Both the position numbers and the translations under genes were made by a program. The notes beneath the pieces were generated by a model. The model was not told where the DNA came from. It did not search any database and saw only the letters and a list, made by a program, of their open reading frames with translations. Below, piece by piece: positions 1 through 64,000 of a stretch of 64,000 nucleotides of DNA (its first letter is position 1; every line of letters starts with the position of its first letter). The DNA lies in contig NZ_CP139972.1 of assembly GCF_034424315.1 (NCBI RefSeq), positions 6,076,001-6,140,000 on the forward strand, in the 5' to 3' direction. The DNA comes from Chitinophaga sancti (GTDB taxonomy: Bacteria; Bacteroidota; Bacteroidia; Chitinophagales; Chitinophagaceae).

Positions 1-1
1 T

Positions 2-1300
2 CTGCCGATTGTCGGTGTGTTCGTTCTCCTTTCCTCTGTGGCAAAGGCGCAGTTCCTTATGGATATGATTGATACCACCACTGAACTTGGGAAAGGTATG
101 ATCTCCTTATACCATAAATACGATGCTGTAAGGTTTAGCGGTTATATCCAGCCTCAATTTCAATACGCCCAGGCCAAAGGGATCGAGTCCTATGCCGGTG
201 GCAACTTTGTTGAACATGTGAACAACCGTTTCATGCTTCGCCGTGGCCGTTTCCGCCTCGACTACCAACATTACAACAAGGATAACATGCCGGTCGTTCA
301 GTTTGCTTTCCAGTTTGACGGAACTGAAAAAGGCGTATTTATCCGTGACTTCTTTGGGCGTTTGTTTGAAAACCGCTGGGATGTATTTTCTGTTACCACA
401 GGTATGTTTGCCCGGCCTTTTGGGTTTGAGATCAACTTATCTTCCAGTGACAGGGAAACACCTGAACGTGGGCGAATGACACAGATCCTGATGAAAACGG
501 AAAGGGATTTAGGGGCGATGGTCACTTTCGAACCCCGCCGGGCGAATCATCCGCTTCGTTTTTTGCGCCTGGATGCGGGCTTGTTTAATGGCCAGGGCTT
601 ATCTGCCACTGCTGATTTTGATAGTCACAAAGACCTGATTGCCCGTTTATCTTTTAAGCCACTGCGCTTAAATGCGGCCAACTGGCGTTTGTCAGGCAGT
701 ATTTCCTGTTTGTACGGAGGCATGGAGCAGTTTACCAACAACATTTACAGGATTAATAGTGCGGGTAGTTTCAAGGTAGACTCATCTACTGCCAATATCG
801 GTAAGATCGCACCCCGTCATTATTATGGCGCTGACCTGCAGCTGAAAATTCCGAATGGCAGTAAGCGGGGGTATACTGAGCTGAGAGGGGAATACATTCG
901 TGGCGTACAAACTGCTACTGCAGGTACGACTGAAACCCCGGCGGCTATTCCGATGAACGGTGCGCTGAATGCGCCATTGTATATCCGTAATTTTGATGGG
1001 GCCTACTTTTATTTCCTGCAAAACCTGGGAAATCCGCAGGATCTGCTGGTGCTGAAATATGACTGGTATGATCCAAACCGGGATGTAAAGGGAAAGGAAA
1101 TTGGTAGTGCTGGTGCGGGTCTTTCAAAAGCAGATATTCGTTATGATACATTTGGTGCCGGGTATGTGCATTATTTTAATGCCAACACAAAACTGATGTT
1201 GTTTTATGATTGGGTAAGGAATGAGACTACCGCATTGGATGGGTTTACGGAGGATGTGAAGGATAATGTGTTTACTTGTAGAATTCAATATCGTTTCTAA
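2..1300 (+). CDS. Phosphate-selective-type porin (porin O/P family), 5' end cut by window
   Basis: Outer-membrane beta-barrel porin of the OprO/OprP-like family, expected to pass phosphate or other anions. The frame is open from base 2, and the first GTG at 17 falls inside a signal peptide (hydrophobic stretch ending SSVAKAQ just before the mature protein), so the true start lies upstream of the window. The mature part has the alternating pattern of barrel strands (RFRLDYQHY, VVQFAFQFDG, LMLFYDWVRN) and ends in an aromatic residue (CRIQYRF), as outer-membrane proteins do. It converges on a PhoB/PhoR-type pair across a shared terminator, which fits a phosphate-responsive role but does not prove it. 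Substrate specificity cannot be read from sequence. Family call is fairly secure. Confidence 0.85.
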   Translation: MPIVGVFVLLSSVAKAQFLMDMIDTTTELGKGMISLYHKYDAVRFSGYIQPQFQYAQAKGIESYAGGNFVEHVNNRFMLRRGRFRLDYQHYNKDNMPVVQFAFQFDGTEKGVFIRDFFGRLFENRWDVFSVTTGMFARPFGFEINLSSSDRETPERGRMTQILMKTERDLGAMVTFEPRRANHPLRFLRLDAGLFNGQGLSATADFDSHKDLIARLSFKPLRLNAANWRLSGSISCLYGGMEQFTNNIYRINSAGSFKVDSSTANIGKIAPRHYYGADLQLKIPNGSKRGYTELRGEYIRGVQTATAGTTETPAAIPMNGALNAPLYIRNFDGAYFYFLQNLGNPQDLLVLKYDWYDPNRDVKGKEIGSAGAGLSKADIRYDTFGAGYVHYFNANTKLMLFYDWVRNETTALDGFTEDVKDNVFTCRIQYRF

Positions 1301-1359
1301 ATAAAACATTCATGAAAGATGGAATTCACCAATGGGGATGAAAACCATTTTAAGAAAAA

Positions 1360-1383
1360 GGGTTTTGCCAGCTGGCAAAACCC
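1360..1383. terminator. Bidirectional intrinsic terminator
   Basis: Arms GGGTTTTGCCA (1360-1370) and TGGCAAAACCC (1373-1383) pair perfectly around a 2-base loop. A-rich sequence precedes it. It lies between the convergent porin and histidine kinase genes and can serve both. Confidence 0.75.
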
Positions 1384-1405
1384 TAATTGTATGTTTAGTT
1401 GTGTG

Positions 1406-2512
1406 TTACTCTCCTTTCTCTAGTGTAAACCCAAAAGTACTACCGATCTCCGGCTTGCTTCTGATATTAATCGTCTGGCCATGTGCTTCTACGATGTGCT
1501 TTACGATGGCGAGTCCCAGGCCTGTGCCACCAATATCCCGGGAGCGTGCCCTGTCGGTACGATAGAAACGTTCGAATACACGTGGCAGGTGTTCTTCCGC
1601 AATACCGATGCCATCGTCAGAGATCTCTACCAGTACGCGTTTGTCATCCATGATATAGATGCTTGCTACGGTATGCCCGTCTGTACGGCCATATTTGATA
1701 GAGTTATCGATCAGGTTGATGAGCACCTGTCTCACCTTTTCTTTATCAGCCAGTACATGTATGGGGGCTTCGCAGCCTTTCTTTACATTGAATTTGATCC
1801 CCTTGGTATTTGCTTTCAGCGACAGGGTATCAAATACATCCCTGATCAGGTCCTGGATCACAAAGTTCTCCGCATTGATCGTCATCTCACCGCTTTCCAG
1901 TTTGGAGATCTCATCGAGGTCGTCGATCAGGCGGCAAAGGCGCTCAATGTTCTTGGTAGAATTTTTAAGGAACAGCCTATTCACTTTCGGGTCATCCATG
2001 GCACCATCCAGCAGGGTATGGATATAACCCTGGACAGCAAAAATGGGTGTCTTCAGCTCATGGCTCAGGTTCAGCAGGAACTCTTTGCGATAGGCTTCGT
2101 TTCTGCGCAGGCTATCCAGTTCTTCTTTCTTCTGACTGGCCCATTTTTCCACATCTTCACTTACCTCTTCGATGGTCTTTAAGGGGAGGATGTTTTTATT
2201 AAAAAACTCTTCTCTCTTGGAGGCTTTCGTTTGGTAAATGAATTTATAAATCAGCTTGATCTTTCTGTAGATAAAGTTCTGTAAGGTATACAGATACAGG
2301 TAGTAAGACGTAAGGAAGGTGAGTACAAACGCGGTGGCGATGATCTTCCAGTCACTATCAATTAAAACGGTCCCCAACGTAATAACCGTTGCAAGGATTA
2401 GTGCGGTAAAACCCGCGAGTTTTTGCGGGGAAAGGTTTTTGGCTTTGAACATACTCCACAATGAGTAATGATTGTAATACCGGGAAATTAACCCATTTTT
2501 TTCACTTGCCAT
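1406..2512 (-). CDS. PhoR-like sensor histidine kinase
   Basis: Membrane sensor kinase, 368 aa. Two transmembrane helices near residues 33-50 and 57-77 leave almost no periplasmic loop. A linker follows, then the HisKA dimerisation helix with NLSHELKTP (phospho-acceptor His about 151), then a HATPase domain with NLIDNSIKYG, DDGIGI and GTGLGLA. No PAS domain is evident. The partner regulator at 2611-3306 lies just upstream on the same strand, so the two are probably one operon; the 98-bp gap holds a strong hairpin. The lack of an external sensor domain resembles PhoR, which takes its signal from the Pst transporter. An alternative start at 2452 (MFKAKNLSPQ) begins just before the first helix and may be the true one. 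Confidence 0.88.
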   Translation of the reverse strand: MASEKNGLISRYYNHYSLWSMFKAKNLSPQKLAGFTALILATVITLGTVLIDSDWKIIATAFVLTFLTSYYLYLYTLQNFIYRKIKLIYKFIYQTKASKREEFFNKNILPLKTIEEVSEDVEKWASQKKEELDSLRRNEAYRKEFLLNLSHELKTPIFAVQGYIHTLLDGAMDDPKVNRLFLKNSTKNIERLCRLIDDLDEISKLESGEMTINAENFVIQDLIRDVFDTLSLKANTKGIKFNVKKGCEAPIHVLADKEKVRQVLINLIDNSIKYGRTDGHTVASIYIMDDKRVLVEISDDGIGIAEEHLPRVFERFYRTDRARSRDIGGTGLGLAIVKHIVEAHGQTINIRSKPEIGSTFGFTLEKGE

Positions 2513-2526
2513 ACAAAGGAATTCCC

Positions 2527-2567
2527 CCGGGTAGCTGTTGCAACCTGTGATTACAGCAGTTACCCGG
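2527..2567. other. Hairpin between regulator and kinase cistrons
   Basis: CCGGGTAGCTGTTG (2527-2540) pairs with CAGCAGTTACCCGG (2554-2567) over 14 positions with two G-T wobbles. No T-run follows on the minus strand, so it looks like an mRNA processing or stability element lowering kinase relative to regulator output rather than a full terminator. Confidence 0.5.
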
Positions 2568-2610
2568 CCTGGTTCGGCCTGGGGCCGTTATCAACACAAT
2601 TAACTGAATT

Positions 2611-3306
2611 TTACATTTCGAACTTGTAACCTACGCCTTTAACGGTGGTAATGAGATCGATTCCAATTTTCTGGCGGATTTTACGGATATGTACATCGAT
2701 GGTACGATCACCTACGATTACTTCTGTACCCCATACCTGGTTAAGGATCTCGTTGCGGAGGAATACGCGGCCTGGTTTGGAAGCCAATAGTTGTAATAGT
2801 TCAAATTCTTTCTTAGCCAGGATGATTTCCTGTCCTTTATAGGTCACTGTAAATTTCTCCCTGTCTATGATCAGATCACCCAGGTGTACCTGCAGTTCTT
2901 CGGTCTTGTGCAGACGGCGGAACAATGCATTGATACGGCTTACAAGTAATTTGGGCTTGATTGGTTTTGCGATATAGTCATCAGCACCCATGTTCAGTCC
3001 GTCTACCTCCGATTTTTCATCATTGAGGGCAGTGAGAAAGAGCACCATGGTGTCTTTAAATTCAGGAATTTTTCTGATCTCGCGACAAGTGTCGATCCCG
3101 TTTTTATTCGGCATCATAATGTCCAGCATAATCAGGTCCGGACGGAACACTTTTGCTTTCTGGATCGCCTCAATACCATCTTTGGCAGTTACTGTATCAT
3201 ACCCGGCAGACTTAAGATTATAACTGATAATCTCAAGGATATCGAGCTCATCGTCCACCACTAAGATCTTGCCTGCTACCGCTTGTTCCATCATATAGTT
3301 TGACAT
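2611..3306 (-). CDS. PhoB-like OmpR-family response regulator
   Basis: DNA-binding response regulator, 231 aa. The receiver domain has the acidic pair in ILVVDDE, phospho-acceptor Asp about 62 (LIMLDIMMP), and the conserved Lys in DDYIAKPIKP (about 114). A winged-helix output domain fills roughly residues 135-230 (GDRTIDVHIRKIR, GVGYKFE). It is the first gene of an apparent operon with the PhoR-like kinase downstream, and a phosphate-type porin follows on the other strand, so regulation of phosphate acquisition is the likely role. The first ATG is only about 8 nt from the predicted transcription start; the ATGs at 3294 or 3291 are possible alternatives. Confidence 0.9.
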   Translation of the reverse strand: MSNYMMEQAVAGKILVVDDELDILEIISYNLKSAGYDTVTAKDGIEAIQKAKVFRPDLIMLDIMMPNKNGIDTCREIRKIPEFKDTMVLFLTALNDEKSEVDGLNMGADDYIAKPIKPKLLVSRINALFRRLHKTEELQVHLGDLIIDREKFTVTYKGQEIILAKKEFELLQLLASKPGRVFLRNEILNQVWGTEVIVGDRTIDVHIRKIRQKIGIDLITTVKGVGYKFEM

Positions 3307-3319
3307 TTTTTAGACGGCA

Positions 3320-3327
3320 CAAAATTA
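3320..3327 (-). promoter_or_regulatory. -7 promoter box of the PhoB/PhoR-like operon
   Basis: Read on the minus strand this is TAATTTTG, an exact fit to the Bacteroidota TAnnTTTG element, 14 bp before the first ATG of the regulator. Upstream sequence is very AT-rich with repeated TTAAT words. Confidence 0.55.
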
Positions 3328-3460
3328 TAACGCCGGCCCCGCTATTAATGAAAAGTTAATATTATCTAATTGTTAATTCGGACGTATGGCACACCCATAG
3401 CTGGATACGGGAAAATAGGACAAATGAAATTACGCCATTTTCAGGGGATTAGATGGCGGT

Positions 3461-4216
3461 TTATTCCGTTTTTTTGCCATTGCCATTTCCTTCCCTGTGA
3501 TTAATGTTCCCTTCGCCATTGAGCTTTTTGATGGATTGCGACATTTCGGAGAGCATTTCGATCTGGGTTTGCTGCATTTCCATCATATCCTGCTGTTGGT
3601 GAATAATGAGGTGATCGATCTTTTCGTGCAGGATCCTTACTTCCAGTTCCGACTTCAGGTTGATCATGTAGTCATTTTTGGCCCTGATCCGGTCTTTTTC
3701 TTCCTGGCGGTTCTGGCTCATCATGATGACCGGTGCCTGTAGGGCAGCCAGGCAGGAGAGGATGAGGTTGAGGAGGATGAAAGGGTATGGATCGAAGCCT
3801 TTGTTGACCAGCCAGAAGAAATTGGCAGCCATCCAGAGGAGGATAAAGACGAAGAATGAGATGATAAAGGTCCAGCTACCACCAAAATCGGCTATTTTAT
3901 CGGCTACCCGCTGGCCCAGGGTAAGGTTGGTACCATCGCCGTCATCCAGTTTGTCTGTCAGGGTTTCGTTGTCACGGAGTTTTTCAATGACAGTTTTCTC
4001 CATTTCGGTGAGTTCGCCTATTTCTTTGGCAAAAAGGTGTTCGAAATAGTGCTGCCTGTATTTGTTGAGTTCAGAAAGCGATATTTTGGATTTACTGCTG
4101 AGATCCGGATGATCCTTGCGAATCATGTCCATAACGGATTTACGAACGTTTCGGCAGTTGATCTTTTCATTGGCGGGGAATTCGTTGCCTGAAAGATCGC
4201 TGATGAAGTTTTGCAT
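3461..4216 (-). CDS. DUF1003 family membrane protein
   Basis: 251-aa inner-membrane protein of the DUF1003 family; biochemical role unknown. A soluble N-terminal half (with four or so charged helices) leads to two transmembrane segments about residues 115-136 and 146-166, joined by the short loop NKGFDPYPF that is typical of the family, and followed by the conserved charged stretch MMSQNRQEEKDRIRAKNDY. The C-terminal part (about 180-235) is heptad-like and probably a coiled coil. The tail is Asn/Gly/Lys-rich. It is transcribed alone, away from the gene at 4417. Confidence 0.85.
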   Translation of the reverse strand: MQNFISDLSGNEFPANEKINCRNVRKSVMDMIRKDHPDLSSKSKISLSELNKYRQHYFEHLFAKEIGELTEMEKTVIEKLRDNETLTDKLDDGDGTNLTLGQRVADKIADFGGSWTFIISFFVFILLWMAANFFWLVNKGFDPYPFILLNLILSCLAALQAPVIMMSQNRQEEKDRIRAKNDYMINLKSELEVRILHEKIDHLIIHQQQDMMEMQQTQIEMLSEMSQSIKKLNGEGNINHREGNGNGKKTE

Positions 4217-4377
4217 AAAAATGAGCGGATTTCCGGGATTAAAGGTAGTGCAATTATGATCCCAAAAATCATGCGAAGGCCCTGCGTCCTTGCAATCGGG
4301 GAGTCGTTATTGGCAGGGGCCGGATGAAAAATTCAGTGTACAATGAAGCCTGATCTCTTATTGTAGGAAATTGGTAG

Positions 4378-4385
4378 TAAATTTG
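4378..4385 (+). promoter_or_regulatory. -7 promoter box for the gene at 4417
   Basis: TAAATTTG matches TAnnTTTG exactly, 31 bp ahead of the ATG, giving a leader of about 25 nt. Confidence 0.55.
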
Positions 4386-4416
4386 CTATACTAGCCATAT
4401 TAAGCATTTTGTATTA

Positions 4417-6618
4417 ATGAAAAAAATTATAATAGTCCTGTTATTGATTGCTTTTCAAGGCAGTCTGGTTCATGCACAGAGTACTCAGAAGATAGACATC
4501 CCTATCGGGCGTATCGGATTCCATGATAATATTGACAAAGAGCAGGCAGCAGCACTCAAATTTGATGGCAAAGCGGATGACCTGGTAAAGGTGTCGGATG
4601 ATCAAACGATCAACCTCCAGGTAACCAATGCCCTGGTAAAGCAGGTAGATGACATGCAAACCCAGATAGAACTGGATTCTTCACTCGACCATCGTTTGAA
4701 AATCAAGTACCTGTCAGGACTATATGTTATGCTGCGCGATTATAATACGAAGCGTGCTTATCACAAGATCCAGGCTGAAGAGGCCCCGGTGATGGTAGAA
4801 GCTTACAGGAATATGATGGCTGCCGATATCAAAGGGCAGAGCATCAAGCCTTACCTGCAATACCTTTCATTCGATGCCGGTGAGAAAATGATTGAAGTGT
4901 TCAAGGATAATCCGGGCTATAAGGATGCCAGGGAAATTCTCTTTGGCAAATATGCATTCAACCACCTGGAAACGGTGATGACAGAGATCACCAATTACCT
5001 GGAATATCCTGTTACAGATTCAGTCATAGCAGCGGTAGCCCGTAAATACCCTAACCAGGTACTGACATACGCTACTTCCTATACGCCGGTAGCTGCCAGC
5101 ATCCGGAAGAACCAGGATCCAATTGTACAGCAGATTGTAGCCATTGGCAAAACAAGTCAGCCTACCCTGATCCTGCCTTTCATAGATGAACTGATGGCCG
5201 GCACTACTACTGTTGATAAACTCACTACGGTGGTGAGCAACGAAGATCTTTACTTCAAACAACTGGTGAAGAGTGCCGTCGCGCTGCAACACCGTCGTAA
5301 TAACGGGGAACACGTACTGGGCCTGAAAGCCATGATGGAAAACCTGCAAGCCAAGTCACTCCGCTATATCCGCGAAGTGGATGACCTGCACGAAGAACCA
5401 GCTAATGTACGGTTTGCGATCGTTAAGAACTTTACACCCGAAGAATTGTACTACCTGATCGTAAATGGCCAGGAGGAACTATATACTTCCAGCTACACCA
5501 ATCATAACAACGCAGGTCTGTACGACCAGATGATGGCCCGTATGAAACCTCCCCGTGGTGATAGTTTGCTGATGCTGGTAGAATTTGACCGCTTTAAGAA
5601 GTTCATTGCCATGGCGGCTGGTTATAATACCCTGGATGACTTCCTGAAGTCCATGGATCCGTCTAATGCGAACTACCTGATGAAAAAGTATGTGAGCAGC
5701 CTGGAAAAAGCAGAAGACCTGGAAGATGCGGTGGATGTGGCAAACTCTTTTGGTAGTATCAGGGATGCGAAGCTGCTGGCTTTTCTGCGTGAAGAGGTAG
5801 CTAAGAACTATGCTTACCTGTCTAAGAAAAAAGACAGGAGAGGGATGGTGATCTATGAACTGCTGGGAAGCCTGTTCGATACAGAAACAGAGAAAACCAG
5901 TGATAGCACTAAGGCTACAGAAATGGCTACCAAGCTGAAATTGCCGCCGATCAATTCTGTAACTTATAGTAGCCTGCTCAATGATAGCGGCAGAATTATA
6001 CAACAGGTATTCTTCTATGGAGATAAGGATGGTCACGACTCTTATATAAGCTTTATGGGTAATTTCCCAGCCAGCGAGTGGAGAGTGACTAAGAATAAAT
6101 ACTGGACGGTGATCACTTCTATCAAGGGCAAGCCGATTACGATCTATGCCAACCTGCCGATAGAAGAACCTGGTGATAAAGAAGCGATTGAGAAGCTGAG
6201 TGAGTACCTGGATGAGAAGGATATACACCCGACAGTGTTCATTCACCGTGGGCACAGTTACCACGTGAATACAACACTGGATAATTTGCAGGCGACAGCG
6301 AAGATCGTGGTATTGGGATCCTGTGGTGGTTATCATAACCTGGCGATTGTGTTGGAAAAATCACCGGAGGCACATATTATTTCTTCCAAGCAGGTGGGTA
6401 CAAGGTTCGTGAACGAGCCGATTATCAGGCAGCTGGATGAGACGCTGAGAGTGGGCAGGAATGTGGACTGGGTGGAAATGTGGAGTGTGCTGGGCAGGAA
6501 GTTTGCCGGAGATGCGAGGAATAAGGAGCTGTTCAGTGATTATGTGCCACCACATAAGAACCTGGGTGCGATCTTCATTAAGGCGTACAAGCAGATCATG
6601 AAGGACGAGAAATTATAA
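4417..6618 (+). CDS. Secreted protein with helical repeats and a C-terminal clan CD peptidase-like module
   Basis: 733 aa with a clear signal peptide (MKKIIIVLLLIAF to about residue 21, ending HAQ), so exported. Residues about 50-480 are charged and look alpha-helical, without a motif I can name. The C-terminal third looks like a clan CD (caspase/gingipain/CHAT) fold: a beta-strand into VFIHRGHSYH (His610, Gly612, His613), a helix, a second strand KIVVLGSCGG with Cys636, then AHIISSKQVGTR, resembling the strand that follows the catalytic Cys in these families. The family assignment is my inference from motif order and spacing. Which His would be catalytic is not certain. Transcribed alone, between its own promoter and a terminator. 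Confidence 0.7.
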   Translation: MKKIIIVLLLIAFQGSLVHAQSTQKIDIPIGRIGFHDNIDKEQAAALKFDGKADDLVKVSDDQTINLQVTNALVKQVDDMQTQIELDSSLDHRLKIKYLSGLYVMLRDYNTKRAYHKIQAEEAPVMVEAYRNMMAADIKGQSIKPYLQYLSFDAGEKMIEVFKDNPGYKDAREILFGKYAFNHLETVMTEITNYLEYPVTDSVIAAVARKYPNQVLTYATSYTPVAASIRKNQDPIVQQIVAIGKTSQPTLILPFIDELMAGTTTVDKLTTVVSNEDLYFKQLVKSAVALQHRRNNGEHVLGLKAMMENLQAKSLRYIREVDDLHEEPANVRFAIVKNFTPEELYYLIVNGQEELYTSSYTNHNNAGLYDQMMARMKPPRGDSLLMLVEFDRFKKFIAMAAGYNTLDDFLKSMDPSNANYLMKKYVSSLEKAEDLEDAVDVANSFGSIRDAKLLAFLREEVAKNYAYLSKKKDRRGMVIYELLGSLFDTETEKTSDSTKATEMATKLKLPPINSVTYSSLLNDSGRIIQQVFFYGDKDGHDSYISFMGNFPASEWRVTKNKYWTVITSIKGKPITIYANLPIEEPGDKEAIEKLSEYLDEKDIHPTVFIHRGHSYHVNTTLDNLQATAKIVVLGSCGGYHNLAIVLEKSPEAHIISSKQVGTRFVNEPIIRQLDETLRVGRNVDWVEMWSVLGRKFAGDARNKELFSDYVPPHKNLGAIFIKAYKQIMKDEKL

Positions 6619-6635
6619 AAGAGAATTATATGGAC

Positions 6636-6671
6636 AAAAAAGCTCCTGCCGCAAGGCGGGAGCTTTTTTTA
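6636..6671 (+). terminator. Intrinsic terminator after the clan CD-like gene
   Basis: Arms AAAAAAGCTCCTGCC and GGCGGGAGCTTTTTT (one wobble) around GCAA, ending in a T-run. Confidence 0.8.
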
Positions 6672-6674
6672 TAT

Positions 6675-6682
6675 TAGCTTTG
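6675..6682 (+). promoter_or_regulatory. -7 promoter box of the ABC exporter
   Basis: TAGCTTTG fits TAnnTTTG exactly, directly behind the terminator T-run and 30 bp before the GTG start, which supports that start. Confidence 0.65.
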
Positions 6683-6704
6683 CGTACTGTAAAGCGATAT
6701 CAGG

Positions 6705-8471
6705 GTGGAAAATTCAGCGGTTAAGAAGAAAGTATTCGACGTCAGTTTATTAAGGCGCATATTCAGTTTTACAGTTCCTTACAGACGTTCCTTTATTATA
6801 TCAATGATTTTGACGGTATTACTGGCAGTAATCTCGCCCATGCGACCTTACCTGATCCAGCTCACCGTCGATAAGTACATTGCTAACCAGATGATGCAAA
6901 TGCTGATCTACATTTCCATCATCCAGATCGGGTTGCTGCTGCTGGAAACGGTGTTCCGCTTTTATTTCTCGTACCTGACCAACTGGCTGGGGCAATCGGT
7001 GGTGAAAGATATGCGTGTAGCAGTGTACAAAAAGATCATTCATCTCAATCTCGCCTTCTTCGACAAGACCCCCATCGGCACCCTTACCACCCGCACCATC
7101 AACGATATCGAAGCAATCAACGACGTATTTTCCGAAGGACTTATTTCTATCATTGCAGACATGCTCATGATCGTAGCGATCCTGGGAGTTATGTTCTACG
7201 AGGACTGGCGTCTTACATTGATCAGCCTGTCTCCGTTCCCTATCCTGATCATTGCTACTTATATCTTCAAGGAGAGTGTAAATAAATCATTTTTCAGGGT
7301 GCGTAATGCAGTAGCATCGCTGAATGCATATGTGCAGGAGCACCTGACAGGTATTGTGATTGTACAGGCATTCTCTGCAGAAAAAAGAGAATACGCACGT
7401 TTCAGGCAGATCAATAAGGAGCACAGGCGGGCGAACGTCGACGCGATCTTTGCGTACTCTGTATTCTTTCCTGTAGTAGAAATTATTCTTGCTATTTCCC
7501 TGGGCCTGATGGTTTGGTGGGGTGCTAATAAAGTATTGAATTACGAAGTAACGCAGGGGGTGATGATTGCGTTTATCATGTACCTGAATATGCTGTTTCG
7601 TCCACTGCGGATGCTGGCAGACAAGTTCAATACCTTGCAGATGGGGATGGTGGCCAGTGAACGTGTGTTTAAGATCATGGACAGCGATGATTACATTCCT
7701 GATAATGGTATAGAAAGTGCTGCAAAGATGCGTGGTGCCATTACTTTCGATCATGTTTACTTTGCATATAAGGAACAGGAATATGTGCTGAAGGATATTA
7801 ACTTTCATGGGGATCCGGGAGAGACCATTGCGATAGTGGGACATACGGGTTCGGGAAAGACAACAATTATCAGTATATTGAACCGGCTGTACGAGATTCA
7901 GCAGGGTAGTATCCGCATTGATGGAAAAGACATCAGGGAATATGCCTTGCAATCATTGCGCAGCAAGATTGGAGTTGTATTGCAGGATGTATTCCTCTTT
8001 GCAGGTTCCATTTATGAAAATATTACGCTCCGTAACCCCGACATATCAAGGGAGCAGGTAGAGCAAGCTGCCCGTCTCATTGGCATGCATGATTTCATTA
8101 TGCAGTTGCCGGGAGGATACGATTATCAGGTGATGGAAAGGGGAAGTACCCTTTCGCTGGGACAACGTCAGCTGATCTCGTTTGTAAGAGCTTTATTATA
8201 TGACCCTGCCATTCTGATCCTGGATGAGGCTACATCTTCAGTTGATACAGAGTCTGAAATGTTGATCCAGCGGGCTATTGATAAGTTGATAGCAGACCGT
8301 ACGTCTATTGTGATTGCCCACCGTTTATCCACTATCAGTAAGGCTGATAAAATTATTGTGCTGGATAAAGGAGTGGTGAAGGAAATGGGATCGCATGAGG
8401 AGTTGTTGAAGCTGGAGGGATTCTATTATAAGCTGCATAGTATGCAGTTTAAACAGCCGGATACTATTTAG
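6705..8471 (+). CDS. ABC exporter half-transporter (MsbA/MDR type)
   Basis: 588-aa fused permease-ATPase, presumably acting as a homodimer in the inner membrane. The N-terminal ABC membrane domain (about residues 25-310, six helices) contains the coupling motif VQAFSAEKRE. The ATPase domain has Walker A GHTGSGKTT (about 379-387), Q-loop VVLQDVFLFAG, a signature in degenerate form LSLGQRQ (about 483) and Walker B ILILDEATSSVD (about 505), followed by the H-loop IAHRLST. The GTG start is chosen because the promoter box lies 30 bp upstream and no ATG lies between. The substrate (lipid, drug or peptide) cannot be read. The next gene starts after only about 58 bp, so read-through is possible. Confidence 0.92.
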   Translation: MENSAVKKKVFDVSLLRRIFSFTVPYRRSFIISMILTVLLAVISPMRPYLIQLTVDKYIANQMMQMLIYISIIQIGLLLLETVFRFYFSYLTNWLGQSVVKDMRVAVYKKIIHLNLAFFDKTPIGTLTTRTINDIEAINDVFSEGLISIIADMLMIVAILGVMFYEDWRLTLISLSPFPILIIATYIFKESVNKSFFRVRNAVASLNAYVQEHLTGIVIVQAFSAEKREYARFRQINKEHRRANVDAIFAYSVFFPVVEIILAISLGLMVWWGANKVLNYEVTQGVMIAFIMYLNMLFRPLRMLADKFNTLQMGMVASERVFKIMDSDDYIPDNGIESAAKMRGAITFDHVYFAYKEQEYVLKDINFHGDPGETIAIVGHTGSGKTTIISILNRLYEIQQGSIRIDGKDIREYALQSLRSKIGVVLQDVFLFAGSIYENITLRNPDISREQVEQAARLIGMHDFIMQLPGGYDYQVMERGSTLSLGQRQLISFVRALLYDPAILILDEATSSVDTESEMLIQRAIDKLIADRTSIVIAHRLSTISKADKIIVLDKGVVKEMGSHEELLKLEGFYYKLHSMQFKQPDTI

Positions 8472-8529
8472 GTCAGTATGCAACAGGGAGACCCGATTTT
8501 TGTTATTTAGTTTAAACTCCCCTCCCTAT

Positions 8530-11500
8530 ATGAGACGAAGTACTATGAGAGTGCTATTATGCTGTATTGCGTTCTTAGCTGTCACCACACAAACCCATGC
8601 AGGCGATTATGAGAAAGCCTGGGAAGCACTACACAAAAACGACAAAGTACATGCTTATGAATTGTTCCGGAAAACATTGAAGAGCGACCCGGCCCACAGG
8701 CAAAACGCTTATGCAGCCCTTATGCTGATGGAGAACTTTGATGGGCGTGGCGATTCTTTCCTGAGCAAATACCCGGCACCATTCACAACGATCACTGACC
8801 TGAACCCGTATACCTATGCGTTGTGGTTTTTAGGCGGTGTATTAGGAACCTACGACATTAAAAAAGGTCCGCAGCTGGATAACCTGAACACGGTGATCAG
8901 TGATCCCCGTTTCCATGGTTCCCTGCATGCTGCTGCAAAATATTTCAAGGGATTTCATTACTCGCAGAGCCGGCATGATGCGGAATCAAGAGATTTCTTT
9001 AACCAGATTGGTGCATTGGGCAACTGGCAGTTTGCCGGGCCATTTGACAACATCAGCGGCAGTGGTTTCAATAAAGACTACGGCCCTCTGAAAGAACCTG
9101 CTGCAGGCAAAGGATTTACCTCGTATAATAACACCCATATAGACTGGTTCAAAACAGTTGTAAATGAATATGATGGATGGATATTCGTAGAATCATTGTT
9201 CCCGGCGGCGAATGCTGTCGGTTATGCACAGACATTTGTAAATTCCCCGGTCGACCAGGATGCGATCCTTTGCCTGGGGGGTAAAGGAAGTCTGAAGGCA
9301 TGGATGAATGATAAATTGTTGATTGCAGAAGAAGAGGAGCTCGCTACTGAATTGGATAAATTCAATGTGCGTGTGCATCTGAAGAAGGGTTATAACCGGG
9401 TACTGGTGCAGGTTGGTTTTACTTCAGAAAGTTCATCGCCGAATTTTATCGTTCGCCTTACAGATGATAAATACGAACCATTAAAAGGAATTTCTGCTAC
9501 AGCAGATGTACAGGCTTATCCGGTGGATAAAAGCACGGATATGCCGGAACTGTTGCCACACTTTGCGGAGGCATATTTCAAAAAGCAGGTAGAGAAATAC
9601 CCGAATGACCCTATGAATGCTATTTTGCTGGCAAGGGTATACAACCGTAATGAGCAGTATGATAAATCAAAAGAAGTATTGTCCGGATGGTTTGAAAAGA
9701 ATCCCGGGGATCCGCTGCTGGCTTATCAATACCTGGATTGCCTTGGGGCCGCTTACGACAGAACCAATCTTTCTGCCATCGTAGAAATGCTGAAGCAAAC
9801 GGATCCTGAAAATACCTACATCATACAGGCACATGAAACAGAGCTGGAAAACGAGAAGAAATGGGCCGATGCACTGGAGGTAGTGAATAAGCTGGAATCC
9901 CGTGAAGGACAAAGCATCTGGACCATTTCTAAAAAGATATACCTGCATGCAAACCTCCAGCATATAGATAGCATGGTTACCCTGCTAAAGCAGGCATATG
10001 AATCATATCCTGATTCTTATGATATCACAGCGGGGATGTACCAGTACTACAAGCAGATGGTGAGAAATACTGCGGAAGCGCGGAAAACCCTGGAGCAATA
10101 TGCAGTTGGGCATTCCAATCTTCGCCTGCGTCAACAACTGGCTGACGATTATTTTGAGCAGAATGAACCGGAGAAAGGTTTAGCTACGTTGCGTGATATG
10201 ATAACATCTTCACCAGCCTATCTCTCAGTATATTCGCCCATTGTGAAGCATTTCTTTGCATCGCAGCAATATGATTCTGCTATTCACTACCTGGAAATTG
10301 AAAATGGCATCAGCCCTTATAGTGCCAGTCCACTGGGCTCCATAGCGGCCTGTTATCTGCAAAAAGGAGATAAGGAGAAAGCACTGGATTATTACAGACG
10401 CGCCCTCACGCTCAATTCAGCAGAAACGACTTACAGAGAAAAAATACGTGAGCTGCAAAATAAGCCGGATGTATTCAGTTATTTTCCGAAGACGGATTAT
10501 TACGCGGTGATCAACAAGGAGCTGAAAGCTCCGCAGGATACAACGAAGAGTTACTATTACATCTTTGACGAGGAGAATGTAGTACTATATGGTGAAGGTG
10601 CCAGTGAAAGGGTGATGAATGCTGCGATACACATTAACCGGAAAGATGCGATTGACCAGTGGAAAGAGCTGTCGATTCCTTATAACAGCACTTATTCTGA
10701 TCTGACCATCATCAAAGCAGAGGTATTGAAAGCGAATGGTACCAGGATTACTGCGGAGACTTACAACAATGATATCGTGTTTACCCGTCTCGAACCGGGA
10801 GATGTGATTTATTACAATTACAAGGTGAGCAATTATGGAATTGGTCGTTTAGGTCGTGAGTTCTGGGATAAATTTTACTTCCAGGCGTCTGTGCCTTCAA
10901 AGCTGGCGCGGTATAGTCTGATGGTAGCAGCTCCGCTCAGCATCAACTATGAAATGAAGAATGCGGATGATGTAAAACCTGTGGAAAGTGATCATGAAAA
11001 CTTCCACATGTATACCTGGGAAATGAAGAATTTGCCTGCATTCAAAGATGAATCTTATAGTCCTGCATTTGGAGACATTGGAAAGGTATTGCATGTATCG
11101 ACTGTGAAGTCATGGGATGTGATTGCAGAATGGTATAGTGATGTAACCCGTCAGCAATCCAGGGAGAGCTTTGATGTGTTGAAGACCCTGCAGCAGATCT
11201 TTCCTAACGGGGCTGCGGGCAAACTGAGTGATGATGAGAAGGCTAAACGGATCTACGACTATATAGAACAAAACATCAGTTATAGTTCAGTGGCATTCAG
11301 GCAGGGGGCGTATATCCCTCAGCGGGCGGGCAGGACATTGAATACCCGTTTGGGTGATTGTAAGGATGTGAGCACCCTTTTTGTAGCCCTGGCCCGAAAG
11401 GTGGGTTTGGATGCTAACCTGGTATTGGTAAGCACGCGTCAGAACGGGCAGCAGAGCATGGTACTGCCATCAATGGAGTTCAATCACTGTATAGCCAGGT

Positions 11501-12306
11501 TTAAGAATGGGGAAAACTACCGCTACCTGGAACTGACTGATAATCAATTGCCTTATCATGCATTACCCCAGAATGATGTGGGGGCGCAAATTCTGAATAT
11601 TCCTTTTAATTATGATACAAAGGAGTCAATTGGTTTGCTGAAGCCGGCAGACAAGTATGAAGTGATGCTGGATCGCCGGTCAAAGATCCAGGTAGGGGCA
11701 ACAGACCTGCACGTACAGACGACCCTGATAGTAACGGGTGAGCGGGCTGCCGGTACACGTGGCCGTTATATAGGCATGGATGAAGAAGAGACCAGGAAAG
11801 CCCTGCAACAGAATATCGGGGCTGGGTATAAGAACCCGGTCGAACTGGATAGCTTTAAGATGACAAATCTGGATAATCTGGCGGATTCTGTGCTGTTGAG
11901 TTCATCTTATACTGTTAAGAATGAGGTAATTGGGGTGGGAGACATGCATATGGTGAGGCCGACATTTACAGATGTGGTGGCTACCAGTGATGCGGTTAGC
12001 AATGAGGCGCGGAATTATCCGTTTGAGTACTGGCAGTATGAGAATGTGGATCATTATAACGTGGAGATAGAGATGGATCTGCCTGAGGGGAAGGTGTTCG
12101 ACCAGGTACCATCTGATGTGAAAGCTACGTTCAGGGACATGCGGTATGAGCTTACTTACCGGAAGGTGGGCCCAGGCAAACTGATCATAAACAGGCGCTT
12201 CCTGACGAATATCATCGACAACATACCGGCGTCAGAGGTGGCTCAGATGAAAGAATTTTTCAACTTGATAGTCAACGCAGAACAAAAATATATCTCCTTC
12301 AAATAG
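8530..12306 (+). CDS. Large secreted TPR / DUF3857 / transglutaminase-like protein
   Basis: About 1258 aa. ATG at 8530 (or 8545) gives a good signal peptide (MRVLLCCIAFLAV, ending THA). Residues about 25-650 contain TPR-type repeats (for example AACYLQKGDKEKALDYYRRA). Then follow a DUF3857 region and a transglutaminase-like core with RLGDCKDVSTLF (candidate nucleophile Cys about 944), and a beta-rich C-terminal tail. The family is widespread in Bacteroidota; its substrate is unknown. Transglutaminase-like folds of this type can be proteases or catalytically idle. It ends in a long-armed terminator that isolates it from the atp operon, and the expected atpI/atpZ-type genes are not found here. 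Confidence 0.85.
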   Translation: MRRSTMRVLLCCIAFLAVTTQTHAGDYEKAWEALHKNDKVHAYELFRKTLKSDPAHRQNAYAALMLMENFDGRGDSFLSKYPAPFTTITDLNPYTYALWFLGGVLGTYDIKKGPQLDNLNTVISDPRFHGSLHAAAKYFKGFHYSQSRHDAESRDFFNQIGALGNWQFAGPFDNISGSGFNKDYGPLKEPAAGKGFTSYNNTHIDWFKTVVNEYDGWIFVESLFPAANAVGYAQTFVNSPVDQDAILCLGGKGSLKAWMNDKLLIAEEEELATELDKFNVRVHLKKGYNRVLVQVGFTSESSSPNFIVRLTDDKYEPLKGISATADVQAYPVDKSTDMPELLPHFAEAYFKKQVEKYPNDPMNAILLARVYNRNEQYDKSKEVLSGWFEKNPGDPLLAYQYLDCLGAAYDRTNLSAIVEMLKQTDPENTYIIQAHETELENEKKWADALEVVNKLESREGQSIWTISKKIYLHANLQHIDSMVTLLKQAYESYPDSYDITAGMYQYYKQMVRNTAEARKTLEQYAVGHSNLRLRQQLADDYFEQNEPEKGLATLRDMITSSPAYLSVYSPIVKHFFASQQYDSAIHYLEIENGISPYSASPLGSIAACYLQKGDKEKALDYYRRALTLNSAETTYREKIRELQNKPDVFSYFPKTDYYAVINKELKAPQDTTKSYYYIFDEENVVLYGEGASERVMNAAIHINRKDAIDQWKELSIPYNSTYSDLTIIKAEVLKANGTRITAETYNNDIVFTRLEPGDVIYYNYKVSNYGIGRLGREFWDKFYFQASVPSKLARYSLMVAAPLSINYEMKNADDVKPVESDHENFHMYTWEMKNLPAFKDESYSPAFGDIGKVLHVSTVKSWDVIAEWYSDVTRQQSRESFDVLKTLQQIFPNGAAGKLSDDEKAKRIYDYIEQNISYSSVAFRQGAYIPQRAGRTLNTRLGDCKDVSTLFVALARKVGLDANLVLVSTRQNGQQSMVLPSMEFNHCIARFKNGENYRYLELTDNQLPYHALPQNDVGAQILNIPFNYDTKESIGLLKPADKYEVMLDRRSKIQVGATDLHVQTTLIVTGERAAGTRGRYIGMDEEETRKALQQNIGAGYKNPVELDSFKMTNLDNLADSVLLSSSYTVKNEVIGVGDMHMVRPTFTDVVATSDAVSNEARNYPFEYWQYENVDHYNVEIEMDLPEGKVFDQVPSDVKATFRDMRYELTYRKVGPGKLIINRRFLTNIIDNIPASEVAQMKEFFNLIVNAEQKYISFK

Positions 12307-12318
12307 GGTAAAAAAGGA

Positions 12319-12393
12319 TGACGAAAGTGGGATAAATAATGTGTTATTGCATTAATATGTAATATATCATTATTTATCCCACTTCGCTTTTTT
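12319..12393 (+). terminator. Long-armed terminator before the atp operon
   Basis: AGTGGGATAAATAATG (about 12325-12340) pairs exactly with CATTATTTATCCCACT (12368-12383), and the stem extends to CGAA/TTCG with one bulged A. GCTTTTTTC follows. The AT-rich loop is about 27 nt. Confidence 0.75.
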
Positions 12394-12425
12394 CATTGTC
12401 CTCTTTGTTTAATTATATTTCTGCC

Positions 12426-12433
12426 TATCTTTG
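12426..12433 (+). promoter_or_regulatory. -7 promoter box of the atp operon
   Basis: TATCTTTG, an exact TAnnTTTG match, 27 bp before the GTG at 12453. It excludes the more upstream TTG at 12396 as the translation start. Confidence 0.7.
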
Positions 12434-12452
12434 CGCAAAATTTCAGAAAGCG

Positions 12453-13583
12453 GTGATATCCTCCAAACTGTTTAAACTTAAGCTGGTAGCACTTATTGCA
12501 GTTTTCTGCATGAGTGGGTATAGTACGTTTGCAAACCCGACTGAGGGCGAGCCTCATGAAAAGAAAGGGTTTAATGCAAAAGAGGTCATCCTTGGCCACG
12601 TTAAGGATGCCCATGATTGGCATCTGTTGGACATTGCAGGCACTCCTGTAACGATCCCTTTACCTGTTATCATTTATAGCAAGGAAAGAGGCCTCTCCAC
12701 TTTCTCGAGCTCGCAATTCCACCACGGGCATGCTTCGCACGATGGTTATCGTCTGGTAACGGACCACTATCTGGAAGAAAAGGGGCTGAGTGCCACTAAG
12801 TATGTTCCGGGTAAGGTCATTGCTGTAGGGGCAGATGACATGCCGACAAATGAAGAGATCTATGATTGGTCAGTGACTAAGAACCTGGCTTCAATGCTGA
12901 TTGGTGCTGTGTTGCTGTTATGGATCATGTTAGGTGTAGCGAAAGCGTATACTAAAAGAGGTTCCAAACAAGCGCCTAAGGGTATGCAAAGCCTGCTGGA
13001 GCCTGTGATCATCTTTATGCGTGACGAGGTAGCTAAGCCAAATATCCCGGGAGCATATGAGCGGTATACGCCTTTCATTCTCACTATCTTCTTCTTTATT
13101 CTGATCAACAACCTGTTAGGTTTATTGCCGGGTGGTGCGAACGTAACCGGTAACCTGGCAGTAACGGCTGCGCTGGCACTGATTAGCTTCCTGGCTACGA
13201 TGTTCAGCTCTAACAGGCATTTCTGGGGGCACATTCTGAACCCTCCAGTTCCGGGATGGGTAAAGCCGATCCTGGTGCCAGTGGAAATCATCGGTATCTT
13301 CACTAAGCCGATATCCCTGATGATTCGTCTTTTTGCGAACATCCTGGCGGGTCACATCATCATCCTGAGCATTATTTCCCTGGTATTCATCTTCGGTTCA
13401 TTGCAGCCGATCGCTGGTTTCGGTTTTGCGCCGATCACGATCATCTTCAACATCGTAATGATGATGCTGGAATTGCTGGTAGCCTTTATCCAGGCTTTCA
13501 TCTTCGCTAACCTGACGGCTGTATTCATCGGTCAGGCAATGGAAGGCGGTCATGATGATCACCATGAAGCAAAACATCACTAA
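12453..13583 (+). CDS. atpB: ATP synthase F0 subunit a
   Basis: Membrane stator subunit forming the proton half-channels against the c-ring; 376 aa from the GTG at 12453. That start follows the promoter box and yields a cleavable-looking signal (MISSKLFKLKLVALIAVF, then SGYSTFA). A long periplasmic N-terminal extension (to about residue 145) is typical of Bacteroidota subunit a. The core has five or six helices and the key Arg in SLMIRLFANILAGH, followed by the conserved LVAFIQAFIFANLTAVFIG. The C-terminus is His/Asp-rich (GGHDDHHEAKHH). First gene of the operon; atpE follows after 39 bp. An internal ATG in FCMSGYS would destroy the signal and is less likely. Confidence 0.93.
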   Translation: MISSKLFKLKLVALIAVFCMSGYSTFANPTEGEPHEKKGFNAKEVILGHVKDAHDWHLLDIAGTPVTIPLPVIIYSKERGLSTFSSSQFHHGHASHDGYRLVTDHYLEEKGLSATKYVPGKVIAVGADDMPTNEEIYDWSVTKNLASMLIGAVLLLWIMLGVAKAYTKRGSKQAPKGMQSLLEPVIIFMRDEVAKPNIPGAYERYTPFILTIFFFILINNLLGLLPGGANVTGNLAVTAALALISFLATMFSSNRHFWGHILNPPVPGWVKPILVPVEIIGIFTKPISLMIRLFANILAGHIIILSIISLVFIFGSLQPIAGFGFAPITIIFNIVMMMLELLVAFIQAFIFANLTAVFIGQAMEGGHDDHHEAKHH

Positions 13584-13895
<312 letters not shown>

Positions 13896-13907
13896 GGCCA
13901 AAACTTA

Positions 13908-13963
13908 TTACTGCATCCGGCGCACAGGGCAATGGATGCAGTAATCTCTTCTTCCACGAAGAA
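13908..13963 (+). other. Hairpins between atpE and atpF
   Basis: TTACTGCATCC (13908-13918) and GGATGCAGTAA (13934-13944) form a perfect 11-bp stem with a 15-nt loop. A second small stem TTCTT/AAGAA follows at 13949-13963. There is no strong T-run, so partial termination or 3'-end protection of atpE mRNA is more likely than full termination. Confidence 0.55.
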
Positions 13964-14074
13964 AAAGGTTAGCTGATCTGGCAGTATACCGGTAAAAATG
14001 TTTGTGTATTGCATTGGTACACTGGCATCATCAGCAAAGAAAAAATAATGCGAACCAAATAAATTCTAATAATC

Positions 14075-14569
14075 ATGGATCTGTTGCAGCCCGCGTTAGG
14101 CTTGTTTACCTTCTCATTAATTATATTCCTCATTCTTTTCGTTATTCTGAAAAAGTTTGCATGGAAACCAATTCTCTCTACCTTGAAGGAAAGAGAAACC
14201 TCTATCGCTGACTCTATCGCAGCTGCTGAAAGAGTGAAAGAGGAAATGGCTCAGATGAAAGCGGAACATGAGCATGTACTGGCTGAAGCTAAAGCTGAAA
14301 GAAGTAAAATTCTGAAAGAAGCTAAAGACGCTAAGGATCAAATCATTGCAGAAGCTAAGACACAAGCTCAGGCTGAAGCTAAGAAGATCATCAGCGAAGC
14401 CTACACTGCTATCGACAACCAGAAAATGGCTGCCCTGACTGATGTTAAGAACCAGGTTGGTAAACTGGTAATTGAAGTAGCCGAGAAAGTGCTGCGTAAG
14501 GAACTGGCGGATAAAACCGCACAGGAAGGCTACATTAAAGAACTGGCAGGAGAAATTAAATTAAACTAA
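14075..14569 (+). CDS. atpF: ATP synthase F0 subunit b
   Basis: 164-aa peripheral-stalk subunit. One N-terminal transmembrane helix (about residues 5-28, PALGLFTFSLIIFLILFVI) is followed by KFAWKPIL, the usual b-subunit junction, and a long charged helix rich in Ala, Glu and Lys (EAKAERSKILKEAKDAKDQ) that forms the right-handed coiled coil to F1. Only one b gene is seen, so the stalk is probably a homodimer. The wide gaps on both sides (about 180 and 98 bp) contain hairpins. Confidence 0.95.
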   Translation: MDLLQPALGLFTFSLIIFLILFVILKKFAWKPILSTLKERETSIADSIAAAERVKEEMAQMKAEHEHVLAEAKAERSKILKEAKDAKDQIIAEAKTQAQAEAKKIISEAYTAIDNQKMAALTDVKNQVGKLVIEVAEKVLRKELADKTAQEGYIKELAGEIKLN

Positions 14570-14643
14570 GTGATGGCCTGATGTGCGGATGAAGGCTCAA
14601 GGGCTATCACCCGCACGTGTGTGTTCAGACATTCGCACATCAG
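14570..14643 (+). other. Competing hairpins between atpF and atpH
   Basis: CTGATGTGCG (14578-14587) pairs perfectly with CGCACATCAG (14634-14643). An alternative pairs GTGATGGCC (14570-14578) with GGGCTATCAC (14601-14610), and a third pairs GTGCGG (14583-14588) with CCGCAC (14611-14616). They share bases, so they cannot all form at once. Confidence 0.5.
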
Positions 14644-14667
14644 TTCATCTGCATAATCGCTATAAAT

Positions 14668-15228
14668 ATGCGGAATCCCCGTTTAGCATCCAGGTATGCA
14701 AAATCTTTGATAGATCTGTCCTCTGAAAAGGGGCAGCTGGAGGCTGTACAGGCAGATATGCTCTTCCTGCAGCAGCTTTCCAAGACAAATCCTGATGTGG
14801 TGAGTGTGCTGAAAAGCCCCATCATCAAGCCTGAGAAAAAACAGCAGATCCTTGCTGCTATCCTGAACAGCCGTGTGAGCGCTATCACTTCCGCTTTCGT
14901 GAAGTTGCTGGTGATCAAGGGCAGGGAAGGTAATCTGCCTGAGATCGCAGGTGAATACCTGCGTCAGTACAATACACTGAAGGGTATCAGCAAAGTGAGA
15001 ATCACTACCGCTGTACCAGTAGATGCAGGTGTACTGAACGTGATCAAACAAAAAGCAGAAGCAGGTTCTGACAAGAAGATCGAACTGGAAACAGCAGTAA
15101 ATGCTGAACTGATCGGTGGTTTTGTACTGGAAACTGAAGATAAGCTGTTTGATGCATCAGTGCTGCGTGACCTGAAGGATATCAGGAAGCAATTTGAGGG
15201 TAACGTATTCGTACCTGAACTAAAATAA
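14668..15228 (+). CDS. atpH: ATP synthase F1 subunit delta
   Basis: 186-aa OSCP/delta subunit connecting the b stalk to the top of F1. The ATG at 14668 gives MRNPRLASRYAKSLIDLS, the standard N-terminal helix of the family; more upstream in-frame starts lie in the hairpin region and are unlikely. The C-terminal half holds the usual motif ELIGGFVLETEDKLFDASV. It lies in order between atpF and atpA. Confidence 0.94.
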   Translation: MRNPRLASRYAKSLIDLSSEKGQLEAVQADMLFLQQLSKTNPDVVSVLKSPIIKPEKKQQILAAILNSRVSAITSAFVKLLVIKGREGNLPEIAGEYLRQYNTLKGISKVRITTAVPVDAGVLNVIKQKAEAGSDKKIELETAVNAELIGGFVLETEDKLFDASVLRDLKDIRKQFEGNVFVPELK

Positions 15229-15235
15229 TCAATTT

Positions 15236-15294
15236 ACAGCAGCCGCTGCGTACACGCAAAGCTGTTGTCGTTATACATCAATTTATTTAACGAC
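15236..15294 (+). other. Hairpins between atpH and atpA
   Basis: ACAGCAGC (15236-15243) pairs with GCTGTTGT (15261-15268) with an inner GCGT/ACGC stem. GTCGTTA (15267-15273) pairs with TAACGAC (15288-15294). The two stems overlap by two bases. Confidence 0.45.
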
Positions 15295-15315
15295 TCTTTC
15301 TAAAAGTATATCACT

Positions 15316-16893
15316 ATGGTGGAGATAAAACCAGATGAGATTTCGGCGATATTACGCCAGCAATTAAGCAACTTCAATGCTGCTGCGGACCTCGAAGAGG
15401 TAGGTACAGTATTGCAGGTGGGAGACGGTATCGCTCGTATTTATGGTTTGAATAACGTTCGTTCCGGTGAACTGGTAGAATTTGAAAATGGTGTTCAGGC
15501 TATCGCGCTGAACCTGGAAGAAGATAACGTGGGTGTGGTATTGATGGGTGACTCGGGAGAAATTAAAGAAGGTAACAAAGTACGTCGTACCGGTAAGATC
15601 GCCTCTATTAATGTAGGTGAGGGCATGGTAGGTCGTGTAGTAAATACCCTGGGTACCCCTATCGATGGTAAGGGCCCAATCACTGGCGAACTGTATGAAA
15701 TGCCACTGGAACGTAAAGCTCCGGGTGTATTGTTCCGTGAACCGGTAAAAGAACCACTGCAGACTGGTATCAAAGCGATCGATGCGATGATTCCTATTGG
15801 TCGTGGTCAGCGTGAGCTGGTAATCGGTGACCGTCAGACTGGTAAAACTGCCATCTGTATCGATACCATCATCAATCAGAAAGAATTTTACGATGCTGGC
15901 AAGCCAGTATATTGTATTTATGTAGCGATCGGTCAGAAAGCCTCTACAATCGCGGGTGTAATGAAAACCCTGCAGGATGCGGGTGCTTTGGCTTATACCA
16001 TTATCGTAGCTGCTTCTGCTGCTGATCCTGCTCCTTTACAGTTCTACGCTCCATTCGCTGGTGCGGCAATCGGTGAGTTCTTCCGCGATAGCGGTCGTCC
16101 GGCACTGATCGTATACGATGATCTGTCTAAACAGGCGGTTGCTTACCGTGAGGTGTCCCTGCTGCTGCGTCGTCCTCCTGGACGTGAAGCATATCCTGGT
16201 GACGTATTCTACCTGCATAGCCGTTTGCTCGAGCGTGCAGCGAAGATCATCAGTAAGGATGAAATCGCTCAGCAGATGAATGACCTGCCAGAATCAATCA
16301 GACACTTGGTAAAAGGTGGTGGTTCCCTGACAGCATTGCCAATCATCGAAACACAGGCTGCGGACGTATCTGCATACATCCCAACCAACGTAATCTCCAT
16401 CACTGACGGTCAGATCTTCCTGGAATCTAACCTGTTCAACGCGGGTATCCGTCCGGCTATCAACGTAGGTATCTCCGTAAGCCGTGTGGGTGGTAACGCT
16501 CAGATCAAATCCATGAAGAAGGTATCTGGTACCCTGAAACTGGACCAGGCACAATACCGTGAAATGGAAGCGTTCTCTAAATTCGGTGGTGACCTGGATG
16601 CTGCTACCAAGCAGGTACTTGATAAAGGTGCCCGCAACGTGGAAATCCTGAAACAACCTCAGTTCTCTCCGTACGCCGTAGAAAAACAGGTAGCTATGAT
16701 CTACCTGGGTACAAACGGTCTGCTGCGTGAAGTTCCAGTTAGAAACGTGAAGGCTTTCGAAGAAGCTTTCCTGAATGAAATGGAAGTTCGTCTGCCAGAA
16801 GTACTGGGCGAGTTCAAGAAAGGTAACCTGCCAGAAGATGGCCTGAAGAAAATGGTTGCTCTTGCCAGCGAACTGAAACCAAGATTTGCATAA
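15316..16893 (+). CDS. atpA: ATP synthase F1 subunit alpha
   Basis: 525-aa non-catalytic nucleotide-binding subunit. It has the N-terminal beta-barrel domain, Walker [10 protein letters not shown] (about 171-179), the family signature [14 protein letters not shown] with the arginine finger, and a C-terminal helical domain. Length is normal. It is the last atp gene here: a strong terminator follows within 30 bp and no gamma gene (atpG) is present, although atpG usually follows atpA. Beta and epsilon are also absent from the window, which is common in Bacteroidota where they form a separate operon. Confidence 0.97.
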
Positions 16894-16916
16894 GCCTATC
16901 AAGGTAAGTATATTAT

Positions 16917-16953
16917 GAGAAGCCTCTCCTTTATTGGAGGGGCTTCTCTTTTT
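16917..16953 (+). terminator. Terminator of the atp operon
   Basis: GAGAAGCCTCTCC (16917-16929) pairs with GGAGGGGCTTCTC (16936-16948) with one wobble, followed by TTTTT. Confidence 0.85.
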
Positions 16954-17031
16954 ACCGACCTTTCACCCACTTTTACCGGCAATACCCCCTACATTTGCCT
17001 TTTATGGATTGATTGCCCAGCGGCCCCCATG

Positions 17032-17039
17032 TAGCTTTG
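17032..17039 (+). promoter_or_regulatory. -7 promoter box of the TonB-dependent receptor
   Basis: TAGCTTTG, exact TAnnTTTG match, 28 bp before the ATG at 17060, with TTG words about 20 bp upstream as a possible -33 element. A second match, TACATTTG, lies at 16990-16997. Confidence 0.6.
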
Positions 17040-17059
17040 TTAAAAATTCAACGCCCCCT

Positions 17060-19216
17060 ATGTATAAGTTTTACCTTATTCTGTTTATTTCTGGCTTATC
17101 GTCGACCATTCTGCAGGCACAAACGAAGATCAGCGGGAAGATCACCGACAAGAAGAACCATCCATTACAGGGTGTGAATGTCTCCATTAAAGACGCTTAC
17201 GATGGTGCTACCAGTGCTGCTGACGGTACCTTCTCTTTTACTACTGATGCCAGCGGCGAACAATCCATTATTTTCAGCCTGAACACCTATCAGACACAGG
17301 AACAAAAAGTAAATCTTTCAGGACCGGTGACCCTAAGTATCATTTTGAGAAATGACATCAGCCAACTGAGAATAGTCACCATCTCTGCAGGCAGTATTGA
17401 AGCCAGCAGCGAGAAGAATAATACTGTTCTGAAACCACTGGACATTGTCACCACCGGTGGCGCCATGGCAGATATTGTGAGTGCACTGAAAACCTTGCCT
17501 GGTACACAGCAGACCAACGACAAGGAAGGGCTCTTTGTACGTGGTGGTACCGGATACGAAACACAGACATTTATAGACGGTTTGCTGGTGCGTAATCCTT
17601 TCTATTCAGGATTGCCTGATATGCCGGGAAGAGGTCGTTTTTCCCCCTTTCTTTTCAAAGGAACGACCTTTAGCAGTGGTGGTTATTCCGCGCAATATGG
17701 GCAGGGTTTATCATCAGCACTGGTACTGGAATCGCAGGACCTGCCGGATCGGTCTTCCTATACACTGGGTGTATCGCCAATCGGGTTAAGTGGTGGATTG
17801 AATGAGCTGTCAAAAGATAAGAAAGGTTCCTTTGGTATTGAAGCTGATTACACTAACCTGGGACCCTACCTGAATGTGATCAAGCCTAAGTTTGAGCCGA
17901 GTGTAAACCCGGAGATCATAGGCACTTCTGCCAATTTCAGGAGGAAAACGTCTAAGACCGGGATGCTCAAATTCTATGGTTATAGTAACTGGACACATAT
18001 GGGTAGCATTCGCCCCAGCTTTGAATACGCGGGCGCCAGGGAGCTGTTTGAAATGAAGAATCAGAATGTTTATACAAATCTCAGTTATAAAGAGTTACTG
18101 GGTAATGAATGGAAGATCAATGCAGGGATATCCTATAGTACGAATACGGATAGAATCACTTTAGACACGATGCCCAAGAACTCCGATCCCCTGAAAATTC
18201 ATAACCTGTCTCAACTGGCACAGGGTAGGGTGATGCTCACGAAGAACATTGGTAGTTTCTCTGCGTTACGCTTTGGCGGCGAATACCAGTATGCTGTGGA
18301 GAATGCTGAATACAATGGGTACAAGGCAAATTATACAGATAATTATTCTGCTGCTTTTGCTGAAGGTGATATTTATTTTACGCCACAATTTGTAGGTCGT
18401 GTAGGCGGCAGAATGGAGTATTCTTCAAAGATAGGTAAGATGAACCTGGCGCCGCGTGTTTCACTGGCGTACAAGTTAGATCAGAATAGCCAGCTATCAT
18501 TGGCGTATGGTGATTACTATCAGAAGCCGGAGCAACAATACCTGCGGTTCAAGCCAGACCTGGATTACATGAAGGCCACGCATTACATTGCAAGTTTTCA
18601 GCGGGTAGCAAACAACTATACATTGCGCGTGGAAGCTTTCTATAAGAAGTATCATAAGCTGGTGAAGACAAGTCCTGATACAGCGACTAACGGTACTGGT
18701 TATGCGAAAGGTATTGAGCTCTTCTGGCGTGATCGTAAGAGTGTGAAGAACCTTGATTACTGGGTATCTTATTCTTACCTGGATACAAAACGTAATTACC
18801 TGACGTATCCATATGAGGTACAGCCGGACTTCGCCGCCAAACACACTTTCAGCGTAGTGACCAAGTATTATATTTCTTCCATTACAACTAATATCGGTTT
18901 GACATACAGCTTTGCAACAGGCCGTCCTTATTACAATCCTAACCTGCCTGTGAACCAGTTTATGTCGCAAAAGACCATCGATTATAATTCAGTCGGGTTG
19001 AGTGTCAGTTACCTGACATCTATTCGCAAAGCCTTTACCATCCTTGTATTATCGGTGAATAATGTAGGTAATTTCAAGCAGGTGTATGGCTATCATTATT
19101 CTACAGATGCGATGCGCCGGGAAGCGATCACACCGAATATTCCCCGCTTTATTTACCTGGGTATGTTTATGAGTTTTGGTATAGACAGACGCCAGGAAAC
19201 CATTGATAATTTATAA
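17060..19216 (+). CDS. TonB-dependent receptor with carboxypeptidase-like N-terminal domain
   Basis: 718-aa outer-membrane receptor for TonB-driven uptake. A signal peptide (MYKFYLILFISGL, ending LQAQ) precedes a carboxypeptidase-D-like regulatory domain (TKISGKITDKKNHPLQGVNV, about residues 22-105). A plug domain follows (ALKTLPGTQQTNDKEGLFVRG), then the barrel. Start at 17060 because the promoter box lies just upstream and the signal peptide begins there. No SusD-like partner follows, so this is not a classic polysaccharide utilisation pair; the downstream neighbour is a small TPR-like exported protein. The ligand is unknown. Confidence 0.9.
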   Translation: MYKFYLILFISGLSSTILQAQTKISGKITDKKNHPLQGVNVSIKDAYDGATSAADGTFSFTTDASGEQSIIFSLNTYQTQEQKVNLSGPVTLSIILRNDISQLRIVTISAGSIEASSEKNNTVLKPLDIVTTGGAMADIVSALKTLPGTQQTNDKEGLFVRGGTGYETQTFIDGLLVRNPFYSGLPDMPGRGRFSPFLFKGTTFSSGGYSAQYGQGLSSALVLESQDLPDRSSYTLGVSPIGLSGGLNELSKDKKGSFGIEADYTNLGPYLNVIKPKFEPSVNPEIIGTSANFRRKTSKTGMLKFYGYSNWTHMGSIRPSFEYAGARELFEMKNQNVYTNLSYKELLGNEWKINAGISYSTNTDRITLDTMPKNSDPLKIHNLSQLAQGRVMLTKNIGSFSALRFGGEYQYAVENAEYNGYKANYTDNYSAAFAEGDIYFTPQFVGRVGGRMEYSSKIGKMNLAPRVSLAYKLDQNSQLSLAYGDYYQKPEQQYLRFKPDLDYMKATHYIASFQRVANNYTLRVEAFYKKYHKLVKTSPDTATNGTGYAKGIELFWRDRKSVKNLDYWVSYSYLDTKRNYLTYPYEVQPDFAAKHTFSVVTKYYISSITTNIGLTYSFATGRPYYNPNLPVNQFMSQKTIDYNSVGLSVSYLTSIRKAFTILVLSVNNVGNFKQVYGYHYSTDAMRREAITPNIPRFIYLGMFMSFGIDRRQETIDNL

Positions 19217-19232
19217 AATTTAAACCTTGAAT

Positions 19233-19877
19233 ATGATGAAAACTTTTGTTCTCTCCTTCTGCCTTTTAGTGACTACATTTTCGATGAGTTTTGCGCAGAG
19301 TGCGCAGTACCAGGGTGCGATGGCCAAGCAGATTGCCCTGCTGGATGATCCTGCCAACCGTGGACCTGAGAAGATGCAGGAAATAGCTAACACATTTGAG
19401 CGTATTGCGGCTGCGGAAAAAACACAATGGCTGCCTTATTATTATGCTGCTTATTGCTATGTGATGAATGCAGTGGCGGAGAAAGATAAGAGCAAGGTAG
19501 ATGCGATCGATGATAAGGCCCAGAATGCGATTCTGCAGGCAGATGCGCTGGCGCCTAAGAATGATGAGATTTATTGTATCCGCTCACTGGTTGCTACAGC
19601 ACGCATTGGCGTGGATCCGCAAACAAGGGGGATGCAGTATGGTAGTGAATCTGCAACATGGCTGGCACAGGCCGGGCAGATCAATAAAGATAATCCCAGG
19701 GTAGATTTGTTGCAGGGGCAGTCTTTGTATTATACACCGGAGCAGTTTGGTGGTAGTAAGGAAAAGGCGAAGGAGAAGTTTGAGTTAGCGCTGAAGAAGT
19801 TTGCTGCGTTTAAGCCGGCTAGTGTGATTGCGCCGCATTGGGGAGAGGAGTATACTAAGCAGTTGTTAGGGAAATAA
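19233..19877 (+). CDS. Exported TPR-like protein, unknown function
   Basis: 214 aa from ATG 19233 (MMKTFVLSF), with a signal peptide ending SMSFAQ. The rest is helical with TPR-like spacing (YYYAAYCYVMNAVAEKDKS, ILQADALAPKNDEIYCIRSL, AKEKFELALKKF). Only 16 bp separate it from the TonB-dependent receptor, so they are very probably co-transcribed. A TTG six bases upstream is also possible but adds nothing. I recognise the general type but no named function; a periplasmic or surface helper of the receptor is an inference from position only. Confidence 0.8.
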   Translation: MMKTFVLSFCLLVTTFSMSFAQSAQYQGAMAKQIALLDDPANRGPEKMQEIANTFERIAAAEKTQWLPYYYAAYCYVMNAVAEKDKSKVDAIDDKAQNAILQADALAPKNDEIYCIRSLVATARIGVDPQTRGMQYGSESATWLAQAGQINKDNPRVDLLQGQSLYYTPEQFGGSKEKAKEKFELALKKFAAFKPASVIAPHWGEEYTKQLLGK

Positions 19878-19884
19878 TAATTGT

Positions 19885-19920
19885 CAGTTAATGGACCGGC
19901 TTTTGCCGGTTCATTAACTG
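19885..19920 (+). terminator. Hairpin, probable terminator without T-run
   Basis: CAGTTAATGGACCGGC (19885-19900) and GCCGGTTCATTAACTG (19905-19920) pair over 16 positions with one wobble around TTTT. No T-run follows, so termination may be partial. Confidence 0.55.
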
Positions 19921-19934
19921 CACGCGCGCCTGCA

Positions 19935-19986
19935 GTTCAGTGTTTAGGGTTGACTTTAAACGTACACGTTAACCTAAAAACTGAAC
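19935..19986 (+). repeat. Long imperfect inverted repeat before a small open frame
   Basis: GTTCAGTGTTTAGGGTTGAC (19935-19954) faces GTTAACCTAAAAACTGAAC (19968-19986), with an inner AACGT/ACGTT stem at the tip. It ends 3 bp before the ATG at 19990. Confidence 0.5.
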
Positions 19987-19989
19987 CCC

Positions 19990-20088
19990 ATGAAAACCGT
20001 GGAAAATAAACTCTCCGTGGCTTCTTCCGCAGCTTTGTTACTTTCTGTAGTAAAAGGTCTTTATACGGATGGCTGGGGGCATGAATAG
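19990..20088 (+). CDS. Possible 32-aa small protein
   Basis: A short frame reading MKTVENKLSVASSAALLLSV then VKGLYTDGWGHE. It lies alone in a 280-bp gap, between a long inverted repeat that ends just before its ATG and a strong terminator. The middle is hydrophobic. I recognise no family; it has no obvious ribosome site and no exact promoter box. It may be a real small protein, a leader peptide or chance. Conservation of the frame in related genomes would decide. Confidence 0.25.
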   Translation: MKTVENKLSVASSAALLLSVVKGLYTDGWGHE

Positions 20089-20097
20089 ATTTAATGA

Positions 20098-20129
20098 AAA
20101 GCGGCTGCTCATACATGAGCAGCCGCTTT
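20098..20129. terminator. Bidirectional terminator before pdxA
   Basis: AAAGCGGCTGCTCAT (20098-20112) and ATGAGCAGCCGCTTT (20115-20129) form a perfect 15-bp stem, with A- and T-rich flanks on either side. It can end pdxA from the right and any transcript from the left. Confidence 0.8.
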
Positions 20130-20155
20130 AATATTTTCTATAAATTCAAACAGTC

Positions 20156-21220
20156 CTATTCAGAAGCCAGTTCTATTTTCTTGAGTGGGTTTTGTGTGTT
20201 CTCCGCGTAGATCTCTCTTTTCTCTATAATATCCAGGCAGGTGAAGATTGCCTGGCGGAAAGAATAATGATCTGCCAGGTTTTTGCCTGCAATATCAAAT
20301 GCAGTACCGTGGTCAGGAGAGGTGCGTACTACAGGCAGACCTGCTGTGAAGTTGATACCTTCGCCGGTAGCCAGTGATTTGAATGGAATCAGGCCCTGGT
20401 CGTGGTACATAGCGAGTACACCATCGAAGGTGCTGTGCATGTTCCTTGCAAAGAATGCATCGGCGCTATACGGACCAAAGCAGAGGATCCCATTATTCTT
20501 AGCCTGGTTGATAGCCGGAATGATCTCTTTCAGTTCTTCTTCACCTATCAGTCCATCATCGCCGGCGTGTGGGTTCAGGCCCAGTACGGCAATGCGTGGC
20601 TGATCGATACCAAAGTCTTTGATCAGGCTATCTTTCATCATGGTCAGTTTAGCCAGGATATTTTCGCGTGTCACATACGTTGCTACATCTTTGACAGGTA
20701 CGTGCTCTGTGAGCAGACCTACGCGCATATTATCGGCAGTCATGAACATGAGCACATCTTTTGCTTCAAAGGCATCTCTGAGATAAGGAGTGTGGCCGGT
20801 GTAATTGAACTGTTCGCTTTGGATATTCTTTTTGTGGATCGGGGCGGTTACCAGGCCATCGATCTCGCCGTTTTTCAGGCATTCGATCGCTACTGCAAGG
20901 CTACGGGCAGCGTATTTACCGCCGATTTCGTTCAGTATACCTGGTGTGATCTGTACTTCTTCTTCCCAGCAGTTATAGACGTTCACCTGTTTGTGGTTCA
21001 GCCTGGAGAATTCCTTCAGGCTCTGGTAGTTGAAGTTGTTCTCATTCATCAGCTTGCGGTAGAAGTTGATGGTTTTGTTGCTAGCAAATATCACCGGGGT
21101 ACAAAACTCCAGCATTCTGTTATCTGCAAAGGTCTTGATGATCAATTCGGCGCCAATGCTGTTAATATCACCAACGGTGATACCAATTACCGGCTTGTTT
21201 GTATGGGCGTTGCTACTCAT
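20156..21220 (-). CDS. pdxA: 4-hydroxythreonine-4-phosphate dehydrogenase
   Basis: 354 aa; NAD-dependent oxidation of 4-phosphohydroxy-L-threonine in the DXP-dependent pyridoxal phosphate pathway, cytoplasmic. Conserved family stretches are visible: PVIGITVGDINSIG at the N-terminus, TAPIHKK, YTGHTPYL, GLNPHAGD and MYHDQGLIPFK, which include the metal-binding histidines. The start at 21220 is chosen because the promoter box lies 21 bp upstream; the longer open frame to 21376 would cross that box and overlap the divergent rsmA. pdxA next to ksgA/rsmA is a common pairing, though here they are divergent. Confidence 0.95.
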   Translation of the reverse strand: MSSNAHTNKPVIGITVGDINSIGAELIIKTFADNRMLEFCTPVIFASNKTINFYRKLMNENNFNYQSLKEFSRLNHKQVNVYNCWEEEVQITPGILNEIGGKYAARSLAVAIECLKNGEIDGLVTAPIHKKNIQSEQFNYTGHTPYLRDAFEAKDVLMFMTADNMRVGLLTEHVPVKDVATYVTRENILAKLTMMKDSLIKDFGIDQPRIAVLGLNPHAGDDGLIGEEELKEIIPAINQAKNNGILCFGPYSADAFFARNMHSTFDGVLAMYHDQGLIPFKSLATGEGINFTAGLPVVRTSPDHGTAFDIAGKNLADHYSFRQAIFTCLDIIEKREIYAENTQNPLKKIELASE

Positions 21221-21240
21221 GCTTTTTTGAGAATAATGGG

Positions 21241-21248
21241 CAAATATA
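21241..21248 (-). promoter_or_regulatory. -7 promoter box of pdxA
   Basis: TATATTTG on the minus strand, exact TAnnTTTG match, 21 bp before the pdxA ATG. Confidence 0.65.
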
Positions 21249-21356
21249 ACAAGAATTGGCAGGGAATCAATTTTCAATTTTCCCTGAAGCGATCCCACAA
21301 TCCTGCTGCGCAGGAGATCTGGGGGCGGGCTATGGTCAGATTCAATCTGATTTCCG

Positions 21357-21364
21357 TAATTTTG
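21357..21364 (+). promoter_or_regulatory. -7 promoter box of rsmA
   Basis: TAATTTTG, exact match, only 11 bp before the rsmA ATG; the transcript would be nearly leaderless. Confidence 0.55.
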
Positions 21365-21374
21365 ATCCCTGATC

Positions 21375-22127
21375 ATGTATACACTTAAAAAATCGCTTGG
21401 GCAGCACTTTCTCAGGGATGAAAATATCTGCAGAAAGATTGTTGATTCACTACCTGTAATTCCGAATCAGCAAGTGCTGGAAGTGGGGCCTGGTGCAGGC
21501 GCCATCACTAAATACCTCCTGGAACTGCCGGATACTACATTCAAGGCTGTAGAGCTGGACACTGAAAAGGTTGAATACCTTCAGAAGACTTATCCTGCTA
21601 TTCAGGGAAAGCTCATTAATGAGAGTTTCCTGGATGTGAAACCTCCATTTGAGGGGAAATTTAATGTTATTGGCAATTTCCCTTACAACATTTCTACCCA
21701 GATCATGTTCCGTATCCTGGACTGGAAAGACCAGGTGCCATGTGTGGTGGGGATGTTCCAGAAAGAAGTGGCGCAGCGCATTGCTTCAAAGCATGGGAAT
21801 AAGGATTACGGGGTATTAAGCGTGCTGTTACAGGCATTTTATAAAGTAGAATACCTGTTTGAAGTAAGTGAAACCTGTTTCAATCCGCCGCCAAAGGTAA
21901 AATCAGCAGTCATCCGCTTGCACAGGTTGGAAGAGGCTTATGACATTCCGAATGAGCGGAAGTTCTTCAACCTGGTAAAAACTGCTTTTGGCCAGCGCCG
22001 TAAGCAACTGAGAAATCCGTTAAAACCATTATTTGATAAAGAAGTACTACAGGACAGTTTCTTCACTAAGCGTGCAGAGGAACTGACTGTAGCAGATTTT
22101 GTAGCATTATCCCATAAGATGATATGA
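21375..22127 (+). CDS. rsmA: 16S rRNA (adenine1518/1519-N6)-dimethyltransferase
   Basis: 250 aa; dimethylates two adjacent adenines near the 3' end of 16S rRNA during 30S assembly, using SAM. The N-terminus KKSLGQHFL is diagnostic of the KsgA family. The SAM site is VLEVGPGAGAIT (about 35-46) and the catalytic motif is NFPYNIS (about 100). The C-terminal domain has the usual FNPPPKVKSAV and FGQRRKQLRN. The stop overlaps the next gene's start (ATGA), so the two are translationally coupled. Confidence 0.96.
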   Translation: MYTLKKSLGQHFLRDENICRKIVDSLPVIPNQQVLEVGPGAGAITKYLLELPDTTFKAVELDTEKVEYLQKTYPAIQGKLINESFLDVKPPFEGKFNVIGNFPYNISTQIMFRILDWKDQVPCVVGMFQKEVAQRIASKHGNKDYGVLSVLLQAFYKVEYLFEVSETCFNPPPKVKSAVIRLHRLEEAYDIPNERKFFNLVKTAFGQRRKQLRNPLKPLFDKEVLQDSFFTKRAEELTVADFVALSHKMI

Positions 22128-23053
22128 GCAGCAAAGTATTAATTACAGCCAGGGCGCACAACTATTTAATAGACAGATTGGAAGAAAAGGGATTTGAAGT
22201 CAGCTACCAGCCTTCCATCACATACGAAGAGCTGCTTACAGCCATTCATGAATATGTAGGATTGATTGTAACGACCCGCATGAAGATAGACAGGCCGGTA
22301 ATAGACCATGCGAAGCAATTGCAATGGATTGGCCGGCTGGGCAGCGGGATGGAACTGATAGACGTGCCGTATGCAGAAAGCAGGGGAATACATTGCGCCA
22401 GCAGTCCGGAAGGCAACCGGGAGGCGGTGGGAGAGCAGATGGTGGGCATGCTGTTATGTATGATGAACAATGTGCTGAAGAGTAACCTGGAACTGCGGGA
22501 GGGGATCTATGAGCGGGATGGCAACAGGGGATTTGAGATAGGTGGCCGTACTGTAGGCATTATTGGATATGGTAATACAGGAAGTGCATATGCGCGCAAG
22601 CTGAGAGGTTTTGAGCCAAAGATCCTGGCATATGATAAATATAAAACTGGTTTCAGCAATGATCATGTGCAGGAGGCGACCATGGAGCAACTGTATGCTG
22701 AGGCGGAGATTGTGAGTGTGCATTTGCCACTGACAGGTGAAACGAAGCATCTGGCGAACCTGGAGTTCTTCCGTTCTTTCCACAGGCCGGTATGGTTCCT
22801 GAATGCGGCGAGGGGGAAGATAGTGAACACTGCTGATCTGATCCAGGCATTGGAAGAGGGTTTGCTGAGAGGGGCGGCACTGGATGTACAGGAGAATGAA
22901 AAGTTGTCTACTTATAGTCAGCAGGAGAAGGAGCAGCTGAAAAAGTTGCTGAGTTTTCCGAATGTGGTAATGACGCCGCATATTGCTGGATATACACATG
23001 AGGCGAGTATAAACATGGCCAGGATTGTGTTAGAGAAGTTGCATGTGATATAG
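22124..23053 (+). CDS. D-2-hydroxyacid dehydrogenase, NAD-dependent
   Basis: 309 aa of the phosphoglycerate dehydrogenase-like family. The dinucleotide-binding motif is GIIGYGNTGSAYA (about residues 145-157). The catalytic triad is visible: Arg in NAARGKIVN, Glu in DVQENEK, and His in TPHIAGYT. The substrate-binding half fills both ends of the chain as in the family. It overlaps rsmA by 4 bp. There is no ACT domain, so it is not a full-length regulated SerA; reductase activity on glyoxylate, hydroxypyruvate or another 2-oxoacid is possible. The specific substrate cannot be assigned. Confidence 0.88.
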   Translation: MSSKVLITARAHNYLIDRLEEKGFEVSYQPSITYEELLTAIHEYVGLIVTTRMKIDRPVIDHAKQLQWIGRLGSGMELIDVPYAESRGIHCASSPEGNREAVGEQMVGMLLCMMNNVLKSNLELREGIYERDGNRGFEIGGRTVGIIGYGNTGSAYARKLRGFEPKILAYDKYKTGFSNDHVQEATMEQLYAEAEIVSVHLPLTGETKHLANLEFFRSFHRPVWFLNAARGKIVNTADLIQALEEGLLRGAALDVQENEKLSTYSQQEKEQLKKLLSFPNVVMTPHIAGYTHEASINMARIVLEKLHVI

Positions 23054-23164
23054 GTTCGCAGGGAGAAATTGTCATTAGGAATGCTTACAAAACTATGTGG
23101 GCAGATTCATGCATTAGGAATACTGTATATGTGACATTCTTTAGGGGAATAAGCATTTTTTCGT

Positions 23165-23172
23165 TATATTTG
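23165..23172 (+). promoter_or_regulatory. -7 promoter box of greA
   Basis: TATATTTG, exact TAnnTTTG match, giving a leader of about 70 nt before the greA ATG. Confidence 0.65.
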
Positions 23173-23188
23173 CTTTAATACAAATTTA

Positions 23189-23225
23189 CAACGCTTCTGT
23201 GCAAACGGGGGCGTTGATTTTTTTT
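23189..23225 (+). promoter_or_regulatory. Terminator-like structure in the greA leader
   Basis: CAACGC (23189-23194) pairs with GCGTTG (23211-23216), directly followed by ATTTTTTTTC. It lies between the promoter box and the greA start, the arrangement of a transcription attenuator. The 6-bp stem is short and the loop 16 nt. Confidence 0.5.
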
Positions 23226-23250
23226 CTTTATTCTTAAACTAAATAACGTT

Positions 23251-23724
23251 ATGTCTGGTATTAACTACGTTACCAAAGAGACCCTGGACCAGATGCGTGA
23301 AGAGCTCAACTTCCTCAAGACAAAGGGCCGGGCAGAGATTGCCAGGGCGATTGCGGAAGCGCGGGAGAAAGGTGACTTGAAGGAAAATGCTGAGTATGAC
23401 GCAGCAAAGGAGGCGCAGGGTTTACACGAAGCCAAGCTGGCTACGCTTGAAAATGCTATTGCTACTGCCAGAGTAGTGGAAGCAGATTCCATTGATACCT
23501 CCAAAGTATCTATTTTATGTAAGGTGACTATTACTAATATAGGCCTTAAGAAGACTGTCACCTATCAACTGGTGTCGGAGAAAGAGGCTGACCTGAAAGC
23601 GAATAAGATCTCAGTGACTTCTCCCATTGGGAAGGGATTGCTGGGCAAAGTGATTGGGGATGTTGCAGAAATCACCACTCCTAATGGTATAACCAAACTG
23701 AGGGTAGATAATATTACGATATAA
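23251..23724 (+). CDS. greA: Transcription elongation factor GreA
   Basis: 157 aa; rescues backtracked RNA polymerase by stimulating transcript cleavage. The N-terminal coiled coil ends in the acidic tip GDLKENAEYDAAKE (about residues 38-51), which carries the catalytic acidic residues. The C-terminal FKBP-like domain has SPIGKGLLGKVIGD. Length is normal. It has its own promoter, a leader with an attenuator-like hairpin, and its own terminator. Confidence 0.96.
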   Translation: MSGINYVTKETLDQMREELNFLKTKGRAEIARAIAEAREKGDLKENAEYDAAKEAQGLHEAKLATLENAIATARVVEADSIDTSKVSILCKVTITNIGLKKTVTYQLVSEKEADLKANKISVTSPIGKGLLGKVIGDVAEITTPNGITKLRVDNITI

Positions 23725-23745
23725 TGATCCCTTTGAAGATATCAG

Positions 23746-23778
23746 GCCTTCCGTATTATGCGGAGGGCTTTTTTTTTA
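23746..23778 (+). terminator. Terminator of greA
   Basis: GCCTTCCG (about 23746-23753) pairs with CGGAGGGC (23761-23768) with a wobble, followed by a run of T. Confidence 0.75.
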
Positions 23779-23805
23779 CCTTTAGTATTCTTTAAAACCC
23801 GCAAT

Positions 23806-24204
23806 ATGGCATCTATATTTACGAAAATCATCAATGGTGAAATTCCCAGCTATAAGATAGCTGAGAATGAGAGTTTTTATGCCTTTCTGGATATTTTCCC
23901 ATTAGTGAGGGGGCATGTATTGGTTGTTCCAAAGGAGGAGGTAGACAAATTTTTTGATGTGACAGATGATCTGCTGGGTGAGTGGTTGTTATTTGCTAAG
24001 CCTATTGCGCAGGCGATAGAGCATGCATTTCCATGCAATCGTGTAGGAGTAAGCGTTGTTGGTTTAGAAGTACCGCATGCGCATATGCATTTGATACCTA
24101 TTAATTCGGTAGACGACATGAACTTCCAGCGACCTAAGCTTAAGCTGTCAGAGGCTGAGTTTAAGGCTGTGCAGGAGCAGATTACAGCTGCCCTGGCACG
24201 TTGA
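23806..24204 (+). CDS. HIT family nucleotide hydrolase
   Basis: 132 aa; histidine-triad protein hydrolysing nucleoside phosphoramidates or dinucleotides. The active site HAHMHLIP (about residues 95-102) has the full triad. The N-terminus ASIFTKIINGEIPSYKI is typical of the HINT branch. ATG 23806 is chosen because the upstream part of the frame is terminator sequence. Its last 23 bp overlap the 3' end of the opposing response regulator gene, so the two transcripts are mutually antisense at their ends. Confidence 0.93.
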   Translation: MASIFTKIINGEIPSYKIAENESFYAFLDIFPLVRGHVLVVPKEEVDKFFDVTDDLLGEWLLFAKPIAQAIEHAFPCNRVGVSVVGLEVPHAHMHLIPINSVDDMNFQRPKLKLSEAEFKAVQEQITAALAR

Positions 24205-24889
24205 ACCTGAAACCGACACCATGGAGGGTTTCCAGCTTCACGGTTGGATCTGTTCTGAAATGTTTCCTCAGCTTGGTAATGAAAACGTCCATACTACGGC
24301 CCAGGAAGTAGTCATCTTTGCCCCAAACGTGGAAGAGGATTTCTTCCCGTTTCAGTGTTTTGTTTGCATTATCGCAAAGGTACTTGAGCAGGTCAGCTTC
24401 TTTTTGTGTAAGCGTGCTGGAAACCTCTCCGTTCTTTTCGCGAAGAATGAGGTCATTATAGTCGAAGGTGAGGTTGCCGATGTTATATTGCGTACGTTTC
24501 TCTGTCGCATTATTTACGGCACTTTTGGTTCTTTTCAGGAATACTTCAATGCGCAGCAAGAGTTCCTGCATGCTGAATGGTTTGGTAATATAGTCGTCTG
24601 CGCCTGTTTTGAATCCTTTAATTTTATCTTCATCCATTGCTTTCGAGGTCAGAAAGAGGATAGGAATGAAGTCGTTTTTTCTCCGGATTTGTTCTGCCAG
24701 GGTGAAGCCGTCTTTTTTGGGCATTACCACATCCAGTAAACATATGTCAAAGGTTCGTAACTGGAACTGCTCCCAGGCCATTTGTCCGTCTGTGCTATGT
24801 ACCACATCGTAGCCTGCTTCTTCTAATCGCTTCTTTGTTACCGCACCAACATTTTGATCATCTTCCACCAATAGGATTCTTGCTTTCAT
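24182..24889 (-). CDS. OmpR-family response regulator, orphan (RprY-like)
   Basis: 235 aa. Receiver domain with ILLVEDDQNV, phospho-acceptor Asp53 (CLLDVVMPKKDG), and KPFSMQELLLRI; winged-helix DNA-binding domain with LTQKEADLLKYL and GRSMDVFITKLRKHF. No kinase lies beside it. It is similar in both domains to the orphan regulator at 27495, suggesting paralogues. The start at 24889 matches the receiver's first strand (MKARILLVEDD); a longer frame to 24940 crosses a palindromic site and is unlikely. RprY-like is an inference from overall similarity. Confidence 0.9.
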   Translation of the reverse strand: MKARILLVEDDQNVGAVTKKRLEEAGYDVVHSTDGQMAWEQFQLRTFDICLLDVVMPKKDGFTLAEQIRRKNDFIPILFLTSKAMDEDKIKGFKTGADDYITKPFSMQELLLRIEVFLKRTKSAVNNATEKRTQYNIGNLTFDYNDLILREKNGEVSSTLTQKEADLLKYLCDNANKTLKREEILFHVWGKDDYFLGRSMDVFITKLRKHFRTDPTVKLETLHGVGFRFNVPGQL

Positions 24890-24913
24890 AGCTTGATGCT
24901 GATTATATAAAAT

Positions 24914-24928
24914 ACCATAATTTATGGT
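24914..24928. promoter_or_regulatory. Perfect 15-bp palindrome ahead of the orphan regulator
   Basis: ACCATAATTTATGGT is a perfect palindrome about its central T, 25 bp before the regulator's start codon. It fits a dimeric repressor site or autoregulatory operator; an RNA hairpin is less likely as the loop would be too small. Confidence 0.4.
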
Positions 24929-25032
24929 GTATAGCTCCATGTATCATCAGGGGGAGCGAGTTATGAAGAATTTGATTCAAAGTAAATACAAATTATTAAC
25001 TTCTGGAAAAACCTCTGCGCTAAGTCCAACAT

Positions 25033-25593
25033 TTAACCGACGATCCGGCCTGGATTTTTCTGGAGGAATGCATCCCAACCCTTTGCCTTACTGGTATCCG
25101 GCATAATACTGGATTCTTGAAAAAAATGACAGACTGCTACTGCAAGGGCATCTGTAGCATCCAGATAATCAGGGCGTTCTGAGAATTTCAGGATCCTTTG
25201 GAGCATTTGCCAGATTTGTTCTTTATCGGCATTTCCATTTCCGGTGATGGACTGTTTTATCTTTTTGGGTGAATACTCCGTCACTGGAACTCCGGCCTGC
25301 ATGGCTGTAGCAATGGCTACACCCTGTGCTCTACCCAGTTTGAGCATACTCTGTACGTTCTTACCAAAGAAAGGGGCCTCGATTGCGCAGGAAACCGGTT
25401 TATGCAAGCGTATCAGTTCATTTACACGGGCGTGTATCAATTGCAACCTTTCGTAGTGATCTTTGTGACGGGACAGCTTTAACACATCCATTTCCAGCAG
25501 GCTGGCTTTTGTTCCTTCTACCAGTATAAGCCCGTAGCCCATTACCAGCGTACCCGGGTCAATACCGAGAATTATTTTTGACTTGTTTGCCAA
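25033..25593 (-). CDS. ruvC: Holliday junction endonuclease RuvC
   Basis: 186 aa from a TTG start; cleaves Holliday junctions resolved by RuvAB. The RNase H-like fold is recognised from ILGIDPGTLVMGYG (first catalytic Asp, about residue 12), CAIEAPFFGKNVQS (catalytic Glu) and DYLDATDALAVAVCH (last acidic pair). The TTG at 25593 is favoured because a minus-strand promoter box lies at 25630-25637; the longer frame to 25653 would begin upstream of that box. There is no ATG or GTG between. ruvB lies about 6.5 kb away on the same strand, not in an operon. Confidence 0.93.
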   Translation of the reverse strand: MANKSKIILGIDPGTLVMGYGLILVEGTKASLLEMDVLKLSRHKDHYERLQLIHARVNELIRLHKPVSCAIEAPFFGKNVQSMLKLGRAQGVAIATAMQAGVPVTEYSPKKIKQSITGNGNADKEQIWQMLQRILKFSERPDYLDATDALAVAVCHFFQESSIMPDTSKAKGWDAFLQKNPGRIVG

Positions 25594-25601
25594 CCACAGT
25601 T

Positions 25602-25609
25602 TATTTTTG
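25602..25609 (+). promoter_or_regulatory. -7 promoter box of the flippase-like gene
   Basis: TATTTTTG, exact TAnnTTTG match on the plus strand. With the identical box on the minus strand at 25630-25637 it makes a face-to-face divergent promoter pair. Confidence 0.55.
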
Positions 25610-25629
25610 CCAAAATCTTGATGTCTGAA

Positions 25630-25637
25630 CAAAAATA
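25630..25637 (-). promoter_or_regulatory. -7 promoter box of ruvC
   Basis: TATTTTTG on the minus strand, exact match, 37 bp before the ruvC TTG. It overlaps what looks like the coding start of the opposing membrane protein. Confidence 0.55.
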
Positions 25638-25747
25638 CCAAAATAATTCTCAATTACCTGCTGGGGGCAGTCCTTTTTACCTGGTTAGCCTGGTCCATTT
25701 ATAATCAACTGCTCCACCAACCTAATTTAAAGAGTTCTCTTCAGCAA

Positions 25748-26617
25748 ATGATAGATACCCTTGAGCATAAAGGCGTTGTGGCCATGCTGTTGGTGTTGAT
25801 AGGCATGCTGGTTAACTGGGGGCTGGAGGCCCGCAAATGGCAGATGCTGATCAAACCCCTCCAGCCAATGCCCTTTCTCCGGGCCTTCAGGGCGATACTC
25901 TCCGGGGTCTCGTTTTCTATCAATACGCCTAATAGGATCGGGGAATATGGGGGTCGGGTACTCTATGTTAGTAATAATAGAAGCAAATTAAAGGCAATTG
26001 CTGCCACTATGGTGGGAAGTTTTAGCCAGCTGATTGTGACTATTATCTTTGGGTTAACCGGCTTTATCTATTTTGTGGCGAACTTCACGCCAGTAAGGCC
26101 TGAACAGGTAACCGGATATGCTACCTGGGAAAAAATATCGTTTGGGGTCGTTCTGATAATTTGTGGCTTGGTCATATTGTTATATTTTCGGCTGCAGATC
26201 ATTCTATCAATCTTTGAAAGAATACCATTGTTGAGGAAGGCCCGGATATTTGTGCAAATTATTGTTCGTTACTCCAATGCAGACCTCGAACACTTATTGC
26301 TCCTTTCGGCCTTACGCTATGTGGTCTTCTCGGCACAGTATTTGATTTTGCTTGACACATTGGGCGTTGAAATGCTGTGGTGGCAAGGATTTTTGATGAA
26401 CGCTGTCATTTATCTCGTAATGGCTATAGTTCCAACTGTCGCCATTGCAGAACTGGGCCTGAGAGGCAAAGTAAGCCTGTATTTCATGGGATTCCTCAGT
26501 ATGAACAGTCCAGCTATCATAGCGGCAACGGTCATTATCTGGCTGGTAAACCTCGTGCTGCCGGCCGTATTAGGTAGTGTGCTATTGCTGGGAATTAAGA
26601 TTTTTAAGGAAAAATAG
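25748..26617 (+). CDS. Flippase-like / lysylphosphatidylglycerol synthase TM-region family protein, start uncertain
   Basis: Integral membrane protein, 289 aa from ATG 25748, with six or seven hydrophobic segments and family-type stretches GVSFSINTPNRIGEYGGR and MAIVPTVAIAELGLRGK. The family (UPF0104-like) includes lipid flippase domains; the role here is unknown. The frame continues open upstream to 25622 and there encodes what looks like a genuine N-terminus: LNKNTKIILNYLL followed by a first membrane helix (GAVLFTWLAWSIY). No ATG, GTG or TTG starts that extension; a CTG sits at 25625, just behind the promoter box. The true start is therefore probably near 25625, by a rare codon or after a 1-base sequence difference. 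Confidence 0.85.
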   Translation: MIDTLEHKGVVAMLLVLIGMLVNWGLEARKWQMLIKPLQPMPFLRAFRAILSGVSFSINTPNRIGEYGGRVLYVSNNRSKLKAIAATMVGSFSQLIVTIIFGLTGFIYFVANFTPVRPEQVTGYATWEKISFGVVLIICGLVILLYFRLQIILSIFERIPLLRKARIFVQIIVRYSNADLEHLLLLSALRYVVFSAQYLILLDTLGVEMLWWQGFLMNAVIYLVMAIVPTVAIAELGLRGKVSLYFMGFLSMNSPAIIAATVIIWLVNLVLPAVLGSVLLLGIKIFKEK

Positions 26618-26625
26618 CTTCATCA

Positions 26626-27417
26626 ATGAGGTCCATTCTACTCATAGTTGTTTTAAGTCTGGCCACTATCCGCCCCCTGTATGCCCAAAATGACTTTTGC
26701 GGTATCACCAATACCAGCTTCAAAGCCGGCGAGAGTATTACATTTAAAGTCTACTATACCCTTGGAAGAGTATTCATAGGCGCGGGTGAAGCCACTTTTA
26801 ACTGCATTCTTGAAAAATATAGCGGTAAAGATGTATATCATATCGTAGCCGAAGGCAAGACCTTCCGTACCTACGACTGGTTCTTCAAGGTGCGGGATAA
26901 ATACCAAAGCTTTATAGATACCGCTAATATGATGCCCATGAAATTCCTCCGCGATGTAGAGGAAGGTGGGTACCGGCTCCACAATGACGTCACTTTCTAT
27001 CAGGCACAGCACACCGCTGTGAGTACCACTGGTAGCTTTAAAGTGCCTGGCTGTGTACAGGACGTGATCAGCGCTATTTATTATGCCCGCAATATCGACT
27101 TCAATAAGTATAAACCAGGCGATAAGATCCCTTTCAATATGTTCCTGGATGATAAAGTGTATAGCATATATGTGCGCTATATTGGCAAGGAAATCGTAGA
27201 AACCAAGTTCGGAAAGTTCCGGGCTATCCGGTTCGCCCCCCTGCTGTTGCAAGGTTCTATGTTCGAAGGCGGGGAGAAAATGAGTGTATGGGTGAGTGAC
27301 GACGGTAATAAAATACCCCTCCGTATTGATAGCCCTATTTCCGTGGGCAGCATTAAAGTAGATATGGTCGGGTACAAGAATATCCGCTATCCTTTTTCCT
27401 CTCTCATCTCAAAATAA
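26626..27417 (+). CDS. DUF3108 domain exported protein
   Basis: 263 aa with a signal peptide (MRSILLIVVLSLATIRPLYA). The mature part is beta-rich and spans the DUF3108 domain, with typical phrases GESITFKVYYTLGRVFIGAGEA, FRTYDWFFKVRDKYQSFID and VWVSDDGNKIPLRIDSPISVG (each quoted in part from about residues 24-245). The fold resembles lipoprotein-carrier-like half barrels; function unknown. It starts 8 bp after the flippase-like gene, so both are probably one transcript and may act on the envelope together (inference). Confidence 0.82.
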   Translation: MRSILLIVVLSLATIRPLYAQNDFCGITNTSFKAGESITFKVYYTLGRVFIGAGEATFNCILEKYSGKDVYHIVAEGKTFRTYDWFFKVRDKYQSFIDTANMMPMKFLRDVEEGGYRLHNDVTFYQAQHTAVSTTGSFKVPGCVQDVISAIYYARNIDFNKYKPGDKIPFNMFLDDKVYSIYVRYIGKEIVETKFGKFRAIRFAPLLLQGSMFEGGEKMSVWVSDDGNKIPLRIDSPISVGSIKVDMVGYKNIRYPFSSLISK

Positions 27418-27461
27418 TACCGTTTAGGCTTATTTTAACTTTATGTGAACATCTGACTAAC

Positions 27462-27469
27462 TATATTTG
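27462..27469 (+). promoter_or_regulatory. -7 promoter box of the regulator at 27495
   Basis: TATATTTG, exact match, 33 bp before the ATG. Confidence 0.65.
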
Positions 27470-27494
27470 TTTCTACATTAATACTTTATTATAT

Positions 27495-28196
27495 ATGGAA
27501 GAACGTAAACCAAAGATATTACTGGCGGAAGATGATACCAACCTGGGTATGGTGCTCAAAAATTATCTTGAACTGAATGACTATGACGTGGAACTGTGCC
27601 GCGATGGTATTCTGGCACTGGCTGCCTTCAGAAGGGAGAAATTTGACATCTGCCTCCTGGATATCATGATGCCTAATATGGATGGTTTTAAACTAGCCGA
27701 GGAAATCCGCGATGTAGATCCGGACATTCCTTTATTCTTCCTCTCTGCCAAAACAATGAAAGAAGACATCATCCAGGGGTATAAGCTGGGTGCTGATGAC
27801 TATATTGCCAAGCCATTTGACAGTGAATTGCTCCTGTTGAAGATCAAAGCGATCCTGAAGAGAAACCAGGAACTGAACAGCAAAGAGGAAGAGCAGCACG
27901 AGTTTAAAATTGGCCGCTATGAATTCAATGCCCGCCTGCGTACCCTGACCCGTGATGGGGAAACACATACGCTCTCTCCAAAAGAGAATGAACTGTTACG
28001 CATGCTGTGCGAGCATAAGAATGACCTGCTGCCCCGCGAACTGGCACTGAAGAAGATCTGGGGTAGCGATACTTACTTCAATGGTCGTAGTATGGACGTG
28101 TATATCGCCAAGCTGCGCAAATACCTGAAGGAAGATCCCAATATCGAGATCGTGAACATTCACGGTAACGGTTTCCGCCTGGTAGTGAAAGATTAA
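27495..28196 (+). CDS. OmpR-family response regulator, orphan
   Basis: 233 aa. Receiver with ILLAEDDTNLG, phospho-acceptor Asp56 (CLLDIMMPNMDG) and AKPFDSELLLLKI; winged-helix domain with LSPKENELLRMLCEH and GRSMDVYIAKLRKYL, ending HGNGFRLVVKD. No kinase adjoins it: the next pair downstream is separated by a strong terminator. It resembles the regulator at 24182 closely in both domains and is likely its paralogue. Own promoter and terminator. Confidence 0.92.
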   Translation: MEERKPKILLAEDDTNLGMVLKNYLELNDYDVELCRDGILALAAFRREKFDICLLDIMMPNMDGFKLAEEIRDVDPDIPLFFLSAKTMKEDIIQGYKLGADDYIAKPFDSELLLLKIKAILKRNQELNSKEEEQHEFKIGRYEFNARLRTLTRDGETHTLSPKENELLRMLCEHKNDLLPRELALKKIWGSDTYFNGRSMDVYIAKLRKYLKEDPNIEIVNIHGNGFRLVVKD

Positions 28197-28214
28197 GATT
28201 GTAAAATAGCTCTG

Positions 28215-28259
28215 AGGCTGACTGAAAAGATTCGTATCTTTTCAGTCAGCCTTATTTTT
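28215..28259 (+). terminator. Strong terminator
   Basis: AGGCTGACTGAAAAGA (28215-28230) and TCTTTTCAGTCAGCCT (28237-28252) form a perfect 16-bp stem, followed by TATTTTT. Confidence 0.85.
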
Positions 28260-28266
28260 ATAGCGC

Positions 28267-28959
28267 ATGAAATTATTGTTAATAGAGGACGAACCGGCAG
28301 TAGTATCCTTCATTCACCGATATCTTACTGAAGCAGGGTATGATGTATCTGTAGCTATGGATGGACCCACTGGTCTGCAAATGGCAATGGAACATACCTT
28401 CTCGCTTATCATCCTGGATGTGATGCTGCCCGGAATGAGTGGAATTGCCGTGTGTAAGGAACTGCGCAGCCAACAAAATAAGACGCCTATCCTCATGCTG
28501 ACCGCACTGGGTTCTACGGAGAATGTGGTTTCCGGCCTGGATAGCGGTGCAGACGATTACCTGATCAAGCCATTTAAACAAGCGGAACTGCTGGCCAGGA
28601 TCCGCTCCCTGTTAAGAAGACAGCCTGAAAATACAGTTGCTGTGCCAGCCGCCGCAAACCTGCTCAAACTGGCAGACCTGGAACTGAATACTGATACCAA
28701 AAGCGCCAGCCGTAGCGGGGAAAGCATTACGCTTACTGCTACTGAATATCGCCTGCTGGAATATTTTTTGCGCAATCCCCGTCGTGTGTTGTCCAGAATG
28801 GAGATACTGGAAAATGTGTGGGGCATCGACTTTAATATGAATACCAAGGTCGTGGATGTGTATGTGAATTACCTCCGCAAGAAAGTAAACCGCAAAGACC
28901 TGCCAGCCCTTATCCAGACAGTGGTTGGGATGGGCTATATGCTGAAAGAAGAAGCATGA
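28267..28959 (+). CDS. OmpR-family response regulator of a kinase pair
   Basis: 230 aa. Receiver with LLLIEDEPAVV, phospho-acceptor Asp51 (IILDVMLPGMSG) and LIKPFKQAELLARI; winged-helix domain with LTATEYRLLEYF, WGIDFNMNTKVVDVYVNYLR and VVGMGYMLKEE. It overlaps the kinase gene by 4 bp, so they form an operon. The ATG follows the previous terminator by only a few bases, and a near-match box TATTTTTA at 28253-28260 suggests a leaderless or nearly leaderless message. Similar in layout to CusR/CopR-type pairs, but the signal is unknown. Confidence 0.92.
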   Translation: MKLLLIEDEPAVVSFIHRYLTEAGYDVSVAMDGPTGLQMAMEHTFSLIILDVMLPGMSGIAVCKELRSQQNKTPILMLTALGSTENVVSGLDSGADDYLIKPFKQAELLARIRSLLRRQPENTVAVPAAANLLKLADLELNTDTKSASRSGESITLTATEYRLLEYFLRNPRRVLSRMEILENVWGIDFNMNTKVVDVYVNYLRKKVNRKDLPALIQTVVGMGYMLKEEA

Positions 28960-30320
28960 GTATACGCATCAAAATACTGATCCTCTTTACTGCGCTGACA
29001 GTTTCTATCATCCTGCTGATGGCGGGGTGTGCTTACTTTCTCACCAATCAATATTCATTTACCGATTTTTATAAGCGCATTGAAATACGTGCCATTGTTG
29101 CTGCACGTGCTGTGCTGATCAAAGACAGGGATAACAGTGCTACCTATACGGAATTGCGTAACGAGCACCTGGAACGTATGCCTTATGAAAAGGAATACTT
29201 TCTAAAACTGGATAAGGATGGGCATTTCAAGCGTCCTGCGGCACTCAGTTCCCTGCCAGCCTCTTTTTTTGAAATGGTGCGGTTGCAGGGGAAGGCGAAT
29301 CATCGTAGCGGTGACACCTTCTTTACAGGCGTAGTATTTGGCACTGATCCCGACAAGTACATCGTTATTGTTTCTGCACGCAATGATTTTGGCAGCCGCT
29401 ACATGGCCGACCTGAAACAGGTACTGACCATCTGCCTGGCTACTGCGGGCATCCTGGTACTGGCAGCGGGCTTCTTCTTTTCGAGATACATCCTGCAGCC
29501 AGTAAGGGTCATGACCTCGCAGGTAAAGAACATCAGGGCGCACAACCTGCACCTGCGGCTGGATTCGCCAGACAGTAATGATGAAATGTTCGAACTGGCC
29601 CAGACTTTTAATAATATGCTGGACAGGCTGGAAACGGCTTTCGAAACACAGAACAATTTTGTCAGCAATGCCTCTCACGAGCTGGGAACACCGCTTACTG
29701 CCATCATTGGAGAGGCCGAGCTAGCCCTGAATAAACAACGTACAGATGAGGAATACCGCCAGTCCATACAAGTAATATTAGGAGAGGCCGAGCGCCTGGA
29801 GCATATTACTAAGAGCCTGTTACGCCTTGCCCAGACTGGTTTTGGAGGTAAAGGGCAGCAACGCGAACGGATTCGTATGGATGAACTGATCTTCTCTGTA
29901 AAAGATACGATTGACCAGATCAATCCTAATAATAAGGTAGAGATAGATTATTCTATGCTGCCGGAAGATGAGGCGAAGTTATTCATCCTGGGGGATGCGC
30001 AGTTGCTGCATCTTGCTTTCAGCAATATTGTACAGAATGCCTGCAAGTATTCTGATAACCGGGCCGTGAGTGTGGCGCTGGCAGCTACAGACGCCAATAT
30101 TATCTTACTGATCCAGGACCAGGGGATTGGGATCCCTGCATCCGAACTACCATTTATATACGATCCTTTCTTCCGCGCTTCTAATACAAGTGGTTATAAA
30201 GGCTATGGAATAGGCCTGCCTTTATCCCGTAATATTATCCGCCTGCATGGGGGTAATATCGTTGTAAACAGCCAGCAGGGCAAGGGCACAGAGATCAGGA
30301 TCACCCTGCCGGTTGCCTGA
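28956..30320 (+). CDS. Sensor histidine kinase with HAMP domain
   Basis: 454 aa. Transmembrane helices at about residues 5-29 and 150-175 bracket a periplasmic sensor region of roughly 120 residues. A HAMP linker follows (VRVMTSQVKNIRAHNLHLRL), then HisKA with SNASHELGTPLTAII (phospho-acceptor His241; Gly replaces the more usual Arg/Lys after HEL), and HATPase with NIVQNACKYSD, DQGIGIP and GYGIGLPLSRNII. It is co-transcribed with its regulator. Its own stop codon is immediately followed by a run of 11-bp-phased repeats ahead of the next gene. Confidence 0.92.
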   Translation: MSIRIKILILFTALTVSIILLMAGCAYFLTNQYSFTDFYKRIEIRAIVAARAVLIKDRDNSATYTELRNEHLERMPYEKEYFLKLDKDGHFKRPAALSSLPASFFEMVRLQGKANHRSGDTFFTGVVFGTDPDKYIVIVSARNDFGSRYMADLKQVLTICLATAGILVLAAGFFFSRYILQPVRVMTSQVKNIRAHNLHLRLDSPDSNDEMFELAQTFNNMLDRLETAFETQNNFVSNASHELGTPLTAIIGEAELALNKQRTDEEYRQSIQVILGEAERLEHITKSLLRLAQTGFGGKGQQRERIRMDELIFSVKDTIDQINPNNKVEIDYSMLPEDEAKLFILGDAQLLHLAFSNIVQNACKYSDNRAVSVALAATDANIILLIQDQGIGIPASELPFIYDPFFRASNTSGYKGYGIGLPLSRNIIRLHGGNIVVNSQQGKGTEIRITLPVA

Positions 30321-30363
30321 TTCTTACCGGATTCTTACCCCATTTTACCGGATTCTTACCACA
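30321..30363. promoter_or_regulatory. Four direct repeats in helical phase, candidate response-regulator operator
   Basis: Units TTCTTACCGGA (30321-30331), TTCTTACCCCA (30332-30342), TTTTACCGGA (30343-30352) and TTCTTACCACA (30353-30363). Spacing is 11, 11, 10 bp by unit and 11 overall, as in PhoB/OmpR-type sites. A weaker CTTACGG at 30388 keeps the phase (33 bp further) and sits where the -33 element of the next promoter should be. Confidence 0.6.
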
Positions 30364-30413
30364 TTTTTAATTTCCTTTTATCTCCTGCTTACGGGTTCCT
30401 AATCTCGTGGAAA

Positions 30414-30421
30414 TAGTTTTG
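30414..30421 (+). promoter_or_regulatory. -7 promoter box of the UspA-like gene
   Basis: TAGTTTTG, exact TAnnTTTG match, 26 bp before the ATG at 30440 and about 50 bp after the last strong phased repeat. Confidence 0.65.
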
Positions 30422-30439
30422 TGTTATAAATCAAAGCAC

Positions 30440-30919
30440 ATGAAACATATCTTGATTCCTACAGATTTTTCCATCAGGTCTCTTCGTGTAGTTCATCATG
30501 TTATAGATCGCTTTGGGGCTGGGGAACCCTTGAATATTGTGATGATGCATGCAATGCAGATGCCGGGTTCTATCATGGAACTGATGATGCTGTCAAGGAG
30601 ATCATCACACTACGATCTGATTACTGATGATTATAAGGAAGCCAGCGAAATTATAAAGAATAAATATGGTTCAGCCATTCAGTCACTGAAAACCGAGTTC
30701 CTGATAGGCCGCGGCAATGGTGTGTTTCGCAACTTCCTGTTGTATCACAATATTGATGCGATTGTATGTCCTGCTGAATTCAATTTCCGCAAGGCATCAC
30801 CTAACAGTTATGATCCGGCAGAGCTGATCAGGAAGAGCAAGTATCCCGTGCACCATGTGTCGCTGAAGAAGAAGGAGCGGATGCTGGTGTCGGCAATGTC
30901 CGAGCTATTTGAAATATAG
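30440..30919 (+). CDS. UspA-like universal stress protein
   Basis: 159 aa. The N-terminal strand and loop MKHILIPTDFSIRSLRVV match the universal stress fold. The C-terminal ATP-binding signature GxxG-9x-GS is not evident: the matching region reads VCPAEFNFRKASPNSYDP. It is probably a degenerate, non-ATP-binding member. ATG 30440 is chosen from the promoter box at 30414. Phased repeats upstream suggest control by the regulator-kinase pair at 28267-30320. The bestrophin gene follows after a G/T-rich hairpin. Confidence 0.75.
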   Translation: MKHILIPTDFSIRSLRVVHHVIDRFGAGEPLNIVMMHAMQMPGSIMELMMLSRRSSHYDLITDDYKEASEIIKNKYGSAIQSLKTEFLIGRGNGVFRNFLLYHNIDAIVCPAEFNFRKASPNSYDPAELIRKSKYPVHHVSLKKKERMLVSAMSELFEI

Positions 30920-30933
30920 ATCTGTCTGTTTGA

Positions 30934-30975
30934 GTAGTGCTCTTTTCCTCGAAGGAGGGGGGAGCGCTATTTTTA
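30934..30975 (+). terminator. Hairpin between UspA-like and bestrophin genes
   Basis: AGTGCTC...CCTC pairs with GAGG...GGAGCGCT through several G-T wobbles, followed by ATTTTTAA. It is a possible partial terminator. Confidence 0.45.
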
Positions 30976-30997
30976 AATCACTTTTAAATGAGGTATT

Positions 30998-31909
30998 ATG
31001 CTACTCAAAAAAAATATACCGTTTAGATATGTGTTTGGCAAAATCAAATATGAAATTGCGTTAGTGGTATTATACACGCTTGTGATAGTATTAATACATG
31101 ACCGATTCAATCTGAAAGCAACCATCAACATACCATTGACTGTACCAATGATTATGGGTACAGTAATATCACTGCTATTGGCGTTTAGATCTAACCAGGC
31201 TTATGACCGGTGGTGGGAAGCGCGCACAGTGTGGGGCGCTATTGTGAACGATTCGCGTTCTTTTACGAGGGAGGTACTGACATTTATAAACAGTGCGGAG
31301 TTCCCTGAAGAAGCAGAACGCTTGCGGGAAAGAATGATCCGCCGGCAGATGGCATGGTGTTATTCACTGGGCCAGCAATTGAGAGGATTGTCTGCTACTG
31401 AGGGGTTGGAGCGACTGATCCCTAAGCGGGAAGTGGCTTATGTAGCACGCTTTGCGAATGTGCCGATGGCATTGCTGGAACTGCATGCAAAAGATCTGCA
31501 GATTGCTTTGCAACGTGACTGGATCAACGCTTATCAGCAGGTGCAGATTGATAGTACCCTGAATAAATTCAGTGATAGTATGGGTAAGTGTGAGCGTATC
31601 AAGAACACCGTATTTCCTTCCACCTACAGCTTGTACATTCATTTTGCATTGAACTTCTTTATCATGTTGCTGCCATTTGGCGTGATAGAGTTTTTTGGTT
31701 GGGGGGCAGTGCCTTTGGTAGGTGCGATTGCTGCATCCTTTCTGCTGATTGAGAAGATGGCTATACACCTGCAGGATCCGTTTGACAACAAACCAACGGA
31801 TACCCCTATGACGACTATTGCGCGGACAATAGAGCGGGATCTGCGGCAGATGCTCAACGACAATTATGTACCGGAAACACCGCCCGTGTACTCTTATTAT
31901 GTGATGTAG
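30998..31909 (+). CDS. Bestrophin family chloride channel-like protein
   Basis: 303 aa, integral membrane protein of the bestrophin/UPF0187 family; bacterial members form pentameric ion channels. Family stretches are clear: LLAFRSNQAYDRWWEARTVW after the second helix, LYIHFALNFFIMLLPFG, and HLQDPFDNKPTDTPM near the C-terminus. Four hydrophobic segments are visible (about residues 18-38, 45-64, 215-235, 240-258). It lies behind the UspA-like gene and probably shares its promoter, attenuated by the hairpin between them. Anion or cation selectivity cannot be told from sequence. Confidence 0.9.
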   Translation: MLLKKNIPFRYVFGKIKYEIALVVLYTLVIVLIHDRFNLKATINIPLTVPMIMGTVISLLLAFRSNQAYDRWWEARTVWGAIVNDSRSFTREVLTFINSAEFPEEAERLRERMIRRQMAWCYSLGQQLRGLSATEGLERLIPKREVAYVARFANVPMALLELHAKDLQIALQRDWINAYQQVQIDSTLNKFSDSMGKCERIKNTVFPSTYSLYIHFALNFFIMLLPFGVIEFFGWGAVPLVGAIAASFLLIEKMAIHLQDPFDNKPTDTPMTTIARTIERDLRQMLNDNYVPETPPVYSYYVM

Positions 31910-32021
31910 TAGTTATATATATTGGTAAAGAATGATTGGTACGAGGGGGGAGTAATTTTTAAGAAGTATAGATTGGTTAAAGATTAAACAGACTCCCTGA
32001 TCACCGTTTTTTGAGGAGGAA

Positions 32022-32057
32022 GGGCTGACCGGCGATACAATGGTCAGCCCTTTAGTA
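32022..32057 (+). terminator. Terminator in the bestrophin-ruvB gap
   Basis: GGGCTGACC (32022-32030) and GGTCAGCCC (32042-32050) pair perfectly, followed by TTTAGTATTTTT. The rest of the 198-bp gap shows nothing I can name. Confidence 0.75.
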
Positions 32058-32107
32058 TTTTTATAAGGAACAAACTATTTGTCTTGTTTGATGAAGTAGT
32101 TTGTCTT

Positions 32108-33136
32108 TTAGAACAATAAGCCACTATTAGCCCCACCTCTCGGTGTTTTTCCAAGGTGTACATATGCTTTCTCCGTTACTTCTCTTCCACGGGGTGTACG
32201 CTTGATAAAGCCCTCCTGTATGAGGAATGGTTCATACACTTCTTCCAGTGTGCCGGGTTCTTCACCTACAGCAGTAGCGATGGTTGTGATACCAACCGGA
32301 CCACCTTTAAAGTTTTCGATGATGACCTGCAGGATGCGGTTGTCCATTTCGTCCAGCCCGTATTCATCTACATTCAGTGCTTTCAGGCTGAATTTAGCAA
32401 TTTCCAGGTCGATGGTACCATTGCCCACTACCTGAGCAAAGTCTCTTACCCTTCTCAGCAATCCATTGGCAATACGCGGGGTACCCCTGGATCTCCGTGC
32501 TATTTCCATCGCAGCTTCGCTGGTGATCTTTGTGTCCAGCAGGCCGGCGGCACGCCAGATGATCTTTTGGAGGATAGCGGCGGTGTAATATTCCAGCCTT
32601 GATTTGATACCAAAGCGGGAGAGCAGGGGAGCGGTCAGCAGGCCTGAGCGGGTAGTAGCCCCTATGAGTGTGAATGGATGCAGCGAGATCTGGATGGCGC
32701 GGGCACTTGGACCTGTATCGATCATGATGTCAATACGGTAGTCTTCCATGGCGGAATAAAGGTATTCTTCCACTACGGTACTAAGCCGGTGAATTTCATC
32801 GATAAACAGCACGTCTTTAGGCTCGAGGTTGGTGAGCAGGCCTGCCAGATCACCGGGTTTCTCGATCACCGGGCCGGAGGTTTCGCGGATGTTAACCCCC
32901 ATTTCAGTGGCGACAATGCGTGACAGCGTTGTTTTACCTAATCCCGGAGGGCCGTGAAAGAGCACATGATCCAGCGCTTCTCCTCTCAACTTAGCGGCCT
33001 TGATAAAGATCTTGAGGTTCTCAATGATCTGGTCCTGCCCCGAGAAATCTACGATCTCTTTGGGGCGGATGCTGTTTTCAAACTCCTTTTCCGCAGCACT
33101 TTGGCGGCTTTCTTCTGGTCTTAGAGGATTCGACAT
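32108..33136 (-). CDS. ruvB: Holliday junction branch migration ATPase RuvB
   Basis: 342 aa; hexameric motor that drives Holliday junction migration with RuvA. AAA+ motifs: Walker [11 protein letters not shown], Walker B FIDEIHRL, sensor GATTRSGLL, and the C-terminal winged helix with [12 protein letters not shown]. The N-terminus [18 protein letters not shown] is typical. ATG 33136 is chosen because the family starts close to this point; the longer frame to 33232 would run into the divergent peptidase promoter. ruvA is not in the window. Confidence 0.96.
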
Positions 33137-33189
33137 ATCGGGGTGAAAGTTACCAAAAAAAACGCCTGCGGGAGCTTCGAATTTTCGGT

Positions 33190-33197
33190 TATATTTG
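33190..33197 (+). promoter_or_regulatory. -7 promoter box of the M28 peptidase
   Basis: TATATTTG, exact match, 28 bp before ATG 33218. Confidence 0.65.
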
Positions 33198-33217
33198 ATA
33201 ATAAGCAACATCCCAAT

Positions 33218-34507
33218 ATGAAACACGCGCACATTTTAACCCTCCTGATCAGTGTATCTACCCTCGCTGCATATGCCCAGGACATCAAAGAGCAGGAAGT
33301 GAAAAGGATTATCACCACCCTCGCTGCCGATGATATGGAGGGGCGTAAAACTTTTGAACCAGGTATTGAGAAAGCAGCTCAGTTTCTGGAGAAGGAATAT
33401 ACCCAGGCAGGGCTCCAGCCATTACCAGGGGCTACCAGTTTCCGGCAGGCATTTCACAGGTTTAATACTTTGCCAGGTCCACGTCAGGTCCACCTTGGCC
33501 ATAACACAATAGGCCCTGAAAGAGTCATCATGCTCGGGGTGGCACCGTCTATAGACTGGAATCAGAATAGTGATGTGGATGTGAAAACCATTCCCGCTTC
33601 TGAGCAGTTCTATGACTACCTGAGAAAACTGAGAGATGTGAAAAAGAATACCCTTGTATGGGTAGATACTGCGCATACGGAAGACTTCAATAAGTACTAT
33701 CAGAACTTACAGCAAAGAGGAGGTAGAAACCTGGATAGCCTGGCATCTGTAGTATTAGTACTCAGACATGCGGAAGATACGGATCTTAAAACCTGGGATG
33801 TAAAAGCCAGTCAGCAGGTTACTCCCTTATACCTGAGTAATATTGTAGGAATGATCAAAGGAAAAACGAAGCCGGAAGAATATGTGATTTTCTCCGGTCA
33901 CTACGATCATTTAGGTATCATAACACCTGTAGGTAAAGACAGCATTGCGAATGGGGCTGATGATGATGCCAGTGGGGTAACGGCGGTGGTGATGCTGGCA
34001 AAGTACTATAAGCAGTATCCGCCTGCCAGATCGCTCATCTTCGTAGCTTTTACAGCAGAAGAAATAGGTGGGTATGGATCCAGGTATTTCTCCCAGCAAC
34101 AGGATCCTGACAAGGTAATAGCAATGTTCAATATTGAGATGATCGGAAAGGAATCTAAATTTGGAAAGAACAGTGCATTCATCACCGGGTATGAGCGTTC
34201 GGATTTCGGAAAGATCCTGGAGAAGAATTTAGAGAACTCCATCTTCCATTTCTATCCTGATCCTTATCCGGAGCAGAATTTGTTTTACCGTTCAGACAAT
34301 GCTACCCTGGCTAAGCAGGGGGTGCCTGCACACACGATTTCTACTGACCAGATTGATACAGATAAATTATATCACAGTGTAGGTGATGAAGTAAGTAGTT
34401 TGGATATTAAGAACATTACAAGTACGATACAGGCAATTGCTGTCAGTGCGCGCAGCATTGTGGCGGGTACAGATACGCCTGCGAGAATAGAAAAGATGGC
34501 GAATTAA
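33218..34507 (+). CDS. Secreted M28 family zinc aminopeptidase
   Basis: 429 aa with a signal peptide ([17 protein letters not shown], ending AYAQ). The M28 metal site is visible: His-Asp in SGHYDHLG, Asp in [12 protein letters not shown], Glu pair in [10 protein letters not shown], a further acidic residue in NIEMIGK, and a His near the C-terminus in PAHTIST. It should be an exported exopeptidase needing two zinc ions. Transcribed divergently from ruvB with its own promoter. Confidence 0.92.
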
Positions 34508-34543
34508 AACGCTGGAACTCAATTTATGTTGACCAATACTCAT

Positions 34544-35218
34544 TTATGCAATGAGTGCTAATACCAGGTTAGGGTCCGGGCAATTCGCCAGGTACCGTGC
34601 TCTTTCACTATAACGACATACGCCAGGGTAGTCTCCCGCCTTCCCTTCCATATCGATGATGAGCTGGAAGTGGAGGTGTGGAGGCCAATGGCCATTCTCT
34701 TTTAAAGGCCCGAAATGGGCGATAATCTGCCCTGCAGCAACAGGTGCATCCACTTCTAATCCTTCCAGATCAGCTACACTCAGGTGCCCGTATAAAGTAT
34801 GAAAAGGCACGCCATCCAGCACATGCTTTAAGATGATAGTAGCCCCGTAATCACCATAGTTATCATTGAACTGAAAACTATGTATACGACCATCCATCGG
34901 TGCATATACGGGTGTGCCTGCAGGCCCCCAGATGTCTATACCGAGGTGAAATCTTCTGGGTTCGTCTCCGGTATCAAAATGTGCACTGCGGGAGTAGATG
35001 GTGCGGTGTTCACCATAGCCACCTATGCCGAAGACTGCATGGTGTGTGGCGAGTAAGTTGGTGACATAATCACTGAAACGCTGTTCATCGTCCAGTATAT
35101 CGTGTGTAAGTGCAGTGTTTGCGGCAGTCAGATCCATCGGGTATAAATGATCCTGTGTGGGATCAAATAATACGACTGGCTGAAACGGCTGATGCGCTTT
35201 TAAGATTTCGGTTAACAT
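34544..35218 (-). CDS. M23-type metallopeptidase domain protein without signal peptide
   Basis: 224 aa. The LytM/M23 zinc site is complete: HLGIDIW (HxxxD) and PHLHFQLI (HxH), with YGHLS between. The N-terminus (MLTEILKAHQPFQPVV) is not a signal peptide, so either the protein stays inside the cell, or is exported by another route, or the start is wrong. The chosen ATG lies immediately behind the terminator T-run of leuS; an alternative in-frame ATG at 35239 would be inside that hairpin. Expression may depend on read-through from leuS. Confidence 0.85.
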   Translation of the reverse strand: MLTEILKAHQPFQPVVLFDPTQDHLYPMDLTAANTALTHDILDDEQRFSDYVTNLLATHHAVFGIGGYGEHRTIYSRSAHFDTGDEPRRFHLGIDIWGPAGTPVYAPMDGRIHSFQFNDNYGDYGATIILKHVLDGVPFHTLYGHLSVADLEGLEVDAPVAAGQIIAHFGPLKENGHWPPHLHFQLIIDMEGKAGDYPGVCRYSERARYLANCPDPNLVLALIA

Positions 35219-35228
35219 AGTAAAAAAG

Positions 35229-35251
35229 AAGGCTGGCATTGCGCCAGCCCC
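35229..35251 (-). terminator. Terminator of leuS
   Basis: On the minus strand GGCTGGC, a short loop and GCCAGCC, then TTCTTTTTT. The T-run ends a few bases before the next gene's ATG. Confidence 0.75.
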
Positions 35252-35257
35252 GATTTA

Positions 35258-38167
35258 TTAAACAACAATATTGATCATTCTTCCTTTCACGATCACTACT
35301 TTTTTAACGGGCTTACCTTCGATCCATTTCTGTACTACCTCGTTGGCAAGTATAGTCTGTTCGATAGCGGCATTGTCTGCATCCAGCGGGAAGCTCAGTT
35401 CTGTGCGGGTCTTACCGTTTACAGCAATCGGGTAGTTGAACGCATTTTCCTTTACATATTTCTCTTCGAATACAGGGTATGCTGCATCGAGGATACTTGT
35501 TGTATTACCCAGCATATGCCACAGTTCTTCAGCGATGTGTGGTGCATATGGGGTGAGCAGGATCAGCACGGGTTCCAGTACGCTGCGTTTGTTGCTTTTC
35601 AGGCTGCTCAGTTCATTCACACAGATCATGAACTGGCTGACAGCGGTATTGTATGAGAAGTTCTCGGTATCGCTGTCGATTTTCTGAATCGTCTTGTGCA
35701 GGATCTTCAGTTCTTCAGGAGTGGCTTCGCCGTCTTTTACAATCAGGCCTTTCTGCTCATCCACGAAGAGGCGCCAGAGTTTTTTGAGGAAGCGGTGCAC
35801 GCCTTCGATACCTTTGGTATCCCATGGTTTGGACTGCTCTACAGGGCCGAGGAACATTTCGTACATGCGGAAGGTATCGGCACCGTATTTATCAACGAGT
35901 ACATCCGGGTTTACGGTGTTGTACTTGCTCTTACTCATCTTCTCTACTTCGGATTTGCAGGTGAACTGGCCATCCTGCAGGAGGAAGATTGCGTTTTCAA
36001 AGTCAGATTTCCATTTTCTGGCAGCATTAACATCCATTACTACGCCATCCACGAAGTTGACATCTACGTGAATATAGCTTTCGATCACATAGTTTACATC
36101 CATGGAGTTCAGGAACTCAGCCAGGGATGCATCCTGTTCCCTGATCAGTTCAATGATATGCTTGATCTTGATATCGCCGAAGCTGCTGGAGATAAATACC
36201 TGTTTGTTATCCGGCAATGTGATAGGATCGATTTCGTCAGCTTCCGGTTTGTGGTCGCTGTGCATAAAGCGCAGGCGTTTAGCAAACCTTGATGAACCCT
36301 GGATCATACCCTGGTTGATGAGCTTTTTATAAGGCTCATCGAAGCCAATATAGCCGAGATCACACAATACTTTGGTCCACAGGCGGGAATACAGCAGGTG
36401 ACCTACTGCATGCTCTGTACCACCGATGTATACATCTACCTGGTTCCAGTAATCAGTAGCAGCACGGCTGGCAAATTCTTCCTTGTTAGAAGGATCTGCG
36501 TAGCGCAGGAAGTACCAGCTGCTACCTGCATAACCAGGCATGGTGTTGGTTTCACGTTTTGTATTCGCATCAATATTCACCCAGTCGGTGATGTTGGCCA
36601 GCGGGCCTTCACCATCTTCACCTGGTTTATAGGTATCTACGTGTGGCAGTTCTACAGGGAGTTCGCTTTCGGCTACAGCGTATGGGATTCCATTTTTGTA
36701 AACGATCGGGAAGGGCTCACCCCAGTAACGCTGACGGCTAAAGCCTGCATCGCGCATTCTGAAGTTAGTCTGCTTTTTACCGATGCCCATGGCTTCCACT
36801 TTATCAGCTACAATTTCCATTGCCTGCCTCATAGGCACACCATTCAGGAAATCGCTGTTCTGCAATACCGCATCCTTGGTAGGATTTGCTTCTGCACCAT
36901 CGAAGGCTGCGCCGAGGATATTGGTGATTGGAATATTGAAGTGTTTCGCAAAGCCAAAGTCACGCTGGTCGCCACAAGGCACCGCCATAATTGCACCGGT
37001 ACCATAACCTGCAAGTACATATTCAGAGATCCATACAGGAATGCGCTTACCATTGAAAGGGTTCAGTACATAAGCACCTGTAAAGCAACCGGTGATCTGC
37101 TTTACCTCTGCCATACGTTCACGTTCGGAGCGGCTCTGCACATAGTCAAGATATTTATCTACAGCAGTTTTGTTCTCAGCAGTTGTGATTTTAGCTACCT
37201 GCTCATGTTCTGGAGCTACCACCATGAAGTCCACGCCAAAGATAGTATCGGGGCGGGTGGTATATACTCTTAAACCTTCGCCATCGCTGCCTTCGAACCT
37301 GAAGGTGATCTCGGCTCCCTGGCTCTTACCGATCCAGTTACGCTGCATTTCCTTCATTGCTTCGCTGTAGTTCACGTTTTCCAGGCCTTCGAGCAGGCGG
37401 TTCGCATACTCGGTGATGCGGAGGAACCACTGACGCATTTTTTTCTTTACTACGGGGTGTCCGCCACGTTCACTCACCCCATTCACCACCTCATCGTTTG
37501 CAAGCACGGTACCCAGGGCAGCACACCAGTTTACCTCAGCATAAGCGAGGAAAGCGATGCGGTAATGCATAAGGATCTCGCGCTGCCGGGCTTCGCTATA
37601 GCCTTTCCAGTCCTGGGCAGAGAAGGAGAGGCTGCGGTCGCCGGGGCATTCATGGGCTGCATTCCCTTCTTTTTCAAAGCTGGCGATCAGTTCAGGAATA
37701 CGTTTAGCTTTCTGGATGTTACGGTCTAACCAGCTGTCGAAGAGCTGGAGGAAGAGCCATTGTGTCCATTTATAGTAATCGGCACTGCTGGTATTGACTT
37801 CTCTTTCCCAGTCAAAGCAGAAACCGATGTTATCCAGTTGTTTACGGAAGGAAGCGATATTTACAGCAGTAGTTACAGCAGGGTGCTGACCTGTTTCCAG
37901 GGCATACTGTTCTGCTGGCAGACCAAAGGCATCCCAACCCATTGGATGTAGTACATTAAAACCTTTTAGTCTTTTATAACGAGCATAGATGTCAGACGAA
38001 ATATATCCCAGTGGGTGGCCTACATGAAGACCCGCCCCTGAGGGATAAGGAAACATATCAAGTACATAGCACTTGGGCTTTTGGCTATTGATGCCAACCC
38101 TGTAAGCTTTTGATTCGCTCCAGGAGTGCTGCCACTTTTTCTCAATAGCCCTGAAATTATATTCCAT
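35258..38167 (-). CDS. leuS: Leucyl-tRNA synthetase
   Basis: 969 aa; charges tRNA-Leu. Class I motifs: HIGH as HVGH in GAGLHVGHPLGY (about residues 45-56) and KMSKS in EKMSKSKYN (about 740). The CP1 editing domain is present with the TTRPDTIFG threonine-rich motif. It is about 100 residues longer than E. coli LeuRS; much of the extra length sits just before KMSKS (the leucine-specific domain region), from FAKRLRFMHSDHKPEADE to DGQFTCKSEVE. That enlargement is familiar in Bacteroidota as far as I know. It has its own promoter and terminator. Confidence 0.97.
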   Translation of the reverse strand: MEYNFRAIEKKWQHSWSESKAYRVGINSQKPKCYVLDMFPYPSGAGLHVGHPLGYISSDIYARYKRLKGFNVLHPMGWDAFGLPAEQYALETGQHPAVTTAVNIASFRKQLDNIGFCFDWEREVNTSSADYYKWTQWLFLQLFDSWLDRNIQKAKRIPELIASFEKEGNAAHECPGDRSLSFSAQDWKGYSEARQREILMHYRIAFLAYAEVNWCAALGTVLANDEVVNGVSERGGHPVVKKKMRQWFLRITEYANRLLEGLENVNYSEAMKEMQRNWIGKSQGAEITFRFEGSDGEGLRVYTTRPDTIFGVDFMVVAPEHEQVAKITTAENKTAVDKYLDYVQSRSERERMAEVKQITGCFTGAYVLNPFNGKRIPVWISEYVLAGYGTGAIMAVPCGDQRDFGFAKHFNIPITNILGAAFDGAEANPTKDAVLQNSDFLNGVPMRQAMEIVADKVEAMGIGKKQTNFRMRDAGFSRQRYWGEPFPIVYKNGIPYAVAESELPVELPHVDTYKPGEDGEGPLANITDWVNIDANTKRETNTMPGYAGSSWYFLRYADPSNKEEFASRAATDYWNQVDVYIGGTEHAVGHLLYSRLWTKVLCDLGYIGFDEPYKKLINQGMIQGSSRFAKRLRFMHSDHKPEADEIDPITLPDNKQVFISSSFGDIKIKHIIELIREQDASLAEFLNSMDVNYVIESYIHVDVNFVDGVVMDVNAARKWKSDFENAIFLLQDGQFTCKSEVEKMSKSKYNTVNPDVLVDKYGADTFRMYEMFLGPVEQSKPWDTKGIEGVHRFLKKLWRLFVDEQKGLIVKDGEATPEELKILHKTIQKIDSDTENFSYNTAVSQFMICVNELSSLKSNKRSVLEPVLILLTPYAPHIAEELWHMLGNTTSILDAAYPVFEEKYVKENAFNYPIAVNGKTRTELSFPLDADNAAIEQTILANEVVQKWIEGKPVKKVVIVKGRMINIVV

Positions 38168-38232
38168 ATAATTGTTGAATTAACCGGACGTAACGCTACG
38201 CCCTGTTGACTTAAAATAACGTTAAAGGATGA

Positions 38233-38240
38233 CAAAAGTA
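38233..38240 (-). promoter_or_regulatory. -7 promoter box of leuS
   Basis: TACTTTTG on the minus strand, exact TAnnTTTG match, giving a leader of about 60 nt. I see no T-box-like structure in it. Confidence 0.55.
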
Positions 38241-38287
38241 AACATAACTGCTAATTTTTATTACTTTCGCCTATAAACGATAGATTA

Positions 38288-39163
38288 ATGGCGCAGCAAC
38301 CCGGGAAATCATCATCAAGAAAATCCAAACCTTCTTATCTGTACTCCATCATTGGAGTAGCACTGGTACTGTTCCTGCTTGGAACATTAGGACTTATAGT
38401 TATTCATGCTAACAAGCTCAGTGAATATTTTAAAGAAAGTATTGAAATTCAGGTGATCCTTAGGGACAATGTAAAAGAGGAGCAGGCGATAGCCCTTCGT
38501 GATTCCATTGCCAGTAAGCCTTATGTTAAGTCGATCGAATACGTATCTAAAGATATGGCGGCCGAGCGCTTTAAAAAGGAGTTCGGGGAAGATTTTATCA
38601 CCCTGCTGCAATATAACCCTTTATATGCCAGCATTAATGTAAAAGGTAATGCCCGGTATGTAAATCCGGACAGCCTGTCAGTGATAGAGGCAAATCTGGC
38701 CCAACAACCGATCGTAAGAGAGATTTCTTACCAGAGAGGGCTGGTGTCCAAGCTAAATGAGAATGTGCGTAAGATTGGCTTCGTGATCCTGGGGATCTGT
38801 ATCATGCTGGCAATTGTGGTAATAGTGCTGATAGACAATACGATACGTTTGGCTATGTTCAGCAACCGCTTCCTGATCAAGACGATGCAGATGGTAGGGG
38901 CTACCCGATGGTTCATAGCCAAGCCTTTCGATTTCCGCAGTATCATCAATGGGGCACTGAGTGCCATATTGGCTATTGCCGGTTTGGTCGGGATTCTATA
39001 TTTTGCAGACAAATTACTTCCAGAGCTCAGTAGCATGAGGGATTACTTTATGACATCTGCCCTCTTTATAGGTATGATTGTGATAGGAATCTTTATTTCT
39101 TTGGTGAGCACACACCGCTCAGTGATGAAATACCTGAAGCTGAAACTGGATGATTTATATTGA
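38288..39163 (+). CDS. ftsX: Cell division protein FtsX
   Basis: 291 aa, ABC-type permease without nucleotide-binding domain that, with FtsE, controls septal peptidoglycan hydrolases. A basic cytoplasmic N-terminus (SSSRKSKPS) and the first helix (about residues 18-37) lead to a periplasmic domain (about 40-165), then three further helices, with the conserved MQMVGATRWFIAKPF between helices 2 and 3. ftsE is not adjacent. Next gene starts 19 bp later. Confidence 0.92.
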   Translation: MAQQPGKSSSRKSKPSYLYSIIGVALVLFLLGTLGLIVIHANKLSEYFKESIEIQVILRDNVKEEQAIALRDSIASKPYVKSIEYVSKDMAAERFKKEFGEDFITLLQYNPLYASINVKGNARYVNPDSLSVIEANLAQQPIVREISYQRGLVSKLNENVRKIGFVILGICIMLAIVVIVLIDNTIRLAMFSNRFLIKTMQMVGATRWFIAKPFDFRSIINGALSAILAIAGLVGILYFADKLLPELSSMRDYFMTSALFIGMIVIGIFISLVSTHRSVMKYLKLKLDDLY

Positions 39164-39182
39164 TTGATAATTTCTACATCAT

Positions 39183-39446
39183 ATGATTAAAGAAACTAAA
39201 CACGCTGAAAAAGCAGTAATTGAAGAGCGTCCTGTTTTCGCAAAGGATAACTATAAGTTCATGTTAGCAGGCATGGTGATTACTGTGATCGGCTTCCTGT
39301 TGATGATGGGTGGTTATAACGACGATGCTACCAAATTCAAACCAGAAGAGGTATATAGTTTCCAGCGCATTACGCTGGCTCCTATTGTGATCCTGCTGGG
39401 TCTGGGAGTAGAGGTGTTTGCGATTATGCGCCGACCAAAGCAATAA
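39183..39446 (+). CDS. DUF3098 small membrane protein
   Basis: 87 aa with two transmembrane helices (about residues 27-43 and 65-81) and the family stretch FAKDNYKFMLAGMVITVIGF. Function unknown. It lies between ftsX and uppP, a conserved arrangement in Bacteroidota that hints at a role in envelope growth (inference). Followed by a terminator. Confidence 0.88.
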   Translation: MIKETKHAEKAVIEERPVFAKDNYKFMLAGMVITVIGFLLMMGGYNDDATKFKPEEVYSFQRITLAPIVILLGLGVEVFAIMRRPKQ

Positions 39447-39470
39447 GATCTACAACTTTTTATAATTCAG

Positions 39471-39499
39471 GCGATGATACAACTTCATCGCTTTTTTTT
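39471..39499 (+). terminator. Terminator between DUF3098 gene and uppP
   Basis: GCGATGA (39471-39477) and TCATCGC (39485-39491) followed by eight T. Confidence 0.75.
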
Positions 39500-39527
39500 A
39501 TTAAAAACGGATAAATCAGCTAATTAC

Positions 39528-40331
39528 ATGAGCATTCTGGATGCCATTATCATTGCCATCGTTGAAGGACTAACTGAATTTCTGCCTATTTCGTCTACTG
39601 GCCACATGGTCATTACCAGTGCCATCCTGGGTATTGGAGATGACGACTTCACAAAATTGTTTGAGATTGTAATACAACTGGGAGCCATATTAGCTGTCGT
39701 TGTTTTGTACTGGAGAAAGTTCTTTGTGTTCGACAAGAACCGCATTCCCTTTTATATCAAACTGATACTGGCTACTATTCCAGCCCTGATCCTTGGTTTC
39801 CTGTTCCATCACAAGATCAAGGAACTCATGGGTTCTCCGATGGTAGTAGCAGTCAGCCTGTTCCTGGGGGGCATTGTATTACTGTTTGTGGATAACTGGT
39901 TTACGAAACCGACTATTGATAATGATGAAAAGGTGAGCAATTTCAGGGCTATCCGTATTGGTTTCTTCCAGTGCCTGGCGCTGATTCCCGGTGTAAGCCG
40001 CAGTGCAGCTTCCATTATTGGTGGTATGCAGCAGAAGCTGACCCGTAATGCTGCTGCTGAATTTTCATTCTTCCTCGCAGTTCCTACTATGTTCGCAGCT
40101 ACCTGCTACGATCTGTATAAAAGCAAAGATGCACTGGCAAGCAATACCGGTAATTTCCAGTTGCTGGCACTCGGATTTGTGATTGCATTTGTAGTGGCGT
40201 TGATTGCTATTAAATTCTTTATCGGCGTATTGAAGAAATACGGTTTCCGTGTTTGGGGTGTATACCGTATACTGGTGGGAGGTGCAATCCTTGCTGCTAT
40301 GTTTATGGGCTATAACCTTACAGTAGCCTAA
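39528..40331 (+). CDS. uppP: Undecaprenyl-diphosphatase
   Basis: 267 aa, polytopic enzyme that recycles the C55 carrier for cell-wall synthesis; also gives bacitracin resistance. Signature motifs: EGLTEFLPISSTGHM (about 14-28) and PGVSRSAASIIGGM (about 160-173). About eight hydrophobic segments. ATG 39528 is chosen because upstream sequence is terminator. A hairpin follows the stop. Confidence 0.96.
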   Translation: MSILDAIIIAIVEGLTEFLPISSTGHMVITSAILGIGDDDFTKLFEIVIQLGAILAVVVLYWRKFFVFDKNRIPFYIKLILATIPALILGFLFHHKIKELMGSPMVVAVSLFLGGIVLLFVDNWFTKPTIDNDEKVSNFRAIRIGFFQCLALIPGVSRSAASIIGGMQQKLTRNAAAEFSFFLAVPTMFAATCYDLYKSKDALASNTGNFQLLALGFVIAFVVALIAIKFFIGVLKKYGFRVWGVYRILVGGAILAAMFMGYNLTVA

Positions 40332-40336
40332 TTTTA

Positions 40337-40366
40337 TTTTCCTGGTAGCCATGGCTGCCAGGAAAA
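40337..40366. terminator. Hairpin after uppP
   Basis: TTTTCCTGGTAGC pairs with GCTGCCAGGAAAA (one wobble). The T-run lies on the 5' side of the plus strand, so as a terminator it works better in reverse; on the plus strand it may only stabilise the uppP 3' end. Confidence 0.5.
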
Positions 40367-40413
40367 ATATTGTTTATACCCAACCCGATTATATCCCCGG
40401 GTGTTATAGATAC

Positions 40414-41658
40414 ATGAAAAATTTTTATTTACCTCTTCTTTGTTGCCTGGCAACAATCAATTCATTGGCCCAACGCAACTTTGTTCCCGGCGCAGTAGCA
40501 GTTCCACAACGAGATTCTCTGAAAGGATTTATTGACTTCCGGAACTGGACAAGTACTCCTAACGAGATTCGGTTTAAGAGTACAGAAAATGGTGAAATCA
40601 CCACCTATACCCCCAACCAGATCAGTGGTTTTGCCTTACACTCGGATGGAGATGTTGTTTATGTTACAAAGCATGTATTACTGGATGTAACTCCCTACAT
40701 TGTTTCTTCTACACAATCGGTCACGCAGCCACAGACGGAATTGCTGGACTCAATCGTGTTTATTCAGCAGCTGGTAACAGGAGCATATAATCTGTATACC
40801 TATACTGATCGCCACCAGCGTATACATTTCATGTATAATGCACCGGGTGGCGATATCCAGGAGCTGAAATACATCAAGACCATGGTGCCTTCTCCTGATG
40901 GAGGTAAGATCTACGAAAAGAAAGAGTACCAGGAGCAATTGACCTCACTGTTCAAAGATGAAGGTAAAATTGCCCGTCAGGCCAGGAGTGTGGATTATCG
41001 TGATGAAGACCTGATTGCTTTGTTTGTTGCTTATCAACATGCCAAAGCACCGGGTACGGAAGTACTGGTAAAGACAAAGAAGAAGCAGCCTATATACTTT
41101 GGTATTGTTGCCGGACCAGCGTTTAACAGTTATAACTGGAAGGGAGGAGAACAATATATGCTGCATGGCAAATACAGTTCTTCTGTAAATCCTATAGCGG
41201 GTGTGTTTGTAGATATTCCACTTGGCGGTGCTACCCGACAGTGGTCTATGTATAATGAGTTGCTTTATAAAACCTATTCTACGCATGCCAGCATGGATAT
41301 GAATGCGCTATTGGCCGGAGATATCGCTACATTTAAATTCTCCTATTTACAGCTGAATGTAATGGCGCAGTATATCTATCCTAAGGGAGTCGTAAAGCCC
41401 TTTGTACATATAGGTATGGGCAATGCAATAATCGTTAAGACGACGACGAATGATTATTTTGATGCCAGCAGGCCTGAACATCGAGAAGCCTTTGCAGGAC
41501 CACGTAAACTGGAACAATTGCTGGTGGGAGGTATTGGTGTAAGGGCGGACCGTTTTCAGCTGGAAGTAAGGGGTTCGACCAGTACCGGATGGATCGATAT
41601 TATGAGTGCATCGATGCCGGTCAATTCTTTACAGATCATTGCCGGTGTAAGATTCTGA
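40414..41658 (+). CDS. Outer-membrane-type protein, unknown function
   Basis: 414 aa from ATG 40414, with a signal peptide (MKNFYLPLLCCLATINSLA). The middle is mixed. The C-terminal half (about residues 225-414) has alternating beta-strand patterns (SMYNELLYKTYSTHA, YLQLNVMAQYIYPKG, LQIIAGVRF) ending in Phe, consistent with a small outer-membrane barrel. No named family is recognised with certainty. A longer frame begins at 40351 inside the hairpin and is unlikely. Followed by a strong terminator. Confidence 0.75.
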   Translation: MKNFYLPLLCCLATINSLAQRNFVPGAVAVPQRDSLKGFIDFRNWTSTPNEIRFKSTENGEITTYTPNQISGFALHSDGDVVYVTKHVLLDVTPYIVSSTQSVTQPQTELLDSIVFIQQLVTGAYNLYTYTDRHQRIHFMYNAPGGDIQELKYIKTMVPSPDGGKIYEKKEYQEQLTSLFKDEGKIARQARSVDYRDEDLIALFVAYQHAKAPGTEVLVKTKKKQPIYFGIVAGPAFNSYNWKGGEQYMLHGKYSSSVNPIAGVFVDIPLGGATRQWSMYNELLYKTYSTHASMDMNALLAGDIATFKFSYLQLNVMAQYIYPKGVVKPFVHIGMGNAIIVKTTTNDYFDASRPEHREAFAGPRKLEQLLVGGIGVRADRFQLEVRGSTSTGWIDIMSASMPVNSLQIIAGVRF

Positions 41659-41663
41659 TAAAT

Positions 41664-41697
41664 AAAAAAAGCTTCTGCTGCAGCAGAAGCTTTTTTT
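41664..41697. terminator. Bidirectional terminator
   Basis: A perfect palindrome: AAAAAAAGCTTCTGCTG and CAGCAGAAGCTTTTTTT. It serves the barrel protein and the convergent alanine dehydrogenase. Confidence 0.85.
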
Positions 41698-41699
41698 AT

Positions 41700-42917
41700 T
41701 TATCCTTTTACTGCCAGTAGCAGTTCCAGGTCAGTATATTTGAGTTTGAACTTTTCACTCAGGTGGTAATTGGTCAATGCCCCTTTGTATAGATAGATCC
41801 CATTCCGCACGCCTCTCTTGATCCATACCAGGTTCTCAAATCCGCCATCATCAGCCGCTTCAAGCAATAAGGGCATCAGTACATTACTGATCGCCTCTGA
41901 GGCCGTGCGTGCAAAACCAGAAGGTATGTTAGGTACGCAATAGTGCACTACATCATACTTCTTGAATACCGGATTCTCGTGACTGGTGATCTCTGAGGTT
42001 TCAAAACATCCCCCTCTGTCTATACTTACATCCACGATGACAGAACCGGCCTTCATATTGCTCACCATAGACTCTGTGACTACGATAGGAGTACGGCCGT
42101 TCTGGGAAGACAGTGCGCCTACCGCAACATCAGCATTCCGCAGCTGCTCCGCCAGTACTTTGGGCTGAATAACTGAAGTAAATACACGAACGCCAATGTT
42201 GTTTTGCAGGCGTTTCAGTTTATAGATGTTATTGTCGAATACTTTTACAGAAGAGCCTAAGGCCATTGCAGTACGGGCGGCAAATTCACCTACAATGCCA
42301 GCTCCGATGATCACGACTTTGGTAGGAGGGATACCTGTGACACCACCCAGCAAAATACCTTTACCTTTATTACTATTGCTGAGGTACTGGCTGGCAAGCA
42401 GCATAACTGCGCCACCGGCTATTTCACTCATCGCCCTTACAATGGGGTAAGTGCCTGCATCATCTTTAAGGTTCTCGAAAGAGAGTAGGGTAATCCGCTT
42501 CTCCATCATCTTCTGCACCTGCTCTATTTTGAGGGCGGCCAGGTGAATAGGAGAGATCACAATCTGGTGAGGGTGCAGCAGCTCTATTTCCTCATCGTTG
42601 AGTGGGGCTGATTTTACAACGATCTCCGCCTTGAATATTTCTTTCTTATCGTACAATATTTCGGCGCCGGCTTCTGAAAAATCTGTATCATAAAAATGAG
42701 AGCCATCGCCTGCTTTATGTTCTACCACGATATGATGGCCATTGCTGGCCAGTATACTTACCGCATCCGGTGTCAGGGCTATGCGGTTTTCCTGGAAAGA
42801 TGTTTCTTTTGGAATACCTATGAATAAACGGGAATTTTTCTGCGGAATATCCAACGTTTCTTCCAGCGGTGAATATGTAAAGCCAGCACTCACAACAGGT
42901 TTTTGCCTTTGCTCCAT
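41700..42917 (-). CDS. Alanine dehydrogenase family protein
   Basis: 405 aa; NAD-dependent deamination of alanine to pyruvate, or a close relative. The N-terminal part has GIPKETSFQENRIALTP, the standard AlaDH/PNT entry. The nucleotide site is VVIIGAGIVGEFAARTA (about residues 200-216) and the C-terminal domain has DVSIDRGGCFETSEIT and HYCVPNIPS. A roughly 30-residue N-terminal extension is usual in Bacteroidota. Transcribed away from tsaE's promoter region but in the same direction: tsaE lies upstream with an 81-bp gap holding ald's own promoter box. Related N5-carboxyethylornithine synthases cannot be fully excluded. Confidence 0.88.
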   Translation of the reverse strand: MEQRQKPVVSAGFTYSPLEETLDIPQKNSRLFIGIPKETSFQENRIALTPDAVSILASNGHHIVVEHKAGDGSHFYDTDFSEAGAEILYDKKEIFKAEIVVKSAPLNDEEIELLHPHQIVISPIHLAALKIEQVQKMMEKRITLLSFENLKDDAGTYPIVRAMSEIAGGAVMLLASQYLSNSNKGKGILLGGVTGIPPTKVVIIGAGIVGEFAARTAMALGSSVKVFDNNIYKLKRLQNNIGVRVFTSVIQPKVLAEQLRNADVAVGALSSQNGRTPIVVTESMVSNMKAGSVIVDVSIDRGGCFETSEITSHENPVFKKYDVVHYCVPNIPSGFARTASEAISNVLMPLLLEAADDGGFENLVWIKRGVRNGIYLYKGALTNYHLSEKFKLKYTDLELLLAVKG

Positions 42918-42958
42918 ATAGTTGTCAAAATTGATCCGGGTGAATTTTTCCTTGTAAT

Positions 42959-42966
42959 CAAAGATA
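42959..42966 (-). promoter_or_regulatory. -7 promoter box of the alanine dehydrogenase
   Basis: TATCTTTG on the minus strand, exact match, 42 bp before the ATG. Confidence 0.6.
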
Positions 42967-42998
42967 CATTATTTGTTCAAAGCAACTTTAAATGTAAA

Positions 42999-43424
42999 TT
43001 ACTCTGCCCGCAGTAATCTCCGCTGATCAGACAGCACAGTCAATTGCAATCGAATGGTGTCTGCAGGTAAGAGATCCTTTATAATATCAGGCCATTCCAC
43101 AAAACAAATTGCCCCGTCCTGATAGAGGGTATCCTCTACACCCGCGCCAATAGCCTCTTCTTCGTTCCGCAGGCGATACAGGTCCAGGTGATAAATATTA
43201 CGTGTTACACCGCTGTTTGAACGATAAGTGTACTGGTTAATAATAGAGAAGGTTGGGCTGGCGGTCGTATCCTCTACGCCTTTAGCAGCACACAGCGCCT
43301 TTACAAAAGTAGTTTTGCCGGCTCCCATAGCCCCCTCAAGGGTAAAAATCTGTTGCGCTCCATATTGTGCCCAGAAACTTTGGGCTACCCTGGGCAGCTC
43401 CTCAATAGTAAAGGTCCATTCCAT
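42999..43424 (-). CDS. tsaE: tRNA threonylcarbamoyladenosine biosynthesis ATPase TsaE
   Basis: 141 aa P-loop protein required with TsaB and TsaD for t6A37 tRNA modification. Walker A is EGAMGAGKTTFVKAL (about residues 30-44); then TASPTFSIINQY and the Walker-B-like HLDLYRL; FVEWPD near the C-terminus is family-typical. Length is normal. It lies ahead of the alanine dehydrogenase, which has its own promoter. Confidence 0.93.
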   Translation of the reverse strand: MEWTFTIEELPRVAQSFWAQYGAQQIFTLEGAMGAGKTTFVKALCAAKGVEDTTASPTFSIINQYTYRSNSGVTRNIYHLDLYRLRNEEEAIGAGVEDTLYQDGAICFVEWPDIIKDLLPADTIRLQLTVLSDQRRLLRAE

Positions 43425-43575
43425 AACGTAAATGTAATTAATATAACCGTAATCAATTGGTTGATACTGCGTTGCATTAATAAAAGACTTTCAGAAACAA
43501 TTGATTTTCTGTTACTTTCATATTAGCGTGCCACTCCGTTGCATTAATATTTTATTCACATGAATCGGGGGTGGA

Positions 43576-43583
43576 TACCTTTG
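43576..43583 (+). promoter_or_regulatory. -7 promoter box of copA
   Basis: TACCTTTG, exact match, 27 bp before the ATG. No CueR- or CsoR-type operator is obvious. Confidence 0.6.
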
Positions 43584-43602
43584 TAACGTTAATCAGTCAC
43601 TA

Positions 43603-45711
43603 ATGGAAACGATCAGTTGTAAAGTTAAAGGAATGAACTGTACCAGTTGTGCTTTGACGGTATCCAAATATCTTCAGCACAAGGGTATGCAGGACGTGAA
43701 CGTAAGTTTTGCCACAGAGGAATTAAGTTTTACCCTGCCGGAAGGAATGGAAACAAATCCGAAAGAGATCCTTTCGGGTATTGATCAGTTGGGATACCAG
43801 GTGGTATTGCCTGACCAACCTCAGCCCAAGACTGCTTTCCTGCGTTCACTGACGTTTAAGTTTATTTTCTGCGCCATCTTTACAGCGCCATTGTTGTTAC
43901 ATATGTGGGTACACTGGGCATGGTTGCACAATCCCATCGTACAGCTTTGCCTGTCTACGCCTGTGTTCCTGGTAGGGATGTGGCATTTTGGCCGGAGCGC
44001 TGTCCGCTCTCTTGCCAATGGTATGGCGAATATGGATGTGCTGATTGCCCTCGGCGCCATTGCTGCTTATGGCTATAGCCTTACCGGCACCATCCTGCAC
44101 ATGGGCCCTGATTATATGTTTTACGAAACTGCTGCAGCCATCATTACCCTGGTATTCCTGGGCAACCTGTTGGAAGAGCGTTCTGTAAAACAAACCACCA
44201 CCGCTATTACCGCCCTGGCAAAAATGCAGGTGACTACCGCCCGCCGGATTGAAGAACACGAAGATCATGAGCATATCCATGTCGTAGATAACCAGGCCCT
44301 GCGTACCGGCGATAAAGTATTGGTGAATACAGGAGATATGATTCCGATGGATGGCACAATCTTCTGGGGAAGTGGTCTTATCAATGAATCTATGATCACG
44401 GGTGAAAGTACGCCTGTACGTAAAGGTGAAAAAGATAAGGCCATCGGGGGAACTATCCTGGAAGAAGGGAGTATTAAAATGTTCATCACAGCTACCGGAA
44501 AAGATACCGTTCTCTCCTATATTATCGATCTCGTAAAACAGGCGCAGGGCAATAAACCACCCATGCAGAAACTGGCTGATAAGATCAGTGCCATCTTCGT
44601 ACCCCTGGTATTGGGGATCGCGGTACTGACTTTCCTGGGCTGGGCTATCTTTGGCCACCTTACTATCGGCGCTGCTATTATGAGGAGTATTGCTATATTG
44701 GTGATTGCCTGCCCATGTGCCATGGGGCTCGCTACTCCGGCTGCAGTCATGGTAGGATTGGGCAGGGCCGCAAAAAATGGTATTCTTATTAAAGGTGCAC
44801 AAACCCTGGAAGCTTTTAAGGATATAAAGTATGTAGTGCTGGATAAAACGGGCACCCTCACTACCGGCAAGCTGCAACTTGGCAATTATCACTTTGAAGG
44901 CATGACCGAGAAGGAATTTGCCCAGACAGTGTATAGCCTGGAGAAATTCTCTTCTCACCCTATTGCCCGCTCCCTGGTGAGCATCTGGAAGAAGGAAGGA
45001 GAAGTGAAACTGACCCAGATCCGGGAAATAAAAGGTCGTGGCATGCAGGCAAAAGATACAGTTGGTAATGAATGGCAGCTGGGATCATTTGAAATGGCTA
45101 AACACACGACTGCTGATGATAGCCATAACCTCTACCTCTTGAAAAACGGCCAGTTGGCAGGCTGGATAGACCTGATAGATGAAGTGAGGCCCGATGCAGC
45201 GCAAATGGTATCCATGCTGCAAAGCAAAGGTATCACTCCTGTATTGCTGAGTGGTGATACGGAACGTAAATGTCGTGAGCTGGCAGCATTAACCGGTATC
45301 AAAGAAGTATTCTCCAGCCAGACCCCGGAACAGAAATTACAGAAGATAGATAGCCTCATGAAAGAGGCGCCGGTAGCCATGGTAGGTGATGGTATTAACG
45401 ATGCTCCGGCACTGGCCAGGGCTACGATTGGGATCTCCCTGAGTGATGCTACACACATTGCAATGCAGAGTGCCAATGTGATCTTATTGAACAGTAAACT
45501 CTCCTCCCTGCCTTTGGCATTAGGCCTGGGTAAACATACCTTCCTCACCATACAGCAGAACCTTTTCTGGGCATTCCTGTATAATGTGATCGCGATTCCA
45601 TTTGCAGCTTTTGGGGTACTCAGCCCTATAGCCGGCGCAGGTGTGATGGCGCTCTCCGATATCGTGCTGGCCGCGAATTCTGTGCGCCTGCGGTATAAGA
45701 GCGTAATATAG
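43603..45711 (+). CDS. copA: Cu+-exporting P1B-type ATPase
   Basis: 702 aa inner-membrane copper exporter. One N-terminal heavy-metal domain with MNCTSC (Cys13, Cys16), then eight helices. The transport site is CPC (Cys370, Cys372) in IACPCAMGLATP. DKTGT carries the phosphorylated Asp414, SHPIA is the P1B HP motif, and GDGINDAPALA the hinge. Helix 7 has YN and helix 8 MALSD, the Cu+ pattern. No chaperone or copper-responsive regulator adjoins it. The cytoplasmic insert has a His-rich stretch EEHEDHEHIH (about 211-220). recQ starts 13 bp after it. Confidence 0.95.
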   Translation: METISCKVKGMNCTSCALTVSKYLQHKGMQDVNVSFATEELSFTLPEGMETNPKEILSGIDQLGYQVVLPDQPQPKTAFLRSLTFKFIFCAIFTAPLLLHMWVHWAWLHNPIVQLCLSTPVFLVGMWHFGRSAVRSLANGMANMDVLIALGAIAAYGYSLTGTILHMGPDYMFYETAAAIITLVFLGNLLEERSVKQTTTAITALAKMQVTTARRIEEHEDHEHIHVVDNQALRTGDKVLVNTGDMIPMDGTIFWGSGLINESMITGESTPVRKGEKDKAIGGTILEEGSIKMFITATGKDTVLSYIIDLVKQAQGNKPPMQKLADKISAIFVPLVLGIAVLTFLGWAIFGHLTIGAAIMRSIAILVIACPCAMGLATPAAVMVGLGRAAKNGILIKGAQTLEAFKDIKYVVLDKTGTLTTGKLQLGNYHFEGMTEKEFAQTVYSLEKFSSHPIARSLVSIWKKEGEVKLTQIREIKGRGMQAKDTVGNEWQLGSFEMAKHTTADDSHNLYLLKNGQLAGWIDLIDEVRPDAAQMVSMLQSKGITPVLLSGDTERKCRELAALTGIKEVFSSQTPEQKLQKIDSLMKEAPVAMVGDGINDAPALARATIGISLSDATHIAMQSANVILLNSKLSSLPLALGLGKHTFLTIQQNLFWAFLYNVIAIPFAAFGVLSPIAGAGVMALSDIVLAANSVRLRYKSVI

Positions 45712-45724
45712 TTACATTTACAGC

Positions 45725-47623
45725 GTGACTACTCCTACAGAAATACTGAAAAAATACTGGGGCTATGCGCAATTCCGTCCTTTGCAGGAAGACATCATAC
45801 AGTCTGTTTGCAAGGGGCAGGATACGCTTGCGCTGATGCCCACGGGCGGTGGAAAGTCCATTTGCTTCCAGGTTCCTGCGCTGATGAAAGATGGGCTTTG
45901 CCTGGTAGTAACACCGCTCATTGCATTGATGAAGGACCAGGTGGCCAGTTTGCGCAGCCGGAATATTCCAGCAGCGGCTATTTATGCTGGAATGTATTAT
46001 CAGGATGTGGAGAAACTGCTGGAAGAAGCGAGGCGTGGCACGTATAAATTTCTCTATGTTTCCCCGGAGCGATTACAGAGTCGCCGCTTCCTGGAATATT
46101 GTGATGGATTGCCGGTGAGTCTGCTGGCGATAGATGAGGCTCACTGTATTTCACAGTGGGGTTATGATTTCCGGCCAGCGTACCTGGAGATTGCGGAGAT
46201 CAGAACACAGTTCCCGGGTGTACCGGTATTAGCACTCACTGCATCGGCTACCCCAAAAGTACAACAGGATATTTGCGAAAAACTGCAGATGCACAAGCCG
46301 GCTATCTTTAGCAAGAGTTTTGTGCGCAGCAATCTTTCCTACAGCGTCATTGAAGAAGGCGATAAGCAACCTAAATTATTACACATCTTACAGCGGGTAC
46401 CCGGTAGTGCCATCGTATATTGCCGCAACCGGAAAGGTACCCGTGAACTGGCGGATATGCTGGAGCAGCAAGGGATTTCTGCCAGTTATTACCATGCCGG
46501 TTTAACAGGAGAGGAGCGGACTGCCCGCCAGGAATTATGGATTCAGGGCAGGATCAGGGTCATAGTATGTACCAATGCATTTGGGATGGGGATTGACAAG
46601 CCAGATGTAAGAGTGGTGATCCATGCCGATGCGCCGGAAAGTCTGGAAGCCTATTACCAGGAAGCTGGCAGGGGTGGCCGTGATGAGCAGAAGGCCTATG
46701 GGATATTGCTATACCATTCTTCAGAACTGGATAGAATGAAAGAAATGGTGAAGCTGCAGTTTCCCGGGCAGGACCAGGTCAGAGGTATTTACCAGGCATT
46801 GGTGAATTACCTGCAGGTGCCGGTAGGCGGCGGAGAAGGTGTGTATTTTGATTTTGATATCAACGACTTCGTACAGAAATTCGAACTGAATATAACAGTA
46901 GCTTATAGTGCCCTGCGCATACTGGAGCAGGAAGGTATTCTGCAGCTAAGTGAGAGTGTTTTTATGCCATCGATGGTGGAATTTATTGTGAACAGGCAGA
47001 CGTTGTTTGCATTTGATGCAGCACAACCAGGATTGTCTCCGCTTGTACAAACTTTGTTACGCACCTACGAAGGGGTCTTTGATAATCCTGTACCTGTGTA
47101 TGAAAAACAGCTGATGCGGATACTCCGTATGAAAGAACCAGAAGTGATACAGGGCTTACAACAACTGCATCAGCGTGGGATAATCCGGTATAAACAGCGT
47201 AAGTCAGTACCACAGCTTTCCTTTGTAGAGCAGCGGGTATCAACTCAACATTTACGGATAGATACAGAAAGGGTGAAGGCGAGAATGAAAGCGTACCAGG
47301 ACCGGCTGGATGCCATGCTGAATTATGTCCGGAATAAAAACCAGTGTCGTACACAGGTGCTGGTTGCTTATTTTGGAGAAAAAGACGCACAGCCCTGTGG
47401 TATTTGTGATGTGTGTATAGAACAGAAGAAAAAACCAGTGGATTTTAAGGCAATTTCCGGCTTGTTATTAGCGGAGCTGACTGATACTCCAACTGAATGG
47501 GATGTGATCCGGAATAAGCTAAAAGACGTGAATGAAGCGGAGTTAATGGAGGTGACCCAATTCCTGATCAGTGAAGAAATAATTATAAGAGATGAAGAAG
47601 GTAGTTTCCGCATGAAAAAATAA
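45725..47623 (+). CDS. recQ: RecQ-family ATP-dependent DNA helicase
   Basis: 632 aa from a GTG. Superfamily 2 motifs: FRPLQEDII, Walker A MPTGGGKSICFQ (about 38-49), DEAH (about 137-140), and AFGMGIDKPDVR plus EAGRGGRDEQ in the second RecA lobe. Zinc-binding cysteines occur late (CRTQVLVAYFGE, CGICDVC, about 540-562), placed after rather than before the winged-helix-like region. There is no C-terminal HRDC domain. It lies 13 bp after copA and is probably co-transcribed. As paralogues of RecQ are common in Bacteroidota, this may not be the main RecQ. Confidence 0.9.
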   Translation: MTTPTEILKKYWGYAQFRPLQEDIIQSVCKGQDTLALMPTGGGKSICFQVPALMKDGLCLVVTPLIALMKDQVASLRSRNIPAAAIYAGMYYQDVEKLLEEARRGTYKFLYVSPERLQSRRFLEYCDGLPVSLLAIDEAHCISQWGYDFRPAYLEIAEIRTQFPGVPVLALTASATPKVQQDICEKLQMHKPAIFSKSFVRSNLSYSVIEEGDKQPKLLHILQRVPGSAIVYCRNRKGTRELADMLEQQGISASYYHAGLTGEERTARQELWIQGRIRVIVCTNAFGMGIDKPDVRVVIHADAPESLEAYYQEAGRGGRDEQKAYGILLYHSSELDRMKEMVKLQFPGQDQVRGIYQALVNYLQVPVGGGEGVYFDFDINDFVQKFELNITVAYSALRILEQEGILQLSESVFMPSMVEFIVNRQTLFAFDAAQPGLSPLVQTLLRTYEGVFDNPVPVYEKQLMRILRMKEPEVIQGLQQLHQRGIIRYKQRKSVPQLSFVEQRVSTQHLRIDTERVKARMKAYQDRLDAMLNYVRNKNQCRTQVLVAYFGEKDAQPCGICDVCIEQKKKPVDFKAISGLLLAELTDTPTEWDVIRNKLKDVNEAELMEVTQFLISEEIIIRDEEGSFRMKK

Positions 47624-47653
47624 AGCTTGCATTTAATAGCAGGCACCGCAATC

Positions 47654-47694
47654 AAAAAACAAAGCGTTTACCGAAGGTAAACGCTTTGTTTTTT
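47654..47694. terminator. Strong bidirectional terminator
   Basis: A 19-bp perfect stem: AAAAAACAAAGCGTTTACC (47654-47672) with GGTAAACGCTTTGTTTTTT (47676-47694), loop GAA. Shared by recQ and the convergent oxidoreductase. Confidence 0.88.
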
Positions 47695-47696
47695 TG

Positions 47697-48746
47697 CTAT
47701 TTAAGCTGAATCAGTTTCTTCGAATTACTACTCTCAAACGCTGCCTCAATAATCTTAATCACATTCACCGCATCGCCTGCCGGCACCGGGTTTGGTCCTT
47801 TCCCATTGAGTGCATTATAAATCCCGTCATAATACTCGATATAATCTCCTTTAGGAGAAGGTAAATATTCCCTCACCACTTTTCCATCTCTCTCAGTATG
47901 CAGCAATCCCCACTCATGAATACCTTCTACCCCCCATCCCGGCGCTCCCGGCATCAATCCCTGCTGTAACATGGTTTCCTGTGTATCAGCCTTTGTCTTG
48001 ATAAATGAACCTTTACGTCCATGAAACTGATAAGAAGGTATCGGCTCTCTGGTGATGTAACTACATTTCAGTCTCACACGGAGGTGCTCATAGAAGTACA
48101 CCAACTCAAAATAATCATCTACCTGTGAATCTTTCCGGATTGTTCTGATATCGGCCCAGATGGCGTCCGGCATACCAAACAGGATCAGTGACTGATCTAC
48201 GAGGTGTGAACCCAGATCATACAAGCCACCGGTACCGGGCAATTTCTCTTCCTTGTGTTTCTTATAACTCAGCTCTTCGCGATAGCGGTCATAGTGAATT
48301 TCTGCTTCCAGCACTTCACCCAGATCTCCGCTGTCCAATACCTGTTTTACAATCTTAAAATCACTATCAAAGCGTCTGTTATGATACACGCTCAGCAGTA
48401 ATCCTTTTGAAGCCGCCAGTTCTGCCAGCTCCTGTCCTTCGGCCGCATGTACGGTGAAAGGCTTTTCCACAATCACATTTTTCCCTGCTTCCAGTGCAGC
48501 TTTGGTATACTCATAATGCGTATAGTTAGGGGTATTGACTACGATCAGATCCAGTTCAGGATCTTTGATCATATCAGCTACACTGGTATATACTTTCACA
48601 TCAGGATAGCGCTGTCTTGCAAGGTTTTTACTCCTTTCCACCACAGCATAAAAGGTAAACCCCGGATGTGTGTGAATAAACGGCGCATGAAAGATATGTC
48701 CTGACATACCATAGGAACAGATCCCTGCTTTGATGATTTTCTCCAT
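47697..48746 (-). CDS. Gfo/Idh/MocA-family oxidoreductase
   Basis: 349 aa NAD(P)-dependent dehydrogenase of sugars or related polyols. The N-terminal Rossmann part begins KAGICSYGMSGHIFHAPF, a somewhat divergent glycine motif with the typical FHAPF. EKPFTVHAAEGQELA carries the conserved EKP lysine, and GGLYDLGSHLVDQSL the conserved D-x-x-x-H type catalytic pair. This sub-branch resembles YdgJ/YhhX-type oxidoreductases. The substrate is unknown. Transcribed alone between two terminators. Confidence 0.9.
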   Translation of the reverse strand: MEKIIKAGICSYGMSGHIFHAPFIHTHPGFTFYAVVERSKNLARQRYPDVKVYTSVADMIKDPELDLIVVNTPNYTHYEYTKAALEAGKNVIVEKPFTVHAAEGQELAELAASKGLLLSVYHNRRFDSDFKIVKQVLDSGDLGEVLEAEIHYDRYREELSYKKHKEEKLPGTGGLYDLGSHLVDQSLILFGMPDAIWADIRTIRKDSQVDDYFELVYFYEHLRVRLKCSYITREPIPSYQFHGRKGSFIKTKADTQETMLQQGLMPGAPGWGVEGIHEWGLLHTERDGKVVREYLPSPKGDYIEYYDGIYNALNGKGPNPVPAGDAVNVIKIIEAAFESSNSKKLIQLK

Positions 48747-48780
48747 ATCCGTAGTTTTTGATTATAAGCAGCTACAATAT

Positions 48781-48814
48781 AAAAAAGGGCTGTAAATGAT
48801 TACAGCCCTTTTTT
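48781..48814. terminator. Bidirectional terminator
   Basis: AAAAAAGGGCTGTAA (48781-48795) and TTACAGCCCTTTTTT (48800-48814), perfect, loop ATGA. Confidence 0.85.
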
Positions 48815-48835
48815 AATTTTTTATGAAAAAAGCAT

Positions 48836-49216
48836 TTAGAGATCTTCTTCTCTTTCCAGCATCAGTATCGCGCTCTGCGGTACAATGAAGTACTTGTCGC
48901 CCTGGTAAGACACTTCTGTGGAGCCATTGAGCAGGAAGATGGCCAGATCGCCTTCCTTTGCCTGCAAAGGAATATACTTCACTTTCTCTTCTTCTCCTTT
49001 CCAGGCATCATCTTCTTCAGACGGTAATGGAATGGCGTATCCGGGGCCTGTTTTGATCACATATCCCGATTGTACCTTTTCCTTTTCCTGCATTCCGGGA
49101 GGCAGATACAGCCCACTTTCTGTGCGTTCATTAGGGGTAAGGGGTTTTACCAGTACCCTGTCGCCTACAACAATCAGCTTTTTCAATTTATTATCTATTG
49201 TCAGGTGTGTTGCCAT
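48836..49216 (-). CDS. GroES-like (Cpn10) co-chaperone family protein
   Basis: 126 aa. The fold is read from LIVVGDRVLVKPLTP and ERTESGLYLPPGMQEKEKV, which resemble the Cpn10 start and mobile loop, and from the C-terminal SYQGDKYFIVPQSAILMLE. It is about 30 residues longer than GroES because of an insert (GYAIPLPSEEDDAWKGEEE, about residues 62-80). No groEL lies nearby. It is probably a second, specialised GroES-like protein of Bacteroidota and not the partner encoded with groEL. ATG 49216 matches the family start; the longer frame to 49270 has no support. Confidence 0.85.
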   Translation of the reverse strand: MATHLTIDNKLKKLIVVGDRVLVKPLTPNERTESGLYLPPGMQEKEKVQSGYVIKTGPGYAIPLPSEEDDAWKGEEEKVKYIPLQAKEGDLAIFLLNGSTEVSYQGDKYFIVPQSAILMLEREEDL

Positions 49217-49273
49217 GGTCTCTGTAGTACAAAATGTATGCAGTAGGCAGCGGTCGTGCCAAGATGACATACA

Positions 49274-50113
49274 CTAGAGGGCAGACAGCGGGAAGGTTTC
49301 CCCGGCCCTGATGCCTTTCTCTGTTTGTTGAAGTACCACGCATTCTACAGCCGGATCATGCTCCAGGTACAGTACATACTGCTGCTCCAGGGCCTCAGTC
49401 AGGTAAGCTTTCTTTTCCTGAAGGGTTGTCAGCGGGAACATGTCGTATGCCATAACGTAAGGCATGGGAATGTGACCGATGCTAGGCAGCAGGTCTGCCA
49501 TGTACAGGATGGTTTTATCCTTGTATTTTATCTGTGGCAGCATTTGCGCTTCGGTATGCCCGTTTACAAACCGGAGATTGATATTTTCAGTGAAGGAAAC
49601 GCCATCTTTTGCTTCCACAAACTTCAGCTGACCACTTTCCTGCATCGGCAGGATGTTTTCTTTCAGGAAAGAGGCTTTCTCCCTGTCATTTGGTTTTATC
49701 GCCCAGTTCCAGTGATCTTCATTGCTCCAGTAGGTAGCATTTTTGAATGCCGGCAGCAGTTTGTCGCCTTGTCTGATAATAGAACCTCCGCAATGGTCAA
49801 AGTGCAGATGGGTCATAAACACATCTGTGATGTCGTCTTTATGGAAACCCAGTTTTGCCAGGGAGCTATCCAGGGTCGCATCGCCATGCAGGTGGTAGTG
49901 GCCGAACCATTTCGCATCCTGCTTATCACCCATACCGGTGTCTACGAGGATCAGGCGCTTGCCATCTTCGATGAGCAGGCAGCGCATGGCCCAGGAGCAT
50001 AAATTATTTTCGTCTGGTGCATATATTTTTTGCCAGATACTCTTGGGTACTACGCCAAACATAGCCCCCCCATCCAATTTAAAATAGCCTGTGTCTACGG
50101 TATATAGTTTCAT
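49274..50113 (-). CDS. MBL-fold metallo-hydrolase
   Basis: 279 aa. The metallo-beta-lactamase fold is recognised from ILVDTGMGDK, the metal motif MTHLHFDHCGG (HxHxDH, about residues 107-112), FVNGHTEAQMLP and the late metal His in LEHDP. The size and layout fit the AttM/lactonase-like branch, but a lactonase role is not proven. Start ATG 50113 gives MKLYTVDTGYFKLDGG, a natural first strand. It starts 14 bp after the stop of the MFS permease gene, on the same strand, so they are probably one operon. Confidence 0.88.
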   Translation of the reverse strand: MKLYTVDTGYFKLDGGAMFGVVPKSIWQKIYAPDENNLCSWAMRCLLIEDGKRLILVDTGMGDKQDAKWFGHYHLHGDATLDSSLAKLGFHKDDITDVFMTHLHFDHCGGSIIRQGDKLLPAFKNATYWSNEDHWNWAIKPNDREKASFLKENILPMQESGQLKFVEAKDGVSFTENINLRFVNGHTEAQMLPQIKYKDKTILYMADLLPSIGHIPMPYVMAYDMFPLTTLQEKKAYLTEALEQQYVLYLEHDPAVECVVLQQTEKGIRAGETFPLSAL

Positions 50114-50126
50114 ACAATCGAAATTT

Positions 50127-51422
50127 CTATTGTAGTTGCGTTTGCTTTCTCCGTGCGGAGAACAGCCATGCGAGGCCAATCAAAAAGAAGGCCGCCAGTG
50201 CAATTACAGAATTGCGCATACTGCCTGTTGCCTCGTGGATGACTCCAAAGGTGATCATACCAATCACGATAGAAAGCTTTTCTGTCACGTCATAGTAACT
50301 GAAAAAACTTGCTGTATCCTCCGTTTCCGGCATCAGCTTGGCGTACGTAGAGCGGCTTAGGGATTGAACACCTCCCATAACCAGGCCTACTACTGTAGCC
50401 ATAATATAAAAGTCGGTAGCGGTCTGCATCCGGTAACCACCCACACAGACACCTATCCATACGAATACCACACTAATCAAAACACGCAGGTTACCAAACC
50501 TGCCGGAGAGCCATGCCATGCCTGAGGCCCCTGCAATGGCTACTACCTGGATAACCACCACCACACTAATAAGAATGGAAGGTTCCAGGTGAAGTTCCTG
50601 TGCACCAAAGATGGTTGCTGCCATCATAACCGTCTGCACGCCCATACTATAAAAGAAAAAAGCTCTCAGGAAGCGTTTGAGTACAGGCATGGTTTTTACC
50701 TGTGCATACACTTTACGCAGCTCGGTAAAGCCCTCTGTCAGTGCGCCAGCTTTATGGTCAGCAATTGTACCTTTTGAAGCAGGCAGGCGTACAAAGGTGA
50801 TCTGGGCAAAGCCGATCCACCATACACCCACCAGCAGGAAGGTAATAAGTACTGCCTGACCATCACCGATACCAAATGGTTTAATAGTTACCAGTGCAAA
50901 CCCTATCAGCTGTAACAACACGCTCCCGATGTATCCCATGGCAAAGCCTTTGGCACTAACCCTGTCACGGTCTTCCTCGGCTGCAATTTCAGGCAGATAG
51001 GAATTGTAAAACACTAAGCCCCCGCAATAGCCCAGGGTCGCGAGGATAAAGAATATCACCCCGTACTCTACGTTACCTCCTCTGAACAGGTAGAGAGCAC
51101 TACAGCTAATGCCTCCCAGCCAGGTGAACATCATGAGATAACGTTTCTTATTACCCCTTGTATCCGCAATAGATGACAGGATAGGAGAGGCAATGGCAGC
51201 AATCAAAAAAGCTGCAGCCATGGCGTAGTCGTACAGGGCAGAGTTGATAAAGTATTTTCCGAAAAAAGGAATGCGGTCACTGCCATAGGCAGCTTTTGTG
51301 GCGCTAGTAAAGTAGATAGGGAAAAAGGTAGTTGTAATTACCAGGTTGTAAACGGAGTTAGCCCAGTCATACATGGCCCACCCGTTAATTACTTTCTTAC
51401 TGGCAGTCTTTTGCATATGCAT
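50127..51422 (-). CDS. MFS transporter, UMF1/Atg22 type
   Basis: 431 aa, about twelve hydrophobic segments. The N-terminal motif GWAMYDWANSVYNLVITTTF is diagnostic of the UMF1/Atg22-like branch of the major facilitator superfamily, whose yeast member effluxes amino acids from the vacuole. The conserved loop VMGGVQSLSRSTYAKLMP is present. The substrate here is unknown. A short frame shift of the start (MQKTASKK, two codons later) is possible. The metallo-hydrolase follows immediately. Confidence 0.9.
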   Translation of the reverse strand: MHMQKTASKKVINGWAMYDWANSVYNLVITTTFFPIYFTSATKAAYGSDRIPFFGKYFINSALYDYAMAAAFLIAAIASPILSSIADTRGNKKRYLMMFTWLGGISCSALYLFRGGNVEYGVIFFILATLGYCGGLVFYNSYLPEIAAEEDRDRVSAKGFAMGYIGSVLLQLIGFALVTIKPFGIGDGQAVLITFLLVGVWWIGFAQITFVRLPASKGTIADHKAGALTEGFTELRKVYAQVKTMPVLKRFLRAFFFYSMGVQTVMMAATIFGAQELHLEPSILISVVVVIQVVAIAGASGMAWLSGRFGNLRVLISVVFVWIGVCVGGYRMQTATDFYIMATVVGLVMGGVQSLSRSTYAKLMPETEDTASFFSYYDVTEKLSIVIGMITFGVIHEATGSMRNSVIALAAFFLIGLAWLFSARRKQTQLQ

Positions 51423-51468
51423 CTCGTATTATGGGGTTCAATATACGATTAAAGCACTAATCCCCACA

Positions 51469-52086
51469 TCATTTGTAGTCCAAGATACTCATGCGCTGTT
51501 CACACATGAAATACTCCTGCTCATCGTTGGAACTGACAATGATCATCCGGTCTTTCGCATATGTTGTAATCAGCTCCTGGTACAGCTTTACGCCTGCTGC
51601 ATCAAGGTTGGTGCAAGGCTCATCCAGCAATAATACAGGCACATCTGAAAAGATAGCCAATGCAAGTTTTAATCTTTGCTTCATGCCTGAAGAAAAGTGT
51701 TTCACCTGCTTGCGCATAGAGGATTGCAGACCTACGGCCTCCGCTGCTTTTTGCGGTGTAACACCAGGTATAAATTGCTTGAACTGTAAATGGAAATCGA
51801 TGCTTTCTGCGAGGGTAAATTCTTCGATCAGTTCCAGGTAAGGGGCTGCGATGGCGCAGTATTGAAAAAACTGATCGGGGGCCAGGGAGCTGTCGGAATA
51901 ATGGTAGCTGACGGTACCTTCATTATGCAATAAATGACCGCTGATTACCTGTAATAACGTAGACTTACCTGAACCATTGGGGCCAAGTATGGCATAACGT
52001 TGACCTGCTTCAAAGCTGGCGTTGACCCGACGGAAGATCCAATCGTAGTTAAAGCGTTTACCAGTCTGGTCCAGCGTTATTCTCAT
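51469..52086 (-). CDS. Stand-alone ABC transporter ATPase
   Basis: 205 aa, nucleotide-binding domain only: Walker A GPNGSGKSTL (about residues 33-42), signature HFSSGMKQRLKLA, Walker B VLLLDEPCTNLD and the switch region IIVSSND (Asn rather than His after the last Ser). No permease gene adjoins it. It lies 74 bp behind lpxA and may be the last gene of the lipid A operon. CcmA-type heme export ATPases and Bacteroidota gliding/secretion ATPases are the nearest types by size; I cannot choose. Confidence 0.88.
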   Translation of the reverse strand: MRITLDQTGKRFNYDWIFRRVNASFEAGQRYAILGPNGSGKSTLLQVISGHLLHNEGTVSYHYSDSSLAPDQFFQYCAIAAPYLELIEEFTLAESIDFHLQFKQFIPGVTPQKAAEAVGLQSSMRKQVKHFSSGMKQRLKLALAIFSDVPVLLLDEPCTNLDAAGVKLYQELITTYAKDRMIIVSSNDEQEYFMCEQRMSILDYK

Positions 52087-52159
52087 TCGTCCTCATTATT
52101 TATAGAAAAGGCAATACCACATGTTTGTACACATGGTATTGCCCGTAAAAATATTATTT

Positions 52160-52954
52160 TCAGTCGTCACTGGAGAGAGACGTATATCCTTTCATGATAC
52201 CACGTCCGGACTCACGGATGAATGCAAGGATTTCATCCCTTTCATCTGTAGCAGGATATTCAGCTTCGATGATGCTTACTGCTTTTGACAGTTTGTAGCC
52301 TTTCACGAAGATCACGCGGTAAATATCCAGGATGTGATTGATCTTTTCCAGAGAGAAACCTCTTCTTTTTAAACCGATGGAGTTCACGCCTACATAAGAC
52401 AATGGCTCACGTGCAGCTTTTACATAAGGAGGTACATCTTTTCTTACCAGTGAACCACCAGTTACAAAAGCATGTGCACCGATCTTACAGAACTGCTGTA
52501 CAGCCACCATGCCTGCCAGTACAACGTGATCACCTACAGTGATGTGACCGGCAAGGGTAGTGTCGTTAGAAAATACACAGTAATTACCTACTTCACAGTC
52601 GTGTGCGATATGGCTGTATGCCATGATCAGGCAGTTAGAACCGATAACGGTTTTCCATTTGTCCTTGGTTCCTCTGTTGATGGTTACGTACTCACGGATA
52701 GTGGTATTATCTCCGATAATGGTGGTGGTCTCTTCTCCGTCAAATTTGAGGTCCTGTGGTATAGCGGATATAACGGAGCCAGGGAAGATACGGCAGTTCT
52801 TTCCAATCCTTGCCCCTTCCATGATGGTGACATTAGACCCGATCCAGGTACCATCACCGATCTCAACATTCTTGTGAATTACAGTGAACGGATCAATTTT
52901 AACGTTTGGTGCCACCTTCGCGTCAGGGTGGATGTAAGTAAGCGGATGGATCAT
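52160..52954 (-). CDS. lpxA: UDP-N-acetylglucosamine O-acyltransferase
   Basis: 264 aa; first step of lipid A synthesis, trimeric left-handed beta-helix. Hexapeptide repeats fill residues about 1-190, the catalytic His lies in MAYSHIAHDCEVGN (about 121), and a helical C-terminal domain follows (GFSLEKINHILDIYR). It starts 2 bp after the lpxC/fabZ stop, so the genes are translationally linked. Confidence 0.96.
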   Translation of the reverse strand: MIHPLTYIHPDAKVAPNVKIDPFTVIHKNVEIGDGTWIGSNVTIMEGARIGKNCRIFPGSVISAIPQDLKFDGEETTTIIGDNTTIREYVTINRGTKDKWKTVIGSNCLIMAYSHIAHDCEVGNYCVFSNDTTLAGHITVGDHVVLAGMVAVQQFCKIGAHAFVTGGSLVRKDVPPYVKAAREPLSYVGVNSIGLKRRGFSLEKINHILDIYRVIFVKGYKLSKAVSIIEAEYPATDERDEILAFIRESGRGIMKGYTSLSSDD

Positions 52955-52956
52955 TG

Positions 52957-54381
52957 CTATTTTTTGGCGTCTCTTGATTTAATGATTTGAGCAGTCAGGT
53001 CGCCCTCTGTAACGATCTTGGTACCTACAAATACAGTTCCCCGCATTTCCACGATACCTCTTCTGATAGGGCTGAGCAGCTCCATCTTCAGAATCATCGT
53101 ATCACCCGGGAATACCTTTTGCTTGAACTTACAGTTGTCGATCTTGATAAAATATGTATCGTAGTTTTCAGGATCAGGAACGGTATTCAAAGCGAGTATA
53201 CCTCCACATTGTGCCAGGGCTTCTACCTGTAATACACCCGGCATTACCGGATTGTTTGGGAAGTGCCCCTGGAAGAAGGGCTCGTTGAAAGTTACATTCT
53301 TGATACCGACTACCTGTGTATCAGTCAGATCAATGATCTTGTCTACCAGCAGCATTGGAAAACGATGTGGCAGGGTCCGTTCTATTCGTGGAAGGTCAAA
53401 AATAGCCGGTTTATTAGGATCATATACAGGCACATCTTTAATGTGCTTGTTCTTCTTAATGTATTGTTTCAGGCGACGGGCAAACTCCACATTGGATGCA
53501 TGGCCCGGACGGTTGGCGATGATATGTGCCTTGATAGGATAACCTACCAGTGCCAGGTCGCCCAGAATGTCCAGCAGTTTGTGACGTGCAGGTTCATTCG
53601 GGAAACGCAGTTTGATATTATTCAGGATACCTTCACGCTGCTCTACGCTGATATTCTTGCGCTGGAAAACTGTCGCCAGGCGAGCCAGTTCTTCTTCGCT
53701 TACAGGTTTATCAACGATCACGATCGCGTTGTTGATATCGCCACCTTTGATCAGGTTGTTGTTGATCAGATATTCCAGCTCATGCAGGAATACGAAGGTA
53801 CGGCAGGGAGCGATCTCTGATTTGAAATCAGCCAGGCTGTTCAGGTTCGCATGCTGTGTACCCAGTACCGGAGAGTTGAAGTCGATCATACATGTGACAC
53901 GGTAATCTACTGCAGGCAGTGCTACCATTTCCACATTTTTCTTATCGTCGTAATAGGTAATATTGGTGTCGATAGTATAATATACCTTCTTTGCATCCTG
54001 TTCAGCAACGCCTATCTGCTCGATGATCTCGATAAAAGGCATAGCGCTACCATCCATGATAGGTACTTCAGGACCATCAATATCTATTTCAATGTTGTCA
54101 ACACCGGTACCCACCAGTGCTGCCATGATATGTTCGATTGTATTTACTCTTGCACCATTGTGTTCCAGGGTGGTACTCCTGGAAGTATCTACTACATAAT
54201 CTACATCCGCCTTTACAACAGGTTGGTTTGGCAGATCAATACGTCTGAACTTAATACCCGATCCGGGAATACCAGGTTTGAGGGTCATATTTACGCTGGC
54301 ACCTGTGTGCAAACCTACACCCGATACCGTAACAGGAGCTTTTATCGTGTGCTGATTGGACGAATGTTGATTATCCATCAT
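52957..54381 (-). CDS. lpxC/fabZ: Fused LpxC deacetylase / FabZ hydroxyacyl-ACP dehydratase
   Basis: 474 aa. Residues about 12-310 are LpxC (zinc-dependent deacetylase, committed step of lipid A): VSGVGLHTG, TIEHIMAAL with the first zinc His, IMDGSAMPF, and ARHKLLDILGDLAL with the other metal ligands. Residues about 330-470 are FabZ: LVDKIIDL and the active site GHFPNNPVMPGVLQVEALAQ. The fusion joins supply of hydroxyacyl chains with their use, and is characteristic of Bacteroidota and relatives. lpxD precedes it and lpxA follows. Confidence 0.97.
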   Translation of the reverse strand: MMDNQHSSNQHTIKAPVTVSGVGLHTGASVNMTLKPGIPGSGIKFRRIDLPNQPVVKADVDYVVDTSRSTTLEHNGARVNTIEHIMAALVGTGVDNIEIDIDGPEVPIMDGSAMPFIEIIEQIGVAEQDAKKVYYTIDTNITYYDDKKNVEMVALPAVDYRVTCMIDFNSPVLGTQHANLNSLADFKSEIAPCRTFVFLHELEYLINNNLIKGGDINNAIVIVDKPVSEEELARLATVFQRKNISVEQREGILNNIKLRFPNEPARHKLLDILGDLALVGYPIKAHIIANRPGHASNVEFARRLKQYIKKNKHIKDVPVYDPNKPAIFDLPRIERTLPHRFPMLLVDKIIDLTDTQVVGIKNVTFNEPFFQGHFPNNPVMPGVLQVEALAQCGGILALNTVPDPENYDTYFIKIDNCKFKQKVFPGDTMILKMELLSPIRRGIVEMRGTVFVGTKIVTEGDLTAQIIKSRDAKK

Positions 54382-54455
54382 ATTAATTAACTAATTTTTC
54401 TTTTGTCTCTCTGGAATGGTCTGCAATTGTTGTGGTGCAGGGAATTACAGGAATA

Positions 54456-55505
54456 TTAAACACCCTCTCTTACAGAAAGTAACTGTTTTACCATATCCTC
54501 CAGCTCTTTTACCCGTTTTTCAAGGTCCGGCAAATTTCTAAAAATTGCCTGACTTTTTAGTGAACTTTTGTAGTCAAAAGCAGGAGATCCCATCAGGGCG
54601 GTATTAGGCTCGGTAATGGATTTGGAAAGACCACTCTGTGCGTTGATCTTGGTGCCATCAGCAAGTTGGATGTGGCCTACAAGACCTACCTGACCACCGA
54701 TCACGCAGTTCTTTCCAATCTTGGTACTGCCGGAAATGCCGGTCTGTGCCGCGATCACTGTATTAGTATCGATATCCACGTTGTGGGCGATCTGGATCAG
54801 GTTATCCAGTTTCACACCCTGGCGGATGATAGTTGATCCCATTGTAGCCCTGTCGATGGTGGTATTTGCACCGATCTCAACGTCATCATGAATTACCACG
54901 TTGCCGATCTGAGGTACTTTTTTGTACTTACCATCAGGCTGAGGCGCAAAACCGAAGCCATCGCCACCCAGTACGCAGTTAGCATGCAGGATTACCCGCT
55001 TGCCCAGCTCACAGTTCTCATATACTTTCACACCCGGGAAGATCACGGTGTCATCACCTACTACGACATTATCTCCCAGGTATACACCCGGATAGATCTT
55101 CACATTATTGCCCAATACGACATTTTCACCCAGGTAAGCAAATGCTCCGATAAAGACGTTGCTACCTGTTTTTACAGATGCAGGTACAAAAGATGGTTGT
55201 TGAATACCAGTTTTGTTGCCTACCAGCTGTTTATATTGCTCCAATAACTGGGCGAATGCGCTGTAAGCATCTTTCACCCTGATCAGGGTTGATTTTACAG
55301 GCCGTTCAGTAACCAGGCTCTCGTTCACAATGAGTATGGAAGCATTGGTCGTATAGATGAATTCTTCGTATTTGGGATTGGCGATGAAACTGAGCATCCC
55401 TTCACCCGCCTCTTCGATTTTGGCGATGTTATTCACTTTTACGTCCGGGTTGCCTTCCAGCTTACCATCCAACATGGTAGCCAATTGTAATGCGCTAAAC
55501 TGCAT
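54456..55505 (-). CDS. lpxD: UDP-3-O-acylglucosamine N-acyltransferase
   Basis: 349 aa; adds the second acyl chain in lipid A synthesis. An N-terminal uridine-binding domain (residues about 1-100) leads to the left-handed beta-helix of hexapeptide repeats (about 105-320), with the catalytic His in IQIAHNVDIDTNTVIAAQTG, and a C-terminal helix (LEKRVKELEDMVKQLL). First gene of the lpxD-lpxC/fabZ-lpxA order; it lies 106 bp after the HD-domain gene. No exact TAnnTTTG box is seen before it. Confidence 0.96.
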   Translation of the reverse strand: MQFSALQLATMLDGKLEGNPDVKVNNIAKIEEAGEGMLSFIANPKYEEFIYTTNASILIVNESLVTERPVKSTLIRVKDAYSAFAQLLEQYKQLVGNKTGIQQPSFVPASVKTGSNVFIGAFAYLGENVVLGNNVKIYPGVYLGDNVVVGDDTVIFPGVKVYENCELGKRVILHANCVLGGDGFGFAPQPDGKYKKVPQIGNVVIHDDVEIGANTTIDRATMGSTIIRQGVKLDNLIQIAHNVDIDTNTVIAAQTGISGSTKIGKNCVIGGQVGLVGHIQLADGTKINAQSGLSKSITEPNTALMGSPAFDYKSSLKSQAIFRNLPDLEKRVKELEDMVKQLLSVREGV

Positions 55506-55611
55506 AGTTAATAATTAATATAGTTATCCAGGCGGTACCAGTTTTATGATTTAATTGACAGCCATCTAGTTATACATTACCTACAATCTATCATTCATAA
55601 TCCTGTGTTGC

Positions 55612-56838
55612 TTAGATTTTTGGATGACAAATGTAGAATTTTTTTACGGGTATAGCCAGTGTATGACTAACCAATGCATTATCGATTGACGAAATATCCT
55701 TTACCGTACCGTCCTTAAAAAGGATGTTAATCCTTTCATTATTAATGTTGTACGCGCTCAGGCTAGCTGTTCCTGTGAAGACAAAGTAATCAAGATCATG
55801 GCTAGAAATGCCGTATCTTTCTTGTACCTGTGTTTTCAATAAAGTTATGGCCGAGGTATCAAAAGCCTCATTACTGAGCAGGCATTTAAATAAATTCCTG
55901 TTTGTCAACCATTTACATAACAAGGAAAGGACTGGGTCGCTATGGTTCGCCCATACCTTGATCGCGCTTAAAATATCAAAATCATCCAGTAGGCAGAACT
56001 GCTGGAGACAAGCTGGCTCCTGTTCGAAGTTGGCCGCAGTAATTGTATGGTACAGGAAATATGCTAACGCCGGTGAGGCATACAGCGATACTCCCTTAAG
56101 TGCCAGTTCCTTAGCTCGCTTCAGTATTTTGACCAGCATATTCTCTGCGCTCAGCACCGTCTTGTGCAGGTATACCTGCCAATACATCAATCGACGGGCC
56201 ACAATGAACTTTTCAATAGAATAAATCCCCTTTTCTTCCACCATCAGCTCATTCCGTTGCACAGTCAGCATCTTTATAATACGGTCATAACCAATTACTC
56301 CCTCAGATACTCCCGTATAAAAGCTGTCGCGATTCAGGTAATCCATCCTGTCCACATCCAGCTGGCTCGACACCAGCTGATGGAGAAACGTTTTATGATA
56401 ACGCCCGTTGAAGATTTCTATTGTCAGGCTCAGGGCACCATTCAGCTCCTTATTCAATTCCTCCATCAGCCACTGGCTGATCTTTTCATGGGAAACCCCT
56501 TCAATGATCCCGTTTTCCAGGGCATGAGAATAAGGTCCGTGACCTATATCATGCAGCAAAATAGCCATCCTAGCGGCAATTTCCTCTTCGTCCGTAATTT
56601 CTACCCCTTTTCCTTTTAACTCACTCAAGGCACAACTCATCAGGTGATAAGCCCCTATGCTGTGATGAAAACGGGTATGCATTGCACCCGGATAAACCAT
56701 ATGTGCCAGCGCCATCTGATGAATACGGCGCAGACGCTGGTAATAAGGGTGGGAAATTATGGCAAAGATCAACGGATGATCTATCGTGATGAAGCCATAC
56801 ACCGGATCATTTACAATTTTTCTCTTGCGTTCTGCCAT
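55612..56838 (-). CDS. HD-domain phosphohydrolase, dGTPase-like
   Basis: 408 aa. HD motif metal ligands: RFHHSIGAYHL (first His), LLHDIGHGPYSH (HD), and a later Asp in SSQLDVDRMDYLNRDSFYTG. This arrangement is shared with SAMHD1/dGTPase-like enzymes that remove triphosphate from dNTPs; activity here is not proven. ATG 56838 (MAERKRKIVNDPVYGFI) is preferred as conserved-looking; an ATG 9 bp upstream is also possible. The promoter box lies at 56864-56871. Confidence 0.9.
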   Translation of the reverse strand: MAERKRKIVNDPVYGFITIDHPLIFAIISHPYYQRLRRIHQMALAHMVYPGAMHTRFHHSIGAYHLMSCALSELKGKGVEITDEEEIAARMAILLHDIGHGPYSHALENGIIEGVSHEKISQWLMEELNKELNGALSLTIEIFNGRYHKTFLHQLVSSQLDVDRMDYLNRDSFYTGVSEGVIGYDRIIKMLTVQRNELMVEEKGIYSIEKFIVARRLMYWQVYLHKTVLSAENMLVKILKRAKELALKGVSLYASPALAYFLYHTITAANFEQEPACLQQFCLLDDFDILSAIKVWANHSDPVLSLLCKWLTNRNLFKCLLSNEAFDTSAITLLKTQVQERYGISSHDLDYFVFTGTASLSAYNINNERINILFKDGTVKDISSIDNALVSHTLAIPVKKFYICHPKI

Positions 56839-56863
56839 TTTTACCATTACCCTTTAGCTTAGG

Positions 56864-56871
56864 CAAAGCTA
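56864..56871 (-). promoter_or_regulatory. -7 promoter box of the HD-domain gene
   Basis: TAGCTTTG on the minus strand, exact match, 26 bp before ATG 56838. The other half of this 287-bp divergent gap leads to porX, with only a near-match box TATCTTGG at 57072-57079. Confidence 0.6.
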
Positions 56872-57133
56872 CGTTAAGGAATTATTATCTTTAACTTTTT
56901 CTAATGTATAAGACGCAACCCGAACCTCCTTCCCCTATATCTTCAACGATTTTCCTATTTTTATTGCAAAAATTGATAATATTTGAACAACTATCACCCA
57001 ATCGACTGTTATTTAACAATTTATTGTGCCAATATCGCACTTAGGGAACATTTTTTGACAGTAGAGAGTGGTATCTTGGTCAAATAGGTGCCGACTGAAA
57101 CCAAATTTTATCTCACTCCTAACTATTACTTGC

Positions 57134-58687
57134 ATGAGTCAAATAAATATACTCTGGGTAGATGACGAAATAGAATCACTGAAATCGCAAATCATGTTCC
57201 TGGAAAATAAGGGATACAAAGTGTCTGCCCTTACCAACGGTTATGATGCCCTGGAATTCCTGAAGGAACAGGTGGTAGATGTAGTGCTGCTCGATGAGTC
57301 TATGCCAGGTATTACCGGACTCGAAACCCTCGCAAGGATCAAGGAGATAGATCAGCAGATTCCTGTGGTCATGATCACCAAAAATGAGGCAGAAAATGTA
57401 ATGGACGAAGCCATCGGCTCCCAGATCACTGACTACCTCATTAAACCTGTAAACCCAAACCAGGTACTCCTTTCTCTGAAAAAAATCATTGATAATAAGC
57501 GACTTGTAGCCGAAAAGACCACCATTGCCTACCAGCAGGACTTCCGCACCCTGTTCATGGCGCTGAACTCGGGCCCTGACTACAACGAGTGGATGGACCT
57601 CTATAAGAAGCTGGTTTACTGGGAAATGGAAATGGCCAAGACCAATAATCCTGAGATGATGGAGGTCTTAAATACCCAAAAAGCCGAAGCCAATACGGAA
57701 TTTGCCAAGTTCATCTCCCGCAACTATGCCAGCTGGGTAAGCCCCAAGGCCAAAGACGCCCCCGTGATGTCGCATTCCGTATTCAAAGAGAAAGTAGTAC
57801 CCCAGCTTGACAGCGAAGTGTCTAACTTCTTCATAATCATAGATAACCTGCGCCTGGACCAGTGGAAGGCCATTCTGCCTATCTTCCTGGATTCTTTCAG
57901 GCTGGTGACTGAAGATACTTTTTACAGTATACTCCCTACTTCTACTCAATATAGCCGCAATGCCATCTTTGCAGGCTTGCTGCCGGTAGATATTGAAAGT
58001 CGTTTTCCTCAGCAATGGAAAAACGATGACGAAGAAGGAGGGAAGAACCTGTACGAAGAAGAATTCTTTGCCGATCAGCTGAAGCGCCTGAAAATGGATC
58101 CCCGCTTCTCCTATACCAAAGTAACTACCCATAACGACGGCCAGCACCTGGTGAATAACATTCATAACCTGCTTGCCTATCCGCTGAATGTAATTGTGTA
58201 CAACTTTGTGGATATGCTCAGTCATGCACGTACAGAAATGGAAGTGCTGAAAGAACTGGCGGGCGATGAAACCTCCTACCGGTCTATTACAGCCAGCTGG
58301 TTTGAACATTCTCCGCTGCACCAGGCACTGCGCAAGGTGGCTGACAAAAAGATCAACCTGATCATCGCGACTGACCATGGCAATGTGAGAGTGAAAACAC
58401 CGGTGAAAGTGATTGGTGATAAACAGACCACTACCAACCTGCGTTATAAACATGGCCGCAACCTGAATTATGACGCCAAAGAAGTACTGGCCTTCAGAGA
58501 TCCGCGCGAAGCCGGCTTGCCCAAGCCGAATGTAAACTCCTCCTACATCTTTGCAAAAGAAGATGGCTACCTCTGCTATCCTAATAACTACAACTACTTT
58601 GTGAACTTCTACCGCAATACCTTTCAGCATGGTGGTATTTCGCTCGAAGAGGTGATCGTACCTGTAGCAAGGTTGGTGAGTAAATAA
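57134..58687 (+). CDS. porX: PorX-type response regulator with PglZ domain
   Basis: 517 aa. Receiver domain with ILWVDDEIE, phospho-acceptor Asp54 (VLLDESMPG) and LIKPVNPNQVLLSL; then a helical linker and a C-terminal PglZ/alkaline-phosphatase-like domain with FIIIDNLRLDQW, ILPTSTQYSRNAIFAG (predicted nucleophile Thr region), NFVDMLSH and IATDHGNVRV (metal ligands). This is the architecture of PorX, which with the kinase PorY controls type IX secretion genes through an ECF sigma factor in Porphyromonas; in other Bacteroidota its role is broader. No PorY is adjacent. ATG 57134 is the natural receiver start. Two further genes follow closely. Confidence 0.94.
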   Translation: MSQINILWVDDEIESLKSQIMFLENKGYKVSALTNGYDALEFLKEQVVDVVLLDESMPGITGLETLARIKEIDQQIPVVMITKNEAENVMDEAIGSQITDYLIKPVNPNQVLLSLKKIIDNKRLVAEKTTIAYQQDFRTLFMALNSGPDYNEWMDLYKKLVYWEMEMAKTNNPEMMEVLNTQKAEANTEFAKFISRNYASWVSPKAKDAPVMSHSVFKEKVVPQLDSEVSNFFIIIDNLRLDQWKAILPIFLDSFRLVTEDTFYSILPTSTQYSRNAIFAGLLPVDIESRFPQQWKNDDEEGGKNLYEEEFFADQLKRLKMDPRFSYTKVTTHNDGQHLVNNIHNLLAYPLNVIVYNFVDMLSHARTEMEVLKELAGDETSYRSITASWFEHSPLHQALRKVADKKINLIIATDHGNVRVKTPVKVIGDKQTTTNLRYKHGRNLNYDAKEVLAFRDPREAGLPKPNVNSSYIFAKEDGYLCYPNNYNYFVNFYRNTFQHGGISLEEVIVPVARLVSK

Positions 58688-58702
58688 TCTTATTTTTGTG
58701 CC

Positions 58703-59032
58703 ATGAACTTCAAAGTGACACCCAATAACCTGACCCGCCTTGAAAAAATCTTTGGAGAGGCTAAGTATGAGTTACGTTTTGAAAAAGGAACGTTTAACTC
58801 AGGCTATTGTGTACTCGAACATAAAAAGGTCGTGGTAGTTAATAAATTCCTGAACCTGGAAGGGCGGATCAATACGCTGCTGGATATTCTGGGCGCTATG
58901 GAACTTGATGAAAGTGTGCTGACTCCTGAATCCCTGAAACTATACAAGCAGATCTTGGAAAACAGGAATTCCGCTGATGCGGCCGACGAAGAACCCAAAA
59001 CTCCTTCACCAGAACAACCATCAGAGAATTGA
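58703..59032 (+). CDS. Small conserved-looking protein in the porX operon
   Basis: 109 aa, soluble, no signal peptide. It begins MNFKVTPNNLTRLEKIFGEA and ends in an acidic, Pro/Ser/Glu-rich tail (about residues 92-109) that is probably disordered. The core (KVVVVNKFLNLEGRINTLLD) looks mixed alpha/beta. It lies 15 bp after porX and its stop overlaps the next start (TTGA), so all three genes are probably one message. I recognise no named family. Confidence 0.82.
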   Translation: MNFKVTPNNLTRLEKIFGEAKYELRFEKGTFNSGYCVLEHKKVVVVNKFLNLEGRINTLLDILGAMELDESVLTPESLKLYKQILENRNSADAADEEPKTPSPEQPSEN

Positions 59033-59793
59033 AAGTAACTTTCTTAGGAACAGGCACCTCCCAGGGCGTACCCGTTATAGCTTGTGGCTGCCGGGTATGT
59101 ACTTCTACCGATAAGCATGATAAACGCCTGCGCAGCAGCATCCTTATTACTGATACCCCTGCCGGCAATATCGTAATCGATACTACCCCCGACTTCCGCT
59201 ACCAGATGCTGAGAGCAGAGGTAAAACACCTGGAAGCCGTATTGGTAACCCACTCTCACAAAGATCATATAGCCGGTATGGACGACATCCGTGCTTTCAA
59301 TTATTTTCAGCAGAGAGCGATCGATATTTATGCAACTCCATTTACGCAGGAAGGTATCATGCGTGAATTCGCCTATGCATTTGCAGAGCATAAATATCCG
59401 GGTATTCCGGAACTGAACCTCCGCACTATTGGTAGTGAACCATTTGATGTTAATGGAATGACATTCATCCCTATCAATGTCATGCATCACAAGATGCCGG
59501 TATTGGGTTTCCGCTTTGGAGATTTTACATACATCACCGATGCTAACTTCATTGCGCCGGAAGAAAAAGAAAAGATCCTTGGCTCCCGGATATTGGTGGT
59601 AAATGCCCTGCGCAAAGAGAAACATATATCTCACTTCACCCTGGAAGAGGCAATTGCCCTCGGCCAGGAATTAAAAATACCCCAGGTATACTTCACGCAT
59701 ATCAGTCACCAGATGGGATTACATGCAGAAGTATCACAAGAGCTTCCAGCCGGTATGGCATTAGCATACGACGGATTAGAAATAACTCTCTAA
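59029..59793 (+). CDS. MBL-fold metallo-hydrolase, PhnP-like
   Basis: 254 aa from a TTG that overlaps the preceding stop. Family marks: FLGTGTSQGVPVIACGCRVC (with a possible structural zinc cysteine cluster), metal motif THSHKDHIAGMDD, VMHHKMPVLGFR and FTHISHQMG. This layout is that of PhnP-type cyclic phosphodiesterases and RNase Z-like relatives. A role in nucleotide repair or salvage is possible; the position beside porX, whose PglZ domain is also a phosphodiesterase, is noteworthy. Followed by a strong terminator. Confidence 0.9.
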   Translation: MKVTFLGTGTSQGVPVIACGCRVCTSTDKHDKRLRSSILITDTPAGNIVIDTTPDFRYQMLRAEVKHLEAVLVTHSHKDHIAGMDDIRAFNYFQQRAIDIYATPFTQEGIMREFAYAFAEHKYPGIPELNLRTIGSEPFDVNGMTFIPINVMHHKMPVLGFRFGDFTYITDANFIAPEEKEKILGSRILVVNALRKEKHISHFTLEEAIALGQELKIPQVYFTHISHQMGLHAEVSQELPAGMALAYDGLEITL

Positions 59794-59821
59794 AACCGGC
59801 CGCAGGCCAGACCAAACAATT

Positions 59822-59856
59822 AAAAAACGCTATCACCTATGGTGATAGCGTTTTTT
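59822..59856 (+). terminator. Terminator of the porX operon
   Basis: AAAAAACGCTATCACC (59822-59837) and GGTGATAGCGTTTTTT (59841-59856), perfect, loop TAT. Confidence 0.85.
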
Positions 59857-59887
59857 AATTATATTACAATAACAAGTTTGTTAACCT

Positions 59888-60529
59888 ATGAAACCATTCC
59901 TGCATTTCACCGCGCTTGAAAGACGAGGCATTATTGCTTTGATCATACTCACCACTATAAGTACCTATACCCCCACAATGATCGCCCACTACTTCCCGTT
60001 AAAAACCGACAAGGATACTTTATTCCAAAAAGATATGGCCGCTTTTCAGGCCGATCTGAAAAAAGCCCCGCCTCCGCCTAAAAAACATATTACCTTTTAC
60101 CGCCCCCGGCAATCAGTAATCACCATCGACATTAACAGGGCTGATTCAGCAGCCTGGGAGTCATTGAAAGGAATAGGACCTGTGCTGGCTGCACGAATTA
60201 CCCGCTTTAGAGATAAACTGGGCGGTTTTTATGCCATCTCCCAGATCAGGGAGACTTACGGCCTGCCAGACAGCACATTTAACAAAATTCAACCTTACCT
60301 GCGATTGAATGCAGTTTCACTAAAAAAACTGGACCTCAACAGCGCAGATGAGCAAACTTTGGCCCAACATCCGTACATAAGGTATAAACTGGCGCGCTTA
60401 ATTGTACTGTATCGCAATAACAACGGGCCTTTTAGCCGGCCAACTGACCTTCTTGGCATACCATTGGTGGATGACAGTATTTATCGTAAAATTGAACATT
60501 ACATCAAAACAGAAAAACCCCCGATATGA
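59888..60529 (+). CDS. Membrane-anchored helix-hairpin-helix protein (ComEA-like)
   Basis: 213 aa. An N-terminal membrane anchor (about residues 14-32) is followed by a Pro/Lys-rich linker ([10 protein letters not shown]) and two HhH modules: [20 protein letters not shown] (about 80-100) and [20 protein letters not shown] (about 150-170). ComEA-like proteins bind incoming DNA in natural competence, but many Bacteroidota members have no proven role. It overlaps the acyl-CoA dehydrogenase by 4 bp (ATGA). Confidence 0.85.
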
Positions 60530-61665
60530 ACTTCGAACCTACAGAAATGCAGCAGCAGATCACGAAAGTGATCAGGGATTTTGGCAAGTCGCACATTCAA
60601 CCAAACGTTATGGAATGGGATGAAACCCAAACCTTCCCGGCCCCTCTTTTTAAACAACTCGGCGAATTAGGCTTAATGGGGGTATTAGTACCACATGAGT
60701 ACGGAGGTAGTGGCCTTGGTTACCTTGAGTACGTCACCGTAATCAGCGAAATCAGTCGCTTCTGTGGTGCTATTGGCCTCAGTGTAGCCGCGCACAACTC
60801 CCTATGTACCGGTCATATTTTACAATTCGGATCTGAAGCACAAAAGCAACGTTATCTCCCAAAACTGGCCAGCGGCGAATGGCTGGGCGCATGGGGCCTC
60901 ACAGAACCCAATACCGGCTCCGATGCCATGAACATGAAGTGTGTGGCAAAGAAGGAAGGCGATGAATGGGTACTGAATGGCACCAAATGCTGGATCACCC
61001 ATGGAAGAAGCGGGGATGTGGCAGTAGTAATTGCCCGTACCGGTGATGTGAGGGATAGTCATGGTATGACGGCTTTTATTGTGGAACGGGGTACGCCCGG
61101 TTTTAGCGGTGGAAAAAAAGAAAACAAACTGGGCATGCGTGCCTCAGAAACTGCTGAAATGATCTTTGATAACTGTCGGATACCGGCCGCCAATATGCTG
61201 GGCAATGAAGGGGATGGATTTATCCAGTCTATGAAAGTGCTGGATGGTGGGCGTATTTCCATTGCCGCGCTTTCCCTGGGGATTGCCAAAGGCGCTTACG
61301 AAGCCGCTTTGCAATACGCACAGGAACGTCATCAATTCGATAAACCCATAGCCAGCTTCCAGGGCATCTCTTTCAAGTTAGCAGATATGGCTACAGAGAT
61401 CATGGCAGCAGAGTTGCTGACGATGCAGGCCGCCGCAGGTAAGAGCAAAGGTCAGAAAGTGACCCAGCATGCCGCAATGGCTAAATACTATGCGTCGGAA
61501 GTAGCCGTGAAAACAGCGAACGAAGCGGTACAGGTGTTTGGTGGCTATGGATATACGAAAGATTTCCCGGTAGAGAAATTCTACAGAGATGCGAAATTAT
61601 GCACAATAGGAGAGGGCACTTCCGAAATACAGAAGCTCGTCATTGCCCGTGAGGCCCTGAAATAA
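60526..61665 (+). CDS. Acyl-CoA dehydrogenase
   Basis: 379 aa FAD enzyme of beta-oxidation or branched-chain amino acid breakdown. Motifs: [17 protein letters not shown] (about residues 122-138, FAD and substrate), [26 protein letters not shown] near the C-terminus, and the catalytic-base position in IGEGTSEIQ (about 364-372). Length and the C-terminal Glu place it among the short/branched-chain type. Coupled to the HhH gene by overlap, with no obvious functional tie. A strong terminator follows. Confidence 0.93.
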
Positions 61666-61699
61666 TAACTCATCAAAGCTGGCCCCAGGCCCGCATCCC

Positions 61700-61754
61700 G
61701 CCGATGATTGCAGCTACTACAGGTGATTGCAATCATCGGCACTCTTTTTTTATA
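61700..61754 (+). terminator. Terminator after the acyl-CoA dehydrogenase
   Basis: GCCGATGATTGCA (61700-61712) and TGCAATCATCGGC (61728-61740), perfect 13-bp stem, followed by ACTCTTTTTTTA. Confidence 0.85.
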
Positions 61755-61793
61755 ACCTATTTACTATCTTCAAAGGCTATAAACTACTATGTC

Positions 61794-63419
61794 ATGACCT
61801 TTGAAGAACACTTACATCAAATGTTCCCGACAGCAGATGCCATCCCGGCAAACTTCCTGCTACCGGAAGAGATTCACCAGCGTGAATACCTCTCCGGCGG
61901 TGAAATGAGACCCTGGAACGGCGATGTCCACACCGTTCTTTCCCCGGTTGCTGTCCAGACTCCAGAAGGCCTCAAAAGAAAAGTAATCGGCTCCTATCCG
62001 CTCTGCGGACAAGCTGAAGCCCTCGCTGCGCTTGATGCAGCCGTACTTGCGTACAACGATGGCCGTGGAGAATGGCCTACCATGCCTGTCTCCGAAAGAA
62101 TTGCCTGCATGGATAAGTTCACAGGCAAAATGATAGCTAAGAAAGACGAGATTGTAAAACTGATCATGTGGGAAATCGGGAAATCCTATACAGATTCTGT
62201 AAAGGAATTTGACCGTACCATCGAGTACATCAATGCCACTATCGATGCATTGAAAGACCTTGACCGCAATTCCAGCCGTTTTGAAATCGAACAGGGCATT
62301 ATCGGGCAGATCCGCCGCTCACCATTAGGTGTTGTATTGTGTATGGGGCCATTCAACTACCCGCTGAATGAAACCTTTACTACCCTGATCCCCGCGCTCA
62401 TTATGGGTAATACCATGCTGTTCAAACCACCAAAGCATGGTACCTTATTGCACTATCCGCTGCTGGAAGCTTTTGCAAGCTGTTTCCCCAAAGGCGTAGT
62501 TAACACGATTTATGGCCGTGGAAACGTGATCATTGCCCCACTCATGGAATCCGGCAAGATCAACGTACTCACCCTGATCGGTAGCAGCAAGGTAGCGAAT
62601 CAGCTGAAAAAGATGCACCCCAAGGTAAACCGCCTGCGTGCTATTCTTGGACTGGATGCAAAGAATGCGGCTATTATCACAGAAAAGGCCGATTTAGACC
62701 TCGCTGTAAAAGAATGTGTATTGGGCTCACTGTCCTTCAATGGGCAGCGCTGTACGGCTATAAAGATCATTTATGTGCATAAAAAGGTAGCCGATGCGTT
62801 CATTGAAAAATTCAGCGCTGCAGTTGGCAAACTTAAAATCGGTATGCCATGGGAGAAGGATGTTTTCCTCACACCACTGCCAGAGCCACAAAAGCCGGCT
62901 TACCTGCAGGAATGTATAGCTGATGCACTTGCAAATGGTGCAAAGGTGATGAATGAAAACGGAGGTACTGCATTCGAATCTTTTGTATATCCGGCAGTGT
63001 TATACCCGGTGAATGATAAAATGAAACTGTACAGGGAGGAACAATTCGGACCTGTCATCCCGGTCCTTCCATTTGACGATATCGAAACACCGATCGATTA
63101 CCTGATCCAGTCAGATCACGGGCAGCAGGTAAGTCTGTTCAGCAATGATCCGAACGAACTGGCTTCGCTGATAGATCCGCTGGTCAACCAGGTAAGCAGG
63201 GTAAATCTGAACTGCCAGTGTCAGCGTGGCCCTGATATTTTCCCATTCACAGGTAGAAAGGATTCTGCAGAGGGTACGTTAAGTGTTCCTGATGCTTTGC
63301 GTGCATTCTCTATTCGTACAATGGTGGCTACAAAACAGACGGAAGAGAACAAAAATCTCCTGAATGAGATCGTAAGTGAGCAGAGTTCAAACTTTTTGTC
63401 AACAAAATATATCTTTTAA
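61794..63419 (+). CDS. Aldehyde dehydrogenase family protein, GapN-like
   Basis: 541 aa; resembles NADP-dependent non-phosphorylating glyceraldehyde-3-phosphate dehydrogenase, which makes 3-phosphoglycerate and NADPH. The catalytic Cys is present (Cys320 in NGQRCTAIK), as are [11 protein letters not shown] and [10 protein letters not shown]. The usual ALDH Glu motif (LELGGKN) reads LGLDAKN here: Gly286 stands where the general base Glu normally is. ATG 61794 follows a terminator; a longer frame from 61704 would run through it. Activity and substrate therefore need care. Confidence 0.85.
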
Positions 63420-63654
63420 ACAAGATGCTATCACTGCTTGTTTGTGAGTTAGATTCCTATTTGTAAGGTTATTAACTATATGATAAAAACTTAATGTATT
63501 GATGCTGTCTAAACTTTTTGATAAAAAAGTGAGTATAAACTAAATAGGGTCTGCTGATATAGTAATAAAACATTGTTAATCAATATGATGTGGCTTGTTT
63601 TTTGCTGTAGAAGTGTTTGTATATTGAAAGATTCATCTTCAAAATCATGCAGCA
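63420..63654. other. AT-rich gap with candidate left end of an IS element
   Basis: 235 bp without a gene. GGGTCTGCTG at 63547-63556 resembles the terminal inverted repeat start of IS5/IS1182-like elements, but the matching right end lies outside the window. Nothing else recognisable. Confidence 0.3.
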
Positions 63655-64000
63655 ATGATACGTTACACTCCTGCAAAACAGTTAACCTTAGAAGGATTTT
63701 CAACTCCTTTTTCGCAGCAATTATCCACTACAAACCGATGGGTTATACTAGCTGCAAAGATTCCGTGGGACAAACTGGCGGACGTGTATTATAAAAAAAT
63801 GCGGGCAGATTTCGGTGCTCCAACATTGAGTGCCCGGATGGTAATAGGTGCAGTGATCATCAAACATATACTTAACATAGATGATCGGGAGGTAGTAGAG
63901 CAGATCACGGAAAATATATATCTGCAATATTTTGTAGGCTTAAGCAGTTTTCAACAGGAGGCTCCCTTTGATGCATCATTGATGGTCAGTATTAGAAAAA
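63655..64000 (+). mobile_element. IS5-type transposase, N-terminal part (cut by window end)
   Basis: Open frame from ATG 63655 to the window edge, 115 codons. It carries the DUF772-type N-terminal domain of IS5/IS1182 transposases: IPWDKLADVYYKK, GAPTLSARMVIGAVIIKHIL, DDREVVEQITENIYLQYFVG and FDASLMVSIRK. The DDE catalytic domain would lie beyond the window. Whether the element is intact is unknown. It is the only mobile DNA recognised in the window. Confidence 0.82.

Follow-up and report, generated by a model that had tools for sequence, protein, structure and literature searches.

PhoB and Bacillus subtilis PhoP act on direct repeats of ~11 bp (the Pho boxes, in the case of PhoB) that overlap or abut the core promoter, and Mycobacterium tuberculosis PhoP commands a large regulon. 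The sites of the latter are 7-bp direct repeats with a 4-bp spacer, which are occupied by tandem dimers, and possibly by trimers or tetramers on proper repeats, with one recognition helix placed per half-site and with Asn212 contacting four bases (PMC4832192, excerpt). In Staphylococcus aureus, the USP domain of KdpD binds c-di-AMP and lowers Kdp expression (PMC4686210, excerpt). KpBest, a bacterial bestrophin, conducts Na+ and has a neck consisting of I62, I66 and F70 (PMC8496536, excerpt).

The locus described here lies in a window of 64,000 nucleotides of Chitinophaga sancti, the whole stretch of DNA that was analysed, and comprises the genes for a response regulator, a membrane sensor kinase, a USP-like protein and a bestrophin (Table 1). 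Between the kinase and the USP-like gene runs a comb of eight head-to-tail half-sites in ~11-bp steps (30321-30404, by direct reading). Judging from sequence features, this comb is very probably the operator of the adjacent two-component system, through which the regulator would activate a dedicated USP-plus-transporter operon. Like the sites of M. tuberculosis PhoP, as described in the excerpted source, the repeats are arranged head to tail with an 11-bp period; unlike them, they make up eight half-sites phased to a Bacteroidota -7 box, consist of other bases and have a single local target in the genus. They likewise share with PhoB and B. subtilis PhoP the comb of ~11-bp direct repeats at the core promoter and differ in bases, in promoter type and in serving one USP-plus-transporter operon. 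As in the Kdp system (KdpDE, with a USP domain in KdpD), one circuit would join a two-component system with a putative USP fold and with an ion transporter; here, in contrast, the USP-like protein is a stand-alone chain without the ATP motif, and the membrane partner is a bestrophin, SulP or DUF1275 protein. The kind of operator is already known, as an OmpR-type direct-repeat operator, and this variant is marked by the promoter-locked comb of eight sites, the single-operon output and the variable transporter slot. Among the literature matches listed, covered as titles and abstract openings, none describes a two-component/USP/bestrophin unit or its operator, which does not imply absence from print.

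Table 1. Genes, comb half-sites and promoter box of the module, in window coordinates
Feature	Position	Strand	Basis or remark
Response regulator, OmpR/PhoB type	28267..28959	+	Pfam Response_reg 9.8e-31, Trans_reg_C 6e-26
Regulator Lys194 codon, start of recognition helix	28846..28848	+	Best predictor of repeat sequence across relatives
Membrane sensor histidine kinase, HAMP/HisKA/HATPase_c	28956..30320	+	Pfam
Half-site 1, TTCTTACC	30321..30328	+	Direct reading
Half-site 2, TTCTTACC	30332..30339	+	Direct reading
Half-site 3, ATTTTACC	30342..30349	+	10-bp step; register 70 bp before -7 box
Half-site 4, TTCTTACC	30353..30360	+	Register 59
Half-site 5, degenerate, TTTTTAAT	30364..30371	+	Register 48
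Half-site 6, degenerate, CTTTTATC	30375..30382	+	Register 37
Half-site 7, TGCTTACG	30386..30393	+	Fifth copy of the earlier note; register 26
Half-site 8, TCCTAATC	30397..30404	+	Register 15
-7 promoter box, TAGTTTTG, Bacteroidota-type TAnnTTTG	30414..30421	+	Box common in upstream stretches of relatives
USP-like single-domain protein, 159 aa	30440..30919	+	Weak profile match, AF2 model
Bestrophin, Bestrophin_2 family	30998..31909	+	PF25539, 1.7e-65; matches bacterial bestrophin structures 4wd7/4wd8

The regulator combines a receiver domain with a Trans_reg_C winged helix (PF00072, PF00486), the composition that defines the OmpR/PhoB family. The best NCBIfam models of regulator and kinase are those of heavy-metal systems of the CusRS/CopRS type (TIGR01387/TIGR01386; 216.7 and 215.9 bits); identity as a metal-efflux system was rejected on these scores, which lie under the curated cut-offs of 279.2 and 292.55, and, unlike in CusRS/CopRS-type systems, no metal-efflux gene stands directly downstream in the window module. 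A second, different OmpR-type regulator gene is located just upstream of the module (27495-28196) and is separated from it by a 19-pair terminator-like hairpin (28213-28254).

The label ‘UspA-like’, given to the third gene by the earlier note, needs qualifying. A 13-row profile of the family finds weak matches to the PDB chains PH0823 (E 0.0045) and MJ0577 (E 0.18), which we take to be USP structures, and the AF2 model (pLDDT 86) alternates strands and helices in an order compatible with what is presumably the USP topology. On the other side, no Pfam or NCBIfam model matches the window protein, PF00582 is found in neither it nor five relatives (0 Pfam families), and G-2x-G-9x-G(S/T), the ATP motif of one USP class, is present in 0 of 100 USP-like sequences. 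Many ~280-aa proteins of the class are matched by this profile as well. Between this gene and the bestrophin gene, a strong hairpin with a T-rich stretch (30932-30972; -23.9 kcal/mol, z -3.5) may lower the bestrophin relative to the USP-like protein. The bestrophin domain PF25539 spans residues 12-283 of 303, and the protein belongs to the same family as KpBest and other bacterial bestrophins (4wd7, E 4e-29; 4wd8, E 2.5e-28). The KpBest neck residues I62, I66 and F70, taken from the excerpted source, align with T55, L59 and F63 of the window protein when counted by hand with an assumed three-residue offset. Because KpBest is a Na+ channel and the neck of the window bestrophin differs, selectivity cannot be read off.

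The comb begins directly behind the kinase stop codon (TGA, 30318-30320) and ends nine bases short of the -7 box, its last core site starting 15 bp before the box. The earlier note had reported four leading (TT)CTTACC copies in steps of 11, 10 and 11 bp behind the kinase stop and a fifth 33 bp further on. The steps of the leading copies and their place right behind the kinase stop are as reported, except that copy 3 (ATTTTACC) is two bases off TTCTTACC; the fifth copy is indeed found (TGCTTACG at 30386), but the gap before it is not empty, holding two degenerate in-register half-sites (30364 and 30375), and with one more at 30397 the count is eight rather than five. The exact -7 box and the USP-like start behind it were confirmed (TAGTTTTG, 30414-30421; ATG, 30440). 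Owing to the 10-bp step, the two outermost sites are one base off register (80 and 91).

A scan for phased near-copies of an 8-mer (at most one mismatch, steps of 10-12) returns at least four copies at the comb as the sole place in the 64-kb window and at 0 places in each of three Markov copies. The top lag-11 self-match of the window, 27/40, also falls on the comb (1 of 63,950 positions), and a repeat search recovers a 25-nt family there with spacings of 11, 11, 10, 11 and 33. Genome-wide there is one exact TTCTTACC-N3-TTCTTACC pair, and looser patterns show no excess over their reversed-pattern controls (CTTACC-N5-CTTACC with at most one mismatch, 53 vs 76; TTCTTAC-N4-TTCTTAC with at most two, 78 vs 164). 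Chance and local composition were ruled out as the origin of the comb by the window scan together with the lag-11 autocorrelation and phased-site controls given below.

Conservation was followed over 138 loci, namely the window, 99 loci from the genus and family, three from named contigs, 18 from a phylum sample and 17 from a class sample; all were picked by their USP-like gene, and many are closely related. Loss of the repeats upstream of orthologues had been set beforehand as the outcome that would speak against the operator, and the repeats are kept: at least two phased exact CTWAY sites precede the USP-like gene in 109 of 138 loci, compared with 0, 2 and 0 of 138 in three control stretches. 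At least three phased sites (steps of one or two turns) are present in 83 loci (controls 0, 0, 0) and at least four, with a mismatch allowed, in 101 (controls 3, 4, 2), while at least three exact adjacent sites, a criterion judged too strict, are found in about 41-43 (controls 0). Two exact phased sites are missing in 29 loci, with L260 (genome G293) among those read. Between -140 and -25 of the USP-like gene, autocorrelation at lag 11 reaches z 35.9 in 67 genus loci and z 17.6 in 32 family loci from other genera, and the self-match at lag 22 gives z 23.6 and 13.2, respectively; the other genera thus share the 11/22-bp peaks though their repeat sequence differs. Further upstream, from -260 to -140, lag 11 gives z 5.5 (genus) and 0.5 (other genera) and does not rise above other lags. 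The period is not reproduced by dinucleotide shuffles.

The USP-like gene is present in 68 of 79 genus genomes, 35 of 117 in the family sample and 23 of 395 in the phylum sample (the last by single-sequence search). Within the genus, kinase and USP-like gene co-occur all-or-none, both being present in 68 of the 79 genomes and both absent in 11. A kinase orthologue (E 1.6e-122 or better) accompanies the USP-like gene in 67 of the 68 positive genomes, and the remaining one, G179 (65% complete), contains kinase fragments; among the 11 negative genomes, eight have no kinase match at E 1e-80 and three only a 34-36% identical paralogue (best 4.3e-86). Of the 138 loci, 129 have regulator as well as kinase within reach, four have one of the two and five have neither; the regulator lies divergently on the opposite strand in 16.

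The comb is also fixed relative to the promoter. TAnnTTTG, which we take to be the Bacteroidota -7 consensus, has an exact match in the 110 bp before the USP-like gene in 86 of 138 loci (5/138 in a control stretch) and none there in the other 52. In the 86 boxed loci, 298 of 387 exact sites stand at 15+11n bp from the box (n 0-7), with 69, 56, 19, 35, 48, 49, 10 and 12 sites at 15, 26, 37, 48, 59, 70, 81 and 92 bp, respectively. The comb lies where the TTG of a -33 element would stand, and TTG is found in the -33 window of 0 of 86 boxed loci, whereas a control 10-mer at -400 gives 34 of 138. A fixed register together with a missing -33 element is how an activator-dependent promoter should look, and from the position of the sites we infer activation rather than repression. 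The regulator could conversely bind the comb and repress the operon, its sites overlapping the core promoter and its core sites coming as close as 15 bp to the -7 box, where repressors act as well. We consider this unlikely, since the sites extend ~90 bp upstream and the universal lack of the -33 TTG in boxed loci is what a promoter in need of an activator should display.

With the comb as an activator operator, the membrane kinase would sense a signal and phosphorylate the regulator, which would bind as side-by-side dimers, up to four. The last dimers would overlap the -33 region and recruit RNA polymerase in a class II-like activation. The output would be one dedicated operon encoding a USP-like protein without the ATP motif and a membrane channel or transporter, here the bestrophin, and the USP-like protein might, at a guess, be a cytosolic regulator of the transporter.

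The sequence of the repeats varies with one residue of the regulator, Lys194, whose counterpart in the alignment with M. tuberculosis PhoP is Asn212. Of the regulator rows, 68 have Lys at this position and 46 have Asn (one broken row is unreadable there). CTWAC outnumbers CTWAT in 68 of 68 Lys rows, and the reverse holds in 42 of 46 Asn rows, with ties at L209, L228 and L260 and the opposite at L227. In an enlarged, thinned set, Lys goes with CTWAC in 40/40 and Asn with CTWAT in 62/67, L341 being opposite. Among the regulator columns scored (104 rows), 194 best predicts the repeat class (98.1%). Column 208 comes next (95.2%) and gets the three Lys rows from outside the genus wrong, and 192 follows the repeat class as well (90.4%). 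Loci beyond the genus that have Lys194 (L215, L041, L042, L043) show an excess of CTWAC, and loci within it that have Asn194 (L198, and L196 and L197 via the kinase-linked regulator) an excess of CTWAT. On trees built without the helix columns, the switch between Lys and Asn takes two or three changes, one of them forced by well-supported branches, and the independent Lys/Asn pairs number one (sign test p 1). The covariation is therefore suggestive rather than statistically secured, and could be a clade marker.

The two repeat types also differ in how widely they are used. A genus-wide search for the exact TTCTTACC pair gives 64 places, spread over 50 of 79 genomes, and a single one for the reversed pattern; 63 of the 64 precede the USP-like gene by 87-150 bp and share its strand. 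A large CTTACC regulon is thereby ruled out for the exact pair in the genus. The one exception, in genome G117 (L199; G117:C1:7342338-7350356, reverse strand, about 4000), is an additional CTTACC comb, at least five copies long and lacking an evident target gene. TTCTAAT arrays, in contrast, are generic. The exact TTCTAAT pair gives 75 matches in 117 family genomes compared with 17 for the reversed control, and only 8 of the 75, by reading coordinates, are at the USP-like gene. Among the 30 loci listed, 25 are not at a USP-like gene, and 10 of these 25 have, as a raw count, a related regulator or kinase within 1.5 kb; six of these ten show a TNV/SNV-type helix. TTCTAAT pairs at 11 bp stand beside paralogous two-component genes of related genera at L359, L361, L366, L376, L377, L379, L381, L382, L386 and L388. 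In the GC-richer relatives L333, L340 and L341, which have an Asn-type regulator, the repeats read GATCCTAAT in place of TTCTAAT.

TTCTAAT is perhaps the general operator code of this regulator clade. The Lys194/CTTACC pair of Chitinophaga looks private and derived; by taking the place of the Asn194/TTCTAAT code, which paralogous systems have in common, it would insulate the circuit from those paralogues. The pairing of Lys or Asn at 194 with CTTAC or CTAAT offers a compact, testable case of a regulator and its operator perhaps changing code together, insulated from paralogues. A different OmpR-type regulator might nevertheless bind the comb, for example that encoded at 27495 or a 42% paralogue, with the adjacency being coincidental. 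The TTCTAAT combs beside paralogous systems in related genera (10 of 25 in the raw count) suggest that related regulators probably read similar combs. We nonetheless regard this as quite improbable, given that kinase and USP-like gene come and go together across 79 genus genomes, that the comb sequence tracks the module regulator and that, among the regulators found in the genome, the Lys helix belongs to this one only: 0 of 13 other matches at E 1e-25 have it, and the nearest paralogue has Asn at the 194 position.

Loci in which the genes have come apart bear on the target of the module regulator. Five loci have no two-component system in reach (L231, L257, L261, L262 and L332). In four of the five genomes, a kinase orthologue with an Asn-type regulator lies elsewhere on the same contig, at distances of about 5, 20, 48 and 77 kb, and within 1.5 kb of these four remote loci no exact comb is found; G115, the fifth, yields no kinase match. 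CTWAT-type repeats remain before the USP-like gene at the unlinked loci. Two other genomes, G159 and G176, have a kinase ending ~2.6 kb upstream, and here too it is the USP-like gene that carries the comb. The central claim of the earlier note, control of the USP-like/bestrophin unit by the adjacent regulator through the comb, is thus supported in silico by conservation, promoter register, the tracking of residue 194, co-occurrence and the comb staying with the USP-like gene.

Autoregulation of the two-component genes by the comb is conceivable for the divergent loci, where the comb lies between regulator and USP-like gene and could serve both. It is very improbable overall, as the stretch before the regulator gene in the window is occupied by the terminator-like hairpin (28213-28254) and no comb, and as no exact comb is found at the two-component loci that lie elsewhere. 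With no comb before the regulator’s own gene in the window layout, the module would act as a one-way local switch. It is scarcely credible that the repeats serve the kinase gene as a 3'-end or RNA element, or that local composition produced them. They do begin directly behind the kinase stop codon, and 30389-30410 is overlapped by a terminator-like match (8 such matches, with 3.1 expected from shuffles), but the comb is not behind the kinase in the 16 divergent loci, and in loci with the kinase elsewhere it remains at the promoter of the USP-like gene; this already contradicts such an element, and dinucleotide shuffles do not yield the period.

The membrane partner in the putative operon is variable. 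The gene after the USP-like gene encodes a bestrophin in 107 of the 138 loci, DUF1275 in 19, SulP in nine and no recognised family in three; Pfam named four SulP and two DUF1275 examples, and the remaining assignments came from BLAST against these or against the window bestrophin. The bestrophin proposed by the earlier note as the controlled partner accordingly holds for the window and the 107 loci and not for the other three classes. On the regulator tree, a DUF1275/SulP group and a bestrophin group split at the starred branch, with the SulP locus L259, on a long branch, falling inside the bestrophin group. The bestrophin and SulP families include anion transporters. A gene beside one SulP locus that by eye resembled a carbonic anhydrase, considered as a hint of bicarbonate, was dropped, since Pfam assigned it no family and a search with it gave no match at the other eight SulP loci and one weak match, at the bestrophin locus L252.

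To our knowledge, the physiological role of bacterial bestrophins and DUF1275 proteins is poorly understood. A conserved, dedicated switch with a predicted operator provides a handle on it, as the signal that fires the promoter would reveal this role. We tentatively propose, with rather more doubt than belief, a Bacteroidota-wide chassis of kinase, regulator, promoter-locked comb and ATP-motif-less USP-like protein that would run an interchangeable bestrophin/SulP/DUF1275 slot, the USP-like protein being the regulatory partner of the transporter and the change from Asn to Lys194, together with the comb, giving Chitinophaga a private insulated code. If so, DUF1275 proteins would transport ions, probably anions, and a physiological circuit would be in place for bacterial bestrophins. 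Different transporters behind one switch suggest equivalent jobs for three unrelated membrane families. A small lipocalin-like protein accompanies DUF1275 in 13 of its 19 loci (L213, L217, L221, L224, L225, L258, L333, L334, L336, L339-L341 and L344), one tested example scoring just under the Pfam cut-off.
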